NCBI RefSeq assembly: GCF_017302985.1
Contig: NZ_JAFIMU010000007.1
Span: 2,418,001-2,482,000, forward strand
From: Corallococcus macrosporus
GTDB taxonomy: Bacteria; Myxococcota; Myxococcia; Myxococcales; Myxococcaceae
DNA length: 64,000 bases
Direction: 5' to 3'
The number at the start of each line of letters is the position of its first letter. The first letter of the stretch is position 1. Under the pieces are notes generated by a model. That model made no database searches. It saw only the letters and a program-made list of their open reading frames with translations, and was not told where the DNA came from. Below are positions 1 to 64,000 of this stretch, piece after piece. The translations under genes were made by a program, and so were the position numbers.

Positions 1-1
1 C

Positions 2-430
2 AAGCACGTGCCGGGCGTGCACGCGGAATTGGAGCGGCTGCTGGAGTCGCCGGGCATCTACGACGAGTTCCTGCGCCACCTGTCGCGCATGGGCCACGAC
101 ATTCCCAGAAGCCACGTGGAGCGCGACTGGCGTCAGCCGTATGAGAAGAGCGCCCAGGTGATGGAGGTGTTCCGGCGCATCTACTCGGACACGGAGAAGC
201 ACTGGGACGCGTATGAGATGTGCGAGAAGCTGGTGGACACGGAGGAGCGGTTCCAGCTCTGGCGCTACCGGCACATGATGACGGTGATGCGCATCATCGG
301 CTTCAAGCAGGGCACGGGCGGCTCGTCGGGCGTGGGCTTCCTGCGCAAGGCGCTGGACCTGCGCTTCTTCCCGGAGCTGTGGGACGTGCGCACGTCGCTG
401 GCGCCGCCCGCGAAGCCCCGGGGCACCTGA
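2..430 (+). CDS. kynA: Tryptophan 2,3-dioxygenase, C-terminal part (5' end outside window)
   Basis: This is the last 142 residues of a haem enzyme that opens the indole ring of L-tryptophan to N-formylkynurenine, the first step of the kynurenine pathway in the cytoplasm. The diagnostic block is RHMMTVMRIIGFKQGTGGSS (about residues 91-110 of the visible part). In this family its first His is the proximal haem ligand and the GTGGSSG loop closes over the substrate. It is followed by the typical end, FLRKALDLRFFPELWDVRT. The reading frame is open to the window edge, so the true start lies upstream. No other kyn gene is visible downstream. The family identity is clear; only the N-terminus is missing. 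Confidence 0.95.
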   Translation, partial: KHVPGVHAELERLLESPGIYDEFLRHLSRMGHDIPRSHVERDWRQPYEKSAQVMEVFRRIYSDTEKHWDAYEMCEKLVDTEERFQLWRYRHMMTVMRIIGFKQGTGGSSGVGFLRKALDLRFFPELWDVRTSLAPPAKPRGT

Positions 431-553
431 AACAACTCCGCGCCGCTCGTGCCCCCGCATGCTCCGCGGGCCGGCAGGGGCGGGGTGCCAGCCGGGCCAC
501 GGGCTCCCTAGCTTGGGAGAGGTCAAACCCTCTCAACGCGCGAAGGAGCCGCC

Positions 554-730
554 ATGGGTGAGCACGAAAGCCCCCGGAAGGAACCGCAGCTTCCGGAAGA
601 CGAACAGAAGAACAAGCGTCAGGCGGGAGACCGCCCCGTCCCCACGCCCGGCCACATTGGCAACCTGCCGGACGACGGCCCGGGCCCGGCAGGCATTGGC
701 ATCAAGCTGCCCGAGGGCGGCGGCGACTGA
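554..730 (+). CDS. Small disordered hydrophilic protein (58 aa)
   Basis: This is a short reading frame starting MGEHESPRKEPQLPEDEQKN and ending KLPEGGGD. It is rich in Glu, Lys, Pro and Gly, with no predicted fold, signal peptide or membrane segment. An AAGGAG ribosome site at 543-548 sits 5 bases before the ATG, which is the main reason for calling it. The central TPGHIGNLPDDGPGPAG looks like an intrinsically disordered linker. It lies alone between kynA and the Uma2 gene. It resembles other small charged, Pro/Gly-rich proteins of myxobacteria such as the one at 30452-30853, but no function can be given. Confidence 0.6.
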   Translation: MGEHESPRKEPQLPEDEQKNKRQAGDRPVPTPGHIGNLPDDGPGPAGIGIKLPEGGGD

Positions 731-824
731 GTGAAACATCCAGGATGTCTCAAGGCCCGGGGGCCCTTCCGGGGCTCCCGGCCACCGGGGTACACCTGTC
801 AGACGGGCATGAGAGTGTCCGGGC

Positions 825-1418
825 ATGTCCCTACCTGCTAGGTTCTTCGCCCCAGAGATGACCCGAAAGCCCGCCACCTACGCCGACCTGGAAGCGCTCC
901 CTCCGAATCAGGTGGGGGAGATCGTCAACGGGGAGCTGCACGCGAGCCCCCGGCCGGCGTCGCCGCATGCCTTCGCGGCGATGCAGCTCTCCACCGACCT
1001 GAACAATCCCTTCGGCAGGGGCCGTGGGGGGCCTGGCGGGTGGCATTTCCTGTTCGAGCCGGAGCTGCACCTGGGCAAGGACGTCCTGGTTCCCGACATC
1101 GCGGGTTGGCGCCAGGAACGGATGGCCAAGATGCCCGACGTCGTGGGATTCACGATGGCGCCGGACTGGCTGTGCGAGGTGCTGTCCCCGTCCACGTCCC
1201 GTTTGGATCGGGTCCGGAAGTTGCCCATCTACGCGCGCGAGGGCGTGAAGCACGTCTGGTTGGTGGACCCTTTGCAACGCACGTTGGAGGTCTTCCGGCT
1301 GGAAGGCGGCCACTACCTGCTGCTGGGGACCCACGAGGACGCGGAGACCGTCCACGCGGAGCCATTCGAGGCCCTGGCGCTGGAACTTCGCGTCTTGTGG
1401 GTAGACATCGCGGAGTAG
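825..1418 (+). CDS. Uma2-family (DUF820) endonuclease-like protein
   Basis: This 197-residue protein has the Uma2/DUF820 layout, a PD-(D/E)XK nuclease-like fold common in cyanobacteria and myxobacteria. It opens with a TYADLEALPPNQVGEIVNGE start, then the VPDIAGW strand carrying the predicted metal-binding Asp, then CEVLSPST with a Glu, and ends with the RKLPIYAREGVKHVWLVDP block. These match the family's usual catalytic D...E...K arrangement. The biological role of Uma2 proteins is not established; they are often multicopy. ATG 825 gives 11 extra residues over ATG 858 (MTRKPATYAD). Neither has a strong ribosome site, so the shorter start is possible. The next gene follows after 13 bases and may be co-transcribed. 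Confidence 0.85.
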   Translation: MSLPARFFAPEMTRKPATYADLEALPPNQVGEIVNGELHASPRPASPHAFAAMQLSTDLNNPFGRGRGGPGGWHFLFEPELHLGKDVLVPDIAGWRQERMAKMPDVVGFTMAPDWLCEVLSPSTSRLDRVRKLPIYAREGVKHVWLVDPLQRTLEVFRLEGGHYLLLGTHEDAETVHAEPFEALALELRVLWVDIAE

Positions 1419-1431
1419 GCTTCTTCGCACC

Positions 1432-2562
1432 ATGTCCGCGCCCGCCGGAATGACGCTGCTCTTCGAACAGGCCCACATCCTCTGCTACCGCACGTTCGAC
1501 ATCGCGGAGGAGATCGACCTGGAGCGCGCGCGCAAGGCGCTGTCGGAGGACTCGCGCCGCTTGAAGCTGTCGCGCGAGAACAGCCAGTACATCCAGCTGC
1601 CCAACCCGCCCGTGGCCTATGAGCTGGGCCGCAGGCCGCTCGCGCTGCGCGACGGGCCCGTCACGGTGGACGCCACCGCGCGCCTGTTCGACCACGGCGC
1701 CGCGTCCATCATCCTGCGCGTCCCCGTCGCGCCCGGCACCACCTGGGAGGCCCTCACCCAGGTCGCCGACGAGCTCTATGACAGCCAGGCCCTGGACGAC
1801 CTGGCGCAAGAGCTGGTGGAGGGCGTGCGCCGCACCATCTCCGCCGCCGTGCAGGGGCCGCACCTCTGGGACCAGAGCGAGAGCTACACCGTCATCTTCG
1901 CCGAGCGCATCCAGGGCAACCCCTCCGCCGAGGAGCTGTTCCAGCGCGCGGACATCGCTCGGCTGCTGCTGGGGGAGAGCACCACCGCGCCGCTGGCGCC
2001 TCGCGAGCGCGAGGCCGTCACCCAGGTGCGCTTCAGCTACACCGCGCACGACCTGGTCGTCGTGGACTGGAACAGCGCGTTCGTCTACGAGCCGTCCGGC
2101 TCGCGCGACATCCCGGACCTCCTGGAGATCGCCAACGCGCAGTTGCTGGAGTTCCGCTACTACGACGAGCGGCTGGACGAACACATCGCGCGCATCCACG
2201 ACGAGGTTCAGGCGCGCAAGCCCGGCTGGCTCACGCTGTTCCGCAGCCCCTACCGCAGCCTCGCGCGCGAGACGCTGGGCACGCTCGTGGACCTCAACGA
2301 GTTCGTGGAGCGGGTGGAGAACAGCCTGAAAATCATTGGCGACTTCTACCTGGCCAAGGTCTACGAGGGCGCGGTGCGCCGCCTGCGCATCCCCGCGTGG
2401 CAGGCCTCCGTCACGCGCAAGCAGCAGCTGCTCGCGCAGACCTATGGCCTGCTCAAGGGCGAGGTGGACATCGACCGCTCCCACATCCTGGAGGTGATGA
2501 TCGTCGCGTTGATCATCCTGGAGATCGTCCTCGCCTTCGGCCGGGTGTTCCAGGATGGGTGA
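1432..2562 (+). CDS. RMD1/DUF155-family protein with C-terminal membrane anchor
   Basis: This 376-residue protein resembles the RMD1 (DUF155, YagE) family known from yeast mitochondrial RMD1/RMD8 and from many bacteria. The N-terminal part has the [19 protein letters not shown] segment. The middle carries [14 protein letters not shown] and a long helical region (about 230-330). The C-terminus has the typical helix-then-membrane ending, with [20 protein letters not shown] (about 347-366) as a single transmembrane segment. The role in bacteria is unknown; in eukaryotes the family acts in mitochondrial translation and sporulation. It starts 13 bases after the Uma2 gene and is probably in the same transcript. 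Confidence 0.75.
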
Positions 2563-2630
2563 GTCCTGCCCCGGGGTGGGCTGGGCCGGGGCGCGGGGTT
2601 GGGCTACGGTGGGCGCATGGAGGTTGCCGC

Positions 2631-4091
2631 GTGAGCGCATCCAATCCCCTCTTCGGTGACCTGTTGCTCAAGCTGGGTGTCGTCACGCCGGGGCAGGTGC
2701 AGGAGGCGCTCGCGCTGCAGGCGCTCACCGGCCAGCGCGTGGGTGAAGCGCTCATCTCCCTGGGCTACGTGTCGCGCGAGCAGATCCAGGACGCGCTGGG
2801 CGAGGCCCTGGGCCTGAACCACGAGAAGGGCCCCGCGCAGCCGCCGCTGGGCGAGCTGCTGGTGGGGCTCAAGTACGTGACGCTCGCGCAGCTGGACGAA
2901 GCCCTGGCGCGGCAGCGGCGCGACGGGCGGCGGCTGGGGGAGATCCTGGTCGAGCTGGGCCACTGCACGTACAAGCAGATCTACGAAGCGCTGGGCGTGC
3001 AGAACCGCATCGTCGGCCGGCAGGACCTGCCGCGTCCCGCGACGGAGGGGCGCCGCCGCGTGGTGGTGGTGGACGACAGCCCGCTGGCGTGCGCGTTCGT
3101 GCAGGAGGGGCTGGTGGCGCTGGGCTACGAGGTCCTCTGCTTCCAGGACCCGTACGAGGCGCTGGAGGGCATGGGGCGGCTGCAGCCGGCCATCGTGCTG
3201 AGCGACCTGGAGATGCCGGGGCTGGACGGCGTGGAGCTGTGCCGGCGGCTGAAGGAGGGCCCTCGCAGCGCCATCCCCGTCATCATGCTCACCGCCAACG
3301 ACCGCGAGGCGGAGCGCGTGCGCGGCCTGCGCGCGGGCGCGGACGACTACGTGAACAAGTCCGCGTCCATGGATGAACTGGCGGCGCGCATCGAGAGCGT
3401 GGTGCGCCGCACGGGCGAGACGGAGCGCATGCGCAAGCTGTTCGCGCGCTACACGTCCGACGCGGTGGTGGAGGAAATCCTCAAGAGCGCGGACGCGGCG
3501 GTGCTCGCCGGTGAGAAGCGCGAGGTGACGGTGCTGTTCGCGGACATCCGCAACTTCACCGGCCTGGCGGAGAGCCTTCCCCCCGAGCAGGTGGTGGCGG
3601 TGCTCAACCAGGTGCTGGGCCGGCTGTCGGACGCGGTGCTCACCTGCGGCGGCACGCTGGACAAGTTCCTGGGCGACGGGCTGATGGCCGTCTTCGGCGC
3701 GCCGGTGGGCCGCCCGGACGACGCGCTCCGCGGCCTGCAGTGCGCGAAGATGATGATGGAGGCCGTGGCGGAGCTGCGCGCCATGGCGGAGGCCGAGTGG
3801 GTGGCCCACGGCCGCGAGGGCCGGCCCCTGGTGCTGGAGCTGGGCGTGGGGTTGAACTCGGGCGTGGTGGTGTCCGGCAACATCGGCAGCGCGCTCCGGG
3901 CCGAGTACACCTGCATCGGCGACGCGGTGAACGTGGCCGCCCGCCTGTGCGCGCTGGCCGGACCGGGGGAAATCCTGGTGGGCGAGCGCACGCGCGAGCT
4001 GGTGGACGCGAACGAGACCGCCTTCGAGGACCTGCCGCCGGTGCGCTTGAAGGGCAAGCAGCAGCCGGTGCCGCTTTACCGCGCCCTCTGA
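2631..4091 (+). CDS. GspE-N-like / response receiver / class III adenylate cyclase fusion
   Basis: This 486-residue cytoplasmic signalling protein is predicted to make cAMP. Residues 1-130 hold two copies of a MshEN/GspE-N-like module ([26 protein letters not shown]), which in other proteins binds cyclic di-GMP or type II/IV pilus parts. Residues about 140-260 are a receiver domain with VVVVDDS and phospho-acceptor Asp in [11 protein letters not shown]. Residues about 295-486 are a class III cyclase with both metal-binding Asp ([21 protein letters not shown]). Its adenine-specifying Lys and Asp are in DKFLGDG and [11 protein letters not shown], so ATP rather than GTP is expected. GTG 2631 is chosen because GGAGG at 2619-2623 is correctly spaced; the upstream open frame overlaps the previous gene and is not coding. 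Confidence 0.88.
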
Positions 4092-4118
4092 CGCGGCAGG
4101 CGGTAGGGTGGACGGGCC

Positions 4119-4538
4119 ATGGCCGCCACCTCCCCTTCGCCCGCCGCCTCCGACAGGTCCCGCCGCTCGCCGCTGCCCTGGGTGGCCGTGGTGTTCGCGC
4201 TGGCGCTCGTCGTGGCCCTGGTGCTCACCGCCTTCCGCCGCCGCGACCCCGAGCAGGCGCAGCGAATCCACGCGGACTTCGCCCTCATCCTGGGCGCGCT
4301 GGAGCGCTACCAGGCGGACCACGGCGGGCAGCTGCCGGAGGAGGGGAACCTGGACGACATGCTCGTGCCCAGGTACCTCGGCGCCGTGCCCCGGGACCCC
4401 TGGGGCCGGCCGTACCAGTACGCCAGCAGCGCGCAGGGCGTGTTCCTGTCCACCTTCGGCCGGGAGAACCAGCGCGGCGGCACGGACGAGAACCAGGACC
4501 ACACCAACCACGACGGGCACCAGCAGCTGCTGCGCTAG
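4119..4538 (+). CDS. Type II secretion pseudopilin (GspG-like) related membrane protein
   Basis: This is a 139-residue protein with one N-terminal membrane helix (WVAVVFALALVVALVLTAF, about residues 23-41) and a small exported domain. The exported part has the pseudopilin signature seen in GspG: helix IHADFALILGALERYQADHG, then PRDPWGRPYQYASS and a Ca-site-like tail (GRENQRGGTDENQDHTNHDG). Unlike true pseudopilins it lacks the GFTLIE prepilin peptidase site and starts with a long Ser/Pro-rich leader. It is probably an anchored relative rather than a processed pilin. It sits 27 bases after the cyclase gene, whose N-terminal module also belongs to the secretion ATPase world. Confidence 0.75.
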   Translation: MAATSPSPAASDRSRRSPLPWVAVVFALALVVALVLTAFRRRDPEQAQRIHADFALILGALERYQADHGGQLPEEGNLDDMLVPRYLGAVPRDPWGRPYQYASSAQGVFLSTFGRENQRGGTDENQDHTNHDGHQQLLR

Positions 4539-4690
4539 GGCTCGGGCCCCAAGGCTCGGAAGGCGGCCCGCCCCACCCCGGGGAGCAGGCAGGCCGGCAT
4601 GGACGGCCGCGCGCCACCGGGTGGCCGGCGTGCGCATCCTTCCCGCGAGGGGAGGCTCCAGCGGGCATCGCCTCCTCGGGGGGCCCCGCC

Positions 4691-6049
4691 ATGGCCATCA
4701 TCTGCGCAACCAACCTGTCCGCCGACGCCGCGCACGCGGCCACCGTCGCGGCGACCCTGGCCAGCCGGCTGGGAGAGCCCTTGCTGCTCCTGGGCGTGGA
4801 CGACGAGGTCCCCGACGCGGAGGCCCCGGACGTCCTGTCCGCGGCGGAGGGCGGGCTGGCCGCGGAGGCCGCGCGCCTGAGGGGGCTCACGGCCACGGTG
4901 GAGCCGCGCATGCAGCGGGGCGCCTCCGTGGAGACGCTGCTGGGCGACGAGGAGTGCAGGAGCGCCCGGATGGTGGTGGTGTCCGCCGGGGGCTGGCGCA
5001 CCACCCCCTGGCGCAAGACGTCCCTGGCGGAGCGCCTGGCCCGCCACGGCTGCGCCCCGGTGCTGGCGGTGCGCCGGGACACGGCGCTCCTGGACTGGGC
5101 CCGGGGCCGGCGCCGGCTGCTGGTGATGGTGGGGGTGGACCCGCGCTCCTCCACCTCCGACGCGGCCATCACCTTCGTGCGGGAGCTGCGGCGCGTGGGC
5201 GGGTGCGACGTGCTGGCCACGTACGTGTGCTCGCCGCAGGAGGAGCGCGCGCGGCTGGGCATCCACACCCCCGTGCACGTGGAGCGGCTGGACGCGCGCG
5301 AGCGCACCATGGAGGGGTTGGATCCGCTGGTGGAGCGCGTGCTGATGCGCGAGGTGCGTGAGCGCCTGGGCGACGTGGAGGGCGAGGGCCGCGTGGAGGT
5401 GGTGCTGGAGCCCGGCTATGGCCGCCCGGCGGACCACCTGCTGCACGTGGCCCACGCGAGGAGCGCGGAGCTGACGGTGGTGGGGATGCACCTGCGCAGC
5501 GGCGTGCAGCGGCTGTGGCACGGCTCCGTGTCGGAAGGGGTGCTGCGCCACGCGGAGCGCTCCGTGGCGTGCATCCCCCCCGGCGCGCGCGAGCCGCGCC
5601 GCCTCCCGCCGCCCCGAAGCGCGCTGGTGCCGGTGGACTTCACCGTCGCGTCCGTCCAGGCCATCGCGCAGGCGTGCTCGCTGGTGGGCCCGGGCGGCCG
5701 CGTGCACCTCTTGCACGTGCACCGGCTCCGGGGCCGCGAGCGGGGCCCCCGGGACTTCCTCGGCGTGCTCCCGGAGCCCGAGGGCGAGCGGGACGTGGTG
5801 CTCCAGCGGCTCTGGGCGCAGGTGCCCCGGGACGCCGTCGCGCGGGCGGTGCACTGGAGCGTGGAGGGCGTCAGCGGGGACGACGTGGCCGTCGCCATCT
5901 GCCAGGCCACGGAGCGCGAGGGCGTGGACCTGGTCTGCGTGGGCACCTCCTCGCGCCGAGAGGTCGTCCCGGACGTGCTGGAGGAGGCGGTGGCGAAGGA
6001 GCTGGTGCTGCGCTGCCGCAAGCCCGTGATGGTGGTGCCTTCCGCCTGA
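4691..6049 (+). CDS. Triple-domain universal stress protein (UspA family)
   Basis: This 452-residue cytoplasmic protein is made of three successive Usp-like alpha/beta domains (about 1-135, 136-290 and 295-452). Domain ends show the usual pattern: RHGCAPVLAVRRD ends the first, HAERSVACIPP the second and CRKPVMVVPSA the third. A nucleotide-binding-like stretch, VGMHLRSGVQRLWHGSVSEG, in the second domain resembles the G-2x-G-9x-G(S/T) motif of ATP-binding Usp proteins, while the first domain looks divergent. Such proteins respond to stress or energy limitation, but a specific role cannot be read from the sequence. ATG 4691 opens directly with the first Usp strand (MAIICATNLS); the open frame upstream is not coding. 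Confidence 0.85.
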   Translation: MAIICATNLSADAAHAATVAATLASRLGEPLLLLGVDDEVPDAEAPDVLSAAEGGLAAEAARLRGLTATVEPRMQRGASVETLLGDEECRSARMVVVSAGGWRTTPWRKTSLAERLARHGCAPVLAVRRDTALLDWARGRRRLLVMVGVDPRSSTSDAAITFVRELRRVGGCDVLATYVCSPQEERARLGIHTPVHVERLDARERTMEGLDPLVERVLMREVRERLGDVEGEGRVEVVLEPGYGRPADHLLHVAHARSAELTVVGMHLRSGVQRLWHGSVSEGVLRHAERSVACIPPGAREPRRLPPPRSALVPVDFTVASVQAIAQACSLVGPGGRVHLLHVHRLRGRERGPRDFLGVLPEPEGERDVVLQRLWAQVPRDAVARAVHWSVEGVSGDDVAVAICQATEREGVDLVCVGTSSRREVVPDVLEEAVAKELVLRCRKPVMVVPSA

Positions 6050-6120
6050 CCCGGGAACGGACGTCCAGTGTTCCGGCTTCTCATAAAACGGGTCCCTGAT
6101 TTTTTCCCGCAAGTAAGGGA

Positions 6121-6150
6121 TTGAACAGGCGACCCGGGAGGGCGTTAGAC
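6121..6150 (+). promoter_or_regulatory. Sigma70-like promoter for the gene at 6190
   Basis: A TTGAAC -35 box (6121-6126) and a TTAGAC -10 box (6145-6150) are separated by 18 bases in a locally less GC-rich stretch. Transcription would begin near 6158, leaving a leader of about 32 bases before GTG 6190. This placement argues against reading TTG 6121 as a start codon. Confidence 0.5.
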
Positions 6151-6189
6151 TTTGGGAGGACCCGCTTTCCCAGAAGGGTAGGGCATCCC

Positions 6190-6774
6190 GTGGCTCTTCG
6201 CGGTTATCGAGAAGAGGACCTCGTCTCCAACCGTGCATCGCTGCTCATCCACGGAGGTACGGAGGACGAGCGCAGGGCCTGGGCGGAGGAAGCCGCGCGC
6301 AACTTCGGCGTCCCGCTCACGGAGGTGCGCCAGGCGCCGGAGCTGGCCGGAGCGCTGCGGCAGCCCAACGGCGTGGTGTTCATCGCGGACGTGGCGAAGC
6401 TGCCGCTCGACGCCCAGGGCCTCATCCTGCGCTGCCTCCAGATGCAGGAGGAGCGGCCCAAGGTGGTGGTGGGCGTCTCCGGCACCGCGATGGCCGCCCT
6501 CACCCGGGGCACGCTGCGCGAGGACCTCCACTACCGGCTGAACCAGGCCCAGGTGGACCTGCAGACGGACGGCCTGCGGGATGCGCTCAAGCGCCGCTGG
6601 GCGCAGCAGGCCGAAGCGCTGGCCGCGCGCGCCGCCGCCCTGAAGGCCGCCGAGGAGAAGGAGCGCGCCGCCGCCGCCGCCCGCCGCCCCGGCTCCGTCA
6701 CCCGCATCCTCCCCAAGCGCAAGGCCCCGGCCGCCGCCGCCCGCAAGGGCGCGCCCCGCAACGCGGTCCGCTGA
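6190..6774 (+). CDS. ATPase-dead relative of sigma54 enhancer-binding (NtrC-type) AAA+ domain with basic tail
   Basis: This is a protein of about 194 residues. Its middle keeps the shape of an NtrC-type AAA+ domain: NGVVFIADVAKLPLDAQGLI aligns with the Walker B region (normally LFLDEIGELPL), and GTLREDLHYRLN matches the arginine-finger box (REDLYYRLN). The Walker A site is replaced by IHGGTEDERR, the Walker B Asp-Glu has become Ala-Asp, and the GAFTGA sigma54 contact loop and the Fis-type HTH are missing. It should therefore not hydrolyse ATP or open sigma54 complexes. The last 60 residues are Ala/Arg/Lys-rich (KAAEEKERAAAAARR, ILPKRKAPAAAARKG), like histone-H1-type tails that bind DNA. GTG 6190 lies downstream of the promoter at 6121. 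Confidence 0.7.
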   Translation: MALRGYREEDLVSNRASLLIHGGTEDERRAWAEEAARNFGVPLTEVRQAPELAGALRQPNGVVFIADVAKLPLDAQGLILRCLQMQEERPKVVVGVSGTAMAALTRGTLREDLHYRLNQAQVDLQTDGLRDALKRRWAQQAEALAARAAALKAAEEKERAAAAARRPGSVTRILPKRKAPAAAARKGAPRNAVR

Positions 6775-6915
6775 AACCCACCCCTTGGAGGCCCCAGGAC
6801 AGGGGGCCTTCAGAGGGGAGCGGGGGTCGGTCCGGGTGGGGGAATGGGTACTACTGGAAAGATGGGCTAGAGTTGTTCCCAGCCGTCTTTCCTCTCCTCT
6901 CCGGAGCGAAATCAC

Positions 6916-7371
6916 ATGTCCCAGCAAGCCCCTGGCAAGAAGCGTGGTCTGTCCCGTCCCGTGGAAGTCGTCCGCGCGGAGCTCCTCAAGGACCCCGAGA
7001 CGAAGCGCATCGCGGACGCGGTGGGGATGAAGCTGGAGGACTACGTCGAGCTGGTGCTCGAGTACGCCCAGGACAAGGACAAGGAGCCCATGCTCAACGT
7101 CGTGTCCGACGAGGAGCTGAAGGCCAACGGCTTCCCCGTGCACACGGTGGAGGAGGTCGGTGAGTTCCTGGTCGCGGGCGCCAAGGGTGAGCTGCCCGGC
7201 CAGGGCAACCCCTTCGCCAAGTCCGAGTTCGAGGCCGGCAAGGGCGGCGCCGCCGGCGCCAAGCCCGCGCTGAACCCCGCGGGCGAGGCGGTCAAGGCGC
7301 CCCAGGACGAGGCGAAGCGCCAGGAACTCATGGATCAGCTCAAGAAGGGCGGCGGCGGAACCCGCGGCTGA
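6916..7371 (+). CDS. Conserved-looking hypothetical cytoplasmic protein (151 aa)
   Basis: No family is recognised. The first 100 residues look folded and mostly helical (PVEVVRAELLKDPETKRIAD, KLEDYVELVLEYAQDKDKEP, VHTVEEVGEFLVAGAKGE). Residues 100-151 are a low-complexity Gly/Ala/Lys/Pro tail ending in a charged helix (DEAKRQELMDQLKKG). There is no signal peptide or membrane segment. ATG 6916 has GGAG at about 6901-6904. It stands alone between the degenerate AAA+ gene and the glycine-rich gene at 7503; the hairpin at 7410-7428 may separate it from the latter. Confidence 0.7.
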   Translation: MSQQAPGKKRGLSRPVEVVRAELLKDPETKRIADAVGMKLEDYVELVLEYAQDKDKEPMLNVVSDEELKANGFPVHTVEEVGEFLVAGAKGELPGQGNPFAKSEFEAGKGGAAGAKPALNPAGEAVKAPQDEAKRQELMDQLKKGGGGTRG

Positions 7372-7409
7372 GGCCCGCCCGGAATCCCCGTGAAATTGAT
7401 CGGAAATTC

Positions 7410-7428
7410 GGAGGAAACATTTTCCTCC
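7410..7428. promoter_or_regulatory. AT-rich hairpin between 6916 and 7503 genes
   Basis: GGAGGAAA and TTTCCTCC form a perfect 8-bp stem with a 3-base loop, inside a stretch (about 7391-7500) far less GC-rich than its surroundings. No T-run follows, so it is a weak candidate for an intrinsic terminator. Its position about 75 bases upstream of ATG 7503 also fits an operator or a 5' leader element of the next gene. The GGAGG could also be a sequestered ribosome-site-like sequence. Confidence 0.4.
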
Positions 7429-7502
7429 CCCTTCCGAGAATCCTTTTGCAGCTTCACTTCGGCACACACTCTCCAAACCAGACTTAAGCAGGGGGTATTA
7501 CC

Positions 7503-7919
7503 ATGGGCGGCATCGGCAAGGTTGTCAGCAGCATCGCGAAGACGGTCAGCAATGTCGCCGGCGGCGTCGCGAACATCGCGGGCAAGGCCCTCAGCTTCGT
7601 GCAGAACCCGATGGGCGCCATCACGGGCGGCCTGAAGGGTCTGGCGGGCGGCCTCCTGGACAAGCTCCCGTTCGGCCTGGGCAAGCTGGCCAAGCCGTTC
7701 GTGGACAAGTTCATCGACTCCGGCGCGTCCCTGCTCTCCAAGGGCCCCCTGGCCGGTCTGTCCCAGCTGACCAAGTTCGCCCCCACCGTGAAGACCATCG
7801 GTGACATCGCGACCACCGTGAAGAACGGCGCGGACAAGGTCGGCGCGCTGGTCTCCCAGCCCGCGCAGCAGAACTTCCAGAACATCATCGCCCACGGGCA
7901 GGCTGCGCTCATCAACTGA
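7503..7919 (+). CDS. Glycine-rich amphipathic hypothetical protein (138 aa)
   Basis: This protein is composed of short Gly/Ala/Val/Ile helices with Lys, for example GKVVSSIAKTVSNVAGGVAN, AITGGLKGLAGGLLDKLPFG and KTIGDIATTVKNGADKVGA. There is no cleavable signal peptide and no single long hydrophobic helix. The pattern of many small residues every three to four positions suggests amphipathic helices that could associate with membranes or self-assemble, as in some pore-forming peptides and virion-like structural proteins. This is appearance only; no family is recognised. A GGGGG ribosome site (7491-7495) precedes the ATG and an isolated AT-rich leader suggests its own promoter. A terminator-like hairpin follows at 7953-7987. 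Confidence 0.7.
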   Translation: MGGIGKVVSSIAKTVSNVAGGVANIAGKALSFVQNPMGAITGGLKGLAGGLLDKLPFGLGKLAKPFVDKFIDSGASLLSKGPLAGLSQLTKFAPTVKTIGDIATTVKNGADKVGALVSQPAQQNFQNIIAHGQAALIN

Positions 7920-7952
7920 GCTCCCCGCTGAAGTTGGCGTGACTCAGGCACG

Positions 7953-7987
7953 AGGGCCAGTGCTCACCGCGAGGTGGGGCTGGCCCT
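7953..7987. terminator. Hairpin terminator between the 7503 gene and SCO gene
   Basis: AGGGCCAG (7953-7960) pairs with CTGGCCCT (7980-7987), with a smaller inner stem in the loop. It lies between two convergent genes and could stop transcription from either side, although there is no strong T-run. Confidence 0.5.
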
Positions 7988-8073
7988 TCGGCTTTGCGGG
8001 CCAGCAACGCCCGGGTGGAGCGTGACCCTGTGGGGCGCACCCGGAGTGCGGGCGCGATCAGGAGGGGGGCGGC

Positions 8074-8739
8074 TCAGCCCTCTTCGCGGGTGAGGCGGAA
8101 GGCGTCGGTCTCCAGCTTCTGGGTCGCCTCGGGGTCGGCGCTGTCGTAGTAGCCGCGAATCTCTCCGGTGCCGTCCACGAGCACGAAGTGGGTGCCGTGG
8201 AAGATGGAGAGCAGGTCGTCCTCGGCGGCGCCGGGCTCGCGGCCCATGCTGATCTTGAAGCCCTGGACGATGGTGTCCTTGAGGGTGGCGTAGTCGCCGG
8301 TGAGGAAGTTCCAGCGGGTGAAGTCCGCCTGGTACTTCTTCCCGTACTCGGCCAGCCGCTCCGGGGTGTCGTAGGCCGGATCCACGGAGAAGGACACCAG
8401 CTGGAGGTCCGTCCCCAGCTTCGCGGTGTGGTCCTGCACGCGCGCCATCTTCTGCGTGAAGACGGGGCAGACGGTGGGGCAGCGGGTGAAGATGAAGTTG
8501 GCGATGAACGGGCGGCCGCGGAGCTGCTTCAGCCCGAAGGGCTGCCCGTCCTGCCGCGTGAAGGTGAAGTCCGGCAGCGCGCCCAGCCGGGGCGGCGGCT
8601 GCGAGCGGCCCTGCACCAGGTCGTGGACCGCCACCCCCATGAAGCCGAGCGACGCCACGGCGATGCCCGCCCAGACCCAGGAGCGGCGGACGGGGCGGGA
8701 GCGGGGGGCGGACGGGGAGGAGGGCGATTCGACGGACAT
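8074..8739 (-). CDS. SCO1/SenC-type copper chaperone for cytochrome oxidase
   Basis: This 221-residue thioredoxin-fold protein is anchored by one N-terminal membrane helix (WVWAGIAVASLGFMGVAV, about 22-39) with its domain in the periplasm. It carries the copper-binding CPTVC motif in FTRCPTVCPVFTQKM and the later ligand His in HGTHFVLVD, both conserved in SCO proteins that deliver copper to the CuA site of oxidase subunit II. It is divergently placed next to a cox gene set whose CoxB has the CuA ligands, so it probably serves that oxidase. ATG 8739 (MSVESPSS) is used; a longer open frame upstream runs across the divergent promoter region and is not coding. Confidence 0.93.
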   Translation of the reverse strand: MSVESPSSPSAPRSRPVRRSWVWAGIAVASLGFMGVAVHDLVQGRSQPPPRLGALPDFTFTRQDGQPFGLKQLRGRPFIANFIFTRCPTVCPVFTQKMARVQDHTAKLGTDLQLVSFSVDPAYDTPERLAEYGKKYQADFTRWNFLTGDYATLKDTIVQGFKISMGREPGAAEDDLLSIFHGTHFVLVDGTGEIRGYYDSADPEATQKLETDAFRLTREEG

Positions 8740-8898
8740 GGTCGGCACGTACGGCATCGGCGGGGAGCGCACAAGCGCCGGGCATGCCGGGGTAGGGGCT
8801 GGCCGCATGCGAGGCATGAGGGAGAGTGGCCGACCCCCGAGCCGGGGCCGCACGGGGTGCGCCTTGAGGGGACGTTGGGTGCGTGCTAGCCCGGAGGC

Positions 8899-9213
8899 AT
8901 GTCGCAGGCCCTCTTCCAGCCCCCGGGTGGACGCGCTTCGCCGGGCGGGAGGGGAGGCTTCCGGTCGCTGGCGGGGCCGTGGCTCGGGCTGCTCGGGCTG
9001 CTCGGCGGGCTGATGCCGGCGGTGGCGCTGGCGTGTCCCTCGTGCACGGCCCGGGCACCGGAGTCTCCGGGCGGTGCGGGGGAGCTGCTGCTGGCGCTGA
9101 TGCTGGTGCCCTTCGCGCTGGTGGGCGTGGGGCTCTGGGCGGCCAGGCGGGCGGGGTCCGGAGCGCCGGAAGCCGAGCGGGCTTCGGCCCCCGTGGAACA
9201 GGAGCATCCCTGA
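8899..9213 (+). CDS. Small membrane protein of the cox operon
   Basis: This is a 104-residue protein with two hydrophobic segments (about 27-45 and 63-84) and a CPSC motif between them, just after the first segment. The short N-terminal part is Gly/Arg-rich. The family is not recognised. Its stop codon overlaps the start of coxB (TGATG), so it is translated with the oxidase subunits. The CxxC facing the periplasmic side hints at a role in metal or thiol handling for oxidase assembly, but this is inference from context. Confidence 0.75.
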   Translation: MSQALFQPPGGRASPGGRGGFRSLAGPWLGLLGLLGGLMPAVALACPSCTARAPESPGGAGELLLALMLVPFALVGVGLWAARRAGSGAPEAERASAPVEQEHP

Positions 9214-10049
9214 TGGCGGAGTCCCCTGCGTTGTCCCCCGCGTCCGCGAGCGACGCCGCTCCGCCGGATGCGCAGGCCCCCCTGGCGGTGCCGTCCGCGC
9301 GAGGCGCGTGGAGCCTGTCGCCGCCGGAAAACGCGAGCGCGACGGGCGACCGCATCGACGCGCTGCTGGCCACGAACCACGGCTTCGACCTCGCGCTGGC
9401 GGCGGTGATGCTCGGGTGGCTGGTGCTGGCGGTGGTGCGCTTCCGGGGCGCGCGGAAGGTGGCGCCGGACGGGGGCACGCGGCGCTCGAGGGCGTGGGTG
9501 CTGGGGCTGGCCCTGGGCGTGTTCGGCGTGGTGGACGGCACGCTGTTCCTGGGCTCCGAGCGCTACCTGCGCGAGGTGCTCTGGAACTTCCAGGTCCCCA
9601 CCGAGGATCCGCGCACGGTGCGCATTGAAATCAACGCGCACCAGTGGTCGTGGGAGGCGCGGTACGCGGGCGCGGACGGCGCGTTCGGCACGAAGGACGA
9701 CGTCATCACCTGGAACGACCTGCGCGTGCCGGCGGGCGTGCCCATCTGGGTGCAGCTCGTCTCCACGGACGTGGTGCACGGGTTCAGCCTGCCGGCCTTC
9801 CGCGTGAAGCTGGATGCCATCCCGGGCCGCGTGAACCAGACCTGGTTCCAGGCCGCGCGCGAGGGCGCGTGGGAGGCGGCCTGCTACCAGCACTGCGGCA
9901 CCAGCCACTACCGGATGCGCGGCATGCTGACGGCGCTGTCCCCGGAGGCCTACGCGGCGTGGCTGCGCGAGGCGAGCCTCAAGGCCGTGCAGGCCTACGA
10001 CCCGGATGACACGGCGGCCCACTGGGGCTGGGTGTGGAGGACGCCATGA
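9213..10049 (+). CDS. coxB: Cytochrome c oxidase subunit II
   Basis: This 278-residue subunit would receive electrons from cytochrome c at a binuclear CuA centre on the periplasmic side. It has two membrane helices (about 59-75 and 91-107) and a cupredoxin domain with the aromatic electron-entry patch HQWSWEARY. The CuA ligands are present: His in TDVVHGFSLP and CxxxCxxxHxxM in CYQHCGTSHYRM (Cys about 224 and 228, His about 232, Met about 235). The usual Glu between the two Cys is Gln here. No haem c motif is fused to it. It is translationally coupled to its neighbours (TGATG upstream, ATGA downstream). Confidence 0.95.
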   Translation: MAESPALSPASASDAAPPDAQAPLAVPSARGAWSLSPPENASATGDRIDALLATNHGFDLALAAVMLGWLVLAVVRFRGARKVAPDGGTRRSRAWVLGLALGVFGVVDGTLFLGSERYLREVLWNFQVPTEDPRTVRIEINAHQWSWEARYAGADGAFGTKDDVITWNDLRVPAGVPIWVQLVSTDVVHGFSLPAFRVKLDAIPGRVNQTWFQAAREGAWEAACYQHCGTSHYRMRGMLTALSPEAYAAWLREASLKAVQAYDPDDTAAHWGWVWRTP

Positions 10050-11785
10050 AGGCGGGGGCGTTCCTGAGGTCGCTCTGGACGACGGACCCCCAGCGCGTGG
10101 CGCGGCAGTACCTGTGGGGCGGGTTCCTGTTCCTGTTGGTGGGCGGCCTCTTGGCCATGCTCATCCGCTTCCAGTGGGCGTGGCCCGGGCAGCCGGTGCC
10201 GGGGCTCGCGTGGGCGCTGCCCGAGTCGAAGGGCGCGCTGACGCCGCCCGCGTACACGGCCGTGTTCACGATGCACGGCCTGCTGATGATCTTCTTCGCG
10301 GTGACGCCGCTGCTCTTCGGGGCGCTGGGGCACTTCGTGCTGCCGCTGGCCATCGGCTCGAAGCAGATGGCGTTCCCCCGGCTGTCGCCGCTCGGCTTCT
10401 GGGCGTACGCGGTGGGCGGCGCGCTGATGCTGGTGTCGTTCGTCGTGCGGCTGGGGCCCGCGAGCGCGGGGTGGACGTCGTATCCTCCGCTGGCGACGCC
10501 CGCGTTCACGCCGGGGCTGGGGCAGACGCTGGTGACGGTGGCGGTGCTGTGCGTGGGCGTGTCCGCGTTCCTGTACGGGCTCAACTTCGTCGTCACCGTG
10601 GTGCGCTGCCGGGCGCCGGGGATGACGTGGGGGCGGCTGCCGCTGGTGGTGTGGGGGCTGTTCTACGGCGCGGTGCTCAACGTGCTGTTCGTGCCGGTGC
10701 TGGCGGCGGCCACGGGGCTGCTCCTGCTGGACCGGGTGGCGGGCACGCAGTTCTTCATCGCGGGCGCGGCGGCGGTGGGCGGGGGCGGCGACCCGGTGGT
10801 GTACCAGCACCTGTTCTGGCTGTTCGGCCACCCGGAGGTCTACATCCTCATCCTGCCCGCGTGGGGCATGGTGGGGGACTTCGTGGCGTTCTTCAGCCGC
10901 AAGCCCGCGCACGGCTACCGGCTGACGGCGGGGGCCATGGGCGCGGTGACGGCGCTGAGCGGCGCGGTGTACGCGCACCACCTGTTCACCAGCGGGATGG
11001 CGCCGGTGCTGGGGCGCACGTTCATGGTGCTGACGCTGCTGATTTCGCTGCCCGCGGAGGTGATGTTCCTCAACTGGCTGATGACGCTGTGGCGCGGGAG
11101 CGTGCGGCTCACGTCGCCGATGCTCGCGGCGCTGGCGACGATGATTGTCTTCGGCCTGGGCGGCATCACGGGCCTGGCGCTGGGCGCGGTGGCGACGGAC
11201 GTGCCGCTGCACGGGACCATGTGGGTGGTGGGCCACTTCCACCTGACGATGGGCGCGGCCAGCTTCCTCGCGGTGTTCGCGGGGCTCTACTTCTGGTTCC
11301 CGCGCATGTACGGACGCGCGCTGGATGAGCGGCTGGCGAAGGTGCACGTGCTCCTGAGCGCGGTGCTGTTCATCGCTGTCTTCGGCGGGCAGTTGGTGGC
11401 GGGCTACGCGGGGCAGCTGCGGCGGCTCTATGACCCGTACCAGTACACGTTCCTCGCGCACCTGCTCACGTTGAACCGGTGGACCAGTTGGGCCGCGTTC
11501 GCGCTGGGCACGGTGCAGTTGGTGTTCGTGGTGAACCTGGTGCGGACGCTCGGGTGGGGCCGGGCCGCGGAGCCGAACCCGTGGCAAGTGGGCACGCTGG
11601 AGTGGACGGGCATGGGGCCGGGGCCGGCTGGCGTGGTGCTGCGCGGGCCGCATGCGCTGTCGCAACCGGAAGTACAAGAGCAACTGGGTCGCGACTGGAT
11701 TGGACAGGCGGAGCCGCTGTCCGTGGACGTGCCGGCCGCGGAGCCGGTGGCGCCGCCAGTTCCCGGGGTGGAGGGCGCCGTCTAG
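10046..11785 (+). CDS. coxA: Cytochrome c oxidase subunit I
   Basis: This 579-residue catalytic subunit belongs to the haem-copper oxidase superfamily, reducing oxygen to water and pumping protons. About 12 membrane helices are visible. Haem and copper ligands are in place: FTMHGLLMIFF (low-spin haem His), FGHPEVYILILP (CuB His with the Tyr that cross-links and the proton-gating Glu), VYAHHLFTSGM (two CuB His) and VVGHFHLTMG (the two haem His). The D-channel-like segment reads GHFVLPLAIG where GNxxxP is usual. The C-terminus lacks a fused subunit III. GGAGG at 10036-10040 precedes ATG 10046. The stop codon lies in a CTAG shared with the opposing glycosyltransferase stop, which interrupts the expected coxC neighbour. 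Confidence 0.96.
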   Translation: MKAGAFLRSLWTTDPQRVARQYLWGGFLFLLVGGLLAMLIRFQWAWPGQPVPGLAWALPESKGALTPPAYTAVFTMHGLLMIFFAVTPLLFGALGHFVLPLAIGSKQMAFPRLSPLGFWAYAVGGALMLVSFVVRLGPASAGWTSYPPLATPAFTPGLGQTLVTVAVLCVGVSAFLYGLNFVVTVVRCRAPGMTWGRLPLVVWGLFYGAVLNVLFVPVLAAATGLLLLDRVAGTQFFIAGAAAVGGGGDPVVYQHLFWLFGHPEVYILILPAWGMVGDFVAFFSRKPAHGYRLTAGAMGAVTALSGAVYAHHLFTSGMAPVLGRTFMVLTLLISLPAEVMFLNWLMTLWRGSVRLTSPMLAALATMIVFGLGGITGLALGAVATDVPLHGTMWVVGHFHLTMGAASFLAVFAGLYFWFPRMYGRALDERLAKVHVLLSAVLFIAVFGGQLVAGYAGQLRRLYDPYQYTFLAHLLTLNRWTSWAAFALGTVQLVFVVNLVRTLGWGRAAEPNPWQVGTLEWTGMGPGPAGVVLRGPHALSQPEVQEQLGRDWIGQAEPLSVDVPAAEPVAPPVPGVEGAV

Positions 11786-13311
11786 CGGTGCTCCCAGAGG
11801 TCCACGCCGCCGGTGTCGCCCGTGGGGAAGCGGCGGACGAAGCGCTGCTTGAACCAGGGGCGGCTCTCCGGCGTGAGCTGCCAGGTGCCGCGCCAGCCGA
11901 GGATGACGAAGCGGCAGGAGTCCAGCATGACGCGCAGGGCCTGCTGGGCCTCGGGGGCGGAGAGGGCCTCGGCGGTCTCGTCGAAGCGGTCGCCCGCGCT
12001 CATGGCGTCCTGGATCATGGTGGCGTAGGTGTCGACGATGGGCGTGGCCCCCATGGGGAGCCGGCCCGCCGCGAGCGCCCAGCCCGGCTCGAAGGAGAAG
12101 AGGCACGCCTTGGCGGGCACGTCGGCGCGGAGGTACTTCGCGAGCGCCGTGACGTCCGGCGCCTGCTGCTGGCCACTCTGGAAGACGTGCCACACACCGG
12201 GCATGCAAGCCGAGACAAGCATAAGCGCGGCCACGGCCCGTGATGCGGTACGGCCCCAGCGCACGCTGAAGGCGTGGAGCACGGAGGCGCCCAGGCCCGC
12301 GAGCACGGCCTCCGACGCGGCGAGGTGCGCGTTGTACTGGTTCCAGTAGGTCCGTGACGCGAGGAACAGGGCCACGCTGAGCAGGAACGCGCAGGCGAAG
12401 AAGCGGGCCGCGGGGCGCTGCTCGGGAGGCGCGCGGAAGGCTCGCACGCACGCGGTGCCCAGGCCCACGAGCGCGAGGAGCACTTCGCCCACCCTGCGCT
12501 CGTGGAAGATGTCGCGCAGGCGCAGCCAGCGGTCCGGCTCACCGTCCGCGGGGCGCACGGCCTGGAAGGTGATGACGTCGCGAAGGAACTCGGAAGGGGC
12601 GAGCGCGGCCAGCGGGCCCACGACGACGGCGAAGGTGGCGAGCGCGGCGAGCACGGTCGGGATTGCCTGGCGCCAGGACTCCTTCCCAGGACGGGCGAAC
12701 AGCGCGGCGACGAGCCACATCCCCCCGGGAATCTTCACGGAGATGGCGAGGCCCAGCAGCACGCCCGCGCCGATGCGGCGTGCTCGGGAGTGGGGACCGG
12801 GGGCGAGCCAGAGGTTCGCGAAGCCCAGGCACAGGGCGTTGAGCAGGGGTTCGAGGAAGGTGCCCCGCTCGACGAGCGCGGCCTCCGGATACGCCGCATA
12901 CGCGAGCGCGGCCACGCAGCCCGCGAGCGGCCTCCACGCCCGCCACGCGACGCGGCCCGCGAGGAATACGCACAGCGCGCCCACGGCGGCGGCGAGGTAG
13001 CGGGTGACGCCATAGGCGGTGGCCGCATCGAGCCCCAGCGTGAGCGCGGCACCGGGAGCCCACAGCAGGAGTCCGCCAGGCGGGTGGACGAAGATGAAGT
13101 CGCGGTAGGGCAGGTCCCCGCGCAGCAGGAGCGACGCGGCGGAGAAGTAGACGCCCTCGTCGTAGTCCATGGGGTAGCCCATGGGCCCGGAGCGATGGAA
13201 GAACGCCAACGCGCGCAGCACCCAGGCACCCAGCGCCACGATGAGCAACGGCCAGACGTCTGAACCGGGGTTCGTGATTCTCGAAGGGGCTGGAGACATC
13301 GATGCTGGCAT
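11782..13311 (-). CDS. Polytopic membrane glycosyltransferase-like protein (GT39/ArnT type)
   Basis: This 509-residue integral membrane protein has about 11 hydrophobic helices. It opens with the hallmarks of the PMT/ArnT superfamily: an acidic motif in the first outer loop (PMDYDEGVYFSAASLLLRGD) and DFIFVHPPGGLLL, the site that in the family binds a polyprenyl-phosphate sugar donor. Such enzymes move a sugar from a lipid carrier to lipid A, protein or another lipid. The C-terminal 120 residues form a soluble outer domain. The gene lies head-on against coxA, sharing the 4-base CTAG, and separates the cox subunit genes. ATG 13311 or 13299 could be the start; neither has a clear ribosome site. 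Confidence 0.8.
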   Translation of the reverse strand: MPASMSPAPSRITNPGSDVWPLLIVALGAWVLRALAFFHRSGPMGYPMDYDEGVYFSAASLLLRGDLPYRDFIFVHPPGGLLLWAPGAALTLGLDAATAYGVTRYLAAAVGALCVFLAGRVAWRAWRPLAGCVAALAYAAYPEAALVERGTFLEPLLNALCLGFANLWLAPGPHSRARRIGAGVLLGLAISVKIPGGMWLVAALFARPGKESWRQAIPTVLAALATFAVVVGPLAALAPSEFLRDVITFQAVRPADGEPDRWLRLRDIFHERRVGEVLLALVGLGTACVRAFRAPPEQRPAARFFACAFLLSVALFLASRTYWNQYNAHLAASEAVLAGLGASVLHAFSVRWGRTASRAVAALMLVSACMPGVWHVFQSGQQQAPDVTALAKYLRADVPAKACLFSFEPGWALAAGRLPMGATPIVDTYATMIQDAMSAGDRFDETAEALSAPEAQQALRVMLDSCRFVILGWRGTWQLTPESRPWFKQRFVRRFPTGDTGGVDLWEHR

Positions 13312-13356
13312 GTGGGAAGAGCGCAGGCTACCTGACCTGAACCGGGGGATCATGCC

Positions 13357-14229
13357 ATGTCGATTCCAGCAGCGATCGCCGTGTACACGTCGGGCTCGGG
13401 AGTCCCCAAGCACGTCTCCGAGCGGCCCTGGCGTGGGGTCGATCACTTCCGGAATGGCGCTCCGACGGGCCTCGGGCAACACCTCCTGAATCGCGTGCAG
13501 CAGGTGCATGGCGACTTGCAGGCCGTGGTGCGCGAGCTCATCGATGAGGCTCCCTGGGGCTGGACGAACTGCATGCCTCTGCCCGGGTACACGGAGGTCG
13601 AACGCCACACGGAGGAGGACCCCGGACCTCGGGTCGCACCGGACGAGACCGGGCTCGTGGCCTACATCTACGTCTTCGACCTGGAGGCGCGCCGGCTCGA
13701 CATGTTCTCGACGTACGTCGGGGACGACGGCAAACGGATCAGCTCCGTGCGCTTCTCGCCCACGGGTACGCCCGACCTGCCGGCGCTCGACCTCCTGCCC
13801 GAAGAGGCTGTCATCGAACCGCCTCTTCCTGGAGAGGAACTCTCAGCCCAGGCGCTGCAAGACCTCCTCAAAAGCCTGCCAAAGATAGAGGCAGGCGCCA
13901 CGGTCCTCGACTGGGTGGAGACCCGGGAGCGTCCGGACCGCTCGCTTTCAATCCTGTTCCGGGTGCTCGTCTATGCAGTCGACGATGACAGTGGAGAGGT
14001 CGTGCTCTCGCGCCTGGAGGAACAGGATTGGAATGCCGTGCCAGCCTCCGCACGCCTGGAGCCGCATCGCGTCCGGAACTTCCTCGCGGCGCTTGTCGAA
14101 GTCGTGAACGAAGAACCGAGCCGGCTCAGTTCCTTCTGGATTGCCGAGCAGGACTCCCTGCGCCGGTCCGGAGCGAGGCAGCGCGGGAGCTTCGTGAAGA
14201 TCCTGAGGGCACAGGCAGCCCGCGACTGA
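13357..14229 (+). CDS. Hypothetical protein inside the split cox locus (290 aa)
   Basis: No family is recognised. The protein is soluble, acidic and without a signal peptide. It appears to have two related halves of beta-rich character: LVAYIYVFDLEARRLDMFST in the first and ILFRVLVYAVDDDSGEVVLS in the second, each a hydrophobic strand run followed by a charged turn. Codon use is slightly less GC-biased than in the cox genes. A GGGGG stretch precedes ATG 13357, only 45 bases from the divergent glycosyltransferase start. It is followed 50 bases later by coxC, so it may have captured the transcription of the second half of the oxidase operon. Confidence 0.7.
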   Translation: MSIPAAIAVYTSGSGVPKHVSERPWRGVDHFRNGAPTGLGQHLLNRVQQVHGDLQAVVRELIDEAPWGWTNCMPLPGYTEVERHTEEDPGPRVAPDETGLVAYIYVFDLEARRLDMFSTYVGDDGKRISSVRFSPTGTPDLPALDLLPEEAVIEPPLPGEELSAQALQDLLKSLPKIEAGATVLDWVETRERPDRSLSILFRVLVYAVDDDSGEVVLSRLEEQDWNAVPASARLEPHRVRNFLAALVEVVNEEPSRLSSFWIAEQDSLRRSGARQRGSFVKILRAQAARD

Positions 14230-14278
14230 GAGTCGAGGGGGCCGCCCGGCTTCCTGGTGCTTTCCGCCGGGCCCAGGC

Positions 14279-14860
14279 ATGCGAGAGTCCCACCCCGTGA
14301 GCACGAACGAACGGGCCTCGCTGTCCCTCCAACGCGACGAAGGGAACCTCTGGTTCGGGGTCGTCATCGCGCACTCGGCGGCCGCGATGCTCTTCTGCGC
14401 GGTGGCCTTCACCGCGGGCTTCTACCGGCTGCGTGGCTTCTGGCCTCCCGCGTCCGCGCGCCCTGGAGTCCTCGTCCCCGCGCTGGCGGGCGGGCTCCTC
14501 GTCATCGGGGCGGTGTTGCTGCATGCCTCGCTCCGGCATTCGCAGACGAACCGCCTCACGTTGGCGGGCGTGCTGGGCGCTGGCGTGGCGTTCCTCGCGA
14601 CGCAGGCGGCGTGGCTGCATGTGCTGTTCTGGTACCGCGACCTGCGCATCCCCGACAGCGGCGTCTTCGGCTCGTCGCTGTATGGCCTGTCGGCGGTGCA
14701 CGCCGTGCACCTGGGAGTCGTGATGCTGGGGTTGCTGCGCGCGGGACTGCGCATCCTGCGAGGCCAGGAAGCTCGTGCTCCGCTGCGGCGTGCGCTTCCC
14801 GGCTGGTGGTGTTCGACGGTGATGTACGGCGTCCTCTTCGCGGTGGTGTACCTCCCATGA
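14279..14860 (+). CDS. coxC: Cytochrome c oxidase subunit III
   Basis: This 193-residue membrane protein has about five helices, shorter than the seven-helix form but typical of bacterial subunit III. Family features are the GVVIAHSAAAMLFCAVAF first helix, HSQTNRLT in the loop that resembles the HxxxxR region, a segment AAWLHVLFWY and SAVHAVHLGVVMLGL, the conserved helix with paired His that supports subunit I. It has no redox centre of its own; it stabilises the catalytic core and proton uptake. GTG 14297 is a possible shorter start. It overlaps the cytochrome c gene by ATGA, showing the original operon arrangement. Confidence 0.85.
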   Translation: MRESHPVSTNERASLSLQRDEGNLWFGVVIAHSAAAMLFCAVAFTAGFYRLRGFWPPASARPGVLVPALAGGLLVIGAVLLHASLRHSQTNRLTLAGVLGAGVAFLATQAAWLHVLFWYRDLRIPDSGVFGSSLYGLSAVHAVHLGVVMLGLLRAGLRILRGQEARAPLRRALPGWWCSTVMYGVLFAVVYLP

Positions 14861-15849
14861 AGCCCACTTCCTCGCTCCGCATCCTCGCCGTGCTCGCATT
14901 GGGAGCGCTTGCTCCCGCGTGCCGCAAGGACCCGCCCACCTTCGAGCCCCTGAAGCTCGCGGACGGCACCGTCATCCCGGCCGCGACGCTGTCGCGCGGA
15001 CACGACGTCTACACGCACTACTGCGCGTCCTGTCATGGCGAGAAGGGCGACGGTCAGGGCCCGGCCGGCTCCGGCATGCGGCCTCCGCCGCGCAACTTCC
15101 GCCAGGGCCTCTACAAGTTCGGCGGCGTGGCCGCGGGCGAGCTGCCCACCGACGACGCGCTGAAGCGCACCCTGCGCCGGGGCCTGCACGGCACGCCCAT
15201 GTTCGCGTGGGACGTGCCTCCGGCGGACGTGGACGCCGTGGTGCAGTACCTCAAGACCTTCAGCCCGCGCTGGAAGCAGGAGTCTCCCGGCGCGGCCATC
15301 GCCCTGTCCGAGGACCCGTGGAAGGGCCGTGAAGCCGAGGCCGTGGAGCGCGGCCGCACCGTCTACCACGTGGCCGGCAAGGGCAACGCGGGCTGCGCCA
15401 GTTGCCACGTCGCGTACCTGCCGCGCGCGGATCTCGCCGCGCTCATGGAGAGCGTCACCGGCCGCAAGGTGAACCTGGCGAACGCGGATCCGTACACCGC
15501 GCTGCCTCGGGATTCGGACTACTCGCTCACCGTGGATGCGAAGGGCGAAGCCACGCAGCTGGCGAAGGTGCTGCCGCCCGACTTCCTCTTCCATCGCCTG
15601 CGCACCGTGTGGCCCCAGGGCACGCGCGTGGAGGGCCAGCCGTACACCGCGCAGGCCCAGCGCGAGGACCTCTACCGCGTCATGGCCGCGGGCGTCGGCG
15701 GCGCGGCCATGCCTTCATGGAAGGGCGCCATCCCGGAGGAAAACCTCTGGGCGCTCGCGTACTACGTGCAGAGCCTCGTCGTGATGCACGACACCTCCGC
15801 GGCCCGCGACCTTCAGCAACGGTTGCGTGACTCGAAGGCACAGGAATAA
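14857..15849 (+). CDS. Dihaem cytochrome c lipoprotein of the cox locus
   Basis: This 330-residue exported electron carrier has a lipoprotein signal peptide (LAVLALGALAPAC, lipid-modified Cys about 22). The first haem-binding CASCH motif is at about residue 58 (YCASCHGEKGDGQGPAG) and the second at about 180 (GCASCHVAYL). Likely axial Met ligands are in GTPMFAWDVPP and AAMPSWKGAIPEENLWALAY, the latter a classic class I cytochrome c ending. It probably feeds electrons to the CuA site of CoxB. It overlaps coxC by four bases. An inverted repeat follows at 15884-15902. Confidence 0.9.
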   Translation: MKPTSSLRILAVLALGALAPACRKDPPTFEPLKLADGTVIPAATLSRGHDVYTHYCASCHGEKGDGQGPAGSGMRPPPRNFRQGLYKFGGVAAGELPTDDALKRTLRRGLHGTPMFAWDVPPADVDAVVQYLKTFSPRWKQESPGAAIALSEDPWKGREAEAVERGRTVYHVAGKGNAGCASCHVAYLPRADLAALMESVTGRKVNLANADPYTALPRDSDYSLTVDAKGEATQLAKVLPPDFLFHRLRTVWPQGTRVEGQPYTAQAQREDLYRVMAAGVGGAAMPSWKGAIPEENLWALAYYVQSLVVMHDTSAARDLQQRLRDSKAQE

Positions 15850-15883
15850 CGGATAGATTTAGCAACCTGAAAAGTAGGTCTTC

Positions 15884-15902
15884 CTGGGAAACTAATTCCC
15901 AG
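15884..15902. promoter_or_regulatory. Inverted repeat between the oxidase locus and GH19 gene
   Basis: CTGGGAA and TTCCCAG form a perfect 7-bp inverted repeat around ACTAA, in an AT-richer stretch 52 bases before GTG 15954. Without a T-run it reads better as an operator or promoter element than as a terminator. Confidence 0.4.
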
Positions 15903-15953
15903 CCGTCGCGAAAATCCGGGCACTGCTTTACCTCTTTTCCCGGAGTTTTAACC

Positions 15954-17066
15954 GTGACGACCTATTCCGTTCGCAGCGGCGACACGTTGAGCGGCCTCGC
16001 GCAGCGCTTCAACACGTCGGTGGGCTCGCTCCAGAAGACGAACCACATCGCGAACGCGAACCTCATCCGGGTGGGCCAGCGGCTGACGGTGCCGGACGGG
16101 TTCCAGGCGGCGCCGTCCAAGGCGGGCAGCTACACGGTGCGCAGCGGCGACACGCTGAGCGGCATCGCGGGGCGGCACGGCACGACGGTGGGGGCGCTGG
16201 CGAAGGCCAATCACATCACGAACCCGAACAAGATCTACGTGGGCCAGCGGCTGACGATTCCGGGCGCGGGCGGAGGTGCGTCGCCGGTGACGTCGAAGCC
16301 GCCGTCCTCCGGGGGCGCTTCGTACACGGTGCGCAGCGGCGACACGCTGAGCGGCATCGCGGGCCGGTACGGCACGACGGTGGGGGCGTTGCAGCAGGCC
16401 AATCACATCTCCAACCCGAACAAGATCTACGTCGGTCAGAAGCTCACGATTCCGGGCCGCACGGGTGGCACGGGCGGGACGTCGAAGCCGCCTCCGTCGA
16501 CGGGTGGCGTGGGTGGGACGCCGGGCACGTCGGGCGGCAAGGGTGGGGTGACGGCGGCGCAGTTGCGGCGGATCATGCCGAACCTGTCGCAAGCGAAGGC
16601 GGAGCAGTACCTGCCGCACCTGAACAAGGCGATGGCGGAGGCGAACATCAACACGCCCCGCCGCAAGGAGATGTTCCTGGCACAGCTGGCGCATGAGAGC
16701 GGCGAGCTGCGCTACATGGAGGAGATTGCCTCCGGCGCGGCGTACGAGGGCCGCAAGGACCTGGGCAACACGCAGCCGGGAGACGGCAAGCGCTACAAGG
16801 GCCGGGGTCCCATCCAGCTCACGGGCCGCGCGAACTACCGAGCGGCGGGTAAGGCGCTGGGCATCGACCTGGAAGGGCACCCGGAGCGAGCGAAGGATCC
16901 GGACGTCGCGTTCCGCATCGCGGGTTGGTACTGGCAGTCGCGCAACCTGAACAGCTACGCGGACGCGGGCAACTTCCGCGAAGTCACCCGCCGCATCAAC
17001 GGCGGCTACAACGGCCTCGCGAGCCGCGAGATGTACTACCGCCGCGCGCAGGACGTGCTGGGCTGA
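15954..17066 (+). CDS. Triple-LysM GH19 chitinase/lysozyme-like hydrolase
   Basis: This 370-residue protein would bind and cut peptidoglycan or chitin. Three LysM carbohydrate-binding modules (about 2-46, 59-103 and 122-166) all carry YxVRSGDTLSGxA and end VGQxLTxP. A Gly/Pro/Ser-rich linker (167-198) leads to a GH19-type catalytic domain (about 200-370). The domain has FLAQLAHESGELRYMEE with the predicted catalytic Glu, then YKGRGPIQLTGRANYRAAGK and RRINGGYNG, all characteristic of GH19 chitinases and phage-type endolysins. No signal peptide is seen, so release may be non-classical, by phage-like lysis or through another secretion route. It fits a predatory lifestyle. GTG 15954 is preceded by GGAG; a hairpin directly follows the stop. 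Confidence 0.92.
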   Translation: MTTYSVRSGDTLSGLAQRFNTSVGSLQKTNHIANANLIRVGQRLTVPDGFQAAPSKAGSYTVRSGDTLSGIAGRHGTTVGALAKANHITNPNKIYVGQRLTIPGAGGGASPVTSKPPSSGGASYTVRSGDTLSGIAGRYGTTVGALQQANHISNPNKIYVGQKLTIPGRTGGTGGTSKPPPSTGGVGGTPGTSGGKGGVTAAQLRRIMPNLSQAKAEQYLPHLNKAMAEANINTPRRKEMFLAQLAHESGELRYMEEIASGAAYEGRKDLGNTQPGDGKRYKGRGPIQLTGRANYRAAGKALGIDLEGHPERAKDPDVAFRIAGWYWQSRNLNSYADAGNFREVTRRINGGYNGLASREMYYRRAQDVLG

Positions 17067-17091
17067 GAACCTGTCCGACTGTCGGACAGGT
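17067..17091 (+). terminator. Strong hairpin terminator after the GH19 gene
   Basis: AACCTGTCCGA (17067-17077) and TCGGACAGGTT (17081-17091) form a perfect 11-bp stem with a CTG loop starting right after the stop codon, ending in a short TTT. A second imperfect hairpin (about 17094-17125, GGGAC...GTCCC) follows. Together they insulate the GH19 gene from the AAA/TOPRIM pair. Confidence 0.7.
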
Positions 17092-17197
17092 TTGGGGACT
17101 CCGGGCCTACGGGCTCGGGGTCCCTCGTCGTTTCTGGAGGACGCTTGCTGGGGGATGGGCGTTCGCGTGCCGGGGGCCGTGAAGTAGGGTGGTGGCG

Positions 17198-18409
17198 ATG
17201 CTTGAATCCATCCACCTCAAGAACTTCAAGAGCTTCGCGGACGCGGAAGTGAAGCTCGCGCCGCTGACGGTGCTCGTGGGCGCGAACGGCTCCGGCAAGA
17301 GCAACCTGCTGGATGCGTTGCGGCTGGTTCAGCGGCTGGAACTGGGATGGACGCTGACCGAGGCTCTCCAGGGACGCCGTGAGGCGGGGCGCGAGGTCGC
17401 TCCCGCTCTGCGCGGTGGAAGCATGGGCCTCGCGCGCTCGGCGAATGCGTTGGTGGAGCTGACGCTTCGCTGGATAGCGGAGCCCGACCTGATGACTCAC
17501 GGCATGAGAATTGAGGTTCGTGGGGAGCCAGTATTTCGTTGGGAGCGGGTAGCGCTGGATGGGCCAGTCCTAAGAGGATCCTCTCGGATCGCTGTCGATT
17601 CAGTGCCTGTCAAAGGCTTGTTTCCATACAACGCACAACCCAGCATTTCGACGGACGAACAGAGCCTCACATTCCTGGTCCCAAACGAGGCTAATCAAAG
17701 CGTCTATCGCCAAGCACTTAGTCGGTTCAGTGAGCTGTACGCAGGCCCGGCGACTCAAGTTTTGACGCTTGGGCACTCTCTCTTCCTTGAGGTGATTCCC
17801 GCGAGAATGCGCGGCTACTCGCCTCAGCAGGACATCGAGTTGGGGACCGAAGGAGAGAACATCTCGTCTGTGCTCTGGTCCCACTGCGAGCGCCATCCGG
17901 ACACCCAGCAGGAATGGGTCGACTGGCTCGCCGAGCTGTGCGGTCCGGAAATCGTCGGGCTCGATTTCAGCAGGACCGAGCTGGGTGACGTGATGCTTGT
18001 CCTCGTGGAGAAGGATGGGACCCGGACGCCTGCGAGGAGCCTGTCGGACGGGACGTTGCGCTTCCTGGGAACACTGGTTGCATTGAGGACCGTGCAGGAG
18101 GGCAGCCTCGTGATTCTGGAAGAGCCCGAGACCGGACTTCATCCGCAGCGAATCCATCTGCTCGTCGAGTTCCTGGAGTCCGTCGTACGTGAGCGAGGTC
18201 TCCAGGTCATCCTGACCACGCACTCGCCACAGGTGCTGCAAGCCTTATCCGCCGAATCCCTAAAGAACACCGTGCTCTGCGCTCGTTCCCCGGACCAAGA
18301 CGGCACGGTGCTGCGCCGCCTGGGCGACCTTCCGCACTTCGAGGAGGTATCACAGCGCTCCAACATCGAGCACCTGTTCACCACGGGCTGGCTGGAGCGC
18401 GCATTGTGA
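17198..18409 (+). CDS. AAA-type (OLD/SMC-like) ATPase of a two-gene module
   Basis: This 403-residue ATPase has the AAA_21/OLD organisation. An N-terminal MLESIHLKNFKSFADAEVKL strand leads to Walker A GANGSGKS (about 28-35). A variable middle insert follows, then the signature SLSDGTLRFLG, Walker B LVILEEPETGLHP (about 303-315) with the catalytic Glu, and a switch His in LTTHSPQVLQ (about 340). Such ATPases often form dimers that sense phage or damaged DNA and control a partner nuclease. The next gene, a TOPRIM-like protein, overlaps by GTGA, so the two are co-translated. The middle (about 17480-17800) is visibly less GC-rich than the rest of the window, suggesting acquisition. ATG 17198 is preferred to the two GTG codons just upstream. 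Confidence 0.87.
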   Translation: MLESIHLKNFKSFADAEVKLAPLTVLVGANGSGKSNLLDALRLVQRLELGWTLTEALQGRREAGREVAPALRGGSMGLARSANALVELTLRWIAEPDLMTHGMRIEVRGEPVFRWERVALDGPVLRGSSRIAVDSVPVKGLFPYNAQPSISTDEQSLTFLVPNEANQSVYRQALSRFSELYAGPATQVLTLGHSLFLEVIPARMRGYSPQQDIELGTEGENISSVLWSHCERHPDTQQEWVDWLAELCGPEIVGLDFSRTELGDVMLVLVEKDGTRTPARSLSDGTLRFLGTLVALRTVQEGSLVILEEPETGLHPQRIHLLVEFLESVVRERGLQVILTTHSPQVLQALSAESLKNTVLCARSPDQDGTVLRRLGDLPHFEEVSQRSNIEHLFTTGWLERAL

Positions 18410-18972
18410 AGGTCCTCGTCATTCCCGAGGACCCCACGCGCGACCAGTACATCCTCAAGCCCATCGTCGAGAAGCTCTTCGAGGATCTGGGGCGCAGGGC
18501 TCGTATCGAGGTCCTCAAGGATCCACACCTCCGCGGTACTTCCGAAGCGCTCGACAAGAAGATGATCGAGAGCATCGTCGCGGAGAACCCGATGGAGAAT
18601 TTGTTCCTCCTGATGGTCGATCGGGACGGAGACCGGTTGGGCAACTCCCATCTGGCGAAAGGCCGTGAAGCGGAGCATCCGCATCGGCTCATTGCATGCC
18701 TTGCCGTCCAAGAGGTTGAGGTGTGGATGCTCGCGCTGCATCGTGATGCGCTCGGTGTTCCCTGGTCCGAAGTTCGCGCGCACCATGACCCCAAGGAGCA
18801 CTACGCGGACCCGTTCCTGCGTCAGCAGGGATGGTTGATGCAGGTGGGGAGTGGCCGCAAACGTGCGATGCAGGGACTGGGCGCGCAGTGGCAGGCCCTG
18901 CTTACGGTCTGCCCGGAGCTGAAGGACCTCCGCGACCGGTTGCGAGCCTGGCTGGACCGCACTCCCGTCTGA
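18406..18972 (+). CDS. TOPRIM-like (DUF4276-type) putative nuclease partner of the ATPase
   Basis: This 188-residue protein shows the TOPRIM pattern found in OLD-type nucleases and DUF4276 proteins. It has an early Glu (VIPEDPTRD, E8) after the first strand, a DxDxD acidic cluster (LLMVDRDGD, D72/D74/D76) after the next strand, and the VQEVEVWMLA helix (E103, E105) typical of DUF4276. These acidic residues would bind Mg for DNA or RNA cleavage. GTG 18406 overlaps the ATPase stop. In known systems such as OLD, Gabija and PARIS, an ATPase of this class works with a TOPRIM effector in antiphage defence. By analogy this pair is probably a defence module; that is inference. Confidence 0.75.
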   Translation: MKVLVIPEDPTRDQYILKPIVEKLFEDLGRRARIEVLKDPHLRGTSEALDKKMIESIVAENPMENLFLLMVDRDGDRLGNSHLAKGREAEHPHRLIACLAVQEVEVWMLALHRDALGVPWSEVRAHHDPKEHYADPFLRQQGWLMQVGSGRKRAMQGLGAQWQALLTVCPELKDLRDRLRAWLDRTPV

Positions 18973-19104
18973 GTGCGTCCGAGCAGGAGGATCCCCGGTC
19001 CGGATGGCGGATCCTCCGAACTGCGAAGCCCCTGATTCCAGGTACCTGACGGTGGCGCACCGGGTGCACCACGGGCCGGCTCCTCCTTCCTCGGAGCGAG
19101 CCTG

Positions 19105-20571
19105 ATGTCCCGAATCGATGCGCCTGGTAGCAGTCCCCTGTCCCCTGAACCCACGCTTCCTGAACCCGATGCCCCCCTTCGCGTGGGCACGGCCGCGTCC
19201 CGCAGGACCTCCGTCAGTGAGAGCAGCGCCTCCGCGCCTTCGCGCAACGAGCTGCGTGCCTATGACGGCCCCTCCACTGCGCCCACTGCACCCCGGACCT
19301 CGTCGAACACCGAAGGCCCCGCTGTGTCCGCGCGTGAGCTTCTGGCCATGGGCGGCCGGATGCGTGCTCCTTCCGCTCCTGTCCCCGAGGATGTCTATGC
19401 CTCGGTCCGCTCGCACCTGACGCGCAGCCTGTCGAACCCGTTCCTCACGGGCGGCGACTTGAAGGCCACGCACGATGCGCTTGGCTCCGTGCCTCGTGAG
19501 GCCTACCGCGCCACGCTGGAGCGCATGGACCGCGATGGCCTGCTCAGCGCCTACGTGTCTCGGATGGATGCTCCTTCGCGCCAGGCCTTCCTTGAACAGG
19601 CTGCTTCGAACGGTGTCCTCTCGCGGCGGCCGGGGGACGTGGCGGGGCCGCTCGGCATGCCTGGGCGGCCGGAGATCTTCGTCAATGATCCGAAGCTGCC
19701 CTCGGCCCTGCGCGACGCAGTGAACGCCCATGCCACCGACTCGGGCCGCGCAACTGTCGTTGCCTATGACGCCTACCTGCAACGCCATGGTGAAGCCGTG
19801 GCCCAGGCGGGCAGCCTCCAGGCCCTTCGCGCGCTCGGGCCTCCTCAGGCGCTGGAGCTTCGCGAGACGTCGCTCGGCCTCTCCTGGTCCGACCCTCGGC
19901 GTGAGCGATACGAGGCCGAATGGAAGGCCGGGCTGGGACGTCCTCGGCACTCGCTCGTCCAGGCCTACGCGACCGTCAGCGCCCGCGCGCAGGTCCTCTC
20001 CGGTGAGCGGCCCGCCGGGGCCTTCCTCTCCGCCGAAGTGAGCGCGGCCCACGACCTGCTCCACTTCAAGAGCGAGGCCCATGCCTCCGCTCGCGGCACC
20101 ACCGACGTCCAGACGCAGGCGGGCGTCGCCGCGAAGGCCGGGCCCGTGGGTCTCGAGGTGATGACGGATGCGCACGGCAAGACGGAGACGCAGCTCCAGG
20201 TGGACCTGGGCATCGCCAGCGTGAGCCGAGACTCGGAGGGCAAGGTGGAGCTGTCCCTGGGCGCGGGTTCGCATGCCCGCGCCCATGCGACCCTCAACCC
20301 CCGCACCGCGGAGTTCGGCGGCGGCATCGCCTTCGAGGCCTCCGACAAGGCCAGCCAGAGCCACGCGGGCCTCAAGCTGGGCTACGGCCTGCGCGGCCTC
20401 CCCCCCGAGCGCGCCATCCAGGCCGTCCGGGGCGACATCCCCGGACTCTTCAGCCGCCCCCGGGACCTGGACCCCGGCGTCTCCTGGGACGCCCTGCCCG
20501 CGGAGCGCCGGGCCCTCTATGAACGGCAGGGCTGGACTCGCGAGGAGTGGGCCCGGGACTCGCGGCGCTGA
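19105..20571 (+). CDS. Large Ala-rich hypothetical protein (488 aa)
   Basis: No known family is recognised. Residues 1-90 are a disordered Ser/Pro/Thr leader. Residues about 95-165 form a helical module (LTRSLSNPFLTGGDLKATHD, then EAYRATLERMDRDGLLSAYV, PSRQAFLEQA). In my memory this resembles modules of large exported myxobacterial proteins, but I cannot check it. Residues 210-330 are helical. Residues 330-445 look like a beta-rich domain of alternating short strands (VQTQAGVAAKAGPVGLEVMT, ETQLQVDLGIASVSRDSEGK). There is no signal peptide, so it may be cytoplasmic or delivered by a specialised secretion system. GGAG precedes ATG 19105. It ends one base before the convergent acetyltransferase gene. 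Confidence 0.75.
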   Translation: MSRIDAPGSSPLSPEPTLPEPDAPLRVGTAASRRTSVSESSASAPSRNELRAYDGPSTAPTAPRTSSNTEGPAVSARELLAMGGRMRAPSAPVPEDVYASVRSHLTRSLSNPFLTGGDLKATHDALGSVPREAYRATLERMDRDGLLSAYVSRMDAPSRQAFLEQAASNGVLSRRPGDVAGPLGMPGRPEIFVNDPKLPSALRDAVNAHATDSGRATVVAYDAYLQRHGEAVAQAGSLQALRALGPPQALELRETSLGLSWSDPRRERYEAEWKAGLGRPRHSLVQAYATVSARAQVLSGERPAGAFLSAEVSAAHDLLHFKSEAHASARGTTDVQTQAGVAAKAGPVGLEVMTDAHGKTETQLQVDLGIASVSRDSEGKVELSLGAGSHARAHATLNPRTAEFGGGIAFEASDKASQSHAGLKLGYGLRGLPPERAIQAVRGDIPGLFSRPRDLDPGVSWDALPAERRALYERQGWTREEWARDSRR

Positions 20572-21075
20572 TCACTTCACGTTCGCGGGCAGCAGCTTCT
20601 CCACCACCACGATGTCGTGCCACACACCGTCCAGCGGGGCGTGCTTCTCGTGCACGCCCACCTCCCGGAATCCCAGCCGCCCGAGCAGTGCGCGGCTGCG
20701 CACGTTGGTGGCGAAGACGCGCGAGGTGAGCTTGTGGAAGCCCGCTCCTTCCGCTGCACGGATCAGCGCCTGCATCAGGTGCTGGCCCACGTTGCGCCCC
20801 CGGGCCTCTGGCGCCACGTAGATGCTGAAGTCGGCGATGCCCGCGTAGCACTCGCGCGGGCTGTACGCGGTGGTGGAGACGTACGCGATGACGCGCCCGT
20901 CCTCCTCCGCCACCAGCACCGGGTGACGCTTGCCCAGCCATGCGTCGATGTCCTCGGGCGTGCGCGGGCGCGTTTCGAACGTGGAGGCGCGCTCGGCGAG
21001 GGCCGCGTTGTAGATGGCCGCGATGGCGGCCCGGTCCTCCCGCCTGGCGGCCCGGACGGTGGGCGGCGCGGTCAT
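20572..21075 (-). CDS. ArsN1-like GNAT N-acetyltransferase
   Basis: This 167-residue GNAT enzyme uses acetyl-CoA to acetylate an amine. The sequence follows the phosphinothricin/arsinothricin acetyltransferase group: IYNAALAERASTFETRPRTP near the start, YSPRECYAGIADFSIYVAPE carrying the aromatic substrate pocket, then the pyrophosphate loop of motif A in ARGRNVGQHLMQAL, and the end GFREVGVHEKHAPLDGVWHD. The RPRTPEDI segment is typical of ArsN1 proteins, which detoxify arsinothricin or phosphinothricin. The exact substrate cannot be read. Its start overlaps the upstream membrane protein gene by four bases (ATGA), so both are in one transcript running leftward. No ars gene is nearby. Confidence 0.85.
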   Translation of the reverse strand: MTAPPTVRAARREDRAAIAAIYNAALAERASTFETRPRTPEDIDAWLGKRHPVLVAEEDGRVIAYVSTTAYSPRECYAGIADFSIYVAPEARGRNVGQHLMQALIRAAEGAGFHKLTSRVFATNVRSRALLGRLGFREVGVHEKHAPLDGVWHDIVVVEKLLPANVK

Positions 21076-21851
21076 GGCGTGGGCCCGGGCGTGCTCGGCG
21101 CCGGTTCGTCCGATGCAGGCTCCGGGCGCAGGGAGTACGCGGTCCACAGCGCGAGGTGCCACGGGACGACGAGCAGGGAGATGCCGTTCGTGAACAAGGC
21201 GGACGGGACGGCGATCAGGCTCCAGATGCCCGCCGCCGCCCACAGCACCGGCGAGCTGATGACCTGCAGGTCCCGCGACCGCGAGGCATGGCCCGCCATG
21301 GAGAGCACGGTGAAGAGCCAGAGGACCAGACCGATGCCAACCGTCACCTCGGTCGCCGCCGGCATCTCGATGTAGTCGAGGAGGGCCCCCACCCCCATCA
21401 GGCTCCCCGACTGGAACAGCAGGCTCACCACCGCCAGGGTGACATCGCCCCCGCTCAGCCCCGGCTCCCTCCCTCCGGAGCGCTTCAACTCCACGAGTTC
21501 CGGCGGCAGCTCCAGCGCGTAGGGGTAGCCCAGGGCCAGCAAGGCCTCCTTCGCCGCGTGCCGCACCTTCATCCCGCCCGAGCCCGTGTGGTCCCCCACC
21601 GGGTTGTTCCGCTCCAGCAGCCCCAGCAGGAGATCCGCTCGCTCGCGCGGGGATTCGTCCGGCGCGGGTGGCCGGCCCAGCCCCACGATGAGCGCGTCGA
21701 TGTCCGCGCGCACCATCCCCGGAGAGCGCACCTCCTCCAGCAGCGACGCCAGCGGCGGGAACGACTCCGCCGCGATGGGCGCGGGAAGGTCGGTGGGCGC
21801 TTCATCGACGGTGACGGACGGCGGCGCGGAACGGAGGGCTGCCTGGGACAT
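21072..21851 (-). CDS. Membrane protein of unknown function upstream of the acetyltransferase
   Basis: This is a 259-residue protein. Residues 1-135 are soluble and mostly helical with an acidic, Pro-rich start. Residues about 140-245 contain four hydrophobic helices (starting VTLAVVSLLFQSGSLMGVGA, TVGIGLVLWLFTVLSMAG, PVLWAAAGIWSLIAVPSALF and ISLLVVPWHLALWTAYSL). The C-terminus is Pro-rich. No family is recognised. An AGGAG site a few bases before ATG 21851 supports the start; the longer open frame upstream runs antisense to the next gene and is rejected. It is the first gene of a two-gene operon with the ArsN1-like enzyme. Confidence 0.72.
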   Translation of the reverse strand: MSQAALRSAPPSVTVDEAPTDLPAPIAAESFPPLASLLEEVRSPGMVRADIDALIVGLGRPPAPDESPRERADLLLGLLERNNPVGDHTGSGGMKVRHAAKEALLALGYPYALELPPELVELKRSGGREPGLSGGDVTLAVVSLLFQSGSLMGVGALLDYIEMPAATEVTVGIGLVLWLFTVLSMAGHASRSRDLQVISSPVLWAAAGIWSLIAVPSALFTNGISLLVVPWHLALWTAYSLRPEPASDEPAPSTPGPTP

Positions 21852-22079
21852 GGGGACTCCTACAGGGACAGTCATCCTCCGGCGAAAGCCCGCGAGCAAG
21901 GGGGCCCCCGCTGCCCATGGCTCCCACGAGCGGACAGTGTCGGCGGACCGGGGGCAAGGGGGTGGGGCCTCCGTCCGGAGGACGAGGGAGCAGCCTTGGG
22001 AGGCAGGCCACCTTCCCCCCGCGTGCGCACCCTTCCCGGGCACACCCCTTACCTCTCTTGCGACGAACGAGGACTCCCG

Positions 22080-22505
22080 ATGCCGATGGAACGAGCGCAG
22101 CGGTTCGTGGACGCACTGCTGAAACTGGAGGAGCACGGCGACATCGAGCCGATGATCGCCCTCTTCACCGACGACGCGCAGGTGAGCAACGTCGCTTCGC
22201 CCAGTGTCTTCTCCGGCGTCGACGGCGCCCGCCGCTTCTGGACCGAGTACAAGGGCACCCTGGGCAAGGTGAAGTCCACCTTCCGCAACATGATCGAATC
22301 CGGTGACCGCGTGGCCCTGGAGTGGGAGACGCAGGGCACCGCGCACAACGGGGCCGCCATCGCCTACGAGGGCGTCTCCATCATCGAGTGGGACGGCGAC
22401 CGGGTCCGCCGCTTCTTCGCCTACTTCGACCCGCACGCCCTGGGGCAGGAGCTGGCCCACGGCACCGCGCCTCGGACCGAGGTGCCGTCCACGACGCCCG
22501 CGTAA
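22080..22505 (+). CDS. SnoaL-like (NTF2-fold) protein
   Basis: This 141-residue protein has the NTF2/SnoaL cone fold. A first helix (RAQRFVDALLKLEEHGD) leads to the common IEPMIALFTDDAQVSN segment, then GARRFWTEYKGTLGKVKSTF, the strand VALEWETQGTAHNG and a closing strand pair (YEGVSIIEWDGDRVRRFFAY, FD). Members act as small isomerases, cyclases or ligand-binding proteins, and many are unassigned; the sequence gives no specific substrate. It is a single gene: ATG 22080 lies after a long spacer from the divergent gene at 21851, and the following operon has its own control region. Confidence 0.85.
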   Translation: MPMERAQRFVDALLKLEEHGDIEPMIALFTDDAQVSNVASPSVFSGVDGARRFWTEYKGTLGKVKSTFRNMIESGDRVALEWETQGTAHNGAAIAYEGVSIIEWDGDRVRRFFAYFDPHALGQELAHGTAPRTEVPSTTPA

Positions 22506-22555
22506 CGCGTCACGTCTGGTGGCCCCCGGGGCGTGGCTCCACCTCCCACCCCGGG

Positions 22556-22606
22556 GTGCACCGTCATCGCAAGGTTCACCCGGATCCTGTGTGCACTTCC
22601 GTGCAC
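22556..22606 (+). promoter_or_regulatory. Repeated GTGCAC sites before the redox operon
   Basis: Three copies of the palindromic hexamer GTGCAC occur at 22556, 22591 and 22601. The last two are spaced exactly one helical turn apart (10 bases), in the leader 80-130 bases before ATG 22685. The phased arrangement suggests binding sites for a dimeric regulator. The regulator is unknown. Confidence 0.35.
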
Positions 22607-22684
22607 CGGAGCCTTGAGCCGGGGTAGCCTGGGAAGACAGGGCCCCCGCTTTCGACGGGCCGCGTTGTCCCCCCCCGGAACCCC

Positions 22685-23500
22685 ATGATGACCCGCGTCA
22701 TTGCCCCCCTCCTGGCCGTCCTGCTCCTGGCGGCCTCCCCCGCTGGCGCGGCCCTCGCGCCGGACGCTCCCGTGCTGGTCGCCGCCGCCAAGCGCAAGCC
22801 CGCGAAGCGCAAGCCCGCCCGTCCCGTGCCGCCCCCTCCGCAGGAGGCCGCGCCCACCACCCCCGCCGCGCCGACCCCGGTGACGCCGGACGTGACGCCG
22901 CCCGTGTCCGCCACGCAGGAGCCCTCGGGCTCCCCGGGCTCGGCCGGCTCGACGGACTCGTCCGCCACCCAGGGCTCCACGTCGGAGCCCAGCCTGGACT
23001 TCGACCTGCTCACGCCGGAGGCGGAGGCCTCCAAGGGCCTGCTGGATCCGGACCTGCAGAAGGACCTGGAGACGCGCCGCACCATGCTCAAGCTGCACCA
23101 GGGCCTGGGCCTGGCCATGGCGGGCGGCCTCACCGCGGCCACCGTGCTGGGGCAGATCCAGTTCAGCCGCTCGTTCACGGGCGGCGGGGATGACCGGTCG
23201 CTGCTGGCGTGGCACCGGGGCGTCGTCATCGGCACGTCGCTGCTGTTCGCCACCGTGGGCACGCTGGGCGTGCTGGCGCCGGATCCGGTGGAGCGCGCGT
23301 TCCAGTGGGACACGGTGACGTTCCACAAGATCTTCATGAGCCTGGCGACCGCCGGGATGATTGCCCAGGCGGTGCTGGGCATCCTGGCCACCCACAGCTA
23401 CGGCGAAATCACGGAGCCGAAGTACGCCACCGCGCACCAGGTGGTGGGCTATGCCACGTTGGGCTGCGTCGCCGCGGGCATCGTCACGCTCACCTTCTGA
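22685..23500 (+). CDS. Predicted haem b membrane protein (b561-like) with Pro-rich exported leader
   Basis: This is a 271-residue protein. A signal-like N-terminus (APLLAVLLLAASPAGAALA) is followed by a Lys/Pro/Ala/Ser-rich disordered stretch (35-105). Four membrane helices (about 138-155, 177-197, 214-234 and 250-269) come next, each beginning or ending near a His: H138 in KLHQGLG, H177 in AWHRGVV, H214 in TFHKIFM, H237 and H251 in TAHQVVGY. Four helices with paired His is the layout of cytochrome b561-type di-haem proteins, which carry electrons across the membrane. No exact family is recognised. It is followed by YceI and a double-Rieske protein in the same direction, which supports an electron-transfer role. 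Confidence 0.65.
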   Translation: MMTRVIAPLLAVLLLAASPAGAALAPDAPVLVAAAKRKPAKRKPARPVPPPPQEAAPTTPAAPTPVTPDVTPPVSATQEPSGSPGSAGSTDSSATQGSTSEPSLDFDLLTPEAEASKGLLDPDLQKDLETRRTMLKLHQGLGLAMAGGLTAATVLGQIQFSRSFTGGGDDRSLLAWHRGVVIGTSLLFATVGTLGVLAPDPVERAFQWDTVTFHKIFMSLATAGMIAQAVLGILATHSYGEITEPKYATAHQVVGYATLGCVAAGIVTLTF

Positions 23501-23580
23501 CCCTCATCCCCCCTGTCGTGAATGTCTCCGCGCGCCGGCCGTTGTGCGGAAGGCAAGCCGTACCCCCTCTGGAGGCCGCC

Positions 23581-24153
23581 GTGATTGCTCGACGACTCGT
23601 TCTGTCCGCTGCCCTGCTGCTCGCGCTCCCCGCCGCCGCGCAGAACGCGAAGATGTACTCGGTGAAGAAGGACGCCAGCTCCCTCACCTACAAGCTCATC
23701 CACAAGATGCACACCGTGTCCGGCAAGGCGCCCCCCAGCGAGGGCAAGGCCGTGCTGAAGCCGGACGGCACCCTCCAGGTGGCCGTGCGCGCGCAGGTGA
23801 AGGACTTCGACTCGCAGAACTCCAACCGCGACACGCACATGCTGGAGGTGACGGAGGCCTCCAAGTTCCCGCTGGTGGAGGTCAAGGCCGTGGGCACCGG
23901 CGTGAAGACGCCCGCCGCGTTCCCGGCCTCCGTGCCGGTGACCCTCAAGGGCAAGCTCACCTTCCACGGCGTGACGAAGGACGTGGAGATCCCCATGACG
24001 GTGAAGTTCGACTCCGCCAAGCAGGTGACGGCGGACGGGTCCTTCAAGATCAGCCTGGAGGGCTACAACATCGAGCGCCCCACGCTGCTGCTCGTGAAGG
24101 TGGAAGACGAGCTGGTGCTGGAGCCGCACCTCGTCTTCACGGAGGGCACGTGA
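23581..24153 (+). CDS. YceI-family periplasmic lipocalin-like protein
   Basis: This is a 190-residue exported protein. A signal peptide (VLSAALLLALPAAAQ, cleavage after about residue 20) is followed by a YceI eight-stranded barrel: SSLTYKLIHKMHTVSGKAPP at the start, the VKDFDSQNSNRDTHMLEVTE stretch with the family's NRD-HM pattern, then FPLVEVKAVG and LTFHGVTKDVEIPMTVKFD. YceI proteins bind polyisoprenoids such as ubiquinone-like lipids in a long tunnel, and several work with b561-type proteins. The placement between a b561-like gene and a Rieske gene agrees well with that. GTG 23581 has GGAGG about 8 bases upstream. It overlaps the next gene by GTGA. Confidence 0.88.
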   Translation: MIARRLVLSAALLLALPAAAQNAKMYSVKKDASSLTYKLIHKMHTVSGKAPPSEGKAVLKPDGTLQVAVRAQVKDFDSQNSNRDTHMLEVTEASKFPLVEVKAVGTGVKTPAAFPASVPVTLKGKLTFHGVTKDVEIPMTVKFDSAKQVTADGSFKISLEGYNIERPTLLLVKVEDELVLEPHLVFTEGT

Positions 24154-24953
24154 GCTCGTCGCGCCGCGACTTCTTCAAGAAGATCATCGGAACGGGCGCC
24201 GTGGTGGCGGGGCTGCCGGCGTGCGCGCCGGACATCGACCCGGCGCCGGTGCTGGACGTGCAGATGCCGGGGGATGACGGCATCGTGTCGCTGGTGGTGC
24301 AGCGCTACCCGGACCTGTCCCGCACGGGCGGGGCGGTGACGCTGCGCTTTCCGGGCGGCTCCGGGCAGGAGAACCTGCTGGTGGTGCACCCGTCCGCGGA
24401 CACGTACGCGGTGCTGTCCGCCACGTGCACGCACGTGGGCTGCCCCATGGGCTTCGACGGGACAGAGGCCGTGTGCCCCTGCCACCTGTCGAAGTTCGAC
24501 ATCACCACGGGCGAGGTGACGAACCCGCCCGCCAAGGTGGCGCTCAAGACGTACGTGGCCACGTACAACGCGGGCACGCAGGTGCTGAGCATCAACATCA
24601 AGGCCGGTGACGACGCCTTCCCCGCGCTGGTGAACGGCACCGTGACGCTGCCGTTCGCCGAGTTCCCGGACCTCCAGAACACGGGCGGCATGGTGAGCGG
24701 CCGGCCCACCGGCTACGGAAAGACCATCTTCGTCTTCAAGCTGGAGGACGGGACCTATTCGGCCGTGGACTCCATCTGCCCGCATGCGCAGTGCGAGGTG
24801 GGCTTCGAGTCCAGCATCGATGGCCTGCTCTGCCCCTGCCATGCGTCCACGTTCACCAAGACGGGCACCGTCACGCAGGGCCCCGCCACCAGCGACCTGA
24901 AGAAGTTCACGGTCACGGCGGACACGTCCAACGTGGTCGTCACCATCGCCTGA
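24150..24953 (+). CDS. Tat-exported lipoprotein with two tandem Rieske [2Fe-2S] domains
   Basis: This is a 267-residue protein. The N-terminus has a twin-arginine motif (SRRDFFKK) followed by a lipobox ending LPAC (Cys about 25). That predicts a folded iron-sulphur lipoprotein exported by Tat and anchored on the periplasmic side. Two full Rieske domains follow. The first has CTHVGC (C93, H95, C98) and CPCH (C109, C111, H112). The second has CPHAQC (C210, H212, C215) and CPCH (C228, C230, H231). Each has the two Cys and two His that hold the cluster and the extra disulphide Cys pair. One Rieske domain is usual; two in one chain is rare. Overlap with yceI (GTGA) shows co-translation. Confidence 0.92.
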   Translation: MSSSRRDFFKKIIGTGAVVAGLPACAPDIDPAPVLDVQMPGDDGIVSLVVQRYPDLSRTGGAVTLRFPGGSGQENLLVVHPSADTYAVLSATCTHVGCPMGFDGTEAVCPCHLSKFDITTGEVTNPPAKVALKTYVATYNAGTQVLSINIKAGDDAFPALVNGTVTLPFAEFPDLQNTGGMVSGRPTGYGKTIFVFKLEDGTYSAVDSICPHAQCEVGFESSIDGLLCPCHASTFTKTGTVTQGPATSDLKKFTVTADTSNVVVTIA

Positions 24954-24963
24954 GTGTTTCAAA

Positions 24964-24991
24964 GACGGGAGGCCGTGCATGGCCTCCCGTC
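24964..24991. terminator. Bidirectional hairpin terminator
   Basis: GACGGGAGGCC (24964-24974) pairs perfectly with GGCCTCCCGTC (24981-24991) over a GTGCAT loop. It lies between the convergent Rieske and CBS genes and can serve both. Its loop contains GTGCA, part of the hexamer repeated before this operon, which may be chance. Confidence 0.7.
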
Positions 24992-25005
24992 CCCGCCGGC
25001 CTTGA

Positions 25006-26070
25006 TCAGCGCAGCCGGCTCCAGAACGACCGCCGCGAGGAGATGCGCTCCAGCGCCTCCTGCAGCTCCTCGTCCTGATCCGCGCGGCTGGCGATGTCCC
25101 CCAGCGCGATGATGCCCACCAGCCGGTCGTCGGGCTCCACCACGGGGACGCGGCGCACCTGCTTGCGGCCCATCAGCTCGATGACGCCGTGCAGGTCCTC
25201 CTCCGGCAGCACCGCCTCCACCTCCTCCGTCATCACGTCCGCCGCGCGCAGGCCGTCCACGGCACGCTGTCCGGTGAAGGCGCGCAGCGCGAGGTCGCGG
25301 TCCGTGACCAGGCCCAGCAGCCGCCCGTCCGCGTCCACGATGGGCACCACGCCGCAGTCCTCGTCGCGCATGAGCTGCGCCACCTCGCGCAGCGTGCTGT
25401 CGCGGCGGGCGGTGCGCACCGGGCGGGTCATGATGTCGCGCGCGCTGAGCGGCTCGCGGCGCCAGCGGCGGGAGGTGCCGGACGCGGTCGCTGCGTCGCG
25501 GGACTCCCGGAGCCGCGGATCCAACGGGAAGCGCTCCTCCCGCTGGGGGGTGAACCGCTCGAGCATGCGCGCGTCCTCGCGGGAAGCGGCGCGGCCCTGC
25601 GGCCGGTCGCGCAGCAGGGGCTCCGGGCCGCCGTAGCCGGTGCGGTCCCATTCCCGGTAGCTGGCGCGCTGCTCGGGCATCTCGTAGGCGGTGCCCTCGC
25701 CCTGGGTGCGCACGGGGCCGGCGCCGTTGGCGTAGCGCGGGTCGCGGTCATCGCGGCCGTAGGGCCCGGAGGTGCCGCCATCGCGCTCGCCCTCGCGGTC
25801 CGCGCGCCACGTGCCAGTGTCGTCCACGTCCGTGCGCACGCGGGCCAGGCGCCACGCGGCGGCGCGGTGGAAGCGCCCCTGGCGGTTGGAGGGCTCCTCG
25901 TCGCGCCCCGGGTTCCAACCGCTCACGTCCGACTCCGAGCGCTCGCGCGAGCCCGGCGGCGCCACGTCCGGCGAGCGGTGCGTGGCCATCGCGTCGGTGG
26001 GAGGCGTGGAGATGTCCGCGCGCCCCAGGTCATGCCTGCCGTTTCCGTTGCTGTAGTCCTTGGTGCCCAT
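25006..26070 (-). CDS. CBS-domain protein with long disordered N-terminus
   Basis: This is a 354-residue protein. Residues 1-200 are hydrophilic and rich in Arg, Asp, Gly and Glu with no fold. Residues about 207-335 hold a CBS pair: SARDIMTRPVRTARRDSTLR with CGVVPIVDADGRLLGLVTDR, then AADVMTEEVEAVLPEEDL with VRRVPVVEPDDRLVGIIALG. CBS pairs bind adenine nucleotides and sense energy state. No catalytic domain is attached, so the protein probably regulates a partner. The sequence of two near-identical DIMT/DVMTEEV starts is typical. The last 20 residues (EALERISSRRSFWSRL) are a basic helix that could contact membrane or partner. It is a single gene with its own promoter region at 26071-26194. 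Confidence 0.88.
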   Translation of the reverse strand: MGTKDYSNGNGRHDLGRADISTPPTDAMATHRSPDVAPPGSRERSESDVSGWNPGRDEEPSNRQGRFHRAAAWRLARVRTDVDDTGTWRADREGERDGGTSGPYGRDDRDPRYANGAGPVRTQGEGTAYEMPEQRASYREWDRTGYGGPEPLLRDRPQGRAASREDARMLERFTPQREERFPLDPRLRESRDAATASGTSRRWRREPLSARDIMTRPVRTARRDSTLREVAQLMRDEDCGVVPIVDADGRLLGLVTDRDLALRAFTGQRAVDGLRAADVMTEEVEAVLPEEDLHGVIELMGRKQVRRVPVVEPDDRLVGIIALGDIASRADQDEELQEALERISSRRSFWSRLR

Positions 26071-26194
26071 GTGCGTCGCAAGCCTCCTCGACTTGCGAAC
26101 ATGGGAAGCGGGCCGGAACGCGCAAAGCTCCAGCCGTGCAGGTGCGGCGCCGCTCGCCCGTCCGCTCTTGGAGCTCGCGGCCCGCGGCCGGACG

Positions 26195-27304
26195 TCAGGC
26201 GACGGTGAGCGCGTCGCCCAGGTGCACCAGTCCCCGGAAGTCCTCCAGGTCCGCGCCCGCGTCCGGCGCGGCGATGGCCATGGCGCCCCGGGGCAGCCCT
26301 TCCGCCAGCCGGGCCAGCAGCGAGCGGTGGGCCTTCGCGCGCGCGTCCTCCACGCCCGCCAGGCGCTCCAGCCCGATGACGGCGTCCGCGTCCGCGGCGT
26401 TGCTGGCGTGCGGCTTCAGGTTGGCGGCCGGGGCCAGGCCGTCCTCGCGCGCCCAGCTGCGGTTGAGCACGTAGCCCGCGAAGGGCAGCCCCTTCGCCTG
26501 GAGCGTCTCCTGGAAGAACGTGGCCTCGCGCAGCGCGGCGGCCTCCGGCGACGTGACCAGCAGGAACGCCGCGTCCTTCGACGACAGGTGCTCCCGCAGC
26601 CGGTCCGCGTGCAGGCGGATGCCGGCGAACAGCCCGCCGAAGGCGGCCACGAAGGAGCGCATCTCCTGCGCGAAGCCCGCGCCGAAGATGCCGTCCAGCA
26701 CGCGGCCCACCAGCGCCTGCGCGCCCTGCCACAGCCGGCCCGTGCGGCCGGAGTCCGGCCCGAAGAGGGAGATGACCCGGTCATCCAGGAAGCGCGACAG
26801 CCGGCCCGGGGCCTCCAGGAAGTCCAGCGCGTGGCGGCTGGGCGGCGTGTCCAGCAGGATGAGGTCGTAGTGGCCCTCCGCGAGGAAGCCGTCCAGCGCC
26901 TCCGCGGCGGCGTACTCCTGCACGCCCGCGACCAGCTCCGACAGGAAGCGGTACAGCCGGTGCTCCAGGATGGCGCGCGCGGCGCTCTCCGTGGCGGACA
27001 GCCGGCGCACCATGCGCTCGAAGACGACGCGGGGCTCCAGCATCCACACGTCCAGCCGGCCCGTGCCGCGCGGACCGTCCGCGTACAGGCGCTCCGGGGG
27101 GACGGTGGTGGGCTCCGCGCCGTTCTCCTTCAGCCCCATGGCCTCCGCCAGCCGCCGGGCCGGGTCGATGGTGAGCACCAGCACCTTGCGCCCGGAGCGG
27201 GCCGCGGCCACGCCCAGCGCCGCCGCCGTGGTCGTCTTGCCCACGCCGCCCGCGCCGCACAGGACGATGATCCGCTTGTCGCGCAGCAGTGCGTCCAGGT
27301 TCAT
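26195..27304 (-). CDS. ArsA-like ATPase, subunit lacking the signature lysine
   Basis: This 369-residue deviant-Walker ATPase belongs to the ArsA/GET3 family. The P-loop reads CGAGGVGKTTTAAALG: the active-site GKTT is present but the first (signature) Lys of the KGGVGKT form is Ala. Later motifs are present: LVLTIDPARRLAEAMG (switch I-like) and YDLILLDTPPSRHALDFLEA (switch II with the DTPP Asp). Family members insert tail-anchored proteins, export arsenite or act in other membrane tasks. Here no ars or membrane partner is adjacent. The gene overlaps its neighbour (27301-27304, ATGA), a second ArsA-like ATPase with the intact lysine, so a heterodimer is likely. Confidence 0.88.
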   Translation of the reverse strand: MNLDALLRDKRIIVLCGAGGVGKTTTAAALGVAAARSGRKVLVLTIDPARRLAEAMGLKENGAEPTTVPPERLYADGPRGTGRLDVWMLEPRVVFERMVRRLSATESAARAILEHRLYRFLSELVAGVQEYAAAEALDGFLAEGHYDLILLDTPPSRHALDFLEAPGRLSRFLDDRVISLFGPDSGRTGRLWQGAQALVGRVLDGIFGAGFAQEMRSFVAAFGGLFAGIRLHADRLREHLSSKDAAFLLVTSPEAAALREATFFQETLQAKGLPFAGYVLNRSWAREDGLAPAANLKPHASNAADADAVIGLERLAGVEDARAKAHRSLLARLAEGLPRGAMAIAAPDAGADLEDFRGLVHLGDALTVA

Positions 27305-28257
27305 GGCGTCGCTTCCCGGCCGCCGTGAGACGCGGCCCCTTCGAGTGTGGAACCCAGCAGCTCCGCCAGCCGCTCCACCAGCGCCATGCCCGTCAGCGCC
27401 AGCTCCGGCATGCCCCAGTGCGGCACGCCCAGGCCCGCGGCCAGCCGCTGCCGCGCCTCCCTCGCGCGCTCCAGCCGCTCCAGCGCGCGCTGCCCCCGGT
27501 GCGGCCCGTGCGTCTCCAACAGCCGCTCCAGCGCCGCGCGCGACTCCGGCGTGAAGGGGTCCTCCGGCATGCGGTTGAGCACCGCCGCGGACAGCGGCAG
27601 CCCCACGCCCTTCAGCTCGTCCACCAGCGCCAGCGTCTCGCTGACGGGCAGCGGCTCCGGCAGGGTGGTGACCACCACGCCCGTGCGCGCGGGGTCCTGC
27701 AGGAGGTCCAGCCCCTCGCGCACCGCCCGCCCCACGGGCCCGCCCGGCATCAGCGACAGGATGCTCCGGGGCAGCGTGGCCAGCGCCAGCGCGTGGCCGG
27801 TGGCGGGCAGGTCCACCACCGTGAGGGGGTGCACCATGCGGCCGTCGGTGTGCTTGCGGCGCACGAGCGACAGCAGCTGGAACATCAGCCCCATCTCCTT
27901 CAGCGCCGGCCCCGCCTCCAGGAAGCGCCGCAGGGCCCTGGAGCGCAGCGCGGCTTCCGCCAGCCACTTCGCGGGCAGGGTCTCCTCCAGGAACAGCCGG
28001 TGGCCCTCCTGGGCCGACAGGCGCACGAAGGACAGGTTCGCCCCGGCGGTCACCACGCGGGGCCCGGCCTCCTTCACGCCCAGCAGGCCCGCGAGCGTGG
28101 ACGGGCCGCCCTCGTCCGGGGACAGCTCCGCCAGGAGCACCGGCCGGCCCGTGCGCGCCGCCGCCACCGCCAGCGCGGCGGAGAGCGTCGTCTTGCCCAC
28201 GCCGCCCTTGCCCGACACGAGCACGGCGCGTCTGCTCCACAAGGACTCCAGCACCAC
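27301..28257 (-). CDS. ArsA-like ATPase with intact deviant Walker A
   Basis: This is an ATPase of about 318 residues from the ArsA/GET3 family. It carries LVSGKGGVGKTTLSAALAVA (signature Lys present), PVLLAELSPDEGGPSTLAGL and DLPATGHALALATLPRSILS in the switch regions. The DLPATGH motif in place of DTAPTGH marks the paired ArsA-like subunits of actinobacteria and myxobacteria. It is the promoter-proximal gene of the pair and overlaps the next by four bases. The start is uncertain: GTG 28257, with GGGGGA upstream, is chosen; TTG 28320 and GTG 28293 are alternatives that would add a short leader without domain content. Confidence 0.85.
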   Translation of the reverse strand: MVLESLWSRRAVLVSGKGGVGKTTLSAALAVAAARTGRPVLLAELSPDEGGPSTLAGLLGVKEAGPRVVTAGANLSFVRLSAQEGHRLFLEETLPAKWLAEAALRSRALRRFLEAGPALKEMGLMFQLLSLVRRKHTDGRMVHPLTVVDLPATGHALALATLPRSILSLMPGGPVGRAVREGLDLLQDPARTGVVVTTLPEPLPVSETLALVDELKGVGLPLSAAVLNRMPEDPFTPESRAALERLLETHGPHRGQRALERLERAREARQRLAAGLGVPHWGMPELALTGMALVERLAELLGSTLEGAASHGGREATP

Positions 28258-28643
28258 GCTCCCATCCCCCGCGCCAGCGGCGCGACCCTTCACAGTGAGC
28301 AAGGAAGCGCGTCCCGACAACCGGCCGGAGATGCGCCCAGGAGCGGCCGTCCGCCTGGCCGCCCTCGGCGGAGCATAGCGGCTTTCCGTTCACTCCCCGT
28401 CGGCCCCCCGCGCCGCGCTGACCCGCGCGTGACACAAGGCCCCGCCCCGGGGGCCCCGCGGCTCATGCGGGGCGTCATGACGCGACGTGCGAGGAATGAC
28501 CCGGCCCCGGAGGACACCCAGGTCGCCGTCCGGAGGGGAACCCGGAGGGTTGTTCGCCGGGACACCCTCTGGAAAGAGGGGTCACGGACTGGTGACGCCC
28601 CCCGGGTTTTGGGTACCCTCAGGCCCTCTGCGTGGGAGAGGGC
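28258..28643. other. Divergent control region between ArsA pair and SpoIIAA-like gene
   Basis: This stretch has no convincing gene and must hold the promoters for both directions, though no clear -35/-10 pair stands out. Visible structure is a CCCTCT/AGAGGG hairpin at about 28565-28580 followed at once by GTCAC (28581-28585) and GTGAC (28592-28596), an inverted pair with a 6-base gap. Both lie 50-80 bases before ATG 28644. Confidence 0.4.
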
Positions 28644-29063
28644 ATGGCGGTGCTGCGGGAGTGGGTCTTCGGGACACAGCGTGTCTCGCTGGAGTCCTCC
28701 GACATCCTCTGGACGAAGGTCCGAGGCTCGTTTTCAGAGACGGACGTGCGGGAGCTGGTGGACGTGTTCCACGAGCTGGGGGCGGGCCCGGACAAGCCCC
28801 TGTACCTCGTCGTGGACCTGAGCAGCTCCGAGGGGCTGTCGGTCGCGCCGCGCAAGTACCTGGCCGAGCACGTGCGCCCCACGTGGTTCCGCGCCGTCGT
28901 CTTCTTCGGCGCCAAGCGCACGCACCGGGAGGTGCTGCGCGCGTTGGTGGTGGCGCTCAACTTCACCGGCGACGCGAAGCTGGAGGCGGAGTTCGTGGAC
29001 TCGGAGGCCCAGGCCCGCGCGTGGCTGGAGGCCCACCGGCGCCGTCAGGAAGGCGCCCCGTAG
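28644..29063 (+). CDS. SpoIIAA/STAS-like protein, paralogue of 29936-30358
   Basis: This is a 139-residue cytoplasmic protein of the SpoIIAA-like type (anti-sigma antagonist-like alpha/beta fold, no clear phosphorylatable Ser box). It shares a pattern with the protein at 29936: REW near the start, LYLVVDLSSSEGLS, the strong block RKYLAEHVRPTWFRAVVFFG, and the ending FVDSEAQARAWLEAHRR. The paralogue has REWTCG, RKYLANNVRAEWMRSVVYVG and FVDTMAQAEAWVDAHR. Such families are multicopy in myxobacteria; the partner proteins are unknown. ATG 28644 has GGAG 5 bases upstream. Confidence 0.78.
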   Translation: MAVLREWVFGTQRVSLESSDILWTKVRGSFSETDVRELVDVFHELGAGPDKPLYLVVDLSSSEGLSVAPRKYLAEHVRPTWFRAVVFFGAKRTHREVLRALVVALNFTGDAKLEAEFVDSEAQARAWLEAHRRRQEGAP

Positions 29064-29085
29064 GGCCGAAGCGTCAGCCGGAGCT

Positions 29086-29769
29086 TCAGTGGACGGCCCA
29101 GCGCTCGGCGATCTCCTCGCACGCGAGCACCACGTCCCCCAGCCGGCGGATGTGCGCGCGCGGCGCGACGAACACCGAACCCGCGAACACGTCCACCACC
29201 GTCATCAGCCGGTGGTCCGCCGGGCCCAGCCGGCACAGGTGCTGTTCCGCGAAGCGCTGCAGGAGCGTGCCGATGTACTGCCCGCTCCGCTCGTCCAGCG
29301 GGTGCGTCTTGGAGAAGTAGAGCTTCATCAGCCCGACGCGCGGGTTGCCCTGCTTGTCCAGCCGCTGCACCACCACCTCCGGGCGCACGCTGATGGTCAC
29401 GCCCGCCATCTCCAGCACCGGCGGCTCCGCGCCCACCGCGCTGATGATGGCGTCGTCCAAATCCAGCCAGGGCACCAGGTCCGCGAAGCGCTCCAGCGCC
29501 TCGGAGCACAGCTGCATGCGCTGCGCCTCGAACTCCGTCTGCGGCACCGCGCAGGCGAAGCGGCGCTGGGCCTCCCGCAGCACGTTCAAATCCAGACCCC
29601 GGCACAGGAAGTCCGTGATGGCCTGGGACGCCTCCGGATAGCGCAGGTACTGGGGCTCCGGCGGGTGCTTCTGGTCGTGGATGATGCGCTTGCGGCGGGC
29701 AGGCGTGGCGACCAGGTACTCACCCAGCTTGTTCACCGAAACACGAGGCAGTTCACGGGTTTCCGTCAT
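29086..29769 (-). CDS. Hypothetical protein, possibly PD-(D/E)XK nuclease-like
   Basis: This 227-residue soluble protein begins TETRELPRVSVNKLGEYLVA, then ARRKRIIHDQKHPPEPQYLR, a helical region, and a central strand pair VTISVRPEVVVQRLD and VGLMKLYFSK. The latter is followed by DERSGQYIGTLLQRFAEQHL. The Glu in VRPEVVV, the Lys in GLMKLY and the later Gln-xxx-aromatic resemble the order in Cas4/RecB-type nucleases, but this is a visual match only. The gene lies between two SpoIIAA-like paralogues on the opposite strand. GAGGGGGA precedes ATG 29769. An imperfect promoter-like area at 29787-29840 includes GGCTGTC...GACAGCC arms and GTACACAGTAC. Confidence 0.7.
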   Translation of the reverse strand: MTETRELPRVSVNKLGEYLVATPARRKRIIHDQKHPPEPQYLRYPEASQAITDFLCRGLDLNVLREAQRRFACAVPQTEFEAQRMQLCSEALERFADLVPWLDLDDAIISAVGAEPPVLEMAGVTISVRPEVVVQRLDKQGNPRVGLMKLYFSKTHPLDERSGQYIGTLLQRFAEQHLCRLGPADHRLMTVVDVFAGSVFVAPRAHIRRLGDVVLACEEIAERWAVH

Positions 29770-29935
29770 GAGTTCCCCCTCTGGAAGGCTGTCGGAATAG
29801 GTACACAGTACAGAGGGGGTCTGACATCCAATGGACAGCCAGGACTCGCCCGAAAGGGCAGGTTTGCGTCGGGACGCTTCCCCGGGGTGGAGGGGTTGGG
29901 CGTAGGGTTCCGCCTGTAGCCGGGGGGAGGACCGC

Positions 29936-30358
29936 ATGGAGCATCAGATTCGCGAGTGGACGTGTGGCGCGCACCGGATCCGCATGACGGCGCCAGACGT
30001 GTTGCACACGAAGTACACGGGCGTCGTGGGGCTGCAGGACGCGAAGTGGGCGCTGCGGGTCTACGAGGAGATGGCCGCGAACGGGCCGTTCTACCTGGTG
30101 GCGGAGGTGCCCGGGTCGGAGCTGCCGGCCGAGTCGCGCAAGTACCTGGCCAACAACGTGCGCGCGGAGTGGATGCGCTCGGTGGTGTACGTGGGCTCGG
30201 ACCTGTCGCAGCGGGTGGTGGGCAAGGCCATGTCCGTGGCCATGCTGCTCACCGGCCACGCGGCCAGCTTCGACACGGTGTTCGTGGACACGATGGCGCA
30301 GGCCGAGGCCTGGGTGGACGCGCACCGCGTGGATCACGCCCCGCGCCGCGTGGGCTGA
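29936..30358 (+). CDS. SpoIIAA/STAS-like protein, paralogue of 28644-29063
   Basis: This 140-residue protein has the same fold as the 28644 product: IREWTCGAHRIRMTAPDVLH, then FYLVAEVPGSELPAESRKYL, VRAEWMRSVVYVGSDLSQRV, and the ending FVDTMAQAEAWVDAHR. The paralogues agree best in the RKYLA-xx-VR-xx-W block and the C-terminal helix; the middle differs, as expected if each binds a different partner. ATG 29936 follows a GGGGGAGG site. It ends before a strong hairpin terminator at 30388. Confidence 0.78.
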   Translation: MEHQIREWTCGAHRIRMTAPDVLHTKYTGVVGLQDAKWALRVYEEMAANGPFYLVAEVPGSELPAESRKYLANNVRAEWMRSVVYVGSDLSQRVVGKAMSVAMLLTGHAASFDTVFVDTMAQAEAWVDAHRVDHAPRRVG

Positions 30359-30387
30359 AGCGCTCCACGGCCTCTGGACGCGAAGAA

Positions 30388-30423
30388 GGGCCAGGACGGG
30401 GCGGGAAGCCCGGGTCCTGGCCC
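30388..30423. terminator. Hairpin terminator between 29936 and 30452 genes
   Basis: GGGCCAGGAC (30388-30397) pairs with GTCCTGGCCC (30414-30423), with an inner GGGC/GCCC pairing. It lies between convergent genes and a GTCGTGTTT tail follows on the plus strand. Confidence 0.65.
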
Positions 30424-30451
30424 GTCGTGTTTCCAGGGGCTGCGTGGGCGC

Positions 30452-30853
30452 TCAGCGCTCGCGGTCCGGCAGGCGGTCCGGGTGGCCGTAGAGGTACACG
30501 TCGGACACCGGGTTGGTGCCCGCGTCGCTGCGCGGGCCGTCGCCGTCGGGCATGTCGTCCAGCGAGGCGCCCGGCGCGCGCTCCCGGGGGTCGTACGGGT
30601 GCAGGCCGCTGGCGTCGCGCAGGCGCAGGTCGCGGTCGTCCACGTCGTCGTCGGTGCGGGGGCGGATGCCCTTCTCGTCGGCCTCGGTCAGCTCACGGCG
30701 GGGCTTGCGCTTGTCGTCCTCCCGCTCGTCGGCCTCGGGGCGCTGCGGCTGCTCATGGAGGGTGTCTCCGCCTTGGCGCGGAGCCGTCGGACGTCCGTAG
30801 AAGTCCTCGGTGGGCTGCGGGGGTGCGGGACGCTTGGTGGTGTTGTCGGCCAT
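30452..30853 (-). CDS. Highly charged disordered protein (133 aa)
   Basis: This is a hydrophilic protein dominated by Asp, Arg, Glu, Pro and Gly (for example EADEREDDKRKPRRELTEAD, RTDDDVDDRDLRLRDASGLH). It contains no Cys, no membrane segment and no recognised domain. It resembles desiccation- or stress-related disordered proteins in composition only. The conserved-looking end reads NPVSDVYLYGHPDRLPDRER. GGAGGG precedes ATG 30853; an in-frame extension of 11 residues upstream is possible but has no ribosome site. Confidence 0.65.
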   Translation of the reverse strand: MADNTTKRPAPPQPTEDFYGRPTAPRQGGDTLHEQPQRPEADEREDDKRKPRRELTEADEKGIRPRTDDDVDDRDLRLRDASGLHPYDPRERAPGASLDDMPDGDGPRSDAGTNPVSDVYLYGHPDRLPDRER

Positions 30854-30976
30854 GAAGGGTTCCCTCCGTCGAAGGAGGTTCTTCATCCACCCCCGCGTCC
30901 GGCAACCTGCTCCCGGAGCACGCGCACGGGCCTGGAGGGCAGGCAGCCAGGCATCAGGGCCCTCCCGTGCGCGGCG

Positions 30977-33253
30977 TCAGGGCGACACGAGGAGGATGCC
31001 CCCGGCGAGCGCGGGTGCCTCGTCATCGCCCATGGCTCGCACGTGGCCTTGGCCCAGCTGTCCGGACGTGTTGAGGCCCCAGCACAGCGCCCGGCCGCTG
31101 GAGAGCACGGCGCAGGTGTGCTGGCCGCCCGCGGTGATGGCCGTGGCGGGGGCGCCGCCCACGTCGATGAAGGCGGTGCCGGGCGCGGACAGGGAGCGCG
31201 TGTTGGCGTAGCCCAGCCGTCCCCGGGCGCCGTTGCCCCAGCACTGGAGCTGGCCGGACTCGAGCAGGGCGCAGGTGTGCTGCGCCCCGGCGGCGACCTG
31301 GACGGCGCGAAGGCCGGACGCCAGCGCCACGGCGGTGAGGGGCGTGGCGTAGTCCGGGTTGCCGTTGCCCACCTGCCCGAAGGCATTGGCGCCCCAGCAG
31401 CGCACCGCGCCCGTGGTGACCAGGGCGCAGGTGTGCTGCGCGCCCAGGGCCAGTTGCACGGCGGTGCCGCCCACGTCCACGTCTCCCGCGGACGACGGCA
31501 ACTCGGTGTCACCGACATCGTCGTCACGGTTGTAACCGAGTTGCCCGTAGGCGTTGGCACCCCAGCAGCGCGGACGGCCGGAGAAGAGCAGGGCGCAGGT
31601 GTGGTCACCGCCCGCGACCACGTCCTGTACGGGCGCGCCGACGGGGACGTCGGTGGTGGGTGGAGGTTCGTTGTCGCCCAACGGGTCGGTGTGGCCCAGG
31701 CCCAGTTGTCCATGCGCGTTGTCACCCCAGCAGCGCACGTGACCGGAGGTGAGCAGGGCGCAGGTGTGGTTGGCACCCGCGGTGATGCGCAGCGCGCGGG
31801 CGCCGCCCAGGTCCACGGTGCCCACGCTGGCGATGGGCTCGTCGTCGCCGATGGCGCGCGAGTGGCCCAGGCCCAGTTGTCCCAGCGCATTGGCGCCCCA
31901 GCAGCGCACGCGGCCGGTGGAGAGCAGGGCGCAGGTGTGGCCCAGGCCGGTGGCCAGTTGCACGGCCTTCTCCCCCGGGGCGAGGGGCACGGGGCCCTTG
32001 GACGCGGGCGTCTCGTCGTCGCCGACGTTGGCGGTGCCGGTGTAGCCAAGCCGGCCCTGCGCGCCGCTGCCGAAGCAGCGCACGGACCCGTCGTTGAGGA
32101 GCGCGCAGGTGTGGCTGTCGCCGGTGCGCAGTTGCGCGACGTCCGTGGGGCCACCCGTCTGCAAGGGGGCGTCGGGGAACTGCTGCGCGCCCAGGCGGTA
32201 GGTGGCGGTGGTGCGGGCTCCGGCGGCGTCGGTGACCTGGAGGGAGAGGTGGCCCTGGAGGGATGGGGCGTAGTGCTGGAGGACGGTGGGGTTGGCCTGC
32301 GTGGTGAAGTCCGGCGCGGGCGTCACGGGCGCGTCCGGGGTGAAGCTCCACGCGTAGTCGAGCGTGCGGGCGGGCTGATCATCCGACACGGTGGCGGCCC
32401 ACGCGACGTCGGAGGTGCCGGCGAGGCGGGACGCGGCCAGGGCCTTGATGACGGGCGCGAAGAGGATGCGCACGCTGGTGCCCAGCGAGTCCGTGGACAG
32501 GTCCGCCGGAAGGACGCGCGTCACGAACGGGGTGCTGATGGAGTGACCCGCCGGGTTCGTGACGGTGAGCGAGTGCGTGTAGTCCGTGGGACTGGGGATG
32601 CCGAAAGGGGGCAGGTAGCGGGCGACGAAGGCGCCGGAGGTGCCGGTGAGCGTGAACGTGCCGCTGGAGGGGAGGAAGGAACCGCCGTCGGTCGCGGCGG
32701 TGAGCGTGAAGGTGAGGGCCTCGCCGGCGGTGGCCTCGACGAAGAAGGTGACGGTGGCGGGCTGTCCGAAGACGAGCTCTCCGGGAAGCTGGATGCGGGG
32801 GATGCGCGGCAGGGTGATGGGCGCGCCGTCGTGGGTGGGCGCGAGCGTGATGGCCACGGCCTCCCGGTCCGCGGCGAGCGTCTGCGTGGTGCTGCCCTGG
32901 AAGAGGAGCACGTCGCCGCCGTCGTAGGCCCGCGCGCTGAACGTGAGCGAGCGGTGGCGCGGCAGGGACGGCATGGTGCCGGACCACCCGGAGGGCGAGG
33001 GCACGAGGTCGAAGTTCGTGAACAGCGCGCTGTGGCTGACCGCGTCCTCCACGTCGACGCGGATCCGCGCCACGTCCGCGAAGGAGAAGCCCGCCAGCGC
33101 GTGCCGTGTCTGGGATTGGGAACCGGTGCTGTCCGTGGAGACGGTGAACGTGACGGAGGCCATGGGCTCCGGCGCGACGGCATCCGTCGTGGGCGACGTG
33201 CACGCGGCGGCGGTGCACAGCAGGAGGAGCGCGAGGGCGGCGGGCTTCGTCAT
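30977..33253 (-). CDS. RCC1-repeat lipoprotein (copy A)
   Basis: This is a 758-residue surface or periplasmic protein. It has a lipoprotein signal (MTKPAALALLLLCTAAACTS, lipid Cys about 18), then a beta-rich front half with two Ig-like stretches (to about 360). Then come about seven RCC1-type propeller repeats, each with the pattern xHTCALLxxGxVRCWGxNxxGQLGxG. The propeller may bind a protein or surface ligand; in bacteria these proteins are of unknown role and usually multicopy in myxobacteria. It is a tandem paralogue of the 33321-35735 gene, sharing the same order of domains. Six of the repeats contain two Cys (CAL, RCW) likely forming disulphides outside the cytoplasm. Confidence 0.85.
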   Translation of the reverse strand: MTKPAALALLLLCTAAACTSPTTDAVAPEPMASVTFTVSTDSTGSQSQTRHALAGFSFADVARIRVDVEDAVSHSALFTNFDLVPSPSGWSGTMPSLPRHRSLTFSARAYDGGDVLLFQGSTTQTLAADREAVAITLAPTHDGAPITLPRIPRIQLPGELVFGQPATVTFFVEATAGEALTFTLTAATDGGSFLPSSGTFTLTGTSGAFVARYLPPFGIPSPTDYTHSLTVTNPAGHSISTPFVTRVLPADLSTDSLGTSVRILFAPVIKALAASRLAGTSDVAWAATVSDDQPARTLDYAWSFTPDAPVTPAPDFTTQANPTVLQHYAPSLQGHLSLQVTDAAGARTTATYRLGAQQFPDAPLQTGGPTDVAQLRTGDSHTCALLNDGSVRCFGSGAQGRLGYTGTANVGDDETPASKGPVPLAPGEKAVQLATGLGHTCALLSTGRVRCWGANALGQLGLGHSRAIGDDEPIASVGTVDLGGARALRITAGANHTCALLTSGHVRCWGDNAHGQLGLGHTDPLGDNEPPPTTDVPVGAPVQDVVAGGDHTCALLFSGRPRCWGANAYGQLGYNRDDDVGDTELPSSAGDVDVGGTAVQLALGAQHTCALVTTGAVRCWGANAFGQVGNGNPDYATPLTAVALASGLRAVQVAAGAQHTCALLESGQLQCWGNGARGRLGYANTRSLSAPGTAFIDVGGAPATAITAGGQHTCAVLSSGRALCWGLNTSGQLGQGHVRAMGDDEAPALAGGILLVSP

Positions 33254-33277
33254 GACTCTCACGGAAGGGAAAGCGAA

Positions 33278-33307
33278 GCGGGCGCCCGGCGTGTGCCGGG
33301 CGCCCGC
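33278..33307 (-). terminator. Very strong hairpin between the two RCC1 genes
   Basis: GCGGGCGCCCGGC (33278-33290) pairs perfectly with GCCGGGCGCCCGC (33295-33307): 13 bp with a GTGT loop, directly after the stop of the upstream RCC1 gene. On the minus strand a GCTTTCCC tail follows. It separates or attenuates transcription between the tandem paralogues. Confidence 0.75.
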
Positions 33308-33320
33308 GAGTGTTCAGGGA

Positions 33321-35735
33321 CTACGGGGTCGGGGGCAGGAGCGGGACGTCGCCGAAGGGCAGCTCGTTGTCGCCGATATTGTTGCTGTTGCCATAGCCGA
33401 GTTGCCCGAGGTTGCCCCGGCCCCAGCAGCGCGCCTTGCCCGTGGAGAGCAGTGCGCAGGTGTGCTGTCCGACGGAGGCGTTGACCTGGTAGGCCGTCGC
33501 CCCGTCCAGGTCCACCGCGCCACCCGGCGTGTTCAGACCCACGTTGACGGGCACGGCGGTGCTGTAGCCGAGCTGGCCGTAGCTGTTGCTGCCCCAGCAC
33601 CGCACGCTGCCGTTGGAGACCAGGGCGCAGACATGCTCGCTGCCCGCCGACACCTGGAGGGCCGTGAGGCCCACGCCCAGGGTCACGGTCGTCTGGTTCG
33701 CGAGGGTCTTGTAGTAGCAGTAAGCCGAGCCACCGTACTCAGGGCACCACGGGACGTAGGACGTGGTGCCGGTGTTCGGGCCCGTCCCCAGTTGCCCGCT
33801 GACGTTGCTTCCCCAGCAGACGATGCCGCCGGACTTCTGCAGCGCGCAGGTGGAATAGGCACCCGCGCTGATCTGCGCCACGGGGCCACCGGGCTCGAAG
33901 GCGACCTGGCCGGCAGGAGTCTCGGTGTCACCAATGTCCTGGAGGTGGCCATAACCCAGCTGCCCCTGGTTGTTGCGCCCCCAGCACAGCATCTTGCCGG
34001 TGGAGAGCAGGGCGCAGGTATGCGCCGCGCCCGCGGTGATGTCAGTGGCGGTGGCCCCGCCCAGGTTCACGTCGCCGGCCTTCCAGGGCTGCTCGTTGTC
34101 GCCGACGTTTTCCGTGCTTCCGTAGCCCAGCTGGCCGTTGGTGCCACGACCCCAGCAGCGCACGCTGCCGCCGGCCATCACCGCGCAGGTGTGGTCGCCG
34201 CCCGCGGCGATGCGGATGGCGGGACCGCCCAGGTTCACGAAGCCCGCGTCGATGACGGGCTCGCCATCACCGATGTGCTGCGTGCTGTTGTAGCCCAACT
34301 GCCCGAAGGTGTTCTGGCCCCAGCAGCGCACGTCGCCCGTGCTCAGCAGGGCGCAGGTGTGGTTGTAGCCCGTGGCCAGCTTCGTGGCCTTGCCCAGTAG
34401 GTTCACCGGGCCCTCCAGGTACGGCAGTCGCGACGGAGCGTCACCCAGGTTGTAGCCGTTCGCGTAGCCGAGCTGCCCGTAGTTGCCCTGACCCCAGCAG
34501 CGCACGGAGCCATCATTCAGCATCGCGCAGGTGTGACCATTGCCGCCGCGGATGGTGTTGATGCCGTCGAGCGGCCCCTGGGCCACGGGCTCGTCCGGGA
34601 ACTGGCCCGGCGTGAGCTTGTAGTTGAGGGTGGTGGTGCCGTTGTTCGTGTCGGTCACGGACATCTTCAGGTCGCCCTGAAGCGTGGTGGTGTAGTGCTG
34701 GAGGGTGGTGGGATTCGTCTGGGTGGTGAACGCAGGCAGCGGATCCGGCGTGGTGCCGGCCGACGGCGTGAAGGTCCACGCGTAGGTCAGCGCCTCCTCG
34801 GGCGTGTCATCCGCGACGGTGGCCGTGAACTTCACGTCCGTGCCGGTGCGCTGGGCATTCAGGCCATTGATGACGGGGTTGAAGAGCACGGCGACGGACG
34901 TGTCGATGACGCCGCTGCTGGTCTCCGGAGGCAGCACCTTCGTGGTGAACGTCGTGCTGATGGAGTGCCCGGCCGGATTCGTCACCGTGACGGTGTGGCT
35001 GAAGGTCGTCTCGGTGGAGACGGTGGGCGGCGAGTACTGCGAGACGAACGCGCCGGCCGTGTTCAGCAGGGTGATGCCACCGGTGGTGGGCGAGAAGCCG
35101 CCGCTGCCCGTCGCGGGCGTGGAGGTGATGGAGTAGGTGAGCGCCTCGCCGACGTTCGCTTCGACGAAGAAGGTGATGTTGCCCGACTGCGCGGAGGCGA
35201 AGGCGGAAGGGATGCTGATCTTCTTGATGCGGGGGATGGAGATGTTGGCGCCGTTGGTGGCCGAGGCCAGCGGGATGGTGACGGTCTGGAAGTCGAGGGT
35301 GAGGGTGGCGTTGAGCGACCCGGAGAAGAGCGGGGTGCCGGACGCACTGGCCGCGCGGGCCTCGAAGAGCAGGGCCTTGGCCTTGGGAAGGAAGGGCAGC
35401 TTGCCGGTCCAGGCCTGGGCGGAGGTGAAGAGGTCGAAGTTCTTGAAGAGGGGGACCTTCGAGCCGGAGGAGACGTCGTAGACGTCGATGCGGATGCTGG
35501 CGACGTCGGCGTAGCTGAAGGCCTGCGCGGACACGCGGCCCTTCACCGCCGCGGAGTACAGGTCCTGGGCGCCAATGGAGACGGTGACCTGCGATTGCGT
35601 CTGCTCGGACGGCGCGGAGGGGCCTGGCGCCTCGGTGCCCGAGCTGCACGCGGCCATCCACGGCGAGGACAACGACAGCAGCAGCGCGCCCAGCATGCCG
35701 CGCGACCGGAACCAACGGGGAGACGTGCTCTTCAC
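33321..35735 (-). CDS. RCC1-repeat lipoprotein (copy B)
   Basis: This 804-residue paralogue of copy A has a lipoprotein signal (RGMLGALLLSLSSPWMAACS, lipid Cys about 30) and front beta domains (FFVEANVGEALTYSI, HTVTVTNPAGHSISTTF) matching copy A nearly residue by residue in places. About eight RCC1 blades follow with the pattern HTCALLSTGxxxCWGxNxxGQLGYG. One blade carries an insertion with extra Cys (WCPEYGGSAYCYYK). GTG 35735 with AAGGAG 7 bases upstream is the start, since the longer frame upstream lacks signal-peptide character. A promoter is proposed at 36001-36028, giving a leader of about 260 bases. The role is unknown; an exported binding protein is likely. Confidence 0.87.
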   Translation of the reverse strand: MKSTSPRWFRSRGMLGALLLSLSSPWMAACSSGTEAPGPSAPSEQTQSQVTVSIGAQDLYSAAVKGRVSAQAFSYADVASIRIDVYDVSSGSKVPLFKNFDLFTSAQAWTGKLPFLPKAKALLFEARAASASGTPLFSGSLNATLTLDFQTVTIPLASATNGANISIPRIKKISIPSAFASAQSGNITFFVEANVGEALTYSITSTPATGSGGFSPTTGGITLLNTAGAFVSQYSPPTVSTETTFSHTVTVTNPAGHSISTTFTTKVLPPETSSGVIDTSVAVLFNPVINGLNAQRTGTDVKFTATVADDTPEEALTYAWTFTPSAGTTPDPLPAFTTQTNPTTLQHYTTTLQGDLKMSVTDTNNGTTTLNYKLTPGQFPDEPVAQGPLDGINTIRGGNGHTCAMLNDGSVRCWGQGNYGQLGYANGYNLGDAPSRLPYLEGPVNLLGKATKLATGYNHTCALLSTGDVRCWGQNTFGQLGYNSTQHIGDGEPVIDAGFVNLGGPAIRIAAGGDHTCAVMAGGSVRCWGRGTNGQLGYGSTENVGDNEQPWKAGDVNLGGATATDITAGAAHTCALLSTGKMLCWGRNNQGQLGYGHLQDIGDTETPAGQVAFEPGGPVAQISAGAYSTCALQKSGGIVCWGSNVSGQLGTGPNTGTTSYVPWCPEYGGSAYCYYKTLANQTTVTLGVGLTALQVSAGSEHVCALVSNGSVRCWGSNSYGQLGYSTAVPVNVGLNTPGGAVDLDGATAYQVNASVGQHTCALLSTGKARCWGRGNLGQLGYGNSNNIGDNELPFGDVPLLPPTP

Positions 35736-36321
35736 GAAGACACTCCTTGGGAAGACAGACAGTGGAGAAGGCCAATGACTCGCACCGGGCACACGCCGGC
35801 CTCACGTGCCCGGGCCGGAGCCCGGAGACACGTTTTCCGTGCCGCGCTCGGAGGGAGCGCGGCCGGGGGACGTCACGGAAGACAGAGGGAAAGGACAGGC
35901 GTTCGCCGACCCGGGGAGACCTCCCGGCCCTCGGCGGATGTCTGGTGTGCAGCCAGCGACGACGGGAACAGCGCCAGCGGGTGAAAAGACTGTCACGCCT
36001 TTTATTGGCTTCCGCGAAAGCGTGTCAATGTCTGGGTTTGCGCTGACTGGCGGGTGGAATGCGTGTCAGTCGCGGCGGACCCGCGCGGTGACAGGAATCG
36101 TCATCCCTCCCGGCGCTCGAGCTGGCGGAAGTGGAGCGCGGGGTGACGCACCGGGTTGATGAGTGAAGGGAAACAAGTAAGTCACGGAAGCTTTGTCAAA
36201 CACCCCAGTGCTCCATGGCGCGCACGGCCCCCGGGAGTGACAGCCATTGACCGGCGGTGGCACCCCGTTGGTCCGGGGGGACTCGGGTGGCGCGGGTCCC
36301 AGAATGCCGCGCGGCACGGGC
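35736..36321. other. Long intergenic region upstream of RCC1 copy B
   Basis: No credible gene is seen; short open frames on both strands have random composition. Two less GC-rich patches stand out: 35980-36060, holding the promoter, and 36150-36215. The latter has a second TTGACA on the minus strand (36194-36199) without a good -10. GTCAC/GTGAC words recur around 35992, 36089, 36142 and 36181. The region also holds the 3' flank of the kinase gene at 36322. Confidence 0.5.
36001..36028 (-). promoter_or_regulatory. Sigma70-type promoter for RCC1 copy B
   Basis: On the minus strand a consensus TTGACA (36028-36023) and AATAAA (36006-36001) are 16 bases apart in an AT-rich patch. Transcription would begin near 35994, about 260 bases before GTG 35735. 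The long leader may hold additional control. Confidence 0.5.
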
Positions 36322-37632
36322 TCACACCGGCTGGTGGCCGTCGTCGTCGTCCTCGAAGTCGTCTCCCGGAACCACCTCATCCGGTCCGGCCAGCTCGTCC
36401 AGGTCCTCCACCAGGTCCTGCTGCATGGGCAGGGGTTCCTCGCTCAGGTCCGGCGTCATGTCGTCGCCTCCCAGGAACGGCGGCGGGCGCTCGGTCGCGG
36501 CCTCGGCTGACATCGCGGCCTCCTCGGCGGTCAGCTCCGCCGGGTGCAGCCCGCCCTCCAGCAGCTCCGCCTGGTTGCGCCTGCCGGTGGCCTCCCTCGC
36601 CGCCGCCTCCACCTCCTCCGCCGCGGCCTGCCGTCCGTACGCGGGCGCGTGCTCGCGCAGCCACTCCCGCAGCGCGGCGGCCAGCTCCGCCCCCGTGGCG
36701 AAGCGATCCGCCGGAGCCTGCCGCAGCGCCCGGGCCACCACCGCGCGCAGCCCCTCCGGCACGTCGCGCGCCAGGTGCTCCACCTGCGCGGGCCCCACCA
36801 GCGCCATGCGCGCCGCCACCTCCGTCAGGGGCATCCACGTGGGCCCCTGCGCCTGCACCAGCGGCAGGTCCGGCGGCGGGAGCGCCACGTCCCCCTCCTG
36901 CGCCAGCGGGTGCGTCCCCGTCAGCACCTCCAGCAGCACCAGCCCCAGCGAGAACAGGTCGCTCCTCGCGTCCACGGGCTCGCGCCGCAGGGCTTCTGGC
37001 GACGCGTACGCCACGTCCCCCTTCACCAGCGGGCGGCTGGTGATTTCCCGCCCCGGCAGCGTGGAGAAGGCGGCGGTGAAGTTGGTGAGCTTCACCTCGC
37101 CGTGCACGCCCAGGCGCAGGTTCCGGGGGCTCACGTCCCGGTGCACGATGCCCAGCGGCCGGTTCCACTCGTCGCGCAGCGTGTGCGCGTGGTGCAGCGC
37201 CTCCGCCACCTCCGACACCACCCACGCGCCGAAGGCCGGAGACATGGGCTTGCGCCGCATGGCCACCAGGTTCAGCACCGTGTCCAGCGACCGGCCCTCC
37301 ACGTACTCCATCACCACGTGCGGGACGCCCCGGTACGCCTTCAGGTGGTAGACCTTCGCGATGCCCGGGTGGTTGAGCCGGAACGTCAGCTCCACCTCCT
37401 CCACCAGCCGCCGGCGCTCCACGAAACCGGACGGGTTGCGCAGCCGCTTGATGACCACCGGGCCGCCCATCCCGCCCCGGTAGCGCCGCCGCGCCAGCAT
37501 CAGCAGCTCCCCGGTGGCGCGCACCTCCAGCTTGCGCACGAACTCGAAGGCCGTGCCGCCCACCGTGAACAGCACGCGCGGCCGGCGGGGCACGCCGGGA
37601 ATCTCCTCCGTCGTCGTATCGGGCGTCTTCAT
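36322..37632 (-). CDS. Ser/Thr kinase-like protein, probably catalytically impaired
   Basis: This is a 436-residue protein with a Hanks-type kinase domain (about 30-310) and an acidic tail (310-436, ending EDDDDGHQPV) without a membrane segment. The VAIK-type Lys is present (VVIKRL, K62) and the catalytic loop is complete (HRDVSPRN, 164-171). However, the metal-binding DFG is TNF (N184, F185, T186) and the glycine-rich loop is not recognisable (VRATGELLMLARRR). Loss of the DFG Asp normally removes or greatly reduces kinase activity, so this is likely a pseudokinase or a regulatory kinase. The Pro/Glu-rich C-terminus may bind partners. It lies downstream of an intact kinase gene, on the same strand. 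Confidence 0.85.
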   Translation of the reverse strand: MKTPDTTTEEIPGVPRRPRVLFTVGGTAFEFVRKLEVRATGELLMLARRRYRGGMGGPVVIKRLRNPSGFVERRRLVEEVELTFRLNHPGIAKVYHLKAYRGVPHVVMEYVEGRSLDTVLNLVAMRRKPMSPAFGAWVVSEVAEALHHAHTLRDEWNRPLGIVHRDVSPRNLRLGVHGEVKLTNFTAAFSTLPGREITSRPLVKGDVAYASPEALRREPVDARSDLFSLGLVLLEVLTGTHPLAQEGDVALPPPDLPLVQAQGPTWMPLTEVAARMALVGPAQVEHLARDVPEGLRAVVARALRQAPADRFATGAELAAALREWLREHAPAYGRQAAAEEVEAAAREATGRRNQAELLEGGLHPAELTAEEAAMSAEAATERPPPFLGGDDMTPDLSEEPLPMQQDLVEDLDELAGPDEVVPGDDFEDDDDGHQPV

Positions 37633-37747
37633 GTCCTGCCTTTCAACCTCTAGGGTCGAGCGGGAATCGCTCAACCCCGCAGGTAGCACAAACCCTGTCG
37701 CGGGGAAAACCTCCAGGGTTGTGTGGAAGTCACAGGACGCCCGGGGT

Positions 37748-38962
37748 TCAGCCGCCCCGGCGCAATCCCAGACGCCGCAGCCACTGCTCCCAGCGCCTGC
37801 GCCATGCCAGGCGCCGGGCCAGCCACCAGGGCATGGGCGGGGGCATGGGCGCGGCCAGCCCCGCGGACGGTCCGGGCGGCGACGGCACCGGCGGCGTGGG
37901 GGCGCTCGAGTGCGGCGGAGCGCCCGGCACGCGCCGCTCGTACGCGCGGGCCCAGCGGCGCAGCTCGCGGGCCTCCTCGTTGCCGTCGAAGTACGCGTCG
38001 GACTCCTCCGTGACGGCCTCGTGGGGCGGCGGCGCGTTGAACAGCGGCCGGTCCCAACTGGCCGGGGCTCGCTCCAGCGCGGCGCTCAGGTCGGTATAGA
38101 GGTCCGAGCCCATCTGGTAGCGCTGGCTGACGTCCTGGCGCAGCAGCCGCTCGCAGATGTCATTGAGCGCGCGGGGCACGCGCGGGTTGAGCGAGCGCGC
38201 CGTCCTCCCCTTGATGGTCTGGATTCCCCCCAGCAGCGCCGCGGCCGGCAGGTCCGGCGGGTAGGGGAAGTCCCCGGTGAGCACCTGGAAGAGCGTGAGC
38301 CCCAGCGAATAGAGGTCGTCCGTGGGCTGGTAGACGTAGCGGGCCATGCCCTTGGGGTTGTTCAGCCAGTAGCGCAAGAGCTCCGGGCTGCGGTAGCTGG
38401 GCGTGCCCGGCGGGGGCCGGCCGTCGGTGATGGCCGGGGCGCAGGCGTGGTCGCTGGAGCCGAAGTCCACCAGCACCGGCCGCTCGTCCGACGCGCGCAC
38501 GATGATGTTGCTGCCCTTGATGTCCCGGTGGCGCACGCCCGCGCGGTGGATGAAGTCCAGCGTCAGCGCCAGCTCCGCGAACAGCCGCGCCACCTGCCGC
38601 GCGGACGGCTTCGCCTCCACCGCCCAGTCCGACAGCGTGGGACCCTCCACGTAGTCCATGACCAGGAAGAGGTAGCCCGTGCGCGGGTGCGGCCAGCGGT
38701 GGTAGCCGCGCAGCGCCACCACGTTCGGGTGGGTCATGCGGTGCAGCACGCTCACCTCCTTGAGCGTGCGCGCGTCCACCTGCGAGCCCTCCTCGGAGTC
38801 CTGCGGCCCCTGGAGCGCGAACTTCAGCGCCACGTGGAAGCCCCCGGTCTCCGCCAGGAACACGGTGCCGTAGCCGCCGGTGGCCAGGCGCTTCAACAGC
38901 CGGAAGCTGCCCACCACCTCCTGCGGCTGGAGCAGCAGCGGATGTCCTCCCTCCAGGCTCAT
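37748..38962 (-). CDS. Hanks-type Ser/Thr protein kinase
   Basis: This 404-residue kinase has intact catalytic parts: glycine loop ATGGYGTV (27-34), Lys in VALKFAL (K47), HRDIKGSN (145-152) and DFGSSD (166-171), and the activation end PSYRSPELLRYW. Residues 290-370 are an acidic/Pro-rich linker. The last 35 residues (PPPMPWWLARRLAWRRRWEQ...) form a Trp/Arg-rich basic helix that may lie on the membrane surface. No transmembrane helix is seen. Its 5' end faces the XRE regulator gene at 39194 across a 231-bp divergent region containing the inverted repeats, so the regulator may control it. Confidence 0.9.
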   Translation of the reverse strand: MSLEGGHPLLLQPQEVVGSFRLLKRLATGGYGTVFLAETGGFHVALKFALQGPQDSEEGSQVDARTLKEVSVLHRMTHPNVVALRGYHRWPHPRTGYLFLVMDYVEGPTLSDWAVEAKPSARQVARLFAELALTLDFIHRAGVRHRDIKGSNIIVRASDERPVLVDFGSSDHACAPAITDGRPPPGTPSYRSPELLRYWLNNPKGMARYVYQPTDDLYSLGLTLFQVLTGDFPYPPDLPAAALLGGIQTIKGRTARSLNPRVPRALNDICERLLRQDVSQRYQMGSDLYTDLSAALERAPASWDRPLFNAPPPHEAVTEESDAYFDGNEEARELRRWARAYERRVPGAPPHSSAPTPPVPSPPGPSAGLAAPMPPPMPWWLARRLAWRRRWEQWLRRLGLRRGG

Positions 38963-39126
38963 TGCGGAAGGCCTCCTTCGCCCGAGGGAAGCCGGGCTTC
39001 TTCAGGATGTGGGGGGTTCAATCGGAGAGCGGGAACGTGGCTGGGAGGATGCATGCGGGAAAGGCCCCGTTGGACCTCTCAGGTCCATAGCATGGCGGAT
39101 GCCCCTTGGGGTAGTGTTGGTGCCGT

Positions 39127-39152
39127 GTCAGGTAGGATGCCGGACACCTGAC
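39127..39152 (+). promoter_or_regulatory. Inverted repeat operator before XRE regulator
   Basis: GTCAGGT (39127-39133) and ACCTGAC (39146-39152) are perfect inverted arms with a 12-base gap, 42 bases before ATG 39194. A second small palindrome, GGACCT/AGGTCC around CTC, lies at 39072-39086. Both fit binding by the adjacent XRE dimer to control itself and the divergent kinase. Confidence 0.5.
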
Positions 39153-39193
39153 TTCATGGGAGACACGGTCCGGCCAGGGGTGGGTGAGCGGCA

Positions 39194-39571
39194 ATGAACG
39201 AGGAGCTGGCCATCACGGTAGGCACCGCGGCGCGCGAGGCCCGCGAGCGGCAGGGCCTGACCCAGGGCGACGTCGCCAGCCAGGTGGGCATCGCGATGGA
39301 GGTCTACAGCCGGATGGAGCGCGGGCGCGTGCTGCCCAGCTCCACCACCCTGCGCAGGCTGTGCATGGTGTTGCGCATCCGCGCGGACACGCTCCTGGGG
39401 CTGGACGGGCCCACGCCTCCGGAAGAGGCGCGCACGCTGGCGCTCGCGGACCGGGAGGAGGATCCACCCACCCTGCGCAGGCTGGTGCGCGCGCTCAGGC
39501 CCCTGGATGAAGAGGACCTCAAGGCCATGGGGCTCATCATCCAGGGCGCGCTCGCGCTCCGGGAGCGCTAG
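39194..39571 (+). CDS. XRE-family transcription regulator (copy A)
   Basis: This is a 125-residue protein with a helix-turn-helix of the XRE/Cro type (about 10-66): AAREARERQGLTQGDVASQV for the first helices, GIAMEVYSRMERGRVLPSST with the recognition helix, then RLCMVLRIRADTLLGLD. The tail (70-125) is helical and acidic (LRRLVRALRPLDEEDLKAMG). The recognition block VGIAMEVYSRMERGR is identical to that of the protein at 44345, so both may read the same or similar DNA site. It is divergent from a Ser/Thr kinase gene. Confidence 0.9.
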   Translation: MNEELAITVGTAAREARERQGLTQGDVASQVGIAMEVYSRMERGRVLPSSTTLRRLCMVLRIRADTLLGLDGPTPPEEARTLALADREEDPPTLRRLVRALRPLDEEDLKAMGLIIQGALALRER

Positions 39572-39726
39572 TCGTTCAAGCTCCGCGCGCGGGCCTCCGA
39601 AGGCCCGCGCGTTGTGGGCGACGTCACCCGTGGGATGGGCCGTCGTGGGACAACCCTGGAGGTCATGTCGATTTCAAGGAGGGGCGCGAACTCAAGCGCC
39701 TACCCACCACGTCACCGTGGAACCGC

Positions 39727-41535
39727 TCAGGGCCAGCGGTCCACCACTGTCCCGGCCCCTCGACTGGATCCCTTCACCCTGCCGTCCTTGAACGCCACGG
39801 CTTCGTTCTCCACCACGAAGCAAATGGGGTACTCGTCCTGCCCCGGGAGCTTCACGCGGTCGTACCGGACGATGAGGGCCGGCCCATCCACACGCCCCAT
39901 CTTGTCGGAGAGGTAGTACGCCTTGCCGTAGAAGCGTGTCCCAACAGGGGCGACCGCAAGCTGCCGGTCATCGGTGATGCCTTTGGGGACCACCCCCACC
40001 ACCTCCCCGCCAGCGGTGAACCATACATTGGCAAAAGCCGCCTGGCGGTCATCCAGCTGAAGGGAGAAGCTGTCCCCTTCCTTCCAGTGAAGTTGCTCCC
40101 GCATGGCCTCTTCCGCCCCAGCCGGGCAGGTGAAGCGCTCTGGCCGGATCTGGGCACCCGGACAACCCACCGCCAGCGCCGCGACGAGCGACAGCGACGC
40201 GCACTCGACGGCGGCAACGGACTTCTTCGGCGAGCGGGGCGCACGTCCTGGGAGTGAGGCTTCGGGTGCAGGGGTCTTCAAGGCGGATCCTTCCTTCGGG
40301 GCAGCGGCGATGGCTGGCCCTGGGGGTGTCACGGACGAAGGGCCAGCGGGCGTCATAGCAAGAGGGGTTGTCCTGGGCGGTGCGGAATGGGGGATGTCAG
40401 GAGGAGGGCGTGGAGTCGCGGCGTCGTGCGACCCGGCAGACCCGCCGGGGGCGCTCCCGGACAAGCGCCAGAGGGCCGTGGCCATGACGAGCGCGACGAT
40501 ACAAACGACGCCTGCGAGCCACCTTCCCGCGCGAAGCGGTCGCTCCATCAGGGCCACATGCCGCTTGAGGGATTGCGGCGTGGAGGGCACCACAGGAGCC
40601 GCAGGAGTTGGCCCTCCGTGACGCTGTTCAGCGGGCGGATGGACCGGCACGTCATACTCGGCGGAGCGCTCGGCACGGAGATCCGCCAGCTCGCGGCGCA
40701 GCGCCTCGGTATCGACCGGACGCTTCTTGGGGTCCCGGGCCAGGATGTTCTCGACGAGGTCGCTCAGTTCCGCGGGCACCCGCGCATTCGTCAGGCGGGG
40801 TGGTGGCGGTGGGAGGGCAGGACTGTTCAAGTCGAAGCGCGGGCGAAACTCCGTCGGGCGTGGGTCGGTCAGCAGCTCATGGAGCATGACGCCGACCGCG
40901 AAGATTTCGTCGGCGACCTGGAAGGCGTAGCGGGCCCGGTGCTTGTCCTTGTGCTCGCGCAGGAACTTGAACTGCTCGGGCGCGCGATAGCGGTCTGTCC
41001 CTGGAGGCAATCCCCCGTCCGTCAGGTCTTCGGCGAGGGTGTAGGTCGCGCAGCTGAAGTCGATGATGACGGGCTCGCCGTCGCTCTTGCGGACGAGGAC
41101 GTTGGACAGCTTCAGGTCCCGATGCAGGATGCCCCGGCCGTGCATGTACGCCAGCGCACCGGCAAGCTTCTCGAAGACCCCGAGGATTTCGCGAACGGTC
41201 GGGTGCTTGCGCTCCGCCCACTCCGCGAGCGTCCAGCCGTCCACGTAGTCGAGCGCGAGGTACAGGTTCCCACTCTCCGCCAGGCCGTATCCCTGTGGCC
41301 GGACGATGTTCGGATGGTCCAGCATGAGCAGCGCCGTCAACTCCCGCAGCGTCCGGGCATGGGTCTGCTTGAGGTCGCCGCTGGACTCCCGGTGCTGGGC
41401 CACCTTGATGGCCCGGTGCCTGCCGTTCTTCTCGCCCAGGAAGACGAACGCGAAGCCTCCGTCACCGAGTGGCTTGGAGACCTGCCAGCCGTCAATCAAC
41501 GAACCGGGCGGAATGCGGGGCAGCGTCGCGCTCAT
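39727..41535 (-). CDS. Transmembrane Hanks-type Ser/Thr kinase with exported sensor domain
   Basis: This 602-residue receptor-like kinase has its kinase domain at residues 18-285: GDGGFAF loop, AIKVAQ (K44), HRDLKLSN (138-145) and DFS in place of DFG (D159 retained), so metal binding is kept. A Pro-rich linker and one membrane helix (about 338-357, RWLAGVVCIVALVMATALWR) follow. The rest (360-602) is outside. It begins with Pro/Ala-rich spacer, then a beta-rich domain (WFTAGGEVVGVVPKGITDDR, FYGKAYYLSDKMGRVDGPAL). It is translationally coupled to the DUF2381 gene upstream (ATGA), suggesting that the exported DUF2381 protein and this kinase act together. Confidence 0.9.
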   Translation of the reverse strand: MSATLPRIPPGSLIDGWQVSKPLGDGGFAFVFLGEKNGRHRAIKVAQHRESSGDLKQTHARTLRELTALLMLDHPNIVRPQGYGLAESGNLYLALDYVDGWTLAEWAERKHPTVREILGVFEKLAGALAYMHGRGILHRDLKLSNVLVRKSDGEPVIIDFSCATYTLAEDLTDGGLPPGTDRYRAPEQFKFLREHKDKHRARYAFQVADEIFAVGVMLHELLTDPRPTEFRPRFDLNSPALPPPPPRLTNARVPAELSDLVENILARDPKKRPVDTEALRRELADLRAERSAEYDVPVHPPAEQRHGGPTPAAPVVPSTPQSLKRHVALMERPLRAGRWLAGVVCIVALVMATALWRLSGSAPGGSAGSHDAATPRPPPDIPHSAPPRTTPLAMTPAGPSSVTPPGPAIAAAPKEGSALKTPAPEASLPGRAPRSPKKSVAAVECASLSLVAALAVGCPGAQIRPERFTCPAGAEEAMREQLHWKEGDSFSLQLDDRQAAFANVWFTAGGEVVGVVPKGITDDRQLAVAPVGTRFYGKAYYLSDKMGRVDGPALIVRYDRVKLPGQDEYPICFVVENEAVAFKDGRVKGSSRGAGTVVDRWP

Positions 41536-42401
41536 CGGGCATCCTCCGCGGCGGGTTTCGGGAAGCGCACGTCTGGAGTCGTGAGCCGCCGCCCCTCATC
41601 CCCACGCACCTCCAGGGTGAAGACGAGGTCGGCTTTCGTCTCGGGCACGTCCACGATCGCGAGTAAACGCCCATACCCACCCGGAAGGATTGCCCCTGGC
41701 TTCTTGGCTACGAGCCGCGCCCGCAGGGGCATGCCGACTCGCCCCACGAACATCGCTTCCCGGGGTGTCCAGGCAGGGCGGTCAAGGCTGTTCACGAACA
41801 TCACGTCCGCCAGAATCCAGCCCGCGCCCCGAAAGGCGACGAGCTTGTCCAAAGTAAACCCCTGCTCCGAATCGAGCGTGCCTTTGCGGCGGGACGTCGT
41901 GACGCCCTTCTCGTCCACATAGCCAAGGAGCACGAAGTCTTCCGGCTTCGGCGCCGGGGCTTGGGCCGTGGGCTGGCAGGCCGCGTCCGGCGGCTCAGGG
42001 CGCTGCACGTCGATCCGAGCGTCCACTTCGGCCGGGTCGGTCACGAGCACGAACGCGGCCCGTGTCGGCGCTCGGCCGTCAGCGAAGAATACCCCGAGCT
42101 CCTGCCGCTCGCCCGCACCGAGATTGGCCACGGGCTGAACGATGACGGAACGCTCGCCGGCATCCAGGACGCGGATCCGAGACTCATCGAAGGTCAGCGT
42201 CTTCTTCTGGATCGGCGAGGCAAAGAACAGCAGCGTCAGGGTGTCCTGCGCGACATGGACGACAGGCAACGGTTCGGCGGACGTGCTGGCGAGGGTGACG
42301 GAGCGTTCCCGCTTGACCCGTGCACCCGGTGCCGGCTCAGCCCCCGCGGCAGCTCCCGAGACGAGCATGAGCGCGAGGGCCAATCTGAAAGGTTGGGGCA
42401 A
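41532..42401 (-). CDS. DUF2381/TIGR02268-family exported protein
   Basis: This 289-residue protein has a clear signal peptide (MPQPFRLALALMLVSGAAAG) and the layout of the DUF2381 family, so far known mainly from Myxococcus-type genomes. The start has VVHVAQDTLTLLFFASPIQK and DESRIRVLDAGERSVIVQPV. A middle block reads ERQELGVFFADGRAPTRAAF, then AWTPREAMFVGRVGMPLRAR and the closing strand DLVFTLEVRGDEGRRL. The function is unknown. These genes are repeatedly next to Ser/Thr kinases, as here (4-base overlap). The start is TTG 42401; the ATG at 42409-42407 is out of frame, and GGGAGG lies at a suitable distance. Confidence 0.85.
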   Translation of the reverse strand: MPQPFRLALALMLVSGAAAGAEPAPGARVKRERSVTLASTSAEPLPVVHVAQDTLTLLFFASPIQKKTLTFDESRIRVLDAGERSVIVQPVANLGAGERQELGVFFADGRAPTRAAFVLVTDPAEVDARIDVQRPEPPDAACQPTAQAPAPKPEDFVLLGYVDEKGVTTSRRKGTLDSEQGFTLDKLVAFRGAGWILADVMFVNSLDRPAWTPREAMFVGRVGMPLRARLVAKKPGAILPGGYGRLLAIVDVPETKADLVFTLEVRGDEGRRLTTPDVRFPKPAAEDAR

Positions 42402-42502
42402 GGGTGCATGACCTCCCGGATGGGAAGACTACCATCGCGGACGCCCGCGCAGTGGGGCTCCTTCCCACGGCCGGAGCCGCGTCCCGGGCCCCTTGCTTGA
42501 GG

Positions 42503-43258
42503 TCAAGGCGCTGCGCGTCCGCCGATCTCGGGGAACCTCTCGTAGGTCCGCTTGAGCATGTCCAGGTGGGCGGGGTTGTCCAGGTCGAGCGGCGCATCGG
42601 TGAGCTGCACGACCCAGCCGCCCGATGCCGTGCGCCGCGCCCGTGACAGCAGCTCGGCGTCGCGGGTCGGATCCGGGAACCCGATGGCCCGCGCGGCAGC
42701 GGCAGACCAGTAGTTCAGCCACCCGAGGTAATAGGGAATCTCGGGGGCGCGGATGTGCTCGAAGAGCTTGAGGGCTGGCAGGCCCCGGCGTGGGGAAGGG
42801 GGGCCTGCCAGCGTGGGGGCAGTCTGATACGCGATGTCCACGGCAGCGTCGTCTGGCGTCGCCTCGCCCCACAACGCGCGTGCCCCTTCCGCTACGCCCT
42901 CAAGCACAGCCGCCGCTGATTCGATCACGGGCTTGTTCAATGGCAGCTTCGCGTGCACTTCGAACAGGTCTTGACCACCTGGGCTGAAGAGCCCTGATCT
43001 TTCCCTTCCCCAGACCGTCACGGGAAAGCCCTGGTCCCCGTTGCACACGAGCGGGAATCCTCCATCCTCGATCTTTTCCAGGATCCATCCATCACGCAGC
43101 GGCAATGCGATAGGACGTCCTCCATTGGAGAGTCTCCACTCCAGCCGCAGGCCGGGAAGCGCCTTCTCCATTCCATGAACGCTCTCGATTGTGCGGCGGT
43201 CTCTGCCCACAAGCGCAGGCGCGTAGACGATGAGGCCGAGTCTTTTTCGGGCGGTCAT
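42503..43258 (-). CDS. Putative immunity protein (Imm52/DUF5953-like)
   Basis: This 251-residue soluble protein starts TARKRLGLIVYAPALVGRDR and has IESVHGMEKALPGLRLEWRL, then PLRDGWILEK. This pattern is that of the DUF5953 / immunity 52-type proteins of myxobacteria as I remember them; no search was run. It directly follows the lipoprotein toxin-like gene with a 4-base overlap (ATGA), the usual order in polymorphic toxin operons where the immunity protein neutralises the toxin in the cytoplasm of the producer. The C-terminal part (LDLDNPAHLDMLKRTYERFP) is helical. It carries no signal peptide, as expected if it protects against a cytoplasm-acting nuclease. Confidence 0.75.
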   Translation of the reverse strand: MTARKRLGLIVYAPALVGRDRRTIESVHGMEKALPGLRLEWRLSNGGRPIALPLRDGWILEKIEDGGFPLVCNGDQGFPVTVWGRERSGLFSPGGQDLFEVHAKLPLNKPVIESAAAVLEGVAEGARALWGEATPDDAAVDIAYQTAPTLAGPPSPRRGLPALKLFEHIRAPEIPYYLGWLNYWSAAAARAIGFPDPTRDAELLSRARRTASGGWVVQLTDAPLDLDNPAHLDMLKRTYERFPEIGGRAAP

Positions 43259-44172
43259 CGTTTGCACCCCGTGACAACAATATCGAGGCTCCGGTCCACC
43301 CGTTGAAGCGCGTCTTTGTGCGCCTGGGTGCTCACCCCAAGAACGAAACCATATCCACACATTGCTGCGGCCTTCCGCTCCCTATCCAGTTGCTTGATTT
43401 CCTTCTCGATCTCCCGATCCCGGACGAAGTCGCTGTACGTCTCAAACTGATGGGTCTTGATCTCCCACAGCCTGCGAATGCCGACTTGCAGCGCGTCGAA
43501 GCGCACACCGCCGACGAGCACGTCCATCCCGGGATAACGGTTGGGTGGGAAGTTGTCGGCACATTCATCATGCGGGTCGTCCTCGCCCGCGTGGGGCACG
43601 GGAACCGGTTCGCAGCTTGCGCGGCCCGTCTGGCTCACGGGCACGGGCGGCACCGGGGGCTGCCTGCTCTGTCCCGCTGGGTCGGGCTCCGGCCTGGGCT
43701 TGCGGTGCGCTCCGGCTTCCCGGGATGACACCTTCGCTCCTCGTGAGGTCCCAGCTTCCTCGGGGGAAGCATGCCGCAGCTCATACGCGTCCAACGCCTC
43801 CTGGATGGCGACGCCGACCACCACCACGCCAAGCACGATGACGGCCCCCACGGCAATCTCCGGAGCCGCCAGCACGCAGAACCCGAGTCCCACGGTCGCG
43901 GCATCCGCCGAGGCCACGGTGCATCTTCCGGTGGTGTCGTGGAACTCGAGCCGGTCATGGTCGAGGGTCCGATAGCACTTCTCCACCAGCAGTGGCCAAG
44001 GCTGGGACGCCTCACGGACCACGCACCGCCCCCCGTCCGTCCACGGCAACGTGGCTGCTCGCTGGAGGTTGGCGAACCTCGGGTTCCGGGACGCGCGCTC
44101 TGCTGGGCTCGGTGCCGACGTGGCGCAAGCCGAGAGGAAGAGCAGGAGTGCGGCGCAGGCGCGCAGTCGCAT
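43255..44172 (-). CDS. Lipoprotein toxin with C-terminal nuclease-like domain (SitA-like, DUF6310 type)
   Basis: This is a 305-residue protein. Residues 1-16 are a lipoprotein signal with lipobox LSAC (C16). A short Cys-containing segment follows, and a hydrophobic stretch (EIAVGAVIVLGVVVVGVAIQ, about 105-124) could help entry. A Pro/charged linker (140-205) leads to a C-terminal domain (210-305). That domain has RYPGMDVLVGGVRFDALQVG then RRLWEIKTHQFETY: D226 and E237-x-K239 fit a PD-(D/E)XK nuclease. The end (AHKDALQRVDRSLDIVV) is typical of DUF6310 proteins. The lipoprotein-plus-nuclease layout with an overlapping downstream immunity gene matches SitA toxins that myxobacteria exchange by TraA/TraB outer membrane fusion. 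ATG 44172 has AAGGA 7 bases upstream. Confidence 0.75.
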   Translation of the reverse strand: MRLRACAALLLFLSACATSAPSPAERASRNPRFANLQRAATLPWTDGGRCVVREASQPWPLLVEKCYRTLDHDRLEFHDTTGRCTVASADAATVGLGFCVLAAPEIAVGAVIVLGVVVVGVAIQEALDAYELRHASPEEAGTSRGAKVSSREAGAHRKPRPEPDPAGQSRQPPVPPVPVSQTGRASCEPVPVPHAGEDDPHDECADNFPPNRYPGMDVLVGGVRFDALQVGIRRLWEIKTHQFETYSDFVRDREIEKEIKQLDRERKAAAMCGYGFVLGVSTQAHKDALQRVDRSLDIVVTGCKR

Positions 44173-44242
44173 GGTCACGTCCTTTCAGTCGAGCCAGCGG
44201 GTCACGGGACGATGCCGGTCGCACGTGGAGCCCGTCAGCATC

Positions 44243-44270
44243 CTTGAATAAACAGTATATCTTGAAAATC
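44243..44270. promoter_or_regulatory. AT-rich divergent promoter with CTTGAA direct repeats
   Basis: A 28-base patch of about 75 percent A+T lies between the toxin gene and XRE copy B. It contains CTTGAA twice (44243-44248 and 44261-44266), 18 bases apart, and TATACT on the minus strand. It is the only AT-rich spot in the divergent region and probably carries the promoters of both genes and a regulator site. Confidence 0.45.
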
Positions 44271-44344
44271 AGGTGCGCGTCGGCATGGCCCCGAAAACTT
44301 GCGCGCCGGGGGAGAGATGCAAGGTTTTGGGGGTGCCCGCCCCG

Positions 44345-44794
44345 GTGAATGAAAAGCTGAACATGGTGTTTGGAGCCGCCGCGCGTGACGCGCGCCTGCG
44401 GTTGGGACTCACGCAGGCGGACGTGGCGGAGCGCGTGGGCATCGCCATGGAGGTCTACAGCCGCATGGAGCGCGGCCGCATGCTGCCCCGGGCCCAGAAC
44501 CTGCGGCGGCTGTGCGACGTGCTGGCCGTGTCCGCGGACACGCTCCTGGGCGTGGGGCCCGGCGCCTCCCCCGTGTCACCCCGCGCCGCGCCGGCCCAGG
44601 AGGACTCCCTGGAGCTGCGGCGCCTGGTGCGCTCGCTGCGAGAACTGGAGCCCCGGCAGCTCAAGGCCGTGGCGCGCGTCGTGCGCACGGTGGTGTCCGT
44701 CATGCCCCCCAAGCAGTCTCCGGAACCCCGCGAGCCCCGGCCGACGCCTCGCAAGAAGCCGCTGGCCCCGCCCCGGAAGCGCCGCGCGGGGTAG
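44345..44794 (+). CDS. XRE-family transcription regulator (copy B)
   Basis: This 149-residue paralogue of the protein at 39194 has GAAARDARLRLGLTQADVAE, then the recognition block VGIAMEVYSRMERGRMLP and RRLCDVLAVSADTLLGVGPG. The tail is Pro/Arg/Lys-rich (PEPREPRPTPRKKPLAPPRK), unlike copy A, and may add non-specific DNA contact. GTG 44345 (VNEKLNMVFG) is chosen because it aligns with the start of copy A (MNEELAITVG); the longer frame upstream has no support. It is divergent from the toxin-immunity operon and likely controls it. Confidence 0.88.
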   Translation: MNEKLNMVFGAAARDARLRLGLTQADVAERVGIAMEVYSRMERGRMLPRAQNLRRLCDVLAVSADTLLGVGPGASPVSPRAAPAQEDSLELRRLVRSLRELEPRQLKAVARVVRTVVSVMPPKQSPEPREPRPTPRKKPLAPPRKRRAG

Positions 44795-44932
44795 CACGCG
44801 CCAAGGGCAGACAAATGCCGCCGGACTGCAATCGGCTGGCTGCCCGCCTGTCCCCCTGACCCGGGAAACGGGCCTTCGTGAGCGCCCCTCTTACCAATGG
44901 CAGACAGGTGGGGTAGCACGGGGCCCAAGGCC

Positions 44933-46513
44933 ATGCTTCCACCCCCGACGCCCGCGGATGAGCCGCGGCGCCTCCAGGCGCTGCGTTCGCTGTGTCTGCT
45001 GGACACGCCCGCGCACGAACGCTTCGACCGCATCGTGCGCGCCGCGTCGCACCTGTTCCGGGTGCCCATCGCGCTGGTGTCGCTCATCGACGAGGACCGC
45101 CAGTGGTTCAAGGCGCGCCAGGGGCTGGACGCCACGCAGACGCCGCGCGAGGTGTCCTTCTGCGGGCACGCCATCCTCTCCCCCGCCACCTTCGTGGTGC
45201 CGGACGCGCTGAGGGACCCGCGCTTCCACGACAACCCGCTGGTGCTGGGCGCCCCCTTCGTCCGCTTCTACGCGGGCCACCCCCTGCGCGCCGCGGACGG
45301 CAGCCGCGTGGGCACGCTGTGCCTCATCGACCACCAGCCCCGGGACTTCTCCGACGCGGACCGCGCCGCGCTCGCGGACCTGGCGGGCTGGGCGGAGGTG
45401 GAGCTCAACGCCCTGCAGGAGCGCGAGGCCCGCATCGGGCTGATGCAGCAGGAGCGCTTCTTCAAGGTCTCCGTGGACATGCTCTGCATCGCCGCCATGG
45501 ACGGCACCTTCCTGCGCCTGTCCCAGGCCTGGAGCCGCACGCTCGGCTTCTCCGAGGCGGAGCTCTACAGCACGTCCCTGGTGGACCTGGCCCTGGAGGA
45601 GGACCGCGCCGCCACGCTGGGGCACCTGGCCCGCGCGCGCGAGGGCGCCCCCGTCCTCCAGTTCGAGCACCGCGCCCGCTGCCATGACGGCTCCTGGCGC
45701 TGGCTCCAGTGGAACGCCGTGCCGGACCCGGAGGAGGGGCTGCTCTACGCCGTCGCCCGCGACGTCACCCAGGCCCGCGCCCTGGAGGAGGAGCGCCAGC
45801 GCGTGGAGCGGATGAAGAACGAGTTCATCTCCACCGTGAGCCACGAGCTGCGCACGCCGCTCACCTCCATCCGCGGCTCGCTGGGCCTCTTGTGCGGCGG
45901 CGTGGCGGGCCCGCTGGACTCCCAGGTGGCCCAGATGGTGGGCATCGCCCACAAGAACAGCGAACGGCTGCTGCGCCTCATCAACGACATCCTGGACCTG
46001 GAGAAGATGGAGTCCGGCCGGCTGGACCTGCACCTGGCCCCCACGGAGGTGGCGCCGCTGCTGGCCCAGGCGCTCCAGGCCCACCAGGGCTACGCGGACG
46101 AGTACGGCGTGCGCCTGGAGGCCGTGGTGGACACGCCCCACGCCCGCGCCCGCGTGGACGAGGACCGCTTCATCCAGGTGCTGGCGAACCTCCTCTCCAA
46201 CGCCATCAAGTTCTCCCCCCAGGGCGAGCGCGTCACCCTGTCGCTCACCCGCGAGGCCGGCGCGCTGCGCGTGGACGTGCAGGATTACGGCCCCGGCATC
46301 CCGGAGGCCTTCCAGGCCCGCGTCTTCCAGAAGTTCGCGCAGGCGGACGCGTCCGACACCCGCAGGCGCCCCGGCACCGGCCTGGGGCTGAGCATCGCCC
46401 AGGGCCTGGTGGCCCGCATGGGCGGCACCCTGCGCTTCACCACCACCCCGGGGGCGGGCACCCGCTTCTCCTTCGACCTGCCGGAGTGCGAACCCGGGCC
46501 GGAAGCGGCCTGA
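44933..46513 (+). CDS. GAF-PAS sensor histidine kinase
   Basis: This 526-residue cytoplasmic kinase starts with a GAF domain (about 10-165, RIVRAASHLFRVPIALVSLI, RAADGSRVGTLCLIDH). A PAS domain follows (about 180-300, FFKVSVDMLCIAAMDGTFLR). Then comes the phosphorylation helix with H-box STVSHELRTPLTSIRGSLGL (His about 305) and an ATP-binding domain with the N box (NLLSNAIKFS), G1 (DYGPGIP) and G2 (RPGTGLGLSIA). No membrane segment is seen, so it senses an internal signal. The H-box region is nearly identical to that of the hybrid kinase at 46955, suggesting they share a partner. ATG 44897 is an alternative start without a ribosome site. Confidence 0.92.
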   Translation: MLPPPTPADEPRRLQALRSLCLLDTPAHERFDRIVRAASHLFRVPIALVSLIDEDRQWFKARQGLDATQTPREVSFCGHAILSPATFVVPDALRDPRFHDNPLVLGAPFVRFYAGHPLRAADGSRVGTLCLIDHQPRDFSDADRAALADLAGWAEVELNALQEREARIGLMQQERFFKVSVDMLCIAAMDGTFLRLSQAWSRTLGFSEAELYSTSLVDLALEEDRAATLGHLARAREGAPVLQFEHRARCHDGSWRWLQWNAVPDPEEGLLYAVARDVTQARALEEERQRVERMKNEFISTVSHELRTPLTSIRGSLGLLCGGVAGPLDSQVAQMVGIAHKNSERLLRLINDILDLEKMESGRLDLHLAPTEVAPLLAQALQAHQGYADEYGVRLEAVVDTPHARARVDEDRFIQVLANLLSNAIKFSPQGERVTLSLTREAGALRVDVQDYGPGIPEAFQARVFQKFAQADASDTRRRPGTGLGLSIAQGLVARMGGTLRFTTTPGAGTRFSFDLPECEPGPEAA

Positions 46514-46580
46514 GGGATCCACTTCCCACCGGCGCCCGTAACCCCCGATCCAATCCCCCCTTTCCGGAGCACTCCCTCCC

Positions 46581-46955
46581 ATGGCGAAAATCGAGAAGGT
46601 CCTGCTCGTGGACGACGAGGACGACATCCGCACCATCGGGCAGCTCAGCCTCAGCCGTGTGGGCGGATGGAAGACGGTGCTCGCGTCCTCCGGCGCGGAG
46701 GCCCTGGAGAAGGCGGGCCAGGAGGGCCCGGACCTCATCCTCCTGGACGTGATGATGCCCGGCATGGACGGGCCCACCACGTTCGGCCGGCTGCGCGCCC
46801 AGCCCGCGACCGCGAACACGCCCATCATCTTCATGACCGCCAAGGTCCAGAAGCAGGAGGTGGCGCGCTACCTGGAGCTGGGCGCGGTGGGCGTCATCGG
46901 CAAGCCGTTCGACCCCATGACCCTGCCGCAGGAAATCCGCCGACTGGTGCCTTGA
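46581..46955 (+). CDS. Single-domain response regulator
   Basis: This 124-residue CheY-like receiver has acidic pocket VLLVDDEDD, phospho-acceptor Asp in LILLDVMMPGMDG (about D56), Thr in IIFMTAK and the conserved Lys in IGKPFDP. It has no output domain, so it passes phosphate or binds a partner. It lies between two sensor kinases with near-identical H-boxes and its stop overlaps the next start (TGATG). Confidence 0.93.
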   Translation: MAKIEKVLLVDDEDDIRTIGQLSLSRVGGWKTVLASSGAEALEKAGQEGPDLILLDVMMPGMDGPTTFGRLRAQPATANTPIIFMTAKVQKQEVARYLELGAVGVIGKPFDPMTLPQEIRRLVP

Positions 46956-49756
46956 TGGAACCCCGCCTGTCCAAACGCTCCGCCGCGCTGGCCGCTGGCG
47001 CCCTGGTCCTGCTGTGCGCCCTCTTCATCCTGGGCCGCCCGGGCTCCACCGCCGACCATGACCACTACCGCACCCAGCTGCGGCAGCTGCGCGTGGCCAC
47101 GGCGGAGCTGGAACAGGACGTGCTGCGTCAGCGCGTGGGCATGGCGGAGCTGCACGGCGCCTCCGACCGGGACTTCGACGCGCTGGCCGCCCGCGCCCGC
47201 ATGCTGCGCACGGCGCCGGGCTTCCTCCCGGACGAGGGGATGCGGTCGCTCAGCGCGTCCCTGGACGCGTACCTGCGCGCGCTGGAGGGCTCGCGCGGGC
47301 TGCTGGCGTCGGCCCGCGAGAAGGACCGCCAGCTCTCCGCCCTGCGGGAGGCCTTCCCCGGACAGGTCGCCGCCACCGCCGCCGCGCTGCCCCCGGGCGC
47401 GCCGCGTGAACAGGTGGGGGCGCTGGGCGCGGACGTGCTCTTGGCCTTGCGCGCCCATGGAGAGGCCTCCGGTGTCCGCGTGGAGGCGTCGCTCGCGCGC
47501 CTGGCCCGGGCGCGTGAGGGACAGACGTTGTCCGCGCCCGCCGTCGCCGCGCTGGACGGCCTGGAGGCCCGCGCGCGGGAGCTGACGGCGCTCCAGCGGG
47601 CCGCGGACGCGTCCTTCCAGGCGCTGCTGGACCACGGCGCCACCGGCGAGGCGGAGCGCCTCATCACCACGTACCTCCAGCTCCAGGAGCAGGCCCAGTC
47701 CCGCGCGGAGCGCACGCGCATCGTCCTCTTCGGCGTGTCGCTCCTGCTCGTGGGCTACGTCCTCGTCGTGCTGGTGCGGCTGGCCCAGGCGTCCGCGGCG
47801 CTGGGGGAGCTCAACCGCGGGCTGGAGGCGCGCGTCGCGGAGCGCACCCAGGCCCTGTCCGCCGCGAGCGCGGAGGCGCGGGCCAGCGACGCGCGCAAGG
47901 CCGCCATCCTGGAGGCGTCTCCGGACGGCATCGTGGTGCTGGACGAGTCCGCCCGCGTCGCGGAGTTCAACCCCGCCGCCGCCGCCCACTTCCGCCTGCC
48001 GTCCGCGCGGGCGGTGGGCGCGGACTTCCTGACGCTGGCGCTGCCCGCGTCGCTGCCGGCGTCGCAGCGGGAGGCCGTGCACGCCGCGCTCCGCCAGGAC
48101 ACGGTCGCCGCGCGCGTGGAGACGCCGTGCCTGCGCGCGGATGGCGCCGTGTTCCCCGCGGAGCTCACCTTCGCGCGCGTGCACGCGGACGGCCCGCCGC
48201 GCACCACCGTCTTCGTGCGCGACCTCACGGAGCGCAAGGCCGTGGAGCGGATGAAGAACGAGTTCGTCTCCACCGTGAGCCATGAGCTGCGCACGCCGCT
48301 CACCTCCATCCGGGGCTCGCTGGGCCTGCTGGAGAACGGCATCGTGGGGGAGCTGCCCTCGCAGGCGCTGGACATGGTGCGCATCGCGCGCACGAACACC
48401 GAGCGGCTCATCCGGCTCATCAACGACATCCTGGACCTGGAGAAGATGGAGTCCGGGATGCTGGAGCTGAAGCTCCAGCCGCAGACGGCGCAGGACCTGG
48501 TGGAGGCCACGCTCGCGGGCGTGCAGGGCATGGCGGAGACAGCGCACGTCACCCTGCGCTCGGACGTGGAGGGCACGCCGCAGGTGAAGGGCGACCGCGA
48601 CCGGCTCATCCAGGTGCTCACCAACCTGGTCTCCAACGCCATCAAGTTCTCCCCCCAGGGCGCCTCCGTGGTGGTGGCCGCCGGCCTCACGGCGGACGGC
48701 CGCGTGCGCTTCAGCGTCACGGACCAGGGCTCCGGCATCCCGGAGGAGAAGCTCCCCCGCCTCTTCGGCCGCTTCCAGCAACTGGACGCGTCCGACACGC
48801 GCAGCAAGGGCGGCACCGGCCTGGGGCTGGCCATCTCGCAGGCCATCGTGGAGCAGCACGGCGGCCGCATCGAGGTGTCCAGCCCGCCCGGCCAGGGCGC
48901 CACCTTCCACTTCACACTGGAGGCCCTGCGCGTCCCCGCGCCGGCCGCCGGCACCACGCTGCCCGCGGACGAGTCCCGCCACAACGTGCTCATCGTCACC
49001 GCGGACGCGGACCTGTCCGCCCTCTTGCGCGGCCTGCTGTCGCACGAGGGCTACCGGGTGGTGCGCGCCGCCACGCTCACGGAGGCCGCGCAGGCGGTGG
49101 AGCACGCGCTGCCGGACGCGCTGGTGGTGGACACGCAGATGCCGGACGGCCCGGTGCTGGACTGGGTGCGCCGCCTGCGGGAACAGCCGCGCACGCGCGA
49201 GCTGCCCGTGCTGGCCCTGGCCGGACGCTCGCAGACGGGGCCCAAGGACGCGGGCACCGCGCTGCTGGTGGACTGGCTGCCCACGCCCGTGGAGGAAACG
49301 CGGTTGCTGAAGACACTGCGTTACGCCATGCGCCAGCCGGGCCAGGCGCGCGTGCTGGTGGTGGACGACGACGCCACCACGCGCCGGGTGCTGTGCGCGC
49401 AGTTCGAGCGGCTGGGCGCGCTGTGCATCGAAGCGGCGGACGGGGAGAGCGCGGTGGCGCTCGCGCGTGACACGCCCCCGGACCTCATCGTGCTGGACGT
49501 GGGGCTGCCCCGGCTGGACGGCTTCGAGGTGGTGGACATCCTGCGCCAGGGCAAGGGCCGCGCCACGCCGCTCATCGTCTTCACCGGCCGCGAGCTGTCG
49601 CGCACCGACCAGCGCCAGCTCACGCTGGGCATCACCCGGCACCTGACGAAGGCCCGCGCTTCCGAGGAGGAGCTGGTGGCCTCCGTGCGGGAGCTGCTCA
49701 ACGGACTGCTGGCCCGCCGCGACGCCGCGGCCGAGCCTCGAAAGGCGATGCCATGA
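46955..49756 (+). CDS. Membrane hybrid histidine kinase with two receivers
   Basis: This 933-residue sensor begins with membrane helix 1 (about 9-27), an exported helical sensor of about 220 residues, and membrane helix 2 (about 252-272, TRIVLFGVSLLLVGYVLVVL). A coiled coil (ERTQALSAASAEARASDARK) leads to a PAS domain (about 310-425), then the H-box STVSHELRTPL (His about 444) and an ATPase domain with NLVSNAIKFS, DQGSGIP and GGTGLGLAIS. A first receiver (about 672-790) keeps its Asp (VVDTQMPDG) but lacks the usual DD pair (IVTADAD) and Lys. The second (about 795-915) is complete (VLVVDDDATT, LIVLDVGLPRLDG), with Lys seemingly in HLTKARA. It is translationally coupled on both sides. Confidence 0.92.
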   Translation: MEPRLSKRSAALAAGALVLLCALFILGRPGSTADHDHYRTQLRQLRVATAELEQDVLRQRVGMAELHGASDRDFDALAARARMLRTAPGFLPDEGMRSLSASLDAYLRALEGSRGLLASAREKDRQLSALREAFPGQVAATAAALPPGAPREQVGALGADVLLALRAHGEASGVRVEASLARLARAREGQTLSAPAVAALDGLEARARELTALQRAADASFQALLDHGATGEAERLITTYLQLQEQAQSRAERTRIVLFGVSLLLVGYVLVVLVRLAQASAALGELNRGLEARVAERTQALSAASAEARASDARKAAILEASPDGIVVLDESARVAEFNPAAAAHFRLPSARAVGADFLTLALPASLPASQREAVHAALRQDTVAARVETPCLRADGAVFPAELTFARVHADGPPRTTVFVRDLTERKAVERMKNEFVSTVSHELRTPLTSIRGSLGLLENGIVGELPSQALDMVRIARTNTERLIRLINDILDLEKMESGMLELKLQPQTAQDLVEATLAGVQGMAETAHVTLRSDVEGTPQVKGDRDRLIQVLTNLVSNAIKFSPQGASVVVAAGLTADGRVRFSVTDQGSGIPEEKLPRLFGRFQQLDASDTRSKGGTGLGLAISQAIVEQHGGRIEVSSPPGQGATFHFTLEALRVPAPAAGTTLPADESRHNVLIVTADADLSALLRGLLSHEGYRVVRAATLTEAAQAVEHALPDALVVDTQMPDGPVLDWVRRLREQPRTRELPVLALAGRSQTGPKDAGTALLVDWLPTPVEETRLLKTLRYAMRQPGQARVLVVDDDATTRRVLCAQFERLGALCIEAADGESAVALARDTPPDLIVLDVGLPRLDGFEVVDILRQGKGRATPLIVFTGRELSRTDQRQLTLGITRHLTKARASEEELVASVRELLNGLLARRDAAAEPRKAMP

Positions 49757-51786
49757 GCACCGCGCGCAACGACAAGACGCTGCTCTTCCTGGAGGACGAC
49801 CGCGACCTGCAGGCCCTGGTCTGCGCCTTCCTGCGGGAGAAGGGCTACCAGGTGACGCCCGCGCGCACCGCCGCGGAGGCGCGCGAGGTGCTCCAGTCCA
49901 AGCCGGTGGACGCCGCCATCGTGGACGGCCTCCTGCCGGGCATGACCGGCGCGGACTTCATCCGCGAGCTGCGCCAGACGAAGCCCACGCTGCCCGTGCT
50001 CTTCGCGTCCGCCTTCTGGAAGGACCTCAAGAGCCACGAACTGCTCACGCGCCAACTGGGCGTGGCGCGCGTGGTGCACAAGCCCTACCGGCCGGAGGAG
50101 CTGGCCGTGTGGCTGGAGCAGCTCTTCGCGGTGGCGGAGCCGCCGCCCCCGCCTCCGGAGCCGCTGGAGGACGAGGAGGCGGACGCGGAGCCCGTGGACG
50201 ACTTCGCCGCGAGCCTGGCCCTCTTGAGCGCGGACTACGGCGCCAGGCTGCCGGAGCGGCTGGCCACGCTCCAGGCGCTGCTGGGCAAGGGGCGCCACGG
50301 CGACGCGGCGGCCCTGGAGGAGGCCTACAGCGTCGTGCACAAGCTGCACGGCACCGCGGGCAGCTACGGCTTCCGCGACGTGAGCATCACGGCGGGCGCG
50401 CTGGAGGACGTGCTGCGTCCGGTGAAGACCGGCGGGACGCTGGACTGGGCCCAGGTGGACGCGGGCTTCCGCGCGCTGGAGGACCGCGTGTCGCTGCCGG
50501 TCCTCGCCCCGGAGCCGGAGCCCGAGGAGGCCGTCGTCGCCGCCATGGGCACGCTGCTGGTGGTGGACGAGGACGCGGCCATCCTCGCGGACGCGAAGCA
50601 GATGGGGGACCGCGAAGGCGTGCGCGTGGTGACGGCCCGCACGCCCGAGGAGGCCTGCGCCGCGGTGGAGCGGCAGTGGGTGGACGGGGCGCTCCTGCAC
50701 ATGGGCACGGACGGGCTCGCCACCGCGAGCGCGCTGCGCGCGATGGAAGGCCACCAGTTCCTGCCGCTGGCCTTCTCCAGCGCGAACGGCGGCCTCCAGG
50801 AGCGCGTGCACGCGGCGCACGCGGGCGCGTCGCTGTTCCTGCCCCGGCCCTTCACCCAGCAGGACTTCGCCACCGCGGCGGAGCGGCTGGTGGCGGCGCG
50901 CAGGCTGGAGCGCGCGAAGGTGATGGTCGTGGACGACGACCCGGAGGCGGTGCGCGCCCTCTCCCAGGCGCTGGTGAGCGACGCGGTGGAGGTGGTGGGG
51001 CTGGAGAACGCCTACGGCCTGCTGGACGCGCTCGCGCAGCACCGCCCGGACCTGCTGCTGCTGGACGTGCAGATGCCCGGGCCCAGCGGCTTCGACTTGT
51101 GCCGCATCCTGCGCCTGACGCCGGAGTGGCAGGAGCTGCCCATCCTGCTCATCACCACGCAGGTGGGGCTGGAGTTCCGCCTGGCCGCGTTCCAGGCCGG
51201 CGCGGATGACTACCTGGCCAAGCCCGTGCTGAAGGAGGAGCTGCGCGCCCGCGTGCACGCCCGGCTGGAGCGGGCCCGGCTGTCGCGCGAGCGCACGGAG
51301 CGCGACGCGCTCACCGGCCTCATGCTGCGCCGGCCCTTCGTGGAGGCGGTGGCCACGCGCCTGTCGGAAGCGCGCCGCGGCGACCGGCCGCTGGCGCTGT
51401 GCTTCCTGGACGTGGACCACTTCAAGAAGGTGAACGACCAGCACGGCCACCTCGCGGGGGACCGCGTGCTGATGCGCCTGGGGCGCCTGTTGGGAGCGCG
51501 CTTCCGCCGCGAGGACCTGCGCGCCCGCTGGGGCGGCGAGGAGTTCGTCGTCGCGCTGCTGGGCGAGTCCGCGGAGAGCGCGAAGGAGATCCTCTCCCGC
51601 ACGGCGGAGGAGCTGGCGGGGATGGCCTTCGAGAGTGACGCGGGCACGAGCTTCCACGTCACCTTCAGCGCGGGGCTCGCGGTGGCGCCGCAAGACGGCA
51701 CCACCCTGGACGAGCTCTTGCGCGTCGCCGACGCCCGGCTCTACCGGGCGAAGGAGAACGGCCGCAACCGCATCGAGACGGAGTGA
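49753..51786 (+). CDS. Receiver-Hpt-receiver-receiver diguanylate cyclase
   Basis: This is a 677-residue cytoplasmic protein that makes cyclic di-GMP. The domains are: receiver 1 (2-125, Asp D58 in AAIVDGLLPG); a Pro/acidic linker; an Hpt helix bundle (about 150-255) with VVHKLHGTAGSYGF (H196); receiver 2 (about 267-380), where the acceptor is replaced (ALLHMGTDG) so it is likely inactive; receiver 3 (about 393-510) with intact VMVVDDD, LLLLDVQMPG and AKPV; and a GGDEF domain with WGGEEF at about 593-598. The GGDEF site is active-type, and RREDLRARW immediately before it contains the RxxD product-inhibition site five residues ahead. It overlaps the hybrid kinase stop by four bases and is probably its phosphate acceptor. 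Confidence 0.93.
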   Translation: MSTARNDKTLLFLEDDRDLQALVCAFLREKGYQVTPARTAAEAREVLQSKPVDAAIVDGLLPGMTGADFIRELRQTKPTLPVLFASAFWKDLKSHELLTRQLGVARVVHKPYRPEELAVWLEQLFAVAEPPPPPPEPLEDEEADAEPVDDFAASLALLSADYGARLPERLATLQALLGKGRHGDAAALEEAYSVVHKLHGTAGSYGFRDVSITAGALEDVLRPVKTGGTLDWAQVDAGFRALEDRVSLPVLAPEPEPEEAVVAAMGTLLVVDEDAAILADAKQMGDREGVRVVTARTPEEACAAVERQWVDGALLHMGTDGLATASALRAMEGHQFLPLAFSSANGGLQERVHAAHAGASLFLPRPFTQQDFATAAERLVAARRLERAKVMVVDDDPEAVRALSQALVSDAVEVVGLENAYGLLDALAQHRPDLLLLDVQMPGPSGFDLCRILRLTPEWQELPILLITTQVGLEFRLAAFQAGADDYLAKPVLKEELRARVHARLERARLSRERTERDALTGLMLRRPFVEAVATRLSEARRGDRPLALCFLDVDHFKKVNDQHGHLAGDRVLMRLGRLLGARFRREDLRARWGGEEFVVALLGESAESAKEILSRTAEELAGMAFESDAGTSFHVTFSAGLAVAPQDGTTLDELLRVADARLYRAKENGRNRIETE

Positions 51787-51796
51787 CGCCCGCGCG

Positions 51797-53374
51797 TCAC
51801 GGCTCCGCCAGCACCAGCAGGCCGCGCGACAGGTCCACGACGTACACGTACCCGTCGCCCGGCACGCGGATGCCGATGGCCCCCTGGTAGAGGCTGCTGG
51901 TGCTGAGCGGGTGGGCCTCCTGGAAGGAATCGAAGGAGGCGATCTCCTTCGGGCGCTCGGGGGTGGCCACGTCGAAGACGCGCACGCCCTCGTGGTACCA
52001 GGCCACGTAGAGCCGCGTGCCCTTCAGCACCATGTTGTGGATGGACGTCTGCGGGCGCTTCTTCACCTCGCCGATGAGCTTGATGTTCGCGGGGTCGGTG
52101 ACGTCCAGCACGCGCAGGTGCGCGCCAAAGCGCTCGCCGCCCTCGAAGGCGATGGTGCGCCCGTTGATGGTGCCCACCGCGTTCGCGTGGCTGTACTGGC
52201 CCTTGAAGACATACCTGCCCAGCTCGGGCGTCACGTCCGGGCGCTTCACGTCCAGGACCACGTAGCCGCTGGCCGTGTGGTTGACGTAGAGCCGGTCCTG
52301 ATAGGCGAACGCGTCGTGCGGGTAGCTGGTGAGCCCATCGCCGCGCGGCACGGAGATGCGGCTGAGCAACTGGGGCTCCAGCGGTGAGGCCACGTTGAAC
52401 AGGAGCGTCTCGGCGTTGGGGGAGGGGGACATGGCGTACAGCCGGTCACCGTCCACGAACACGGTGTGCACGTTGATGGCTTCGCCGGGCAGCGCGCGCA
52501 CGTACTGGGGATTCGCCGGGTCGGTGATGTCGTAGACGATGACGCCGGAGTTGGCGCTGGCGACGTAGAGCGCGTCGCCCTTGGCCCAGACGCCGTTCCA
52601 ATAGTTGTCGTTGGGCAGGCTCACGCGGGTGATGAGCGTGGGGTGGGCAGGGTCGCTCACGTCGAAGACGGTGAGGCCGCCAGGCTCGTTCTTGTTCCGG
52701 GGCACGGACACCACGTAGGCGTGGCCCTTGGTGACGTAGATGTCCACGGACTCGCCCTGGGGGACGGCGGTCTCGGAGACCAGGCGCAGGGGCTTCGCGC
52801 CGGTGCTCGCCTCGCGGTCCAGGTTCATCCGCCACACGTTGAAGGTGCCGGAGTACGTCGCGATGCCGTCGGCGCAGCGCACGAAGCAGCCGGTGATGCG
52901 GCCGGGCTCCGGCACGCGGCAGCCCGCGAGCGCGTACAGGGACTGCTTGTTGTTGGCGCTGACGTACTGGCCGGTGATGAAGAACCCCTGCGGCCCCGTC
53001 TGCTGGCTCACCAGGGGAAAGCCCAGGAAGCTGGGGGTGGTGTCCAGGCGGAAGCCCGCGCTGAACGAGGTCTCAGGGTCGTAGCGGAAGATGCCCAGGT
53101 AGATGCCGGACGGCTCCACGGCGCGCACCGCGTTCAGGTCACAGCCCGCGAGGGGGAAGCTGCTCGGGTCGGTGCAGTTCGCACGCGGCGCGAAGATGTC
53201 CGGGTCCTTGCACGGCTCGTCGGATTCCACGTCCACGTAGTCGGTGAGCTCGACGGGCGGCGTTGGATCCGGCGTGCCAGCATCCGGCGCGGCAGGGTCG
53301 GTGTCGCTACAGCCGGACAGGGACAGGGCAACGGCGAACAGGCCCGTACCCAGGAGGCGAAGAGAAGAGGTCAT
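51797..53374 (-). CDS. LVIVD-repeat beta-propeller lipoprotein (copy A)
   Basis: This 525-residue surface lipoprotein has signal MTSSLRLLGTGLFAVALSLS followed by GCSDT (lipid Cys about 22), then a Pro/Asp spacer and a Cys-rich front domain (CKDPDIFAPRANCTD, AGCDLN, AGCRVPEPGRITGCFVRCAD). A beta propeller follows, made of LVIVD-type repeats with LYVAxxxxGVxVYDITDPANP and similar ends such as LRVLDVTDPANIKLIGEV. These repeats occur in surface proteins of predatory and gliding bacteria; ligands are unknown. It is a paralogue of the gene at 54274, with the same domain order and about half of the propeller residues in common. ATG 53374 fits the signal peptide. Confidence 0.88.
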   Translation of the reverse strand: MTSSLRLLGTGLFAVALSLSGCSDTDPAAPDAGTPDPTPPVELTDYVDVESDEPCKDPDIFAPRANCTDPSSFPLAGCDLNAVRAVEPSGIYLGIFRYDPETSFSAGFRLDTTPSFLGFPLVSQQTGPQGFFITGQYVSANNKQSLYALAGCRVPEPGRITGCFVRCADGIATYSGTFNVWRMNLDREASTGAKPLRLVSETAVPQGESVDIYVTKGHAYVVSVPRNKNEPGGLTVFDVSDPAHPTLITRVSLPNDNYWNGVWAKGDALYVASANSGVIVYDITDPANPQYVRALPGEAINVHTVFVDGDRLYAMSPSPNAETLLFNVASPLEPQLLSRISVPRGDGLTSYPHDAFAYQDRLYVNHTASGYVVLDVKRPDVTPELGRYVFKGQYSHANAVGTINGRTIAFEGGERFGAHLRVLDVTDPANIKLIGEVKKRPQTSIHNMVLKGTRLYVAWYHEGVRVFDVATPERPKEIASFDSFQEAHPLSTSSLYQGAIGIRVPGDGYVYVVDLSRGLLVLAEP

Positions 53375-53491
53375 GGGGTGGCTGGCTCCAGCTCGTGGCT
53401 TCGCGGTCCTCGGCCGACGCGCGAAGCCCTGGAGTCTAGCCCACGCCCCGGAGCGGATGCCGAGCCCCCCATCCGGCGCTAGAAGCCCGCC

Positions 53492-54250
53492 ATGCACCCA
53501 CGCCGCCCGGACATCGAAGCCGCGCTCACCGACCTGCGCACCCGCGTTCCCGGAGGGACGGTGGTGGACCACTGGAGCAGCGAGCCGCCCTGGCCCACGC
53601 CCGAGCAGCAGCGCCTGCGGGAGGCCTGGCGCGACAGCATGGCGGAGGCGCTGGAGGCGGCGCTGACGCGGCAGGCCTTCGAGCCCATCTCCATCCCCGA
53701 AGCGCGGAGCCCTCCGGACTGGGAGTGCATCGTCGCTCATGCGCTGGTGCGTCACGGCGGGCCGGTGGCGTCCTACCCCGCCTTCTCGGAGACGCGGCAA
53801 CGCGACGGGGAGACGTTCATCACGCTCGGCGCGGACTCCGACCAGTTGGTCGTCTACCAGGGGCCCCTGGAGCTCCACGGCCACGTCCACCTGTCGGGGA
53901 CCGTCGTCGTGCTGGGAGACCTCATCGTCCATGGCGCCCTGATGGATGGGGACCCGGCGGACTCGGGGCTCGTGGTCCTTGGCAATGAACGGGTGCGCGC
54001 GCTGTCCGCGGGCGCGGACCACCTCGTGACCGGGGACCTGGAAGTGGAGCTGCTGAGGCCGTCCGGCTCGGGTGGCTCACTGGCCGTTGGCGGAGCGGTC
54101 CGTGCCCGGCTGCGGCTGGAGGAGTCCTCGGCCGGTGAGGAGGACCGGCGCTGGCTGGAGCCCGTGCCGTCCAACAAGGTCCTCGACGACGGCTGGGCCT
54201 TGTGCCGGGAGGTGGGCAGCGGCCGGTCGAGGGTGCGGCCCCCTCCGTAG
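53492..54250 (+). CDS. Bactofilin-like (polymer-forming) hypothetical protein
   Basis: This is a 252-residue soluble protein. The first 110 residues are helical with no known domain. Residues about 125-215 form short repeated strands with Val/Gly/His turns: QLVVYQGPLELHGHVHLSGT, then VVVLGDLIVHGALMDGD and LVVLGNERVRALSAGADHLV, TGDLEVELL. That resembles a beta-helix of the bactofilin/polymer-forming type in which each turn carries a V-x-G unit. It is not close enough to be certain. It lies between two opposing LVIVD lipoprotein genes, on the other strand, with its own promoter space of about 117 bases. Confidence 0.65.
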   Translation: MHPRRPDIEAALTDLRTRVPGGTVVDHWSSEPPWPTPEQQRLREAWRDSMAEALEAALTRQAFEPISIPEARSPPDWECIVAHALVRHGGPVASYPAFSETRQRDGETFITLGADSDQLVVYQGPLELHGHVHLSGTVVVLGDLIVHGALMDGDPADSGLVVLGNERVRALSAGADHLVTGDLEVELLRPSGSGGSLAVGGAVRARLRLEESSAGEEDRRWLEPVPSNKVLDDGWALCREVGSGRSRVRPPP

Positions 54251-54273
54251 GAGGCCGTCCCCCCGCGCCGGGC

Positions 54274-55950
54274 TCAGGGCTGCTCGGAGAGGATGAGCAG
54301 CCCCCGGGCCGTGTCCACGACGTAGAGGAACCCGTCGCCCGGCACGCGGATGCCGATGGCGCCCTCGAACGTGCCGCCCGCGCGTCCCGGATCCGTCTCC
54401 CGGTACGTGTTGAAGTACGCGACCTCGCGCGGCTTCGGCGGATGGGACACGTCCAGCACCCGCACGCCCTCCTGGTAATAGGCCACGTACAGCTTCGTGC
54501 CCTGGAGGATCATGTTGTGGATGGAGAGCTCCGGGCGCAGGCCGTACTCGCCGATGAGCTTCATGTTCGCGGGGTCGGTGACGTCCAGCACGCGCAGGTG
54601 GGACCCGGCGAACTCGCCGCCCTCGAAGGCGATGGTGCGGCCCGCGAAGGTGCCCACCGCGCTCGCGTGGGCGTACTGGCCATCAAAGGCATACCCGCCC
54701 AGCGGCAGGACGTGCTCCGCGTCCGCCACGTCGAAGGCCTGGTAGCCGGCCTCCGTGTAGCTCACGTAGAGGCGGTCCTCGTACACGAAGGCGTCATGGG
54801 GGCCGCTCACGCTCGTGCCCGGGGACACCCGGTTGAGCTCCACGGGCGCCAGCGGTGACGACACGTCGAGGATGAGCACCGCGTCGCCAGGCGACGGGGC
54901 CATGGCATAGAGCCGGTCGCCCTTCACGTGCACGGTGTGCACGTTGAGCGGCTCGTTGGGCACGGCGCGCACGTACCGTGGATCCGCCGGGTTGGAGATG
55001 TCGTAGACGACGACGCCGGAGCTGCCGCTCGCGATGTAGAGCGCGTCGTCCTTGGCCCAGACGCCGTTCCAGGACGTGTCCCCGGTGAGCTGCACGGTCT
55101 TCGTGAGCACCGGGTGCGCGGCGTCCCGCACGTCGAACACCGCCAGGCCGCCGGGCTTCTCGGCCGTCCCGATGGCCACCACGTACGCGTGCCCCTTCGT
55201 GACGTAGACGTCCACCGGCATGCCCATGGGGACGGAGGACTCGGACACGAGGCTGAGGCCGGACGACTCCGCCTCACCGCGCGTCCGCAGGCCCGGGCGG
55301 GTCGCGGTGAAGGTGCCCACGATGCCGACCTTCCCCTGCGAGCACTGGACGTAGCAGCCGTTGATGCGGTCGGGGGTGGGCCGGGTGCAGCCCATGAACA
55401 CCAGGTCCCGGGCCGGCGTGAAGCGCGTGGCGGGGAAGGTGGCCGCGGTGAAGAACGAACCCGCGCCCACCTCCTGCCGTGTCAGTGCCCGGCTGGAGAG
55501 GGTGCCCGGCCCGCCGTCGAGCGGCAGCCGGAGGCTGTAGCCGGAGAGGTTGGAGGTGTAGCCGGTGTTGGGGCGGGCATCGAGGAAGTAGTAGCCCGTG
55601 GTGTCCAGGTCATCGAACGCGCCCGCCGTGCACGTGGACCGGTTGAAGAGGGACGCGTCGTTACAGATGGCCACCGCGTCACCGACGGCCAGGTTGAAGG
55701 CGCAGTCCGAATACGGTCCCCGGTCCACGTGGTCGGTGCGCTCGGGAAGCGCCTCCGCGCCGCCGTCCCAGGTGGCGATGTCCGTACCCGCATCCGGAGC
55801 ACCCGCATCGGCATCCGGCTCGGGGGCCATGCCCGAGTCCACGGGCGCGTGCGAGCCCGCGTCCACGGTGGGAAGGGATGACGAAGTGGAGCAGCCCGTC
55901 AGGGCCAGGGCGGTGGTGAGCAGCAGGAGGCGGTGGGAGCGCGAAGTCAT
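54274..55950 (-). CDS. LVIVD-repeat beta-propeller lipoprotein (copy B)
   Basis: This 558-residue paralogue of copy A has signal peptide (RLLLLTTALALTGCSTSSS, lipid Cys about 20), an Asp/Ala/Pro-rich spacer (30-65) and a Cys-containing front domain (DCAFNLAVGDAVAICND, GCTRPTPDRINGCYVQCSQG). LVIVD repeats follow, such as LYIASGSSGVVVYDISNPAD and LRVLDVTDPANMKLIGEYG. Long stretches match copy A almost exactly (for example GAIGIRVPGDG near the end, followed by YVVD). The two copies plus the bactofilin-like gene in between suggest a tandem duplication later split by an insertion, or an inversion of the central gene. Confidence 0.88.
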   Translation of the reverse strand: MTSRSHRLLLLTTALALTGCSTSSSLPTVDAGSHAPVDSGMAPEPDADAGAPDAGTDIATWDGGAEALPERTDHVDRGPYSDCAFNLAVGDAVAICNDASLFNRSTCTAGAFDDLDTTGYYFLDARPNTGYTSNLSGYSLRLPLDGGPGTLSSRALTRQEVGAGSFFTAATFPATRFTPARDLVFMGCTRPTPDRINGCYVQCSQGKVGIVGTFTATRPGLRTRGEAESSGLSLVSESSVPMGMPVDVYVTKGHAYVVAIGTAEKPGGLAVFDVRDAAHPVLTKTVQLTGDTSWNGVWAKDDALYIASGSSGVVVYDISNPADPRYVRAVPNEPLNVHTVHVKGDRLYAMAPSPGDAVLILDVSSPLAPVELNRVSPGTSVSGPHDAFVYEDRLYVSYTEAGYQAFDVADAEHVLPLGGYAFDGQYAHASAVGTFAGRTIAFEGGEFAGSHLRVLDVTDPANMKLIGEYGLRPELSIHNMILQGTKLYVAYYQEGVRVLDVSHPPKPREVAYFNTYRETDPGRAGGTFEGAIGIRVPGDGFLYVVDTARGLLILSEQP

Positions 55951-56066
55951 GCCCCTGATACGTCTCCGCCGCGCGGAGTGACTGAAATCCCCGTCATCCC
56001 GCAACCATCTTCCGGCACGTGGAGAAGTCCCTTGCGCGCCGGACCGGATAGGCTTGCGCGCACGTC

Positions 56067-57166
<1,100 letters not shown>

Positions 57167-57170
<4 letters not shown>

Positions 57171-58063
57171 CGCCCGGCCTCTACCTCACGCACAAGCCCG
57201 TGGGCGCCACCAGCTTCGCCACGGTCCGCGCCTTCCAGGAGGAGGCCCAGGCGACGCGGCCTGGCCGCCGCACGGCGCTGGTCCACGGCGGCACGTTGGA
57301 TCCGTTCGCGGAAGGGCTGCTCTTGATGCTGGTGGGCCCGGCCACGCACCTCTTCGAACACCTGCACGCCGCGCCCAAGGTCTACGTGGCCCGCGTGGAG
57401 TGGGGCACGGAGATGGACACCGGCGACCTGCACGGCCGCCCCGTGCACCAGGGGGGCGCCTCCGCGCTCACGCCCGCGAGCCTCGACGAAGCGCTGCGCC
57501 CGTTCCTCGGCTGGACGGAGCAGGTGCCGCCCGCCACCAGCGCCAAGAAGCTCGGAGGCGAGCCCGCCTACCGCAAGGCCCACCGGGGGGAGGCCGTGGA
57601 CCTGCCCCCGTCGCGTGTGTACCTGCACGCGGCGCGCTGGCTGTCGCACGACCTGCCCCGCGCCAGCGTGCTGGAGCTCACCTGCCGGGGCGGCTACTAC
57701 GTCCGCGCGTTGGCCCGAGACCTGGGACGCGCGCTCGGCTGCGGCGCGCACCTCTCCGCGCTGAAGCGCACGGCCATCGGTCCGTGGAAGGACCCCGGCC
57801 CCGGCCATCGCATCGAGCTGCACGGCCGCGACCTGCTCCCGTGGACCTCCTCCCGCGTCCTCACGGATCAGGACGTGGGCGCGCTGCGCCAGGACCAGTC
57901 CATTCCTCTCTCTCCGCTCCAGCCTCCGGACTGGCGCCTCCCGCCGGGCTACCCGGAGCCCGCGGGTCCGGTGCGAGGCTTCCACCAGGGGAAGTTGACC
58001 TTCCTGCTCACGCCCCGGGACGGAGCGCTCTGGCCCGAGACAGAGCTGCGCGGCGGCGTCTAG
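57167..58063 (+). CDS. truB: TruB-type tRNA pseudouridine synthase, divergent
   Basis: This is a 298-residue enzyme that would change uridine 55 of tRNA to pseudouridine. It keeps THKPVGATSF, the catalytic-Asp block as HGGTLDPFAEGLLL (standard GHTGTLDPLATG), QVPPATSAKKLGGEPAYRKA, and VLELTCRGGYYVRALARDLG. The block preceding the Asp lacks the usual His-Thr (VHGGTLDP). The C-terminus has no clear PUA fold, though residues 230-298 may be a small divergent one. Being coupled to an AAA ATPase rather than to nusA-infB-rbfA genes, it may be an additional, specialised TruB. The symbol is given as a family name; target identity is inferred. Confidence 0.82.
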
Positions 58064-58075
58064 AACGGGCGCCCC

Positions 58076-58516
58076 ATGGCCCCTCCCGACCTGAAGACCG
58101 TCGAGCTGACCCCGGAGCGCTGGCCCGACCTCGAGAAGCTCTTCGGCCCCAACGGCGCCTGCGGCGGCTGCTGGTGCATGTACTGGCGCATCCCGGAGGG
58201 CGAGCGCTACGACGACGTGCGAGGCCCCGAGGCGAAGCGCCGCTTCAAGGCCCTGGTCGCGAGCGGCGAGGCGAAGGGCCTCCTCGCCTACGCGGACGGC
58301 GAACCGGTGGGCTGGGCCACCTTCGGCCCGCGCCGGGACTTCCCGCGCCTGGACCGCGCCCCCAGCTTCAAGTGCGACGACGCGGACGCCGTCTCCTCCG
58401 TGCCCTGCTTCTTCATCCACCGCGACTGGCGCAACCAGGGCTACGTCCACGTCGCGGAGCGCCCCGCCGGCAAGCAGCGTGTGCGCAAGGCGCTGCGGCC
58501 CGCGCGCCGGAAGTGA
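58076..58516 (+). CDS. GNAT acetyltransferase with internal deletion of the CoA-binding region
   Basis: This is a 146-residue protein whose first 110 residues match a GNAT group with the GACGGCWCMYWR start and EPVGWATFGPRRDFPRLDRA and CFFIHRDWRNQG. In relatives the latter continues into the acetyl-CoA-binding R/Q-x-x-G-x-G/A loop and about 50 further residues. Here it joins directly to GYVHVAERPAGKQRVRKALR, which looks like the protein's normal C-terminus. The CoA-binding helix and most of the second half are thus missing in one in-frame step, probably by recombination between QG codons (CAGGGC). The product is expected to be inactive. It sits 13 bases after truB. Confidence 0.7.
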   Translation: MAPPDLKTVELTPERWPDLEKLFGPNGACGGCWCMYWRIPEGERYDDVRGPEAKRRFKALVASGEAKGLLAYADGEPVGWATFGPRRDFPRLDRAPSFKCDDADAVSSVPCFFIHRDWRNQGYVHVAERPAGKQRVRKALRPARRK

Positions 58517-58549
58517 TGCTTCGGGTCACCACCCCGGGGCGGGGGGGAT

Positions 58550-58584
58550 GGTGACTGTCATCACCGCTGGTGACTGTTGTCACC
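58550..58584 (+). promoter_or_regulatory. Tandem palindromes before the repeat protein gene
   Basis: GGTGACTGTCATCACC (58550-58565; 5-bp arms) and GGTGACTGTTGTCACC (58569-58584; 6-bp arms) are near-copies repeated with a 19-base period. A third, imperfect GGGTCACC lies at 58523-58530. Two similar palindromes on nearly the same helix face suggest cooperative binding of a dimeric regulator about 140 bases before ATG 58724. Confidence 0.5.
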
Positions 58585-58723
58585 ACCCCGGCTTTCGCGC
58601 CGTCGCCGCGTAACCCCATGGAATCATTCAGGGTATGCAGGCAGGCAGGGCTGGCACGACGCGCGCAATAGGTCCCGGCATGACCGCTTCCGCAACGGAA
58701 GCCGCTCCTCCCGGAGATTGACC

Positions 58724-60226
58724 ATGTCCTCGATCAAGCACGCCGTCACCACCTCCCTGAACAGCAAGCCGGCCCTGGGCCACAAGGAGCTCGCGGTCCT
58801 CAAGGGCTCGGTCTCCGCCGCGAAGCAGAACGCGGAGATGAAGGCGACGCTGAACAACATGAAGGCGCAGATGGAGGGCATGAAGGCGCAGATCGCCGAC
58901 CTCAAGTCCCACCAGCACGGCGGTGATCAGTTCTCCGCCGGCAGCCGCGGCTGCTGGACGCCCCCCCGCGACAACTGGCAGCCCAAGGACCTGGGCGCCA
59001 TGATGGAGATGAGCAAGCTGAACCAGACCTCCGGCCCCATCAGCGCGGAGAAGTTCGCGGACAGCATCGAGGCCGCCATCGGGGACCTGGACGGCCAGGC
59101 CGCCTCCGGCGAGTACCGCGCCGTCTCCGACTGGGCCGCCAACAACCGCGAGCGCCTCACCCCGGAAGCCCGCCAGGTGATGGACATCTACAGCAAGTAC
59201 GCGGCGCTCTCCCAGGCGCGCGGCCAGTCCGGCATCCCGCAGGACGACATGAAGAAGATGCTCGCGGAGATGCGCGACGTGGGTGACGCCAGCGCGAAGA
59301 AGGCGCTCGCCCACCTGGACAGCAAGACCCACGGCGGCACGGTGTCCGGCCAGGACATGGCCCGCGCCATCTCCCGCGGCACCGCGGACCACGACGGCCA
59401 GGCCGCCGGCGCGGAGCTGAAGGAGTTCGAGAAGTGGGCCTCCAAGAACGAGAGCCGCCTGTCCCCGGAGGCCAAGGAGGTCCTGGACGTCTACCGCAAG
59501 CACGCCAAGGCCGCGCAGGCGGAGGGCCGCTCCGGCCTCAACGACCGCGAGACCGCCGCCCTCAACCGCGAGCTGCGCAAGGTGGGCGCCGGTGACGTGA
59601 GCGCCCGCAAGGCCACGGAGGCGCTCGACAGGGAGCAGGGCCCCATCTCCGGCGAGGACCTCACCGAGGCCATCAAGAAGGGCATCTCCGACAACGACGG
59701 CCACTCCTCCACCTCCGAGCTGAAGGAGTTCGAGAAGTGGGCCGCCAAGAACGAGAGCCGCCTCACCCCCGAGGCCCGCGACGTCCTGAAGACCTACCAG
59801 GAGGCCGCGAAGAAGGCCGGCCCGGGCGGCATCACGCAGAAGGACGCGGACGCCATGTTCAAGAAGATGGAGGGCTTCAAGACCTTCAGCGACAGCTCCA
59901 TGCGCAACGCGCTGGAGGTCCTGGACTCCAAGCCGGGCAAGATCACCGGCAACGACCTGACCGCCGCCATCGAGAAGGGCGCGGGCGACCTGGACGGCCA
60001 GGCGGCCGGCAACGAGTTCACCGACACGATGAAGTGGGCCCGCCAGAACTACGACCGCCTCACGCCCGAGGCGAAGAAGGTCGTGGACACCTACGAGAAG
60101 TACGCCAACCGCGCGAACTTCCAGGGCTCCGTCGGCATCGACCAGAAGGACTTCAAGAAGATGATCAACGAGATGAAGTTCGTCAGCAACCCGCCCCGCA
60201 CGCGTCCCGCGTTCTACGCGGCCTGA
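58724..60226 (+). CDS. Four-repeat protein with EF-hand-like DxDG loops (500 aa)
   Basis: This is a 500-residue soluble protein. Residues 1-65 are a Lys/Gln-rich coiled coil (QNAEMKATLNNMKAQMEGMK). A short Cys-containing hinge (CWTPPRDNW) follows, then four repeats of about 100 residues. Each repeat has [I/V]-SG-x-D-L-TxAI or similar, then a D-x-D-G-Q/H loop: D121/D123, D222/D224, D323/D325 and D422/D424. After the loop come E, an F/W-KWA helix and LTPEARxVLDTY. The D-x-[DN]-G followed by a Glu 9 residues after the first Asp is reminiscent of EF-hand or dockerin Ca-binding loops but shorter. There is no signal peptide. The family is not recognised. GGAG lies 9 bases before ATG 58724. Confidence 0.8.
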   Translation: MSSIKHAVTTSLNSKPALGHKELAVLKGSVSAAKQNAEMKATLNNMKAQMEGMKAQIADLKSHQHGGDQFSAGSRGCWTPPRDNWQPKDLGAMMEMSKLNQTSGPISAEKFADSIEAAIGDLDGQAASGEYRAVSDWAANNRERLTPEARQVMDIYSKYAALSQARGQSGIPQDDMKKMLAEMRDVGDASAKKALAHLDSKTHGGTVSGQDMARAISRGTADHDGQAAGAELKEFEKWASKNESRLSPEAKEVLDVYRKHAKAAQAEGRSGLNDRETAALNRELRKVGAGDVSARKATEALDREQGPISGEDLTEAIKKGISDNDGHSSTSELKEFEKWAAKNESRLTPEARDVLKTYQEAAKKAGPGGITQKDADAMFKKMEGFKTFSDSSMRNALEVLDSKPGKITGNDLTAAIEKGAGDLDGQAAGNEFTDTMKWARQNYDRLTPEAKKVVDTYEKYANRANFQGSVGIDQKDFKKMINEMKFVSNPPRTRPAFYAA

Positions 60227-60283
60227 GCTGAAGCAGGGGGGGAAGTGAAGTGGGGGAAAAATTGAAGCAGGGGGGATAGAGGT

Positions 60284-60313
60284 GCCCCGGACCTTCGGGG
60301 GAGGGTCCGGGGC
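60284..60313. terminator. Hairpin terminator after the repeat protein gene
   Basis: GCCCCGGACC (60284-60293) pairs perfectly with GGTCCGGGGC (60304-60313). It lies between convergent genes and is preceded by a G-rich stretch with TGAAGCAGGGGGG repeated at about 60231 and 60263. CCTCTCATTT follows on the plus strand. Confidence 0.7.
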
Positions 60314-60345
60314 CCTCTCATTTGCGGGCCCGTCTCAGGAGGAAC

Positions 60346-62403
60346 TCAGTGCTTCTTCGCCTTGGCGATGGTGGCCTGCGCTTCCTTCACCACGTTCTCC
60401 ACGGTGAAGCCGAACTTCTGCTGCAGCGCCTTGATGGGCGCGGACGCACCGAAGCTGCGCATGCCGATGACGCTGCCCGTGTGGCCCACCCAGCGCTCCC
60501 AGCCGAACGCCGCGCCCTTCTCCACGGAGACGCGCGCCTTCACGTCCGGGGGCAGCACGCTGTCCTGGTACTCCTGGGGCTGCTGCTCGAACAGCTCCCA
60601 CGACGGCATGCTCACCACGCGCGCCTTGACGCCCTCGGCCTTGAGCTTCTCCGCGGCCTCCACCACCAGCGCCACCTCCGTGCCCGTGCCAATGAGGATG
60701 ACGTCCGGCTTGCCGCCCTCCGCGTCCAGCAGCGTGTACGCGCCCTTGGCCACGCCGGAAGCCGGCGCGAACTTCGTGCGGTCCAGCGTGGGCACCGGCT
60801 GGCGCGACAGCACCAGGACCACCGGGTGGTGCTGCTGCTGCGCGATGTAGCGCCACGCCTCCGTCACCTCGTTGGCGTCACCGGGGCGCAGCACGATGTT
60901 GCCCGGCACCGCGCGCAGCGACATCAGCTGCTCCACCGGCTGGTGCGTGGGGCCGTCCTCGCCCAGGCCAATGGAGTCGTGCGTGAAGATGTGGATGGAC
61001 GGAATCTCCATCAGCGACGACAGGCGCATGGCGGGGCGCTCGTAGTCACTGAAGATGAGGAACGTGGCGCCGTAGCCGCGCACGTGGCTCAGGTTGAGTC
61101 CGTTGACGACGGAGCCCATCGCGTGCTCGCGCACGCCGAAGTGGATGTTGCGCCCCGAGTACTCGCCCGGCTTCATGGACGTGGACGCGGAGATGTACGT
61201 CTTCGTGGACGGGTTCAGGTCCGCGGATCCACCCACGAGCCACGGGTAGTTCTTCGCCAGCGCGTTGAGCACCTTGCCCCCGGACTCACGCGTGGCCATG
61301 CCCTTCGCGTCCGCGGGGAACACGGGCAGCTCCTTGTCCCAGCCCTCCGGCAGCTCGCGCTTGAGCAGCGCGTCCAGCTCGCGCGCCAGCTCCGGGTGCT
61401 GCTTGCGGTAGTCCGCCAGGGACTTGTCCCACGCCTCGCGCAGGCCCTTGCCGCGAGCCCCCAGCCGCTCCTGGAAGCGCTGCTGGACACCGTCAGGCAC
61501 CAGGAACTGCGCGTCCTCGGGCCAGCCGTAGGCCTTCTTGGTGGCCTTGATTTCGTCCGCGCCCAGCGGCTCGCCGTGGGCGCTGGCGGAGCCCTGCTTC
61601 TTGGGCGACCCGAAGCCGATGAACGAGTTGACGATGATGAGCGTGGGCTTGCCGCGCTCGTCCTTGAAGGACTTGTAGGCCTTGGACAGCGCGTCCAGGT
61701 CGTTGGCGTCGGTGACCTTCAGCACGCGCCAGCCGTAGCCCTCGAAGCGGCGGCCCACGTCCTCCGTGAAGGCCAGGTCGGTGCTGCCGTCGATGGAGAT
61801 GTGGTTGCTGTCGTAGATCCAGCAGAGGTTGGGCAGCTTCAGGTGGCCCGCGAGCGACGCGGCCTCGCTCGCCACGCCCTCCATCATGTCGCCGTCGCCG
61901 CACAGCGCGTAGACGTCATGGGTGAACAGGTCGAAGCCCGGCTTGTTGAAGTGGGCGCCCAGCCACTTGCTGGCGATGGCCATGCCCACGCTGTTGGACA
62001 CGCCCGCGCCCAGGGGGCCGGTGGTGGTCTCCACGCCGGTGGTCCAGTGGTACTCCGGGTGGCCCGGGGTGGCGGAGTCCAGCTGGCGGAAGTTGCGGAT
62101 GTCCTCCAGGGACACGGCCGGAACGTCCAGCACCTTCGCGTCCTTCACGCGCTTCACGCCCGCCAGGTGCAGCAGGCTGTAGAGCAGCATGGACGCGTGG
62201 CCGTTGGACAGGATGAAGCGGTCGCGGTCCGGCCAGTTCGGCGTGGCCGGGTCATAGCGCAGCTCCTGCTGCCACAACTGGTAGGCCACGGGCGCCAGCG
62301 CCATGGGCGCGCCCGGGTGGCCCGAGTGGGCCTTCTCCACCGCGTCCATCGACAGCGTGCGGATGGTGTTGATTGCCTGGGTATCGATCTTCTCGGTCGT
62401 CAT
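60346..62403 (-). CDS. tkt: Transketolase
   Basis: This 685-residue thiamine diphosphate enzyme of the pentose phosphate pathway moves two-carbon units between sugar phosphates. It shows the complete family layout: AHSGHPGAPMALAPVAY near the start, GDGDMMEGVASEAASLAG (ThDP-binding GDG...) and later DRDRFILSNGHASMLLYS. The middle has NIHFGVREHAMGSVVNGLNL (pyrimidine-binding Glu), TFLIFSDYERPAMRLSSLME, and DSIGLGEDGPTHQPVEQLMS. The C-terminal regulatory-type domain follows. ATG 62403 (MTTEKIDTQA) is used; in-frame codons upstream lack homology. The gene is divergent from the gene at 62690; the 286-base gap holds both promoters and a GGGCGC/GCGCCC hairpin at 62545-62561. Confidence 0.97.
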   Translation of the reverse strand: MTTEKIDTQAINTIRTLSMDAVEKAHSGHPGAPMALAPVAYQLWQQELRYDPATPNWPDRDRFILSNGHASMLLYSLLHLAGVKRVKDAKVLDVPAVSLEDIRNFRQLDSATPGHPEYHWTTGVETTTGPLGAGVSNSVGMAIASKWLGAHFNKPGFDLFTHDVYALCGDGDMMEGVASEAASLAGHLKLPNLCWIYDSNHISIDGSTDLAFTEDVGRRFEGYGWRVLKVTDANDLDALSKAYKSFKDERGKPTLIIVNSFIGFGSPKKQGSASAHGEPLGADEIKATKKAYGWPEDAQFLVPDGVQQRFQERLGARGKGLREAWDKSLADYRKQHPELARELDALLKRELPEGWDKELPVFPADAKGMATRESGGKVLNALAKNYPWLVGGSADLNPSTKTYISASTSMKPGEYSGRNIHFGVREHAMGSVVNGLNLSHVRGYGATFLIFSDYERPAMRLSSLMEIPSIHIFTHDSIGLGEDGPTHQPVEQLMSLRAVPGNIVLRPGDANEVTEAWRYIAQQQHHPVVLVLSRQPVPTLDRTKFAPASGVAKGAYTLLDAEGGKPDVILIGTGTEVALVVEAAEKLKAEGVKARVVSMPSWELFEQQPQEYQDSVLPPDVKARVSVEKGAAFGWERWVGHTGSVIGMRSFGASAPIKALQQKFGFTVENVVKEAQATIAKAKKH

Positions 62404-62689
62404 GCGGCCTCCCGCGCTGAGCCTGCGTCGCGGGCGCACCATGCCGTAACCAGGGCCGCCGCGCCGCACCAAACGCGCCCGTCCGGGTCCCGCCGGACAC
62501 AAGGTCCGCGCCCTTGCGTGTGATGGGCCGCGCTACTGCCAGGCGGGCGCAAGTAGCGCCCGGGGTTACAGGCCTCGTGAGGCATCCAGTCATTCCGGCC
62601 CTTTGCCGTCTGGCACGACTGCTGCTCCAGGCGGAGGCGCCGGGCCATCGCGTCCCGCGAGGCCCGAGCCATCCAGGAGAGTTGTCCCA

Positions 62690-63277
62690 ATGTTGAGCGC
62701 GTTGATTCCGGTGGTGTCGATGTTGGTGGGGGCGGGGACAGGCCCGGCCGTCTCGGGGGCGATGGAGCTGGCGAACCAGGACGTCGTGTCCACGATGCGC
62801 AGCGGGCTGGTGCAGCAGGCCGCGTCCCAGGGCCTCGCGGTGGACCCGGACGCCGTGACGTACGTGACGCTCGGCGACTCGTTCCTCGTCCATGGCCCCC
62901 CGGTGGGCGCGGACCTCCACACCGCCGAGGAGTTCGCCGCGGGCGTGGACATCACCTTCCTGTACGTCGGGGGCGTCCGCCCGGCCGGCGCGCTGCCCGC
63001 GGGCTTCTACCGGGTGCGCGCCACGCTCCCGCTGGGCGCGGAGACGGGACAGGCCCAGTTCATCTCCGGCTCGGGGGTGGTGGTCGGTTCCTCGACCCTG
63101 TTCGTCCGCACCACCGCGCAGCAGGACCAGTTCATTCCGGGCTCGTCGGATCCGGGCACCGGGGATTTCGCGACCATCACCAGCACGCACATCTTCCGCG
63201 GCCACAGGCAGTACGTGGATGCCGCCGGTTGGACCCCGTACCGGGTCTTCTACTACGAGGTGCTGACCGCCCCTTAA
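62690..63277 (+). CDS. Hypothetical protein with hydrophobic N-terminus (195 aa)
   Basis: This 195-residue protein is not recognised. The first 25 residues (MLSALIPVVSMLVGAGTGPA) are hydrophobic and may act as a membrane anchor or signal. The rest is beta-rich: FLVHGPPVGADLHTAEEF, VDITFLYVGGVRP, AGFYRVRATLPL, TLFVRTTAQQDQFI, ATITSTHIFRGHRQYVDAA and YRVFYYEVL. The strands and absence of Cys are compatible with a small beta-sandwich. AGGAG lies about 10 bases before ATG 62690. It ends convergently with the VWA gene, overlapping by four bases. Confidence 0.7.
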   Translation: MLSALIPVVSMLVGAGTGPAVSGAMELANQDVVSTMRSGLVQQAASQGLAVDPDAVTYVTLGDSFLVHGPPVGADLHTAEEFAAGVDITFLYVGGVRPAGALPAGFYRVRATLPLGAETGQAQFISGSGVVVGSSTLFVRTTAQQDQFIPGSSDPGTGDFATITSTHIFRGHRQYVDAAGWTPYRVFYYEVLTAP

Positions 63278-64000
63278 CGCCTCGCGGCCGCCCCGCGCGG
63301 TGTCTTCCCCCGGGTGAGGTGGTTCACCGCCTCACCCAGTCCCTCCACGGTGAGGGCGAACATGGGGAACACGTTGGCGATGGTCGCGATGGTGCCCGTG
63401 CGCCACGACCCGCGCGGCTCCGGGTTGAGCCACACGTTGCGCTCGAAGTGCTGGGCCAGTTGCATCAGCCACGTCAGGCCCTCCAGCCCCTCCTGCCGGT
63501 ACTGGCCATTCGCATCCGTGCGGATGCCCAGCTCATACGGGGCCATGGACGCATCCCCCACCATCACCAGCTTGTGATGCCTTCCCACCTGCGCGGTGAG
63601 CTCCGGCACGGTGATGCCGCCCGTGAGCTGCGGCGTGGCGTACAGCTTCCCGTAGACGCAGTTGTGGAAGTAGTAGGTCCGCAGCTCCTTGAAGTGCGAG
63701 GCCTGGCTGGCCACGCTGAACAGCCGGCTCACCAGGTGCGCGTACGGGTCCATGGAGCCGCCCACGTCCATGCACAGCACCACGCGCGTATTGGGCCGGC
63801 GCGGCGGACGCGTCACCACCTCCAGCTCGCCCGCGTTCTTCGCGGTGGCGGCGATGCTCTCGTCCACGTCCAGCTCCTCCGCCGCGCCCTCGCGCGCGAA
63901 GGCCCGCAGCTTGCGCAGCGCCACCGCCATCTGCCGCGTGTCCAGCACCACGTCGTCGCGGTAGCCCGCGTACTTGCGCGCGCCGGCCTGCCACAGCGCC
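63274..64000 (-). CDS. VWA-domain (CoxE-like) protein, C-terminal part
   Basis: This is the C-terminal 241 residues of a von Willebrand A-type protein; the start lies beyond the window edge, since the frame stays open (ending with LWQAGARKYAGYRDD upstream of VVLDTRQMAV). The metal site appears as VVLCMDVGGSMDPYAHLVSR, where the usual DxSxS has Gly at the second Ser position, and a Thr/Asp further on in LVMVGDASMAPYELG. CoxE-like VWA proteins usually work with a MoxR-type AAA ATPase in assembling or activating metal enzymes. No such ATPase is visible here; it may lie outside the window. Confidence 0.85.
   Translation of the reverse strand, partial: ALWQAGARKYAGYRDDVVLDTRQMAVALRKLRAFAREGAAEELDVDESIAATAKNAGELEVVTRPPRRPNTRVVLCMDVGGSMDPYAHLVSRLFSVASQASHFKELRTYYFHNCVYGKLYATPQLTGGITVPELTAQVGRHHKLVMVGDASMAPYELGIRTDANGQYRQEGLEGLTWLMQLAQHFERNVWLNPEPRGSWRTGTIATIANVFPMFALTVEGLGEAVNHLTRGKTPRGAAARR

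Follow-up and report, generated by a model that had tools for sequence, protein, structure and literature searches.

Organization of the T Locus

The window, by which we mean the whole 64,000-nucleotide stretch of Corallococcus macrosporus DNA that was analyzed, carries a short gene, here denoted T, downstream of a series of genes encoded on the same strand (Table 1). An open reading frame listing had put the start of T at the TTG codon at position 6121, while orthologues start at GTG or an equivalent codon, and the GTG start is used here. A consensus promoter scan of positions 5950-6950 called no promoter; the TTGAAC and TTAGACT-like pair in the leader nevertheless suggests that T is expressed independently in related genera.

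The cyclase gene upstream of T encodes a receiver domain and a nucleotide cyclase domain by profile match, together with two matches to the NCBIfam MshE-related c-di-GMP-binding domain (112 bits against a cut-off of 38). Its four c-di-GMP half-motifs fit only 7-8 of the 11 published consensus positions, which weakens the prediction (motif: PMC5013675), and MshEN has been described to occur with REC and with adenylate/guanylate cyclase domains (PMC5013675). Judged from its sequence, the cyclase is a predicted c-di-GMP binder and a predicted maker of a cyclic nucleotide. Among the other neighbors, the universal stress protein gene comprises three Usp stretches by Pfam, and the product of gene X, which the family conserves, has one hydrophobic stretch near its C-terminus, as judged by eye.

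Table 1. Coordinates of T, its parts, and neighboring features in the window.
Feature	Coordinates	Strand	Remark
X, conserved gene with no Pfam match	1438..2553	+	First gene in the order X, cyclase, T
MshEN-MshEN-REC-class III nucleotide cyclase gene	2631..4091	+	T directly behind its orthologue in deep lineages
T2SS protein G-like gene	4119..4538	+	Separates the cyclase gene from T in relatives of the window
Universal stress protein gene	4652..6049	+	Approximate start; between cyclase and T
Promoter-like pair TTGAAC (6121-6126) and TTAGACT (6145-6151)	6121..6151	+	Conserved upstream of T in related genera (alignment)
T, pseudo-AAA+ protein, 194 aa	6190..6774	+	GTG start at 6190, stop at 6774
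T AAA+ alpha/beta core, residues 13-125	6226..6564	+	AlphaFold2 model and VIA-align
T former Walker A GGTEDERR, residues 22-29	6253..6276	+	R28 in the Lys position
T former Walker B pair A66-D67	6385..6390	+	D67 in the Glu position
EERPK family signature of T, residues 87-91	6448..6462	+	Site of the activators' pre-sensor-I insertion
T Arg-finger box REDLHYRLN, residues 110-118	6517..6543	+	Box not kept by deep orthologues
T C-terminal helix and disordered basic tail, residues 124-194	6559..6771	+	Net charge +12; long form in one clade only
Two small conserved proteins with no Pfam match	6916-7371, 7503-7919		Farther from T in several relatives

The Core of T Descends From a sigma54-Activator AAA+ Domain

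Residues 60-122 of T match the sigma54 interaction domain PF00158 with 24.6 bits, above the gathering cut-off of 20.2 (E 2.3e-5). A match to PF14532 (Sigma54_activ_2) fell below its gathering cut-off (17.9 versus 25 bits), and such weak matches mean little because this family also matched 13 of 14 control genomes, above the cut-off in 10. The best match of T among PDB sequences, NtrX, was weak (E 0.0052), and a comparison of the T profile with three activators gave a probability of 96 and an E-value of 4e-9 over the part from Walker B to the Arg finger.

An AlphaFold2 model built on 15 sequences had an overall pLDDT of 74. Ten-residue blocks scored 74-92 across residues 21-160, and the last 26 residues scored below 50. 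Foldseek returned FleQ, FlrC, and NtrC1 as top matches of the model, at modest TM-scores of ~0.4. Structural alignment by VIA-align paired the model with DmpR (Z 11.0, 111 residues, 2.8 A), NtrC1 (Z 10.2), and the compact E. coli P-loop domain 3n70 (Z 9.9, 109 residues), and all of these matches fall inside residues 13-125. A preliminary description of this DNA had read T as a degenerate sigma54-activator AAA+ domain and had proposed NtrC1 as the structural yardstick; the profile and fold comparisons bear out that assignment, and we hold with high confidence that the core of T descends from such a domain. In its alpha/beta AAA+ core and in the alignable stretch from Walker B to the Arg finger, T resembles the bacterial enhancer-binding proteins, or sigma54 activators (bEBPs, PF00158; NtrC1, PspF, FleQ, DmpR). 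Unlike them, it is without the Walker A Lys, the Walker B Asp, GAFTGA/L1, the pre-sensor-I insertion, the lid, and the HTH.

Catalytic Residues and sigma54-Contacting Loops Are Lost

Residue conservation was scored in an alignment (A3) of 27 rows picked for spread out of more than 50 loci, and in an alignment (A1) of 14 of the 18 close sequences, which are those of the window and of loci L001-L017 (a second close alignment, A2, held 15 of the 18). The Walker A pattern GxxxxGK[ST] is replaced in T by GGTEDERR, and the Walker B DE by Ala-Asp or Pro-Asp. Across the diverse orthologues, the Walker-A Lys position is Arg in 27/27 (R28), the Walker-B Glu position is Asp in 27/27 (D67), and the Walker-B Asp position is Pro in 20/27 and Ala in 3/27. 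The lost Walker A, the altered Walker B pair, and the absence of GAFTGA reported in the preliminary description are confirmed, and there is high confidence that T is without the known AAA+ catalytic residues. Residues that are invariant throughout the family comprise L11, N14, R15, G22, R28, A32, D67, Q76, and L109, and E87-E88-R89-P90 is nearly so.

A nucleotide sensor might retain R28 and D67, which are invariant and lie in what was once the ATP pocket, and T could accordingly be a candidate for binding c-di-GMP, cAMP, or ATP through an altered P-loop without hydrolysis. The neighboring cyclase is a predicted c-di-GMP binder, and FleQ and VpsR, both the subject of structures titled as c-di-GMP complexes, are among the structural matches of T. 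However, the glycine-rich loop itself is lost (GGTEDERR), and we regard a sensor function as unlikely.

Losses extend to both insertions that are specific to activators, to the lid, and to the HTH domain. The L1 loop is deleted (20 alignment columns) and GAFTGA is absent from T; 11 alignment columns that correspond to the pre-sensor-I insertion are missing as well. GAFTGA in L1 contacts sigma54 directly, and pre-sensor I is the adjoining loop (PMC2745333). The lid subdomain is absent: deep orthologues stop directly past the core, and in the T of the window a single long helix follows the core where the lid would be. No Pfam HTH match was obtained for the C-terminus, which is where the model is least certain.

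The Arg-finger box named in the preliminary description is recognizable, and its REDLHYRL portion is invariant in all 14 close orthologues; its conservation does not extend across all orthologues, and the deep ones carry TDDLRYWLR and similar strings in its place. Of the two findings named beforehand as counting against the preliminary description, a non-AAA+ fold and an unconserved box, the analysis thus yielded the second and not the first. Across A3, R110 is Arg in 17/27 and Thr in 8/27, and R116, which by alignment we take to be the counterpart of the Arg finger R168 of PspF, is Arg in 13/27, Trp in 10/27, and Ala in 4/27. In PspF, R168 has been named a putative R-finger (PMC2745333).

These patterns bear on the earlier suggestion that T could be an inactive member of true sigma54 activator rings, with a poisoning or tuning effect on them. 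That the core aligns with activators, that the box is invariant among close orthologues, and that the genome holds 48 above-cut-off activator-domain matches as possible partners would all be compatible with mixed rings, but T has neither lid, L1/GAFTGA, nor pre-sensor-I insertion, and the Arg-finger positions are often lost. Because the required ring contacts and the Arg fingers are not kept across the orthologues, this reading is disfavored; with the sigma54-contacting loops and the lid gone and the Arg fingers decaying, we rejected it as the main reading and give it very little credence.

T Is a Vertically Inherited Gene of One Bacterial Family

A contig scan recovered 19 loci, which comprised 17 orthologues of T from Corallococcus, Myxococcus, Pyxidicoccus, Citreicoccus, and Hyalangium and two ordinary activators. 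T was identified in 83 of the 96 genomes of the window's family, with one match each (E <= 1e-15), and searches at the level of the order (E <= 1e-12) and of the phylum (E <= 1e-8) matched 83 of 145 and 84 of 195 genomes, respectively. The 84th match at the phylum level, in G090, belongs to another compact AAA+ protein that is distinct from T. No T-type protein was therefore found outside the family among the 195 genomes, in each of which at most 16 candidates were scored, such that very divergent relatives of T may be missed. In several genomes without T the contig ends (G021, G026, and G087, and likewise G090). G013 and G046 are without T yet encode the cyclase and a protein denoted Y (see below), and in G052 gene X is present with neither cyclase nor T on the stretch.

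In 10 pairwise comparisons, dN/dS of the core was 0.08-0.43, which indicates purifying selection, and reading frames were intact among orthologues. We conclude that T is a genuine single-copy gene of one bacterial family that has been vertically kept. The absence of the catalytic motifs might be taken to mean that T is a functionless, decaying remnant, but purifying selection, intact frames, and presence in 83 of 96 family genomes contradict this, and we assign it a negligible chance.

Linkage of T to the Cyclase Gene

The start of T lies -4 to +43 bp behind the cyclase stop in 14 of 34 loci, and at one further locus (L057) the candidate starts of T lie 39 and 87 bp behind the cyclase. The distance is 526-4062 bp in 13 of the 34 loci, and in six no cyclase gene was detected on the stretch around T. 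The cyclase tree has two main clades, and each includes loci in which T adjoins the cyclase. At most loci of the clade to which the window belongs, T and the cyclase gene lie apart and T has a conserved promoter-like leader of its own, which weighs against the adaptor role proposed below. That the linkage of T and cyclase is old we hold with high confidence, and that this old linkage reflects a functional tie we hold with moderate confidence.

With cyclase presence called at E <= 1e-90, 78 of the 96 family genomes had both T and the cyclase, five the cyclase only, five T only, and eight neither. In three of the five cyclase-only genomes the contig ends before T, and the remaining two (G013 and G046) truly are without T at that place. 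The T-only genomes are G044, G045, G048, G081, and G082; in G044 the match to T begins 209 bp from a contig end, and in G048 (locus L060) X is followed directly by T and the cyclase gene is missing. Because five genomes carry T without a detected cyclase, T is not strictly dependent on the cyclase, and these genomes indicate that it is able to persist alone. Co-occurrence of T and cyclase was not accepted as proof of a shared function, as it was scored within one family and is confounded by shared descent. Gene X, identified in 22 of 27 tested genomes, was also considered as an obligate partner of T and was rejected as unspecific, since some of these genomes are without T.

The Basic Tail of T and Protein Y

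The 71 residues beyond position 123 of T are 32% Ala and 25% Lys plus Arg. The preliminary description had noted this richness in Ala, Lys, and Arg and had called the tail histone-like, a comparison that holds for composition and fails for a function shared by the family. In ten loci (L044-L053) T ends 6-8 residues past the core, in three others (L054, L062, and L063) it runs 20-25 residues past the core, and in the remaining scored rows the tail has 42-104 residues (two of the 43 rows, L010 and L074, yielded no core boundary and were left out of the count). Because the long tail is absent from those thirteen loci, it cannot be the shared function of T.

The tail has accordingly to be weighed as a possible means by which T acts as a nucleic-acid-bound scaffold or nucleoid protein. 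Long-tailed rows have a net tail charge of +8 to +27, the short forms also end in basic residues, and R165, P167, G168, V170, T171, and R172 are kept in 14/14 close orthologues, all of which would suit such a role. Against it, 13 loci have just 6-25 residues past the core, sequence change is faster in the tail than in the core (dN/dS of 0.14-0.96, above the core value in 9 of 10 pairs), and Pfam gave no DNA-binding domain in T. We rejected the tail as the core function of T, given that the long form is missing from one clade, and consider a scaffold or nucleoid protein improbable as a general account, although a nucleic-acid role of the tail in one clade is possible.

Phylogenetic reconstruction of the cyclase from 34 of 53 rows (with a midpoint root used for drawing only) resolved two clades with support of 100/99. 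Short-tailed T loci fall in one of these, and the long-tailed T loci that bear a cyclase fall in the other. Protein Y, of ~195 aa and with a TerB match below threshold, is encoded directly downstream of T in 12 loci (L044-L053, L062, and L063), all short-tailed; at L054, the one other short-tailed locus, a contig end truncates the sequence. None of the long-tailed genomes, 19 of the 26 that were searched, yielded Y. On the tree, the pairing of short tail and Y amounts to a single event and can serve as no more than a hint.

A Putative Adaptor Role for T

We describe T as a pseudo-AAA+ protein whose role is non-catalytic and most probably belongs to the pathway of its former operon partner. It resembles an adaptor put to a new use more than a protein that sabotages activators. 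Our tentative proposal, which we put at somewhat below an even chance, is that T serves as a non-catalytic adaptor of the predicted c-di-GMP-responsive cyclase pathway. In such an adaptor, the core might be frozen in one state, perhaps via a salt bridge between R28 and D67 that replaces Mg-ATP, and a conserved surface, made up of the EERPK loop and the NR motif that precedes strand 1, would bind the cyclase or a target of its pathway. The basic tail may supply a contact with nucleic acid or an acidic partner in the Myxococcus/Corallococcus clade, and the TerB-like Y may fill its place in the other clade.

A more specific version of the adaptor proposal can be formulated, in which an activator ATPase, reduced to a core that works without ATP, became the adaptor devoted to a cyclic-nucleotide synthase that is gated by c-di-GMP and controlled by phosphorylation. 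The invariant Arg-Asp pair would take over from Mg-ATP and keep the core permanently 'on', and the basic tail of one clade would substitute for the Y of the other. This version in all its parts is speculative and rather improbable; if true, a pseudo-ATPase would connect c-di-GMP, two-component, and cAMP (or cGMP) signals.

Should the adaptor proposal be right, an AAA+ transcription-activator domain would have become a non-catalytic signaling part across a family of multicellular bacteria. T and the MshEN-REC-cyclase would then constitute a genetically testable pair of partners in a family that includes Myxococcus, and a wrong lead, the poisoning of sigma54 activator rings, would be removed. 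At the level of titles and the beginnings of abstracts we found no description of T in the literature, which is no proof of its absence from print.

Relation of T to Known Proteins

Caulobacter and Rhodobacter capsulatus NtrC and VpsR are full-length regulators, unlike T, which is a bare core. T nonetheless resembles these GAFTGA-less activators, which act at sigma70 promoters, in having lost the sigma54-contacting loop (PMC10274813). Caulobacter NtrC is described as needing ATP binding and hydrolysis (PMC10274813). A further parallel is offered by pseudo-enzymes of myxobacterial signaling such as the pseudokinase EcpK (PMC12004946), in which a catalytic fold is likewise present without catalysis, although its fold and pathway are unrelated to those of T.

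The compact AAA+ protein in G090 (locus L114, coordinates 554-1114) is a sigma54-type domain in a 453-aa frame. Like T, it is short and without GAFTGA, but it keeps both GDHGTGK and DE, neither of which T retains. The compact domain of L114 is possibly an intermediate form.
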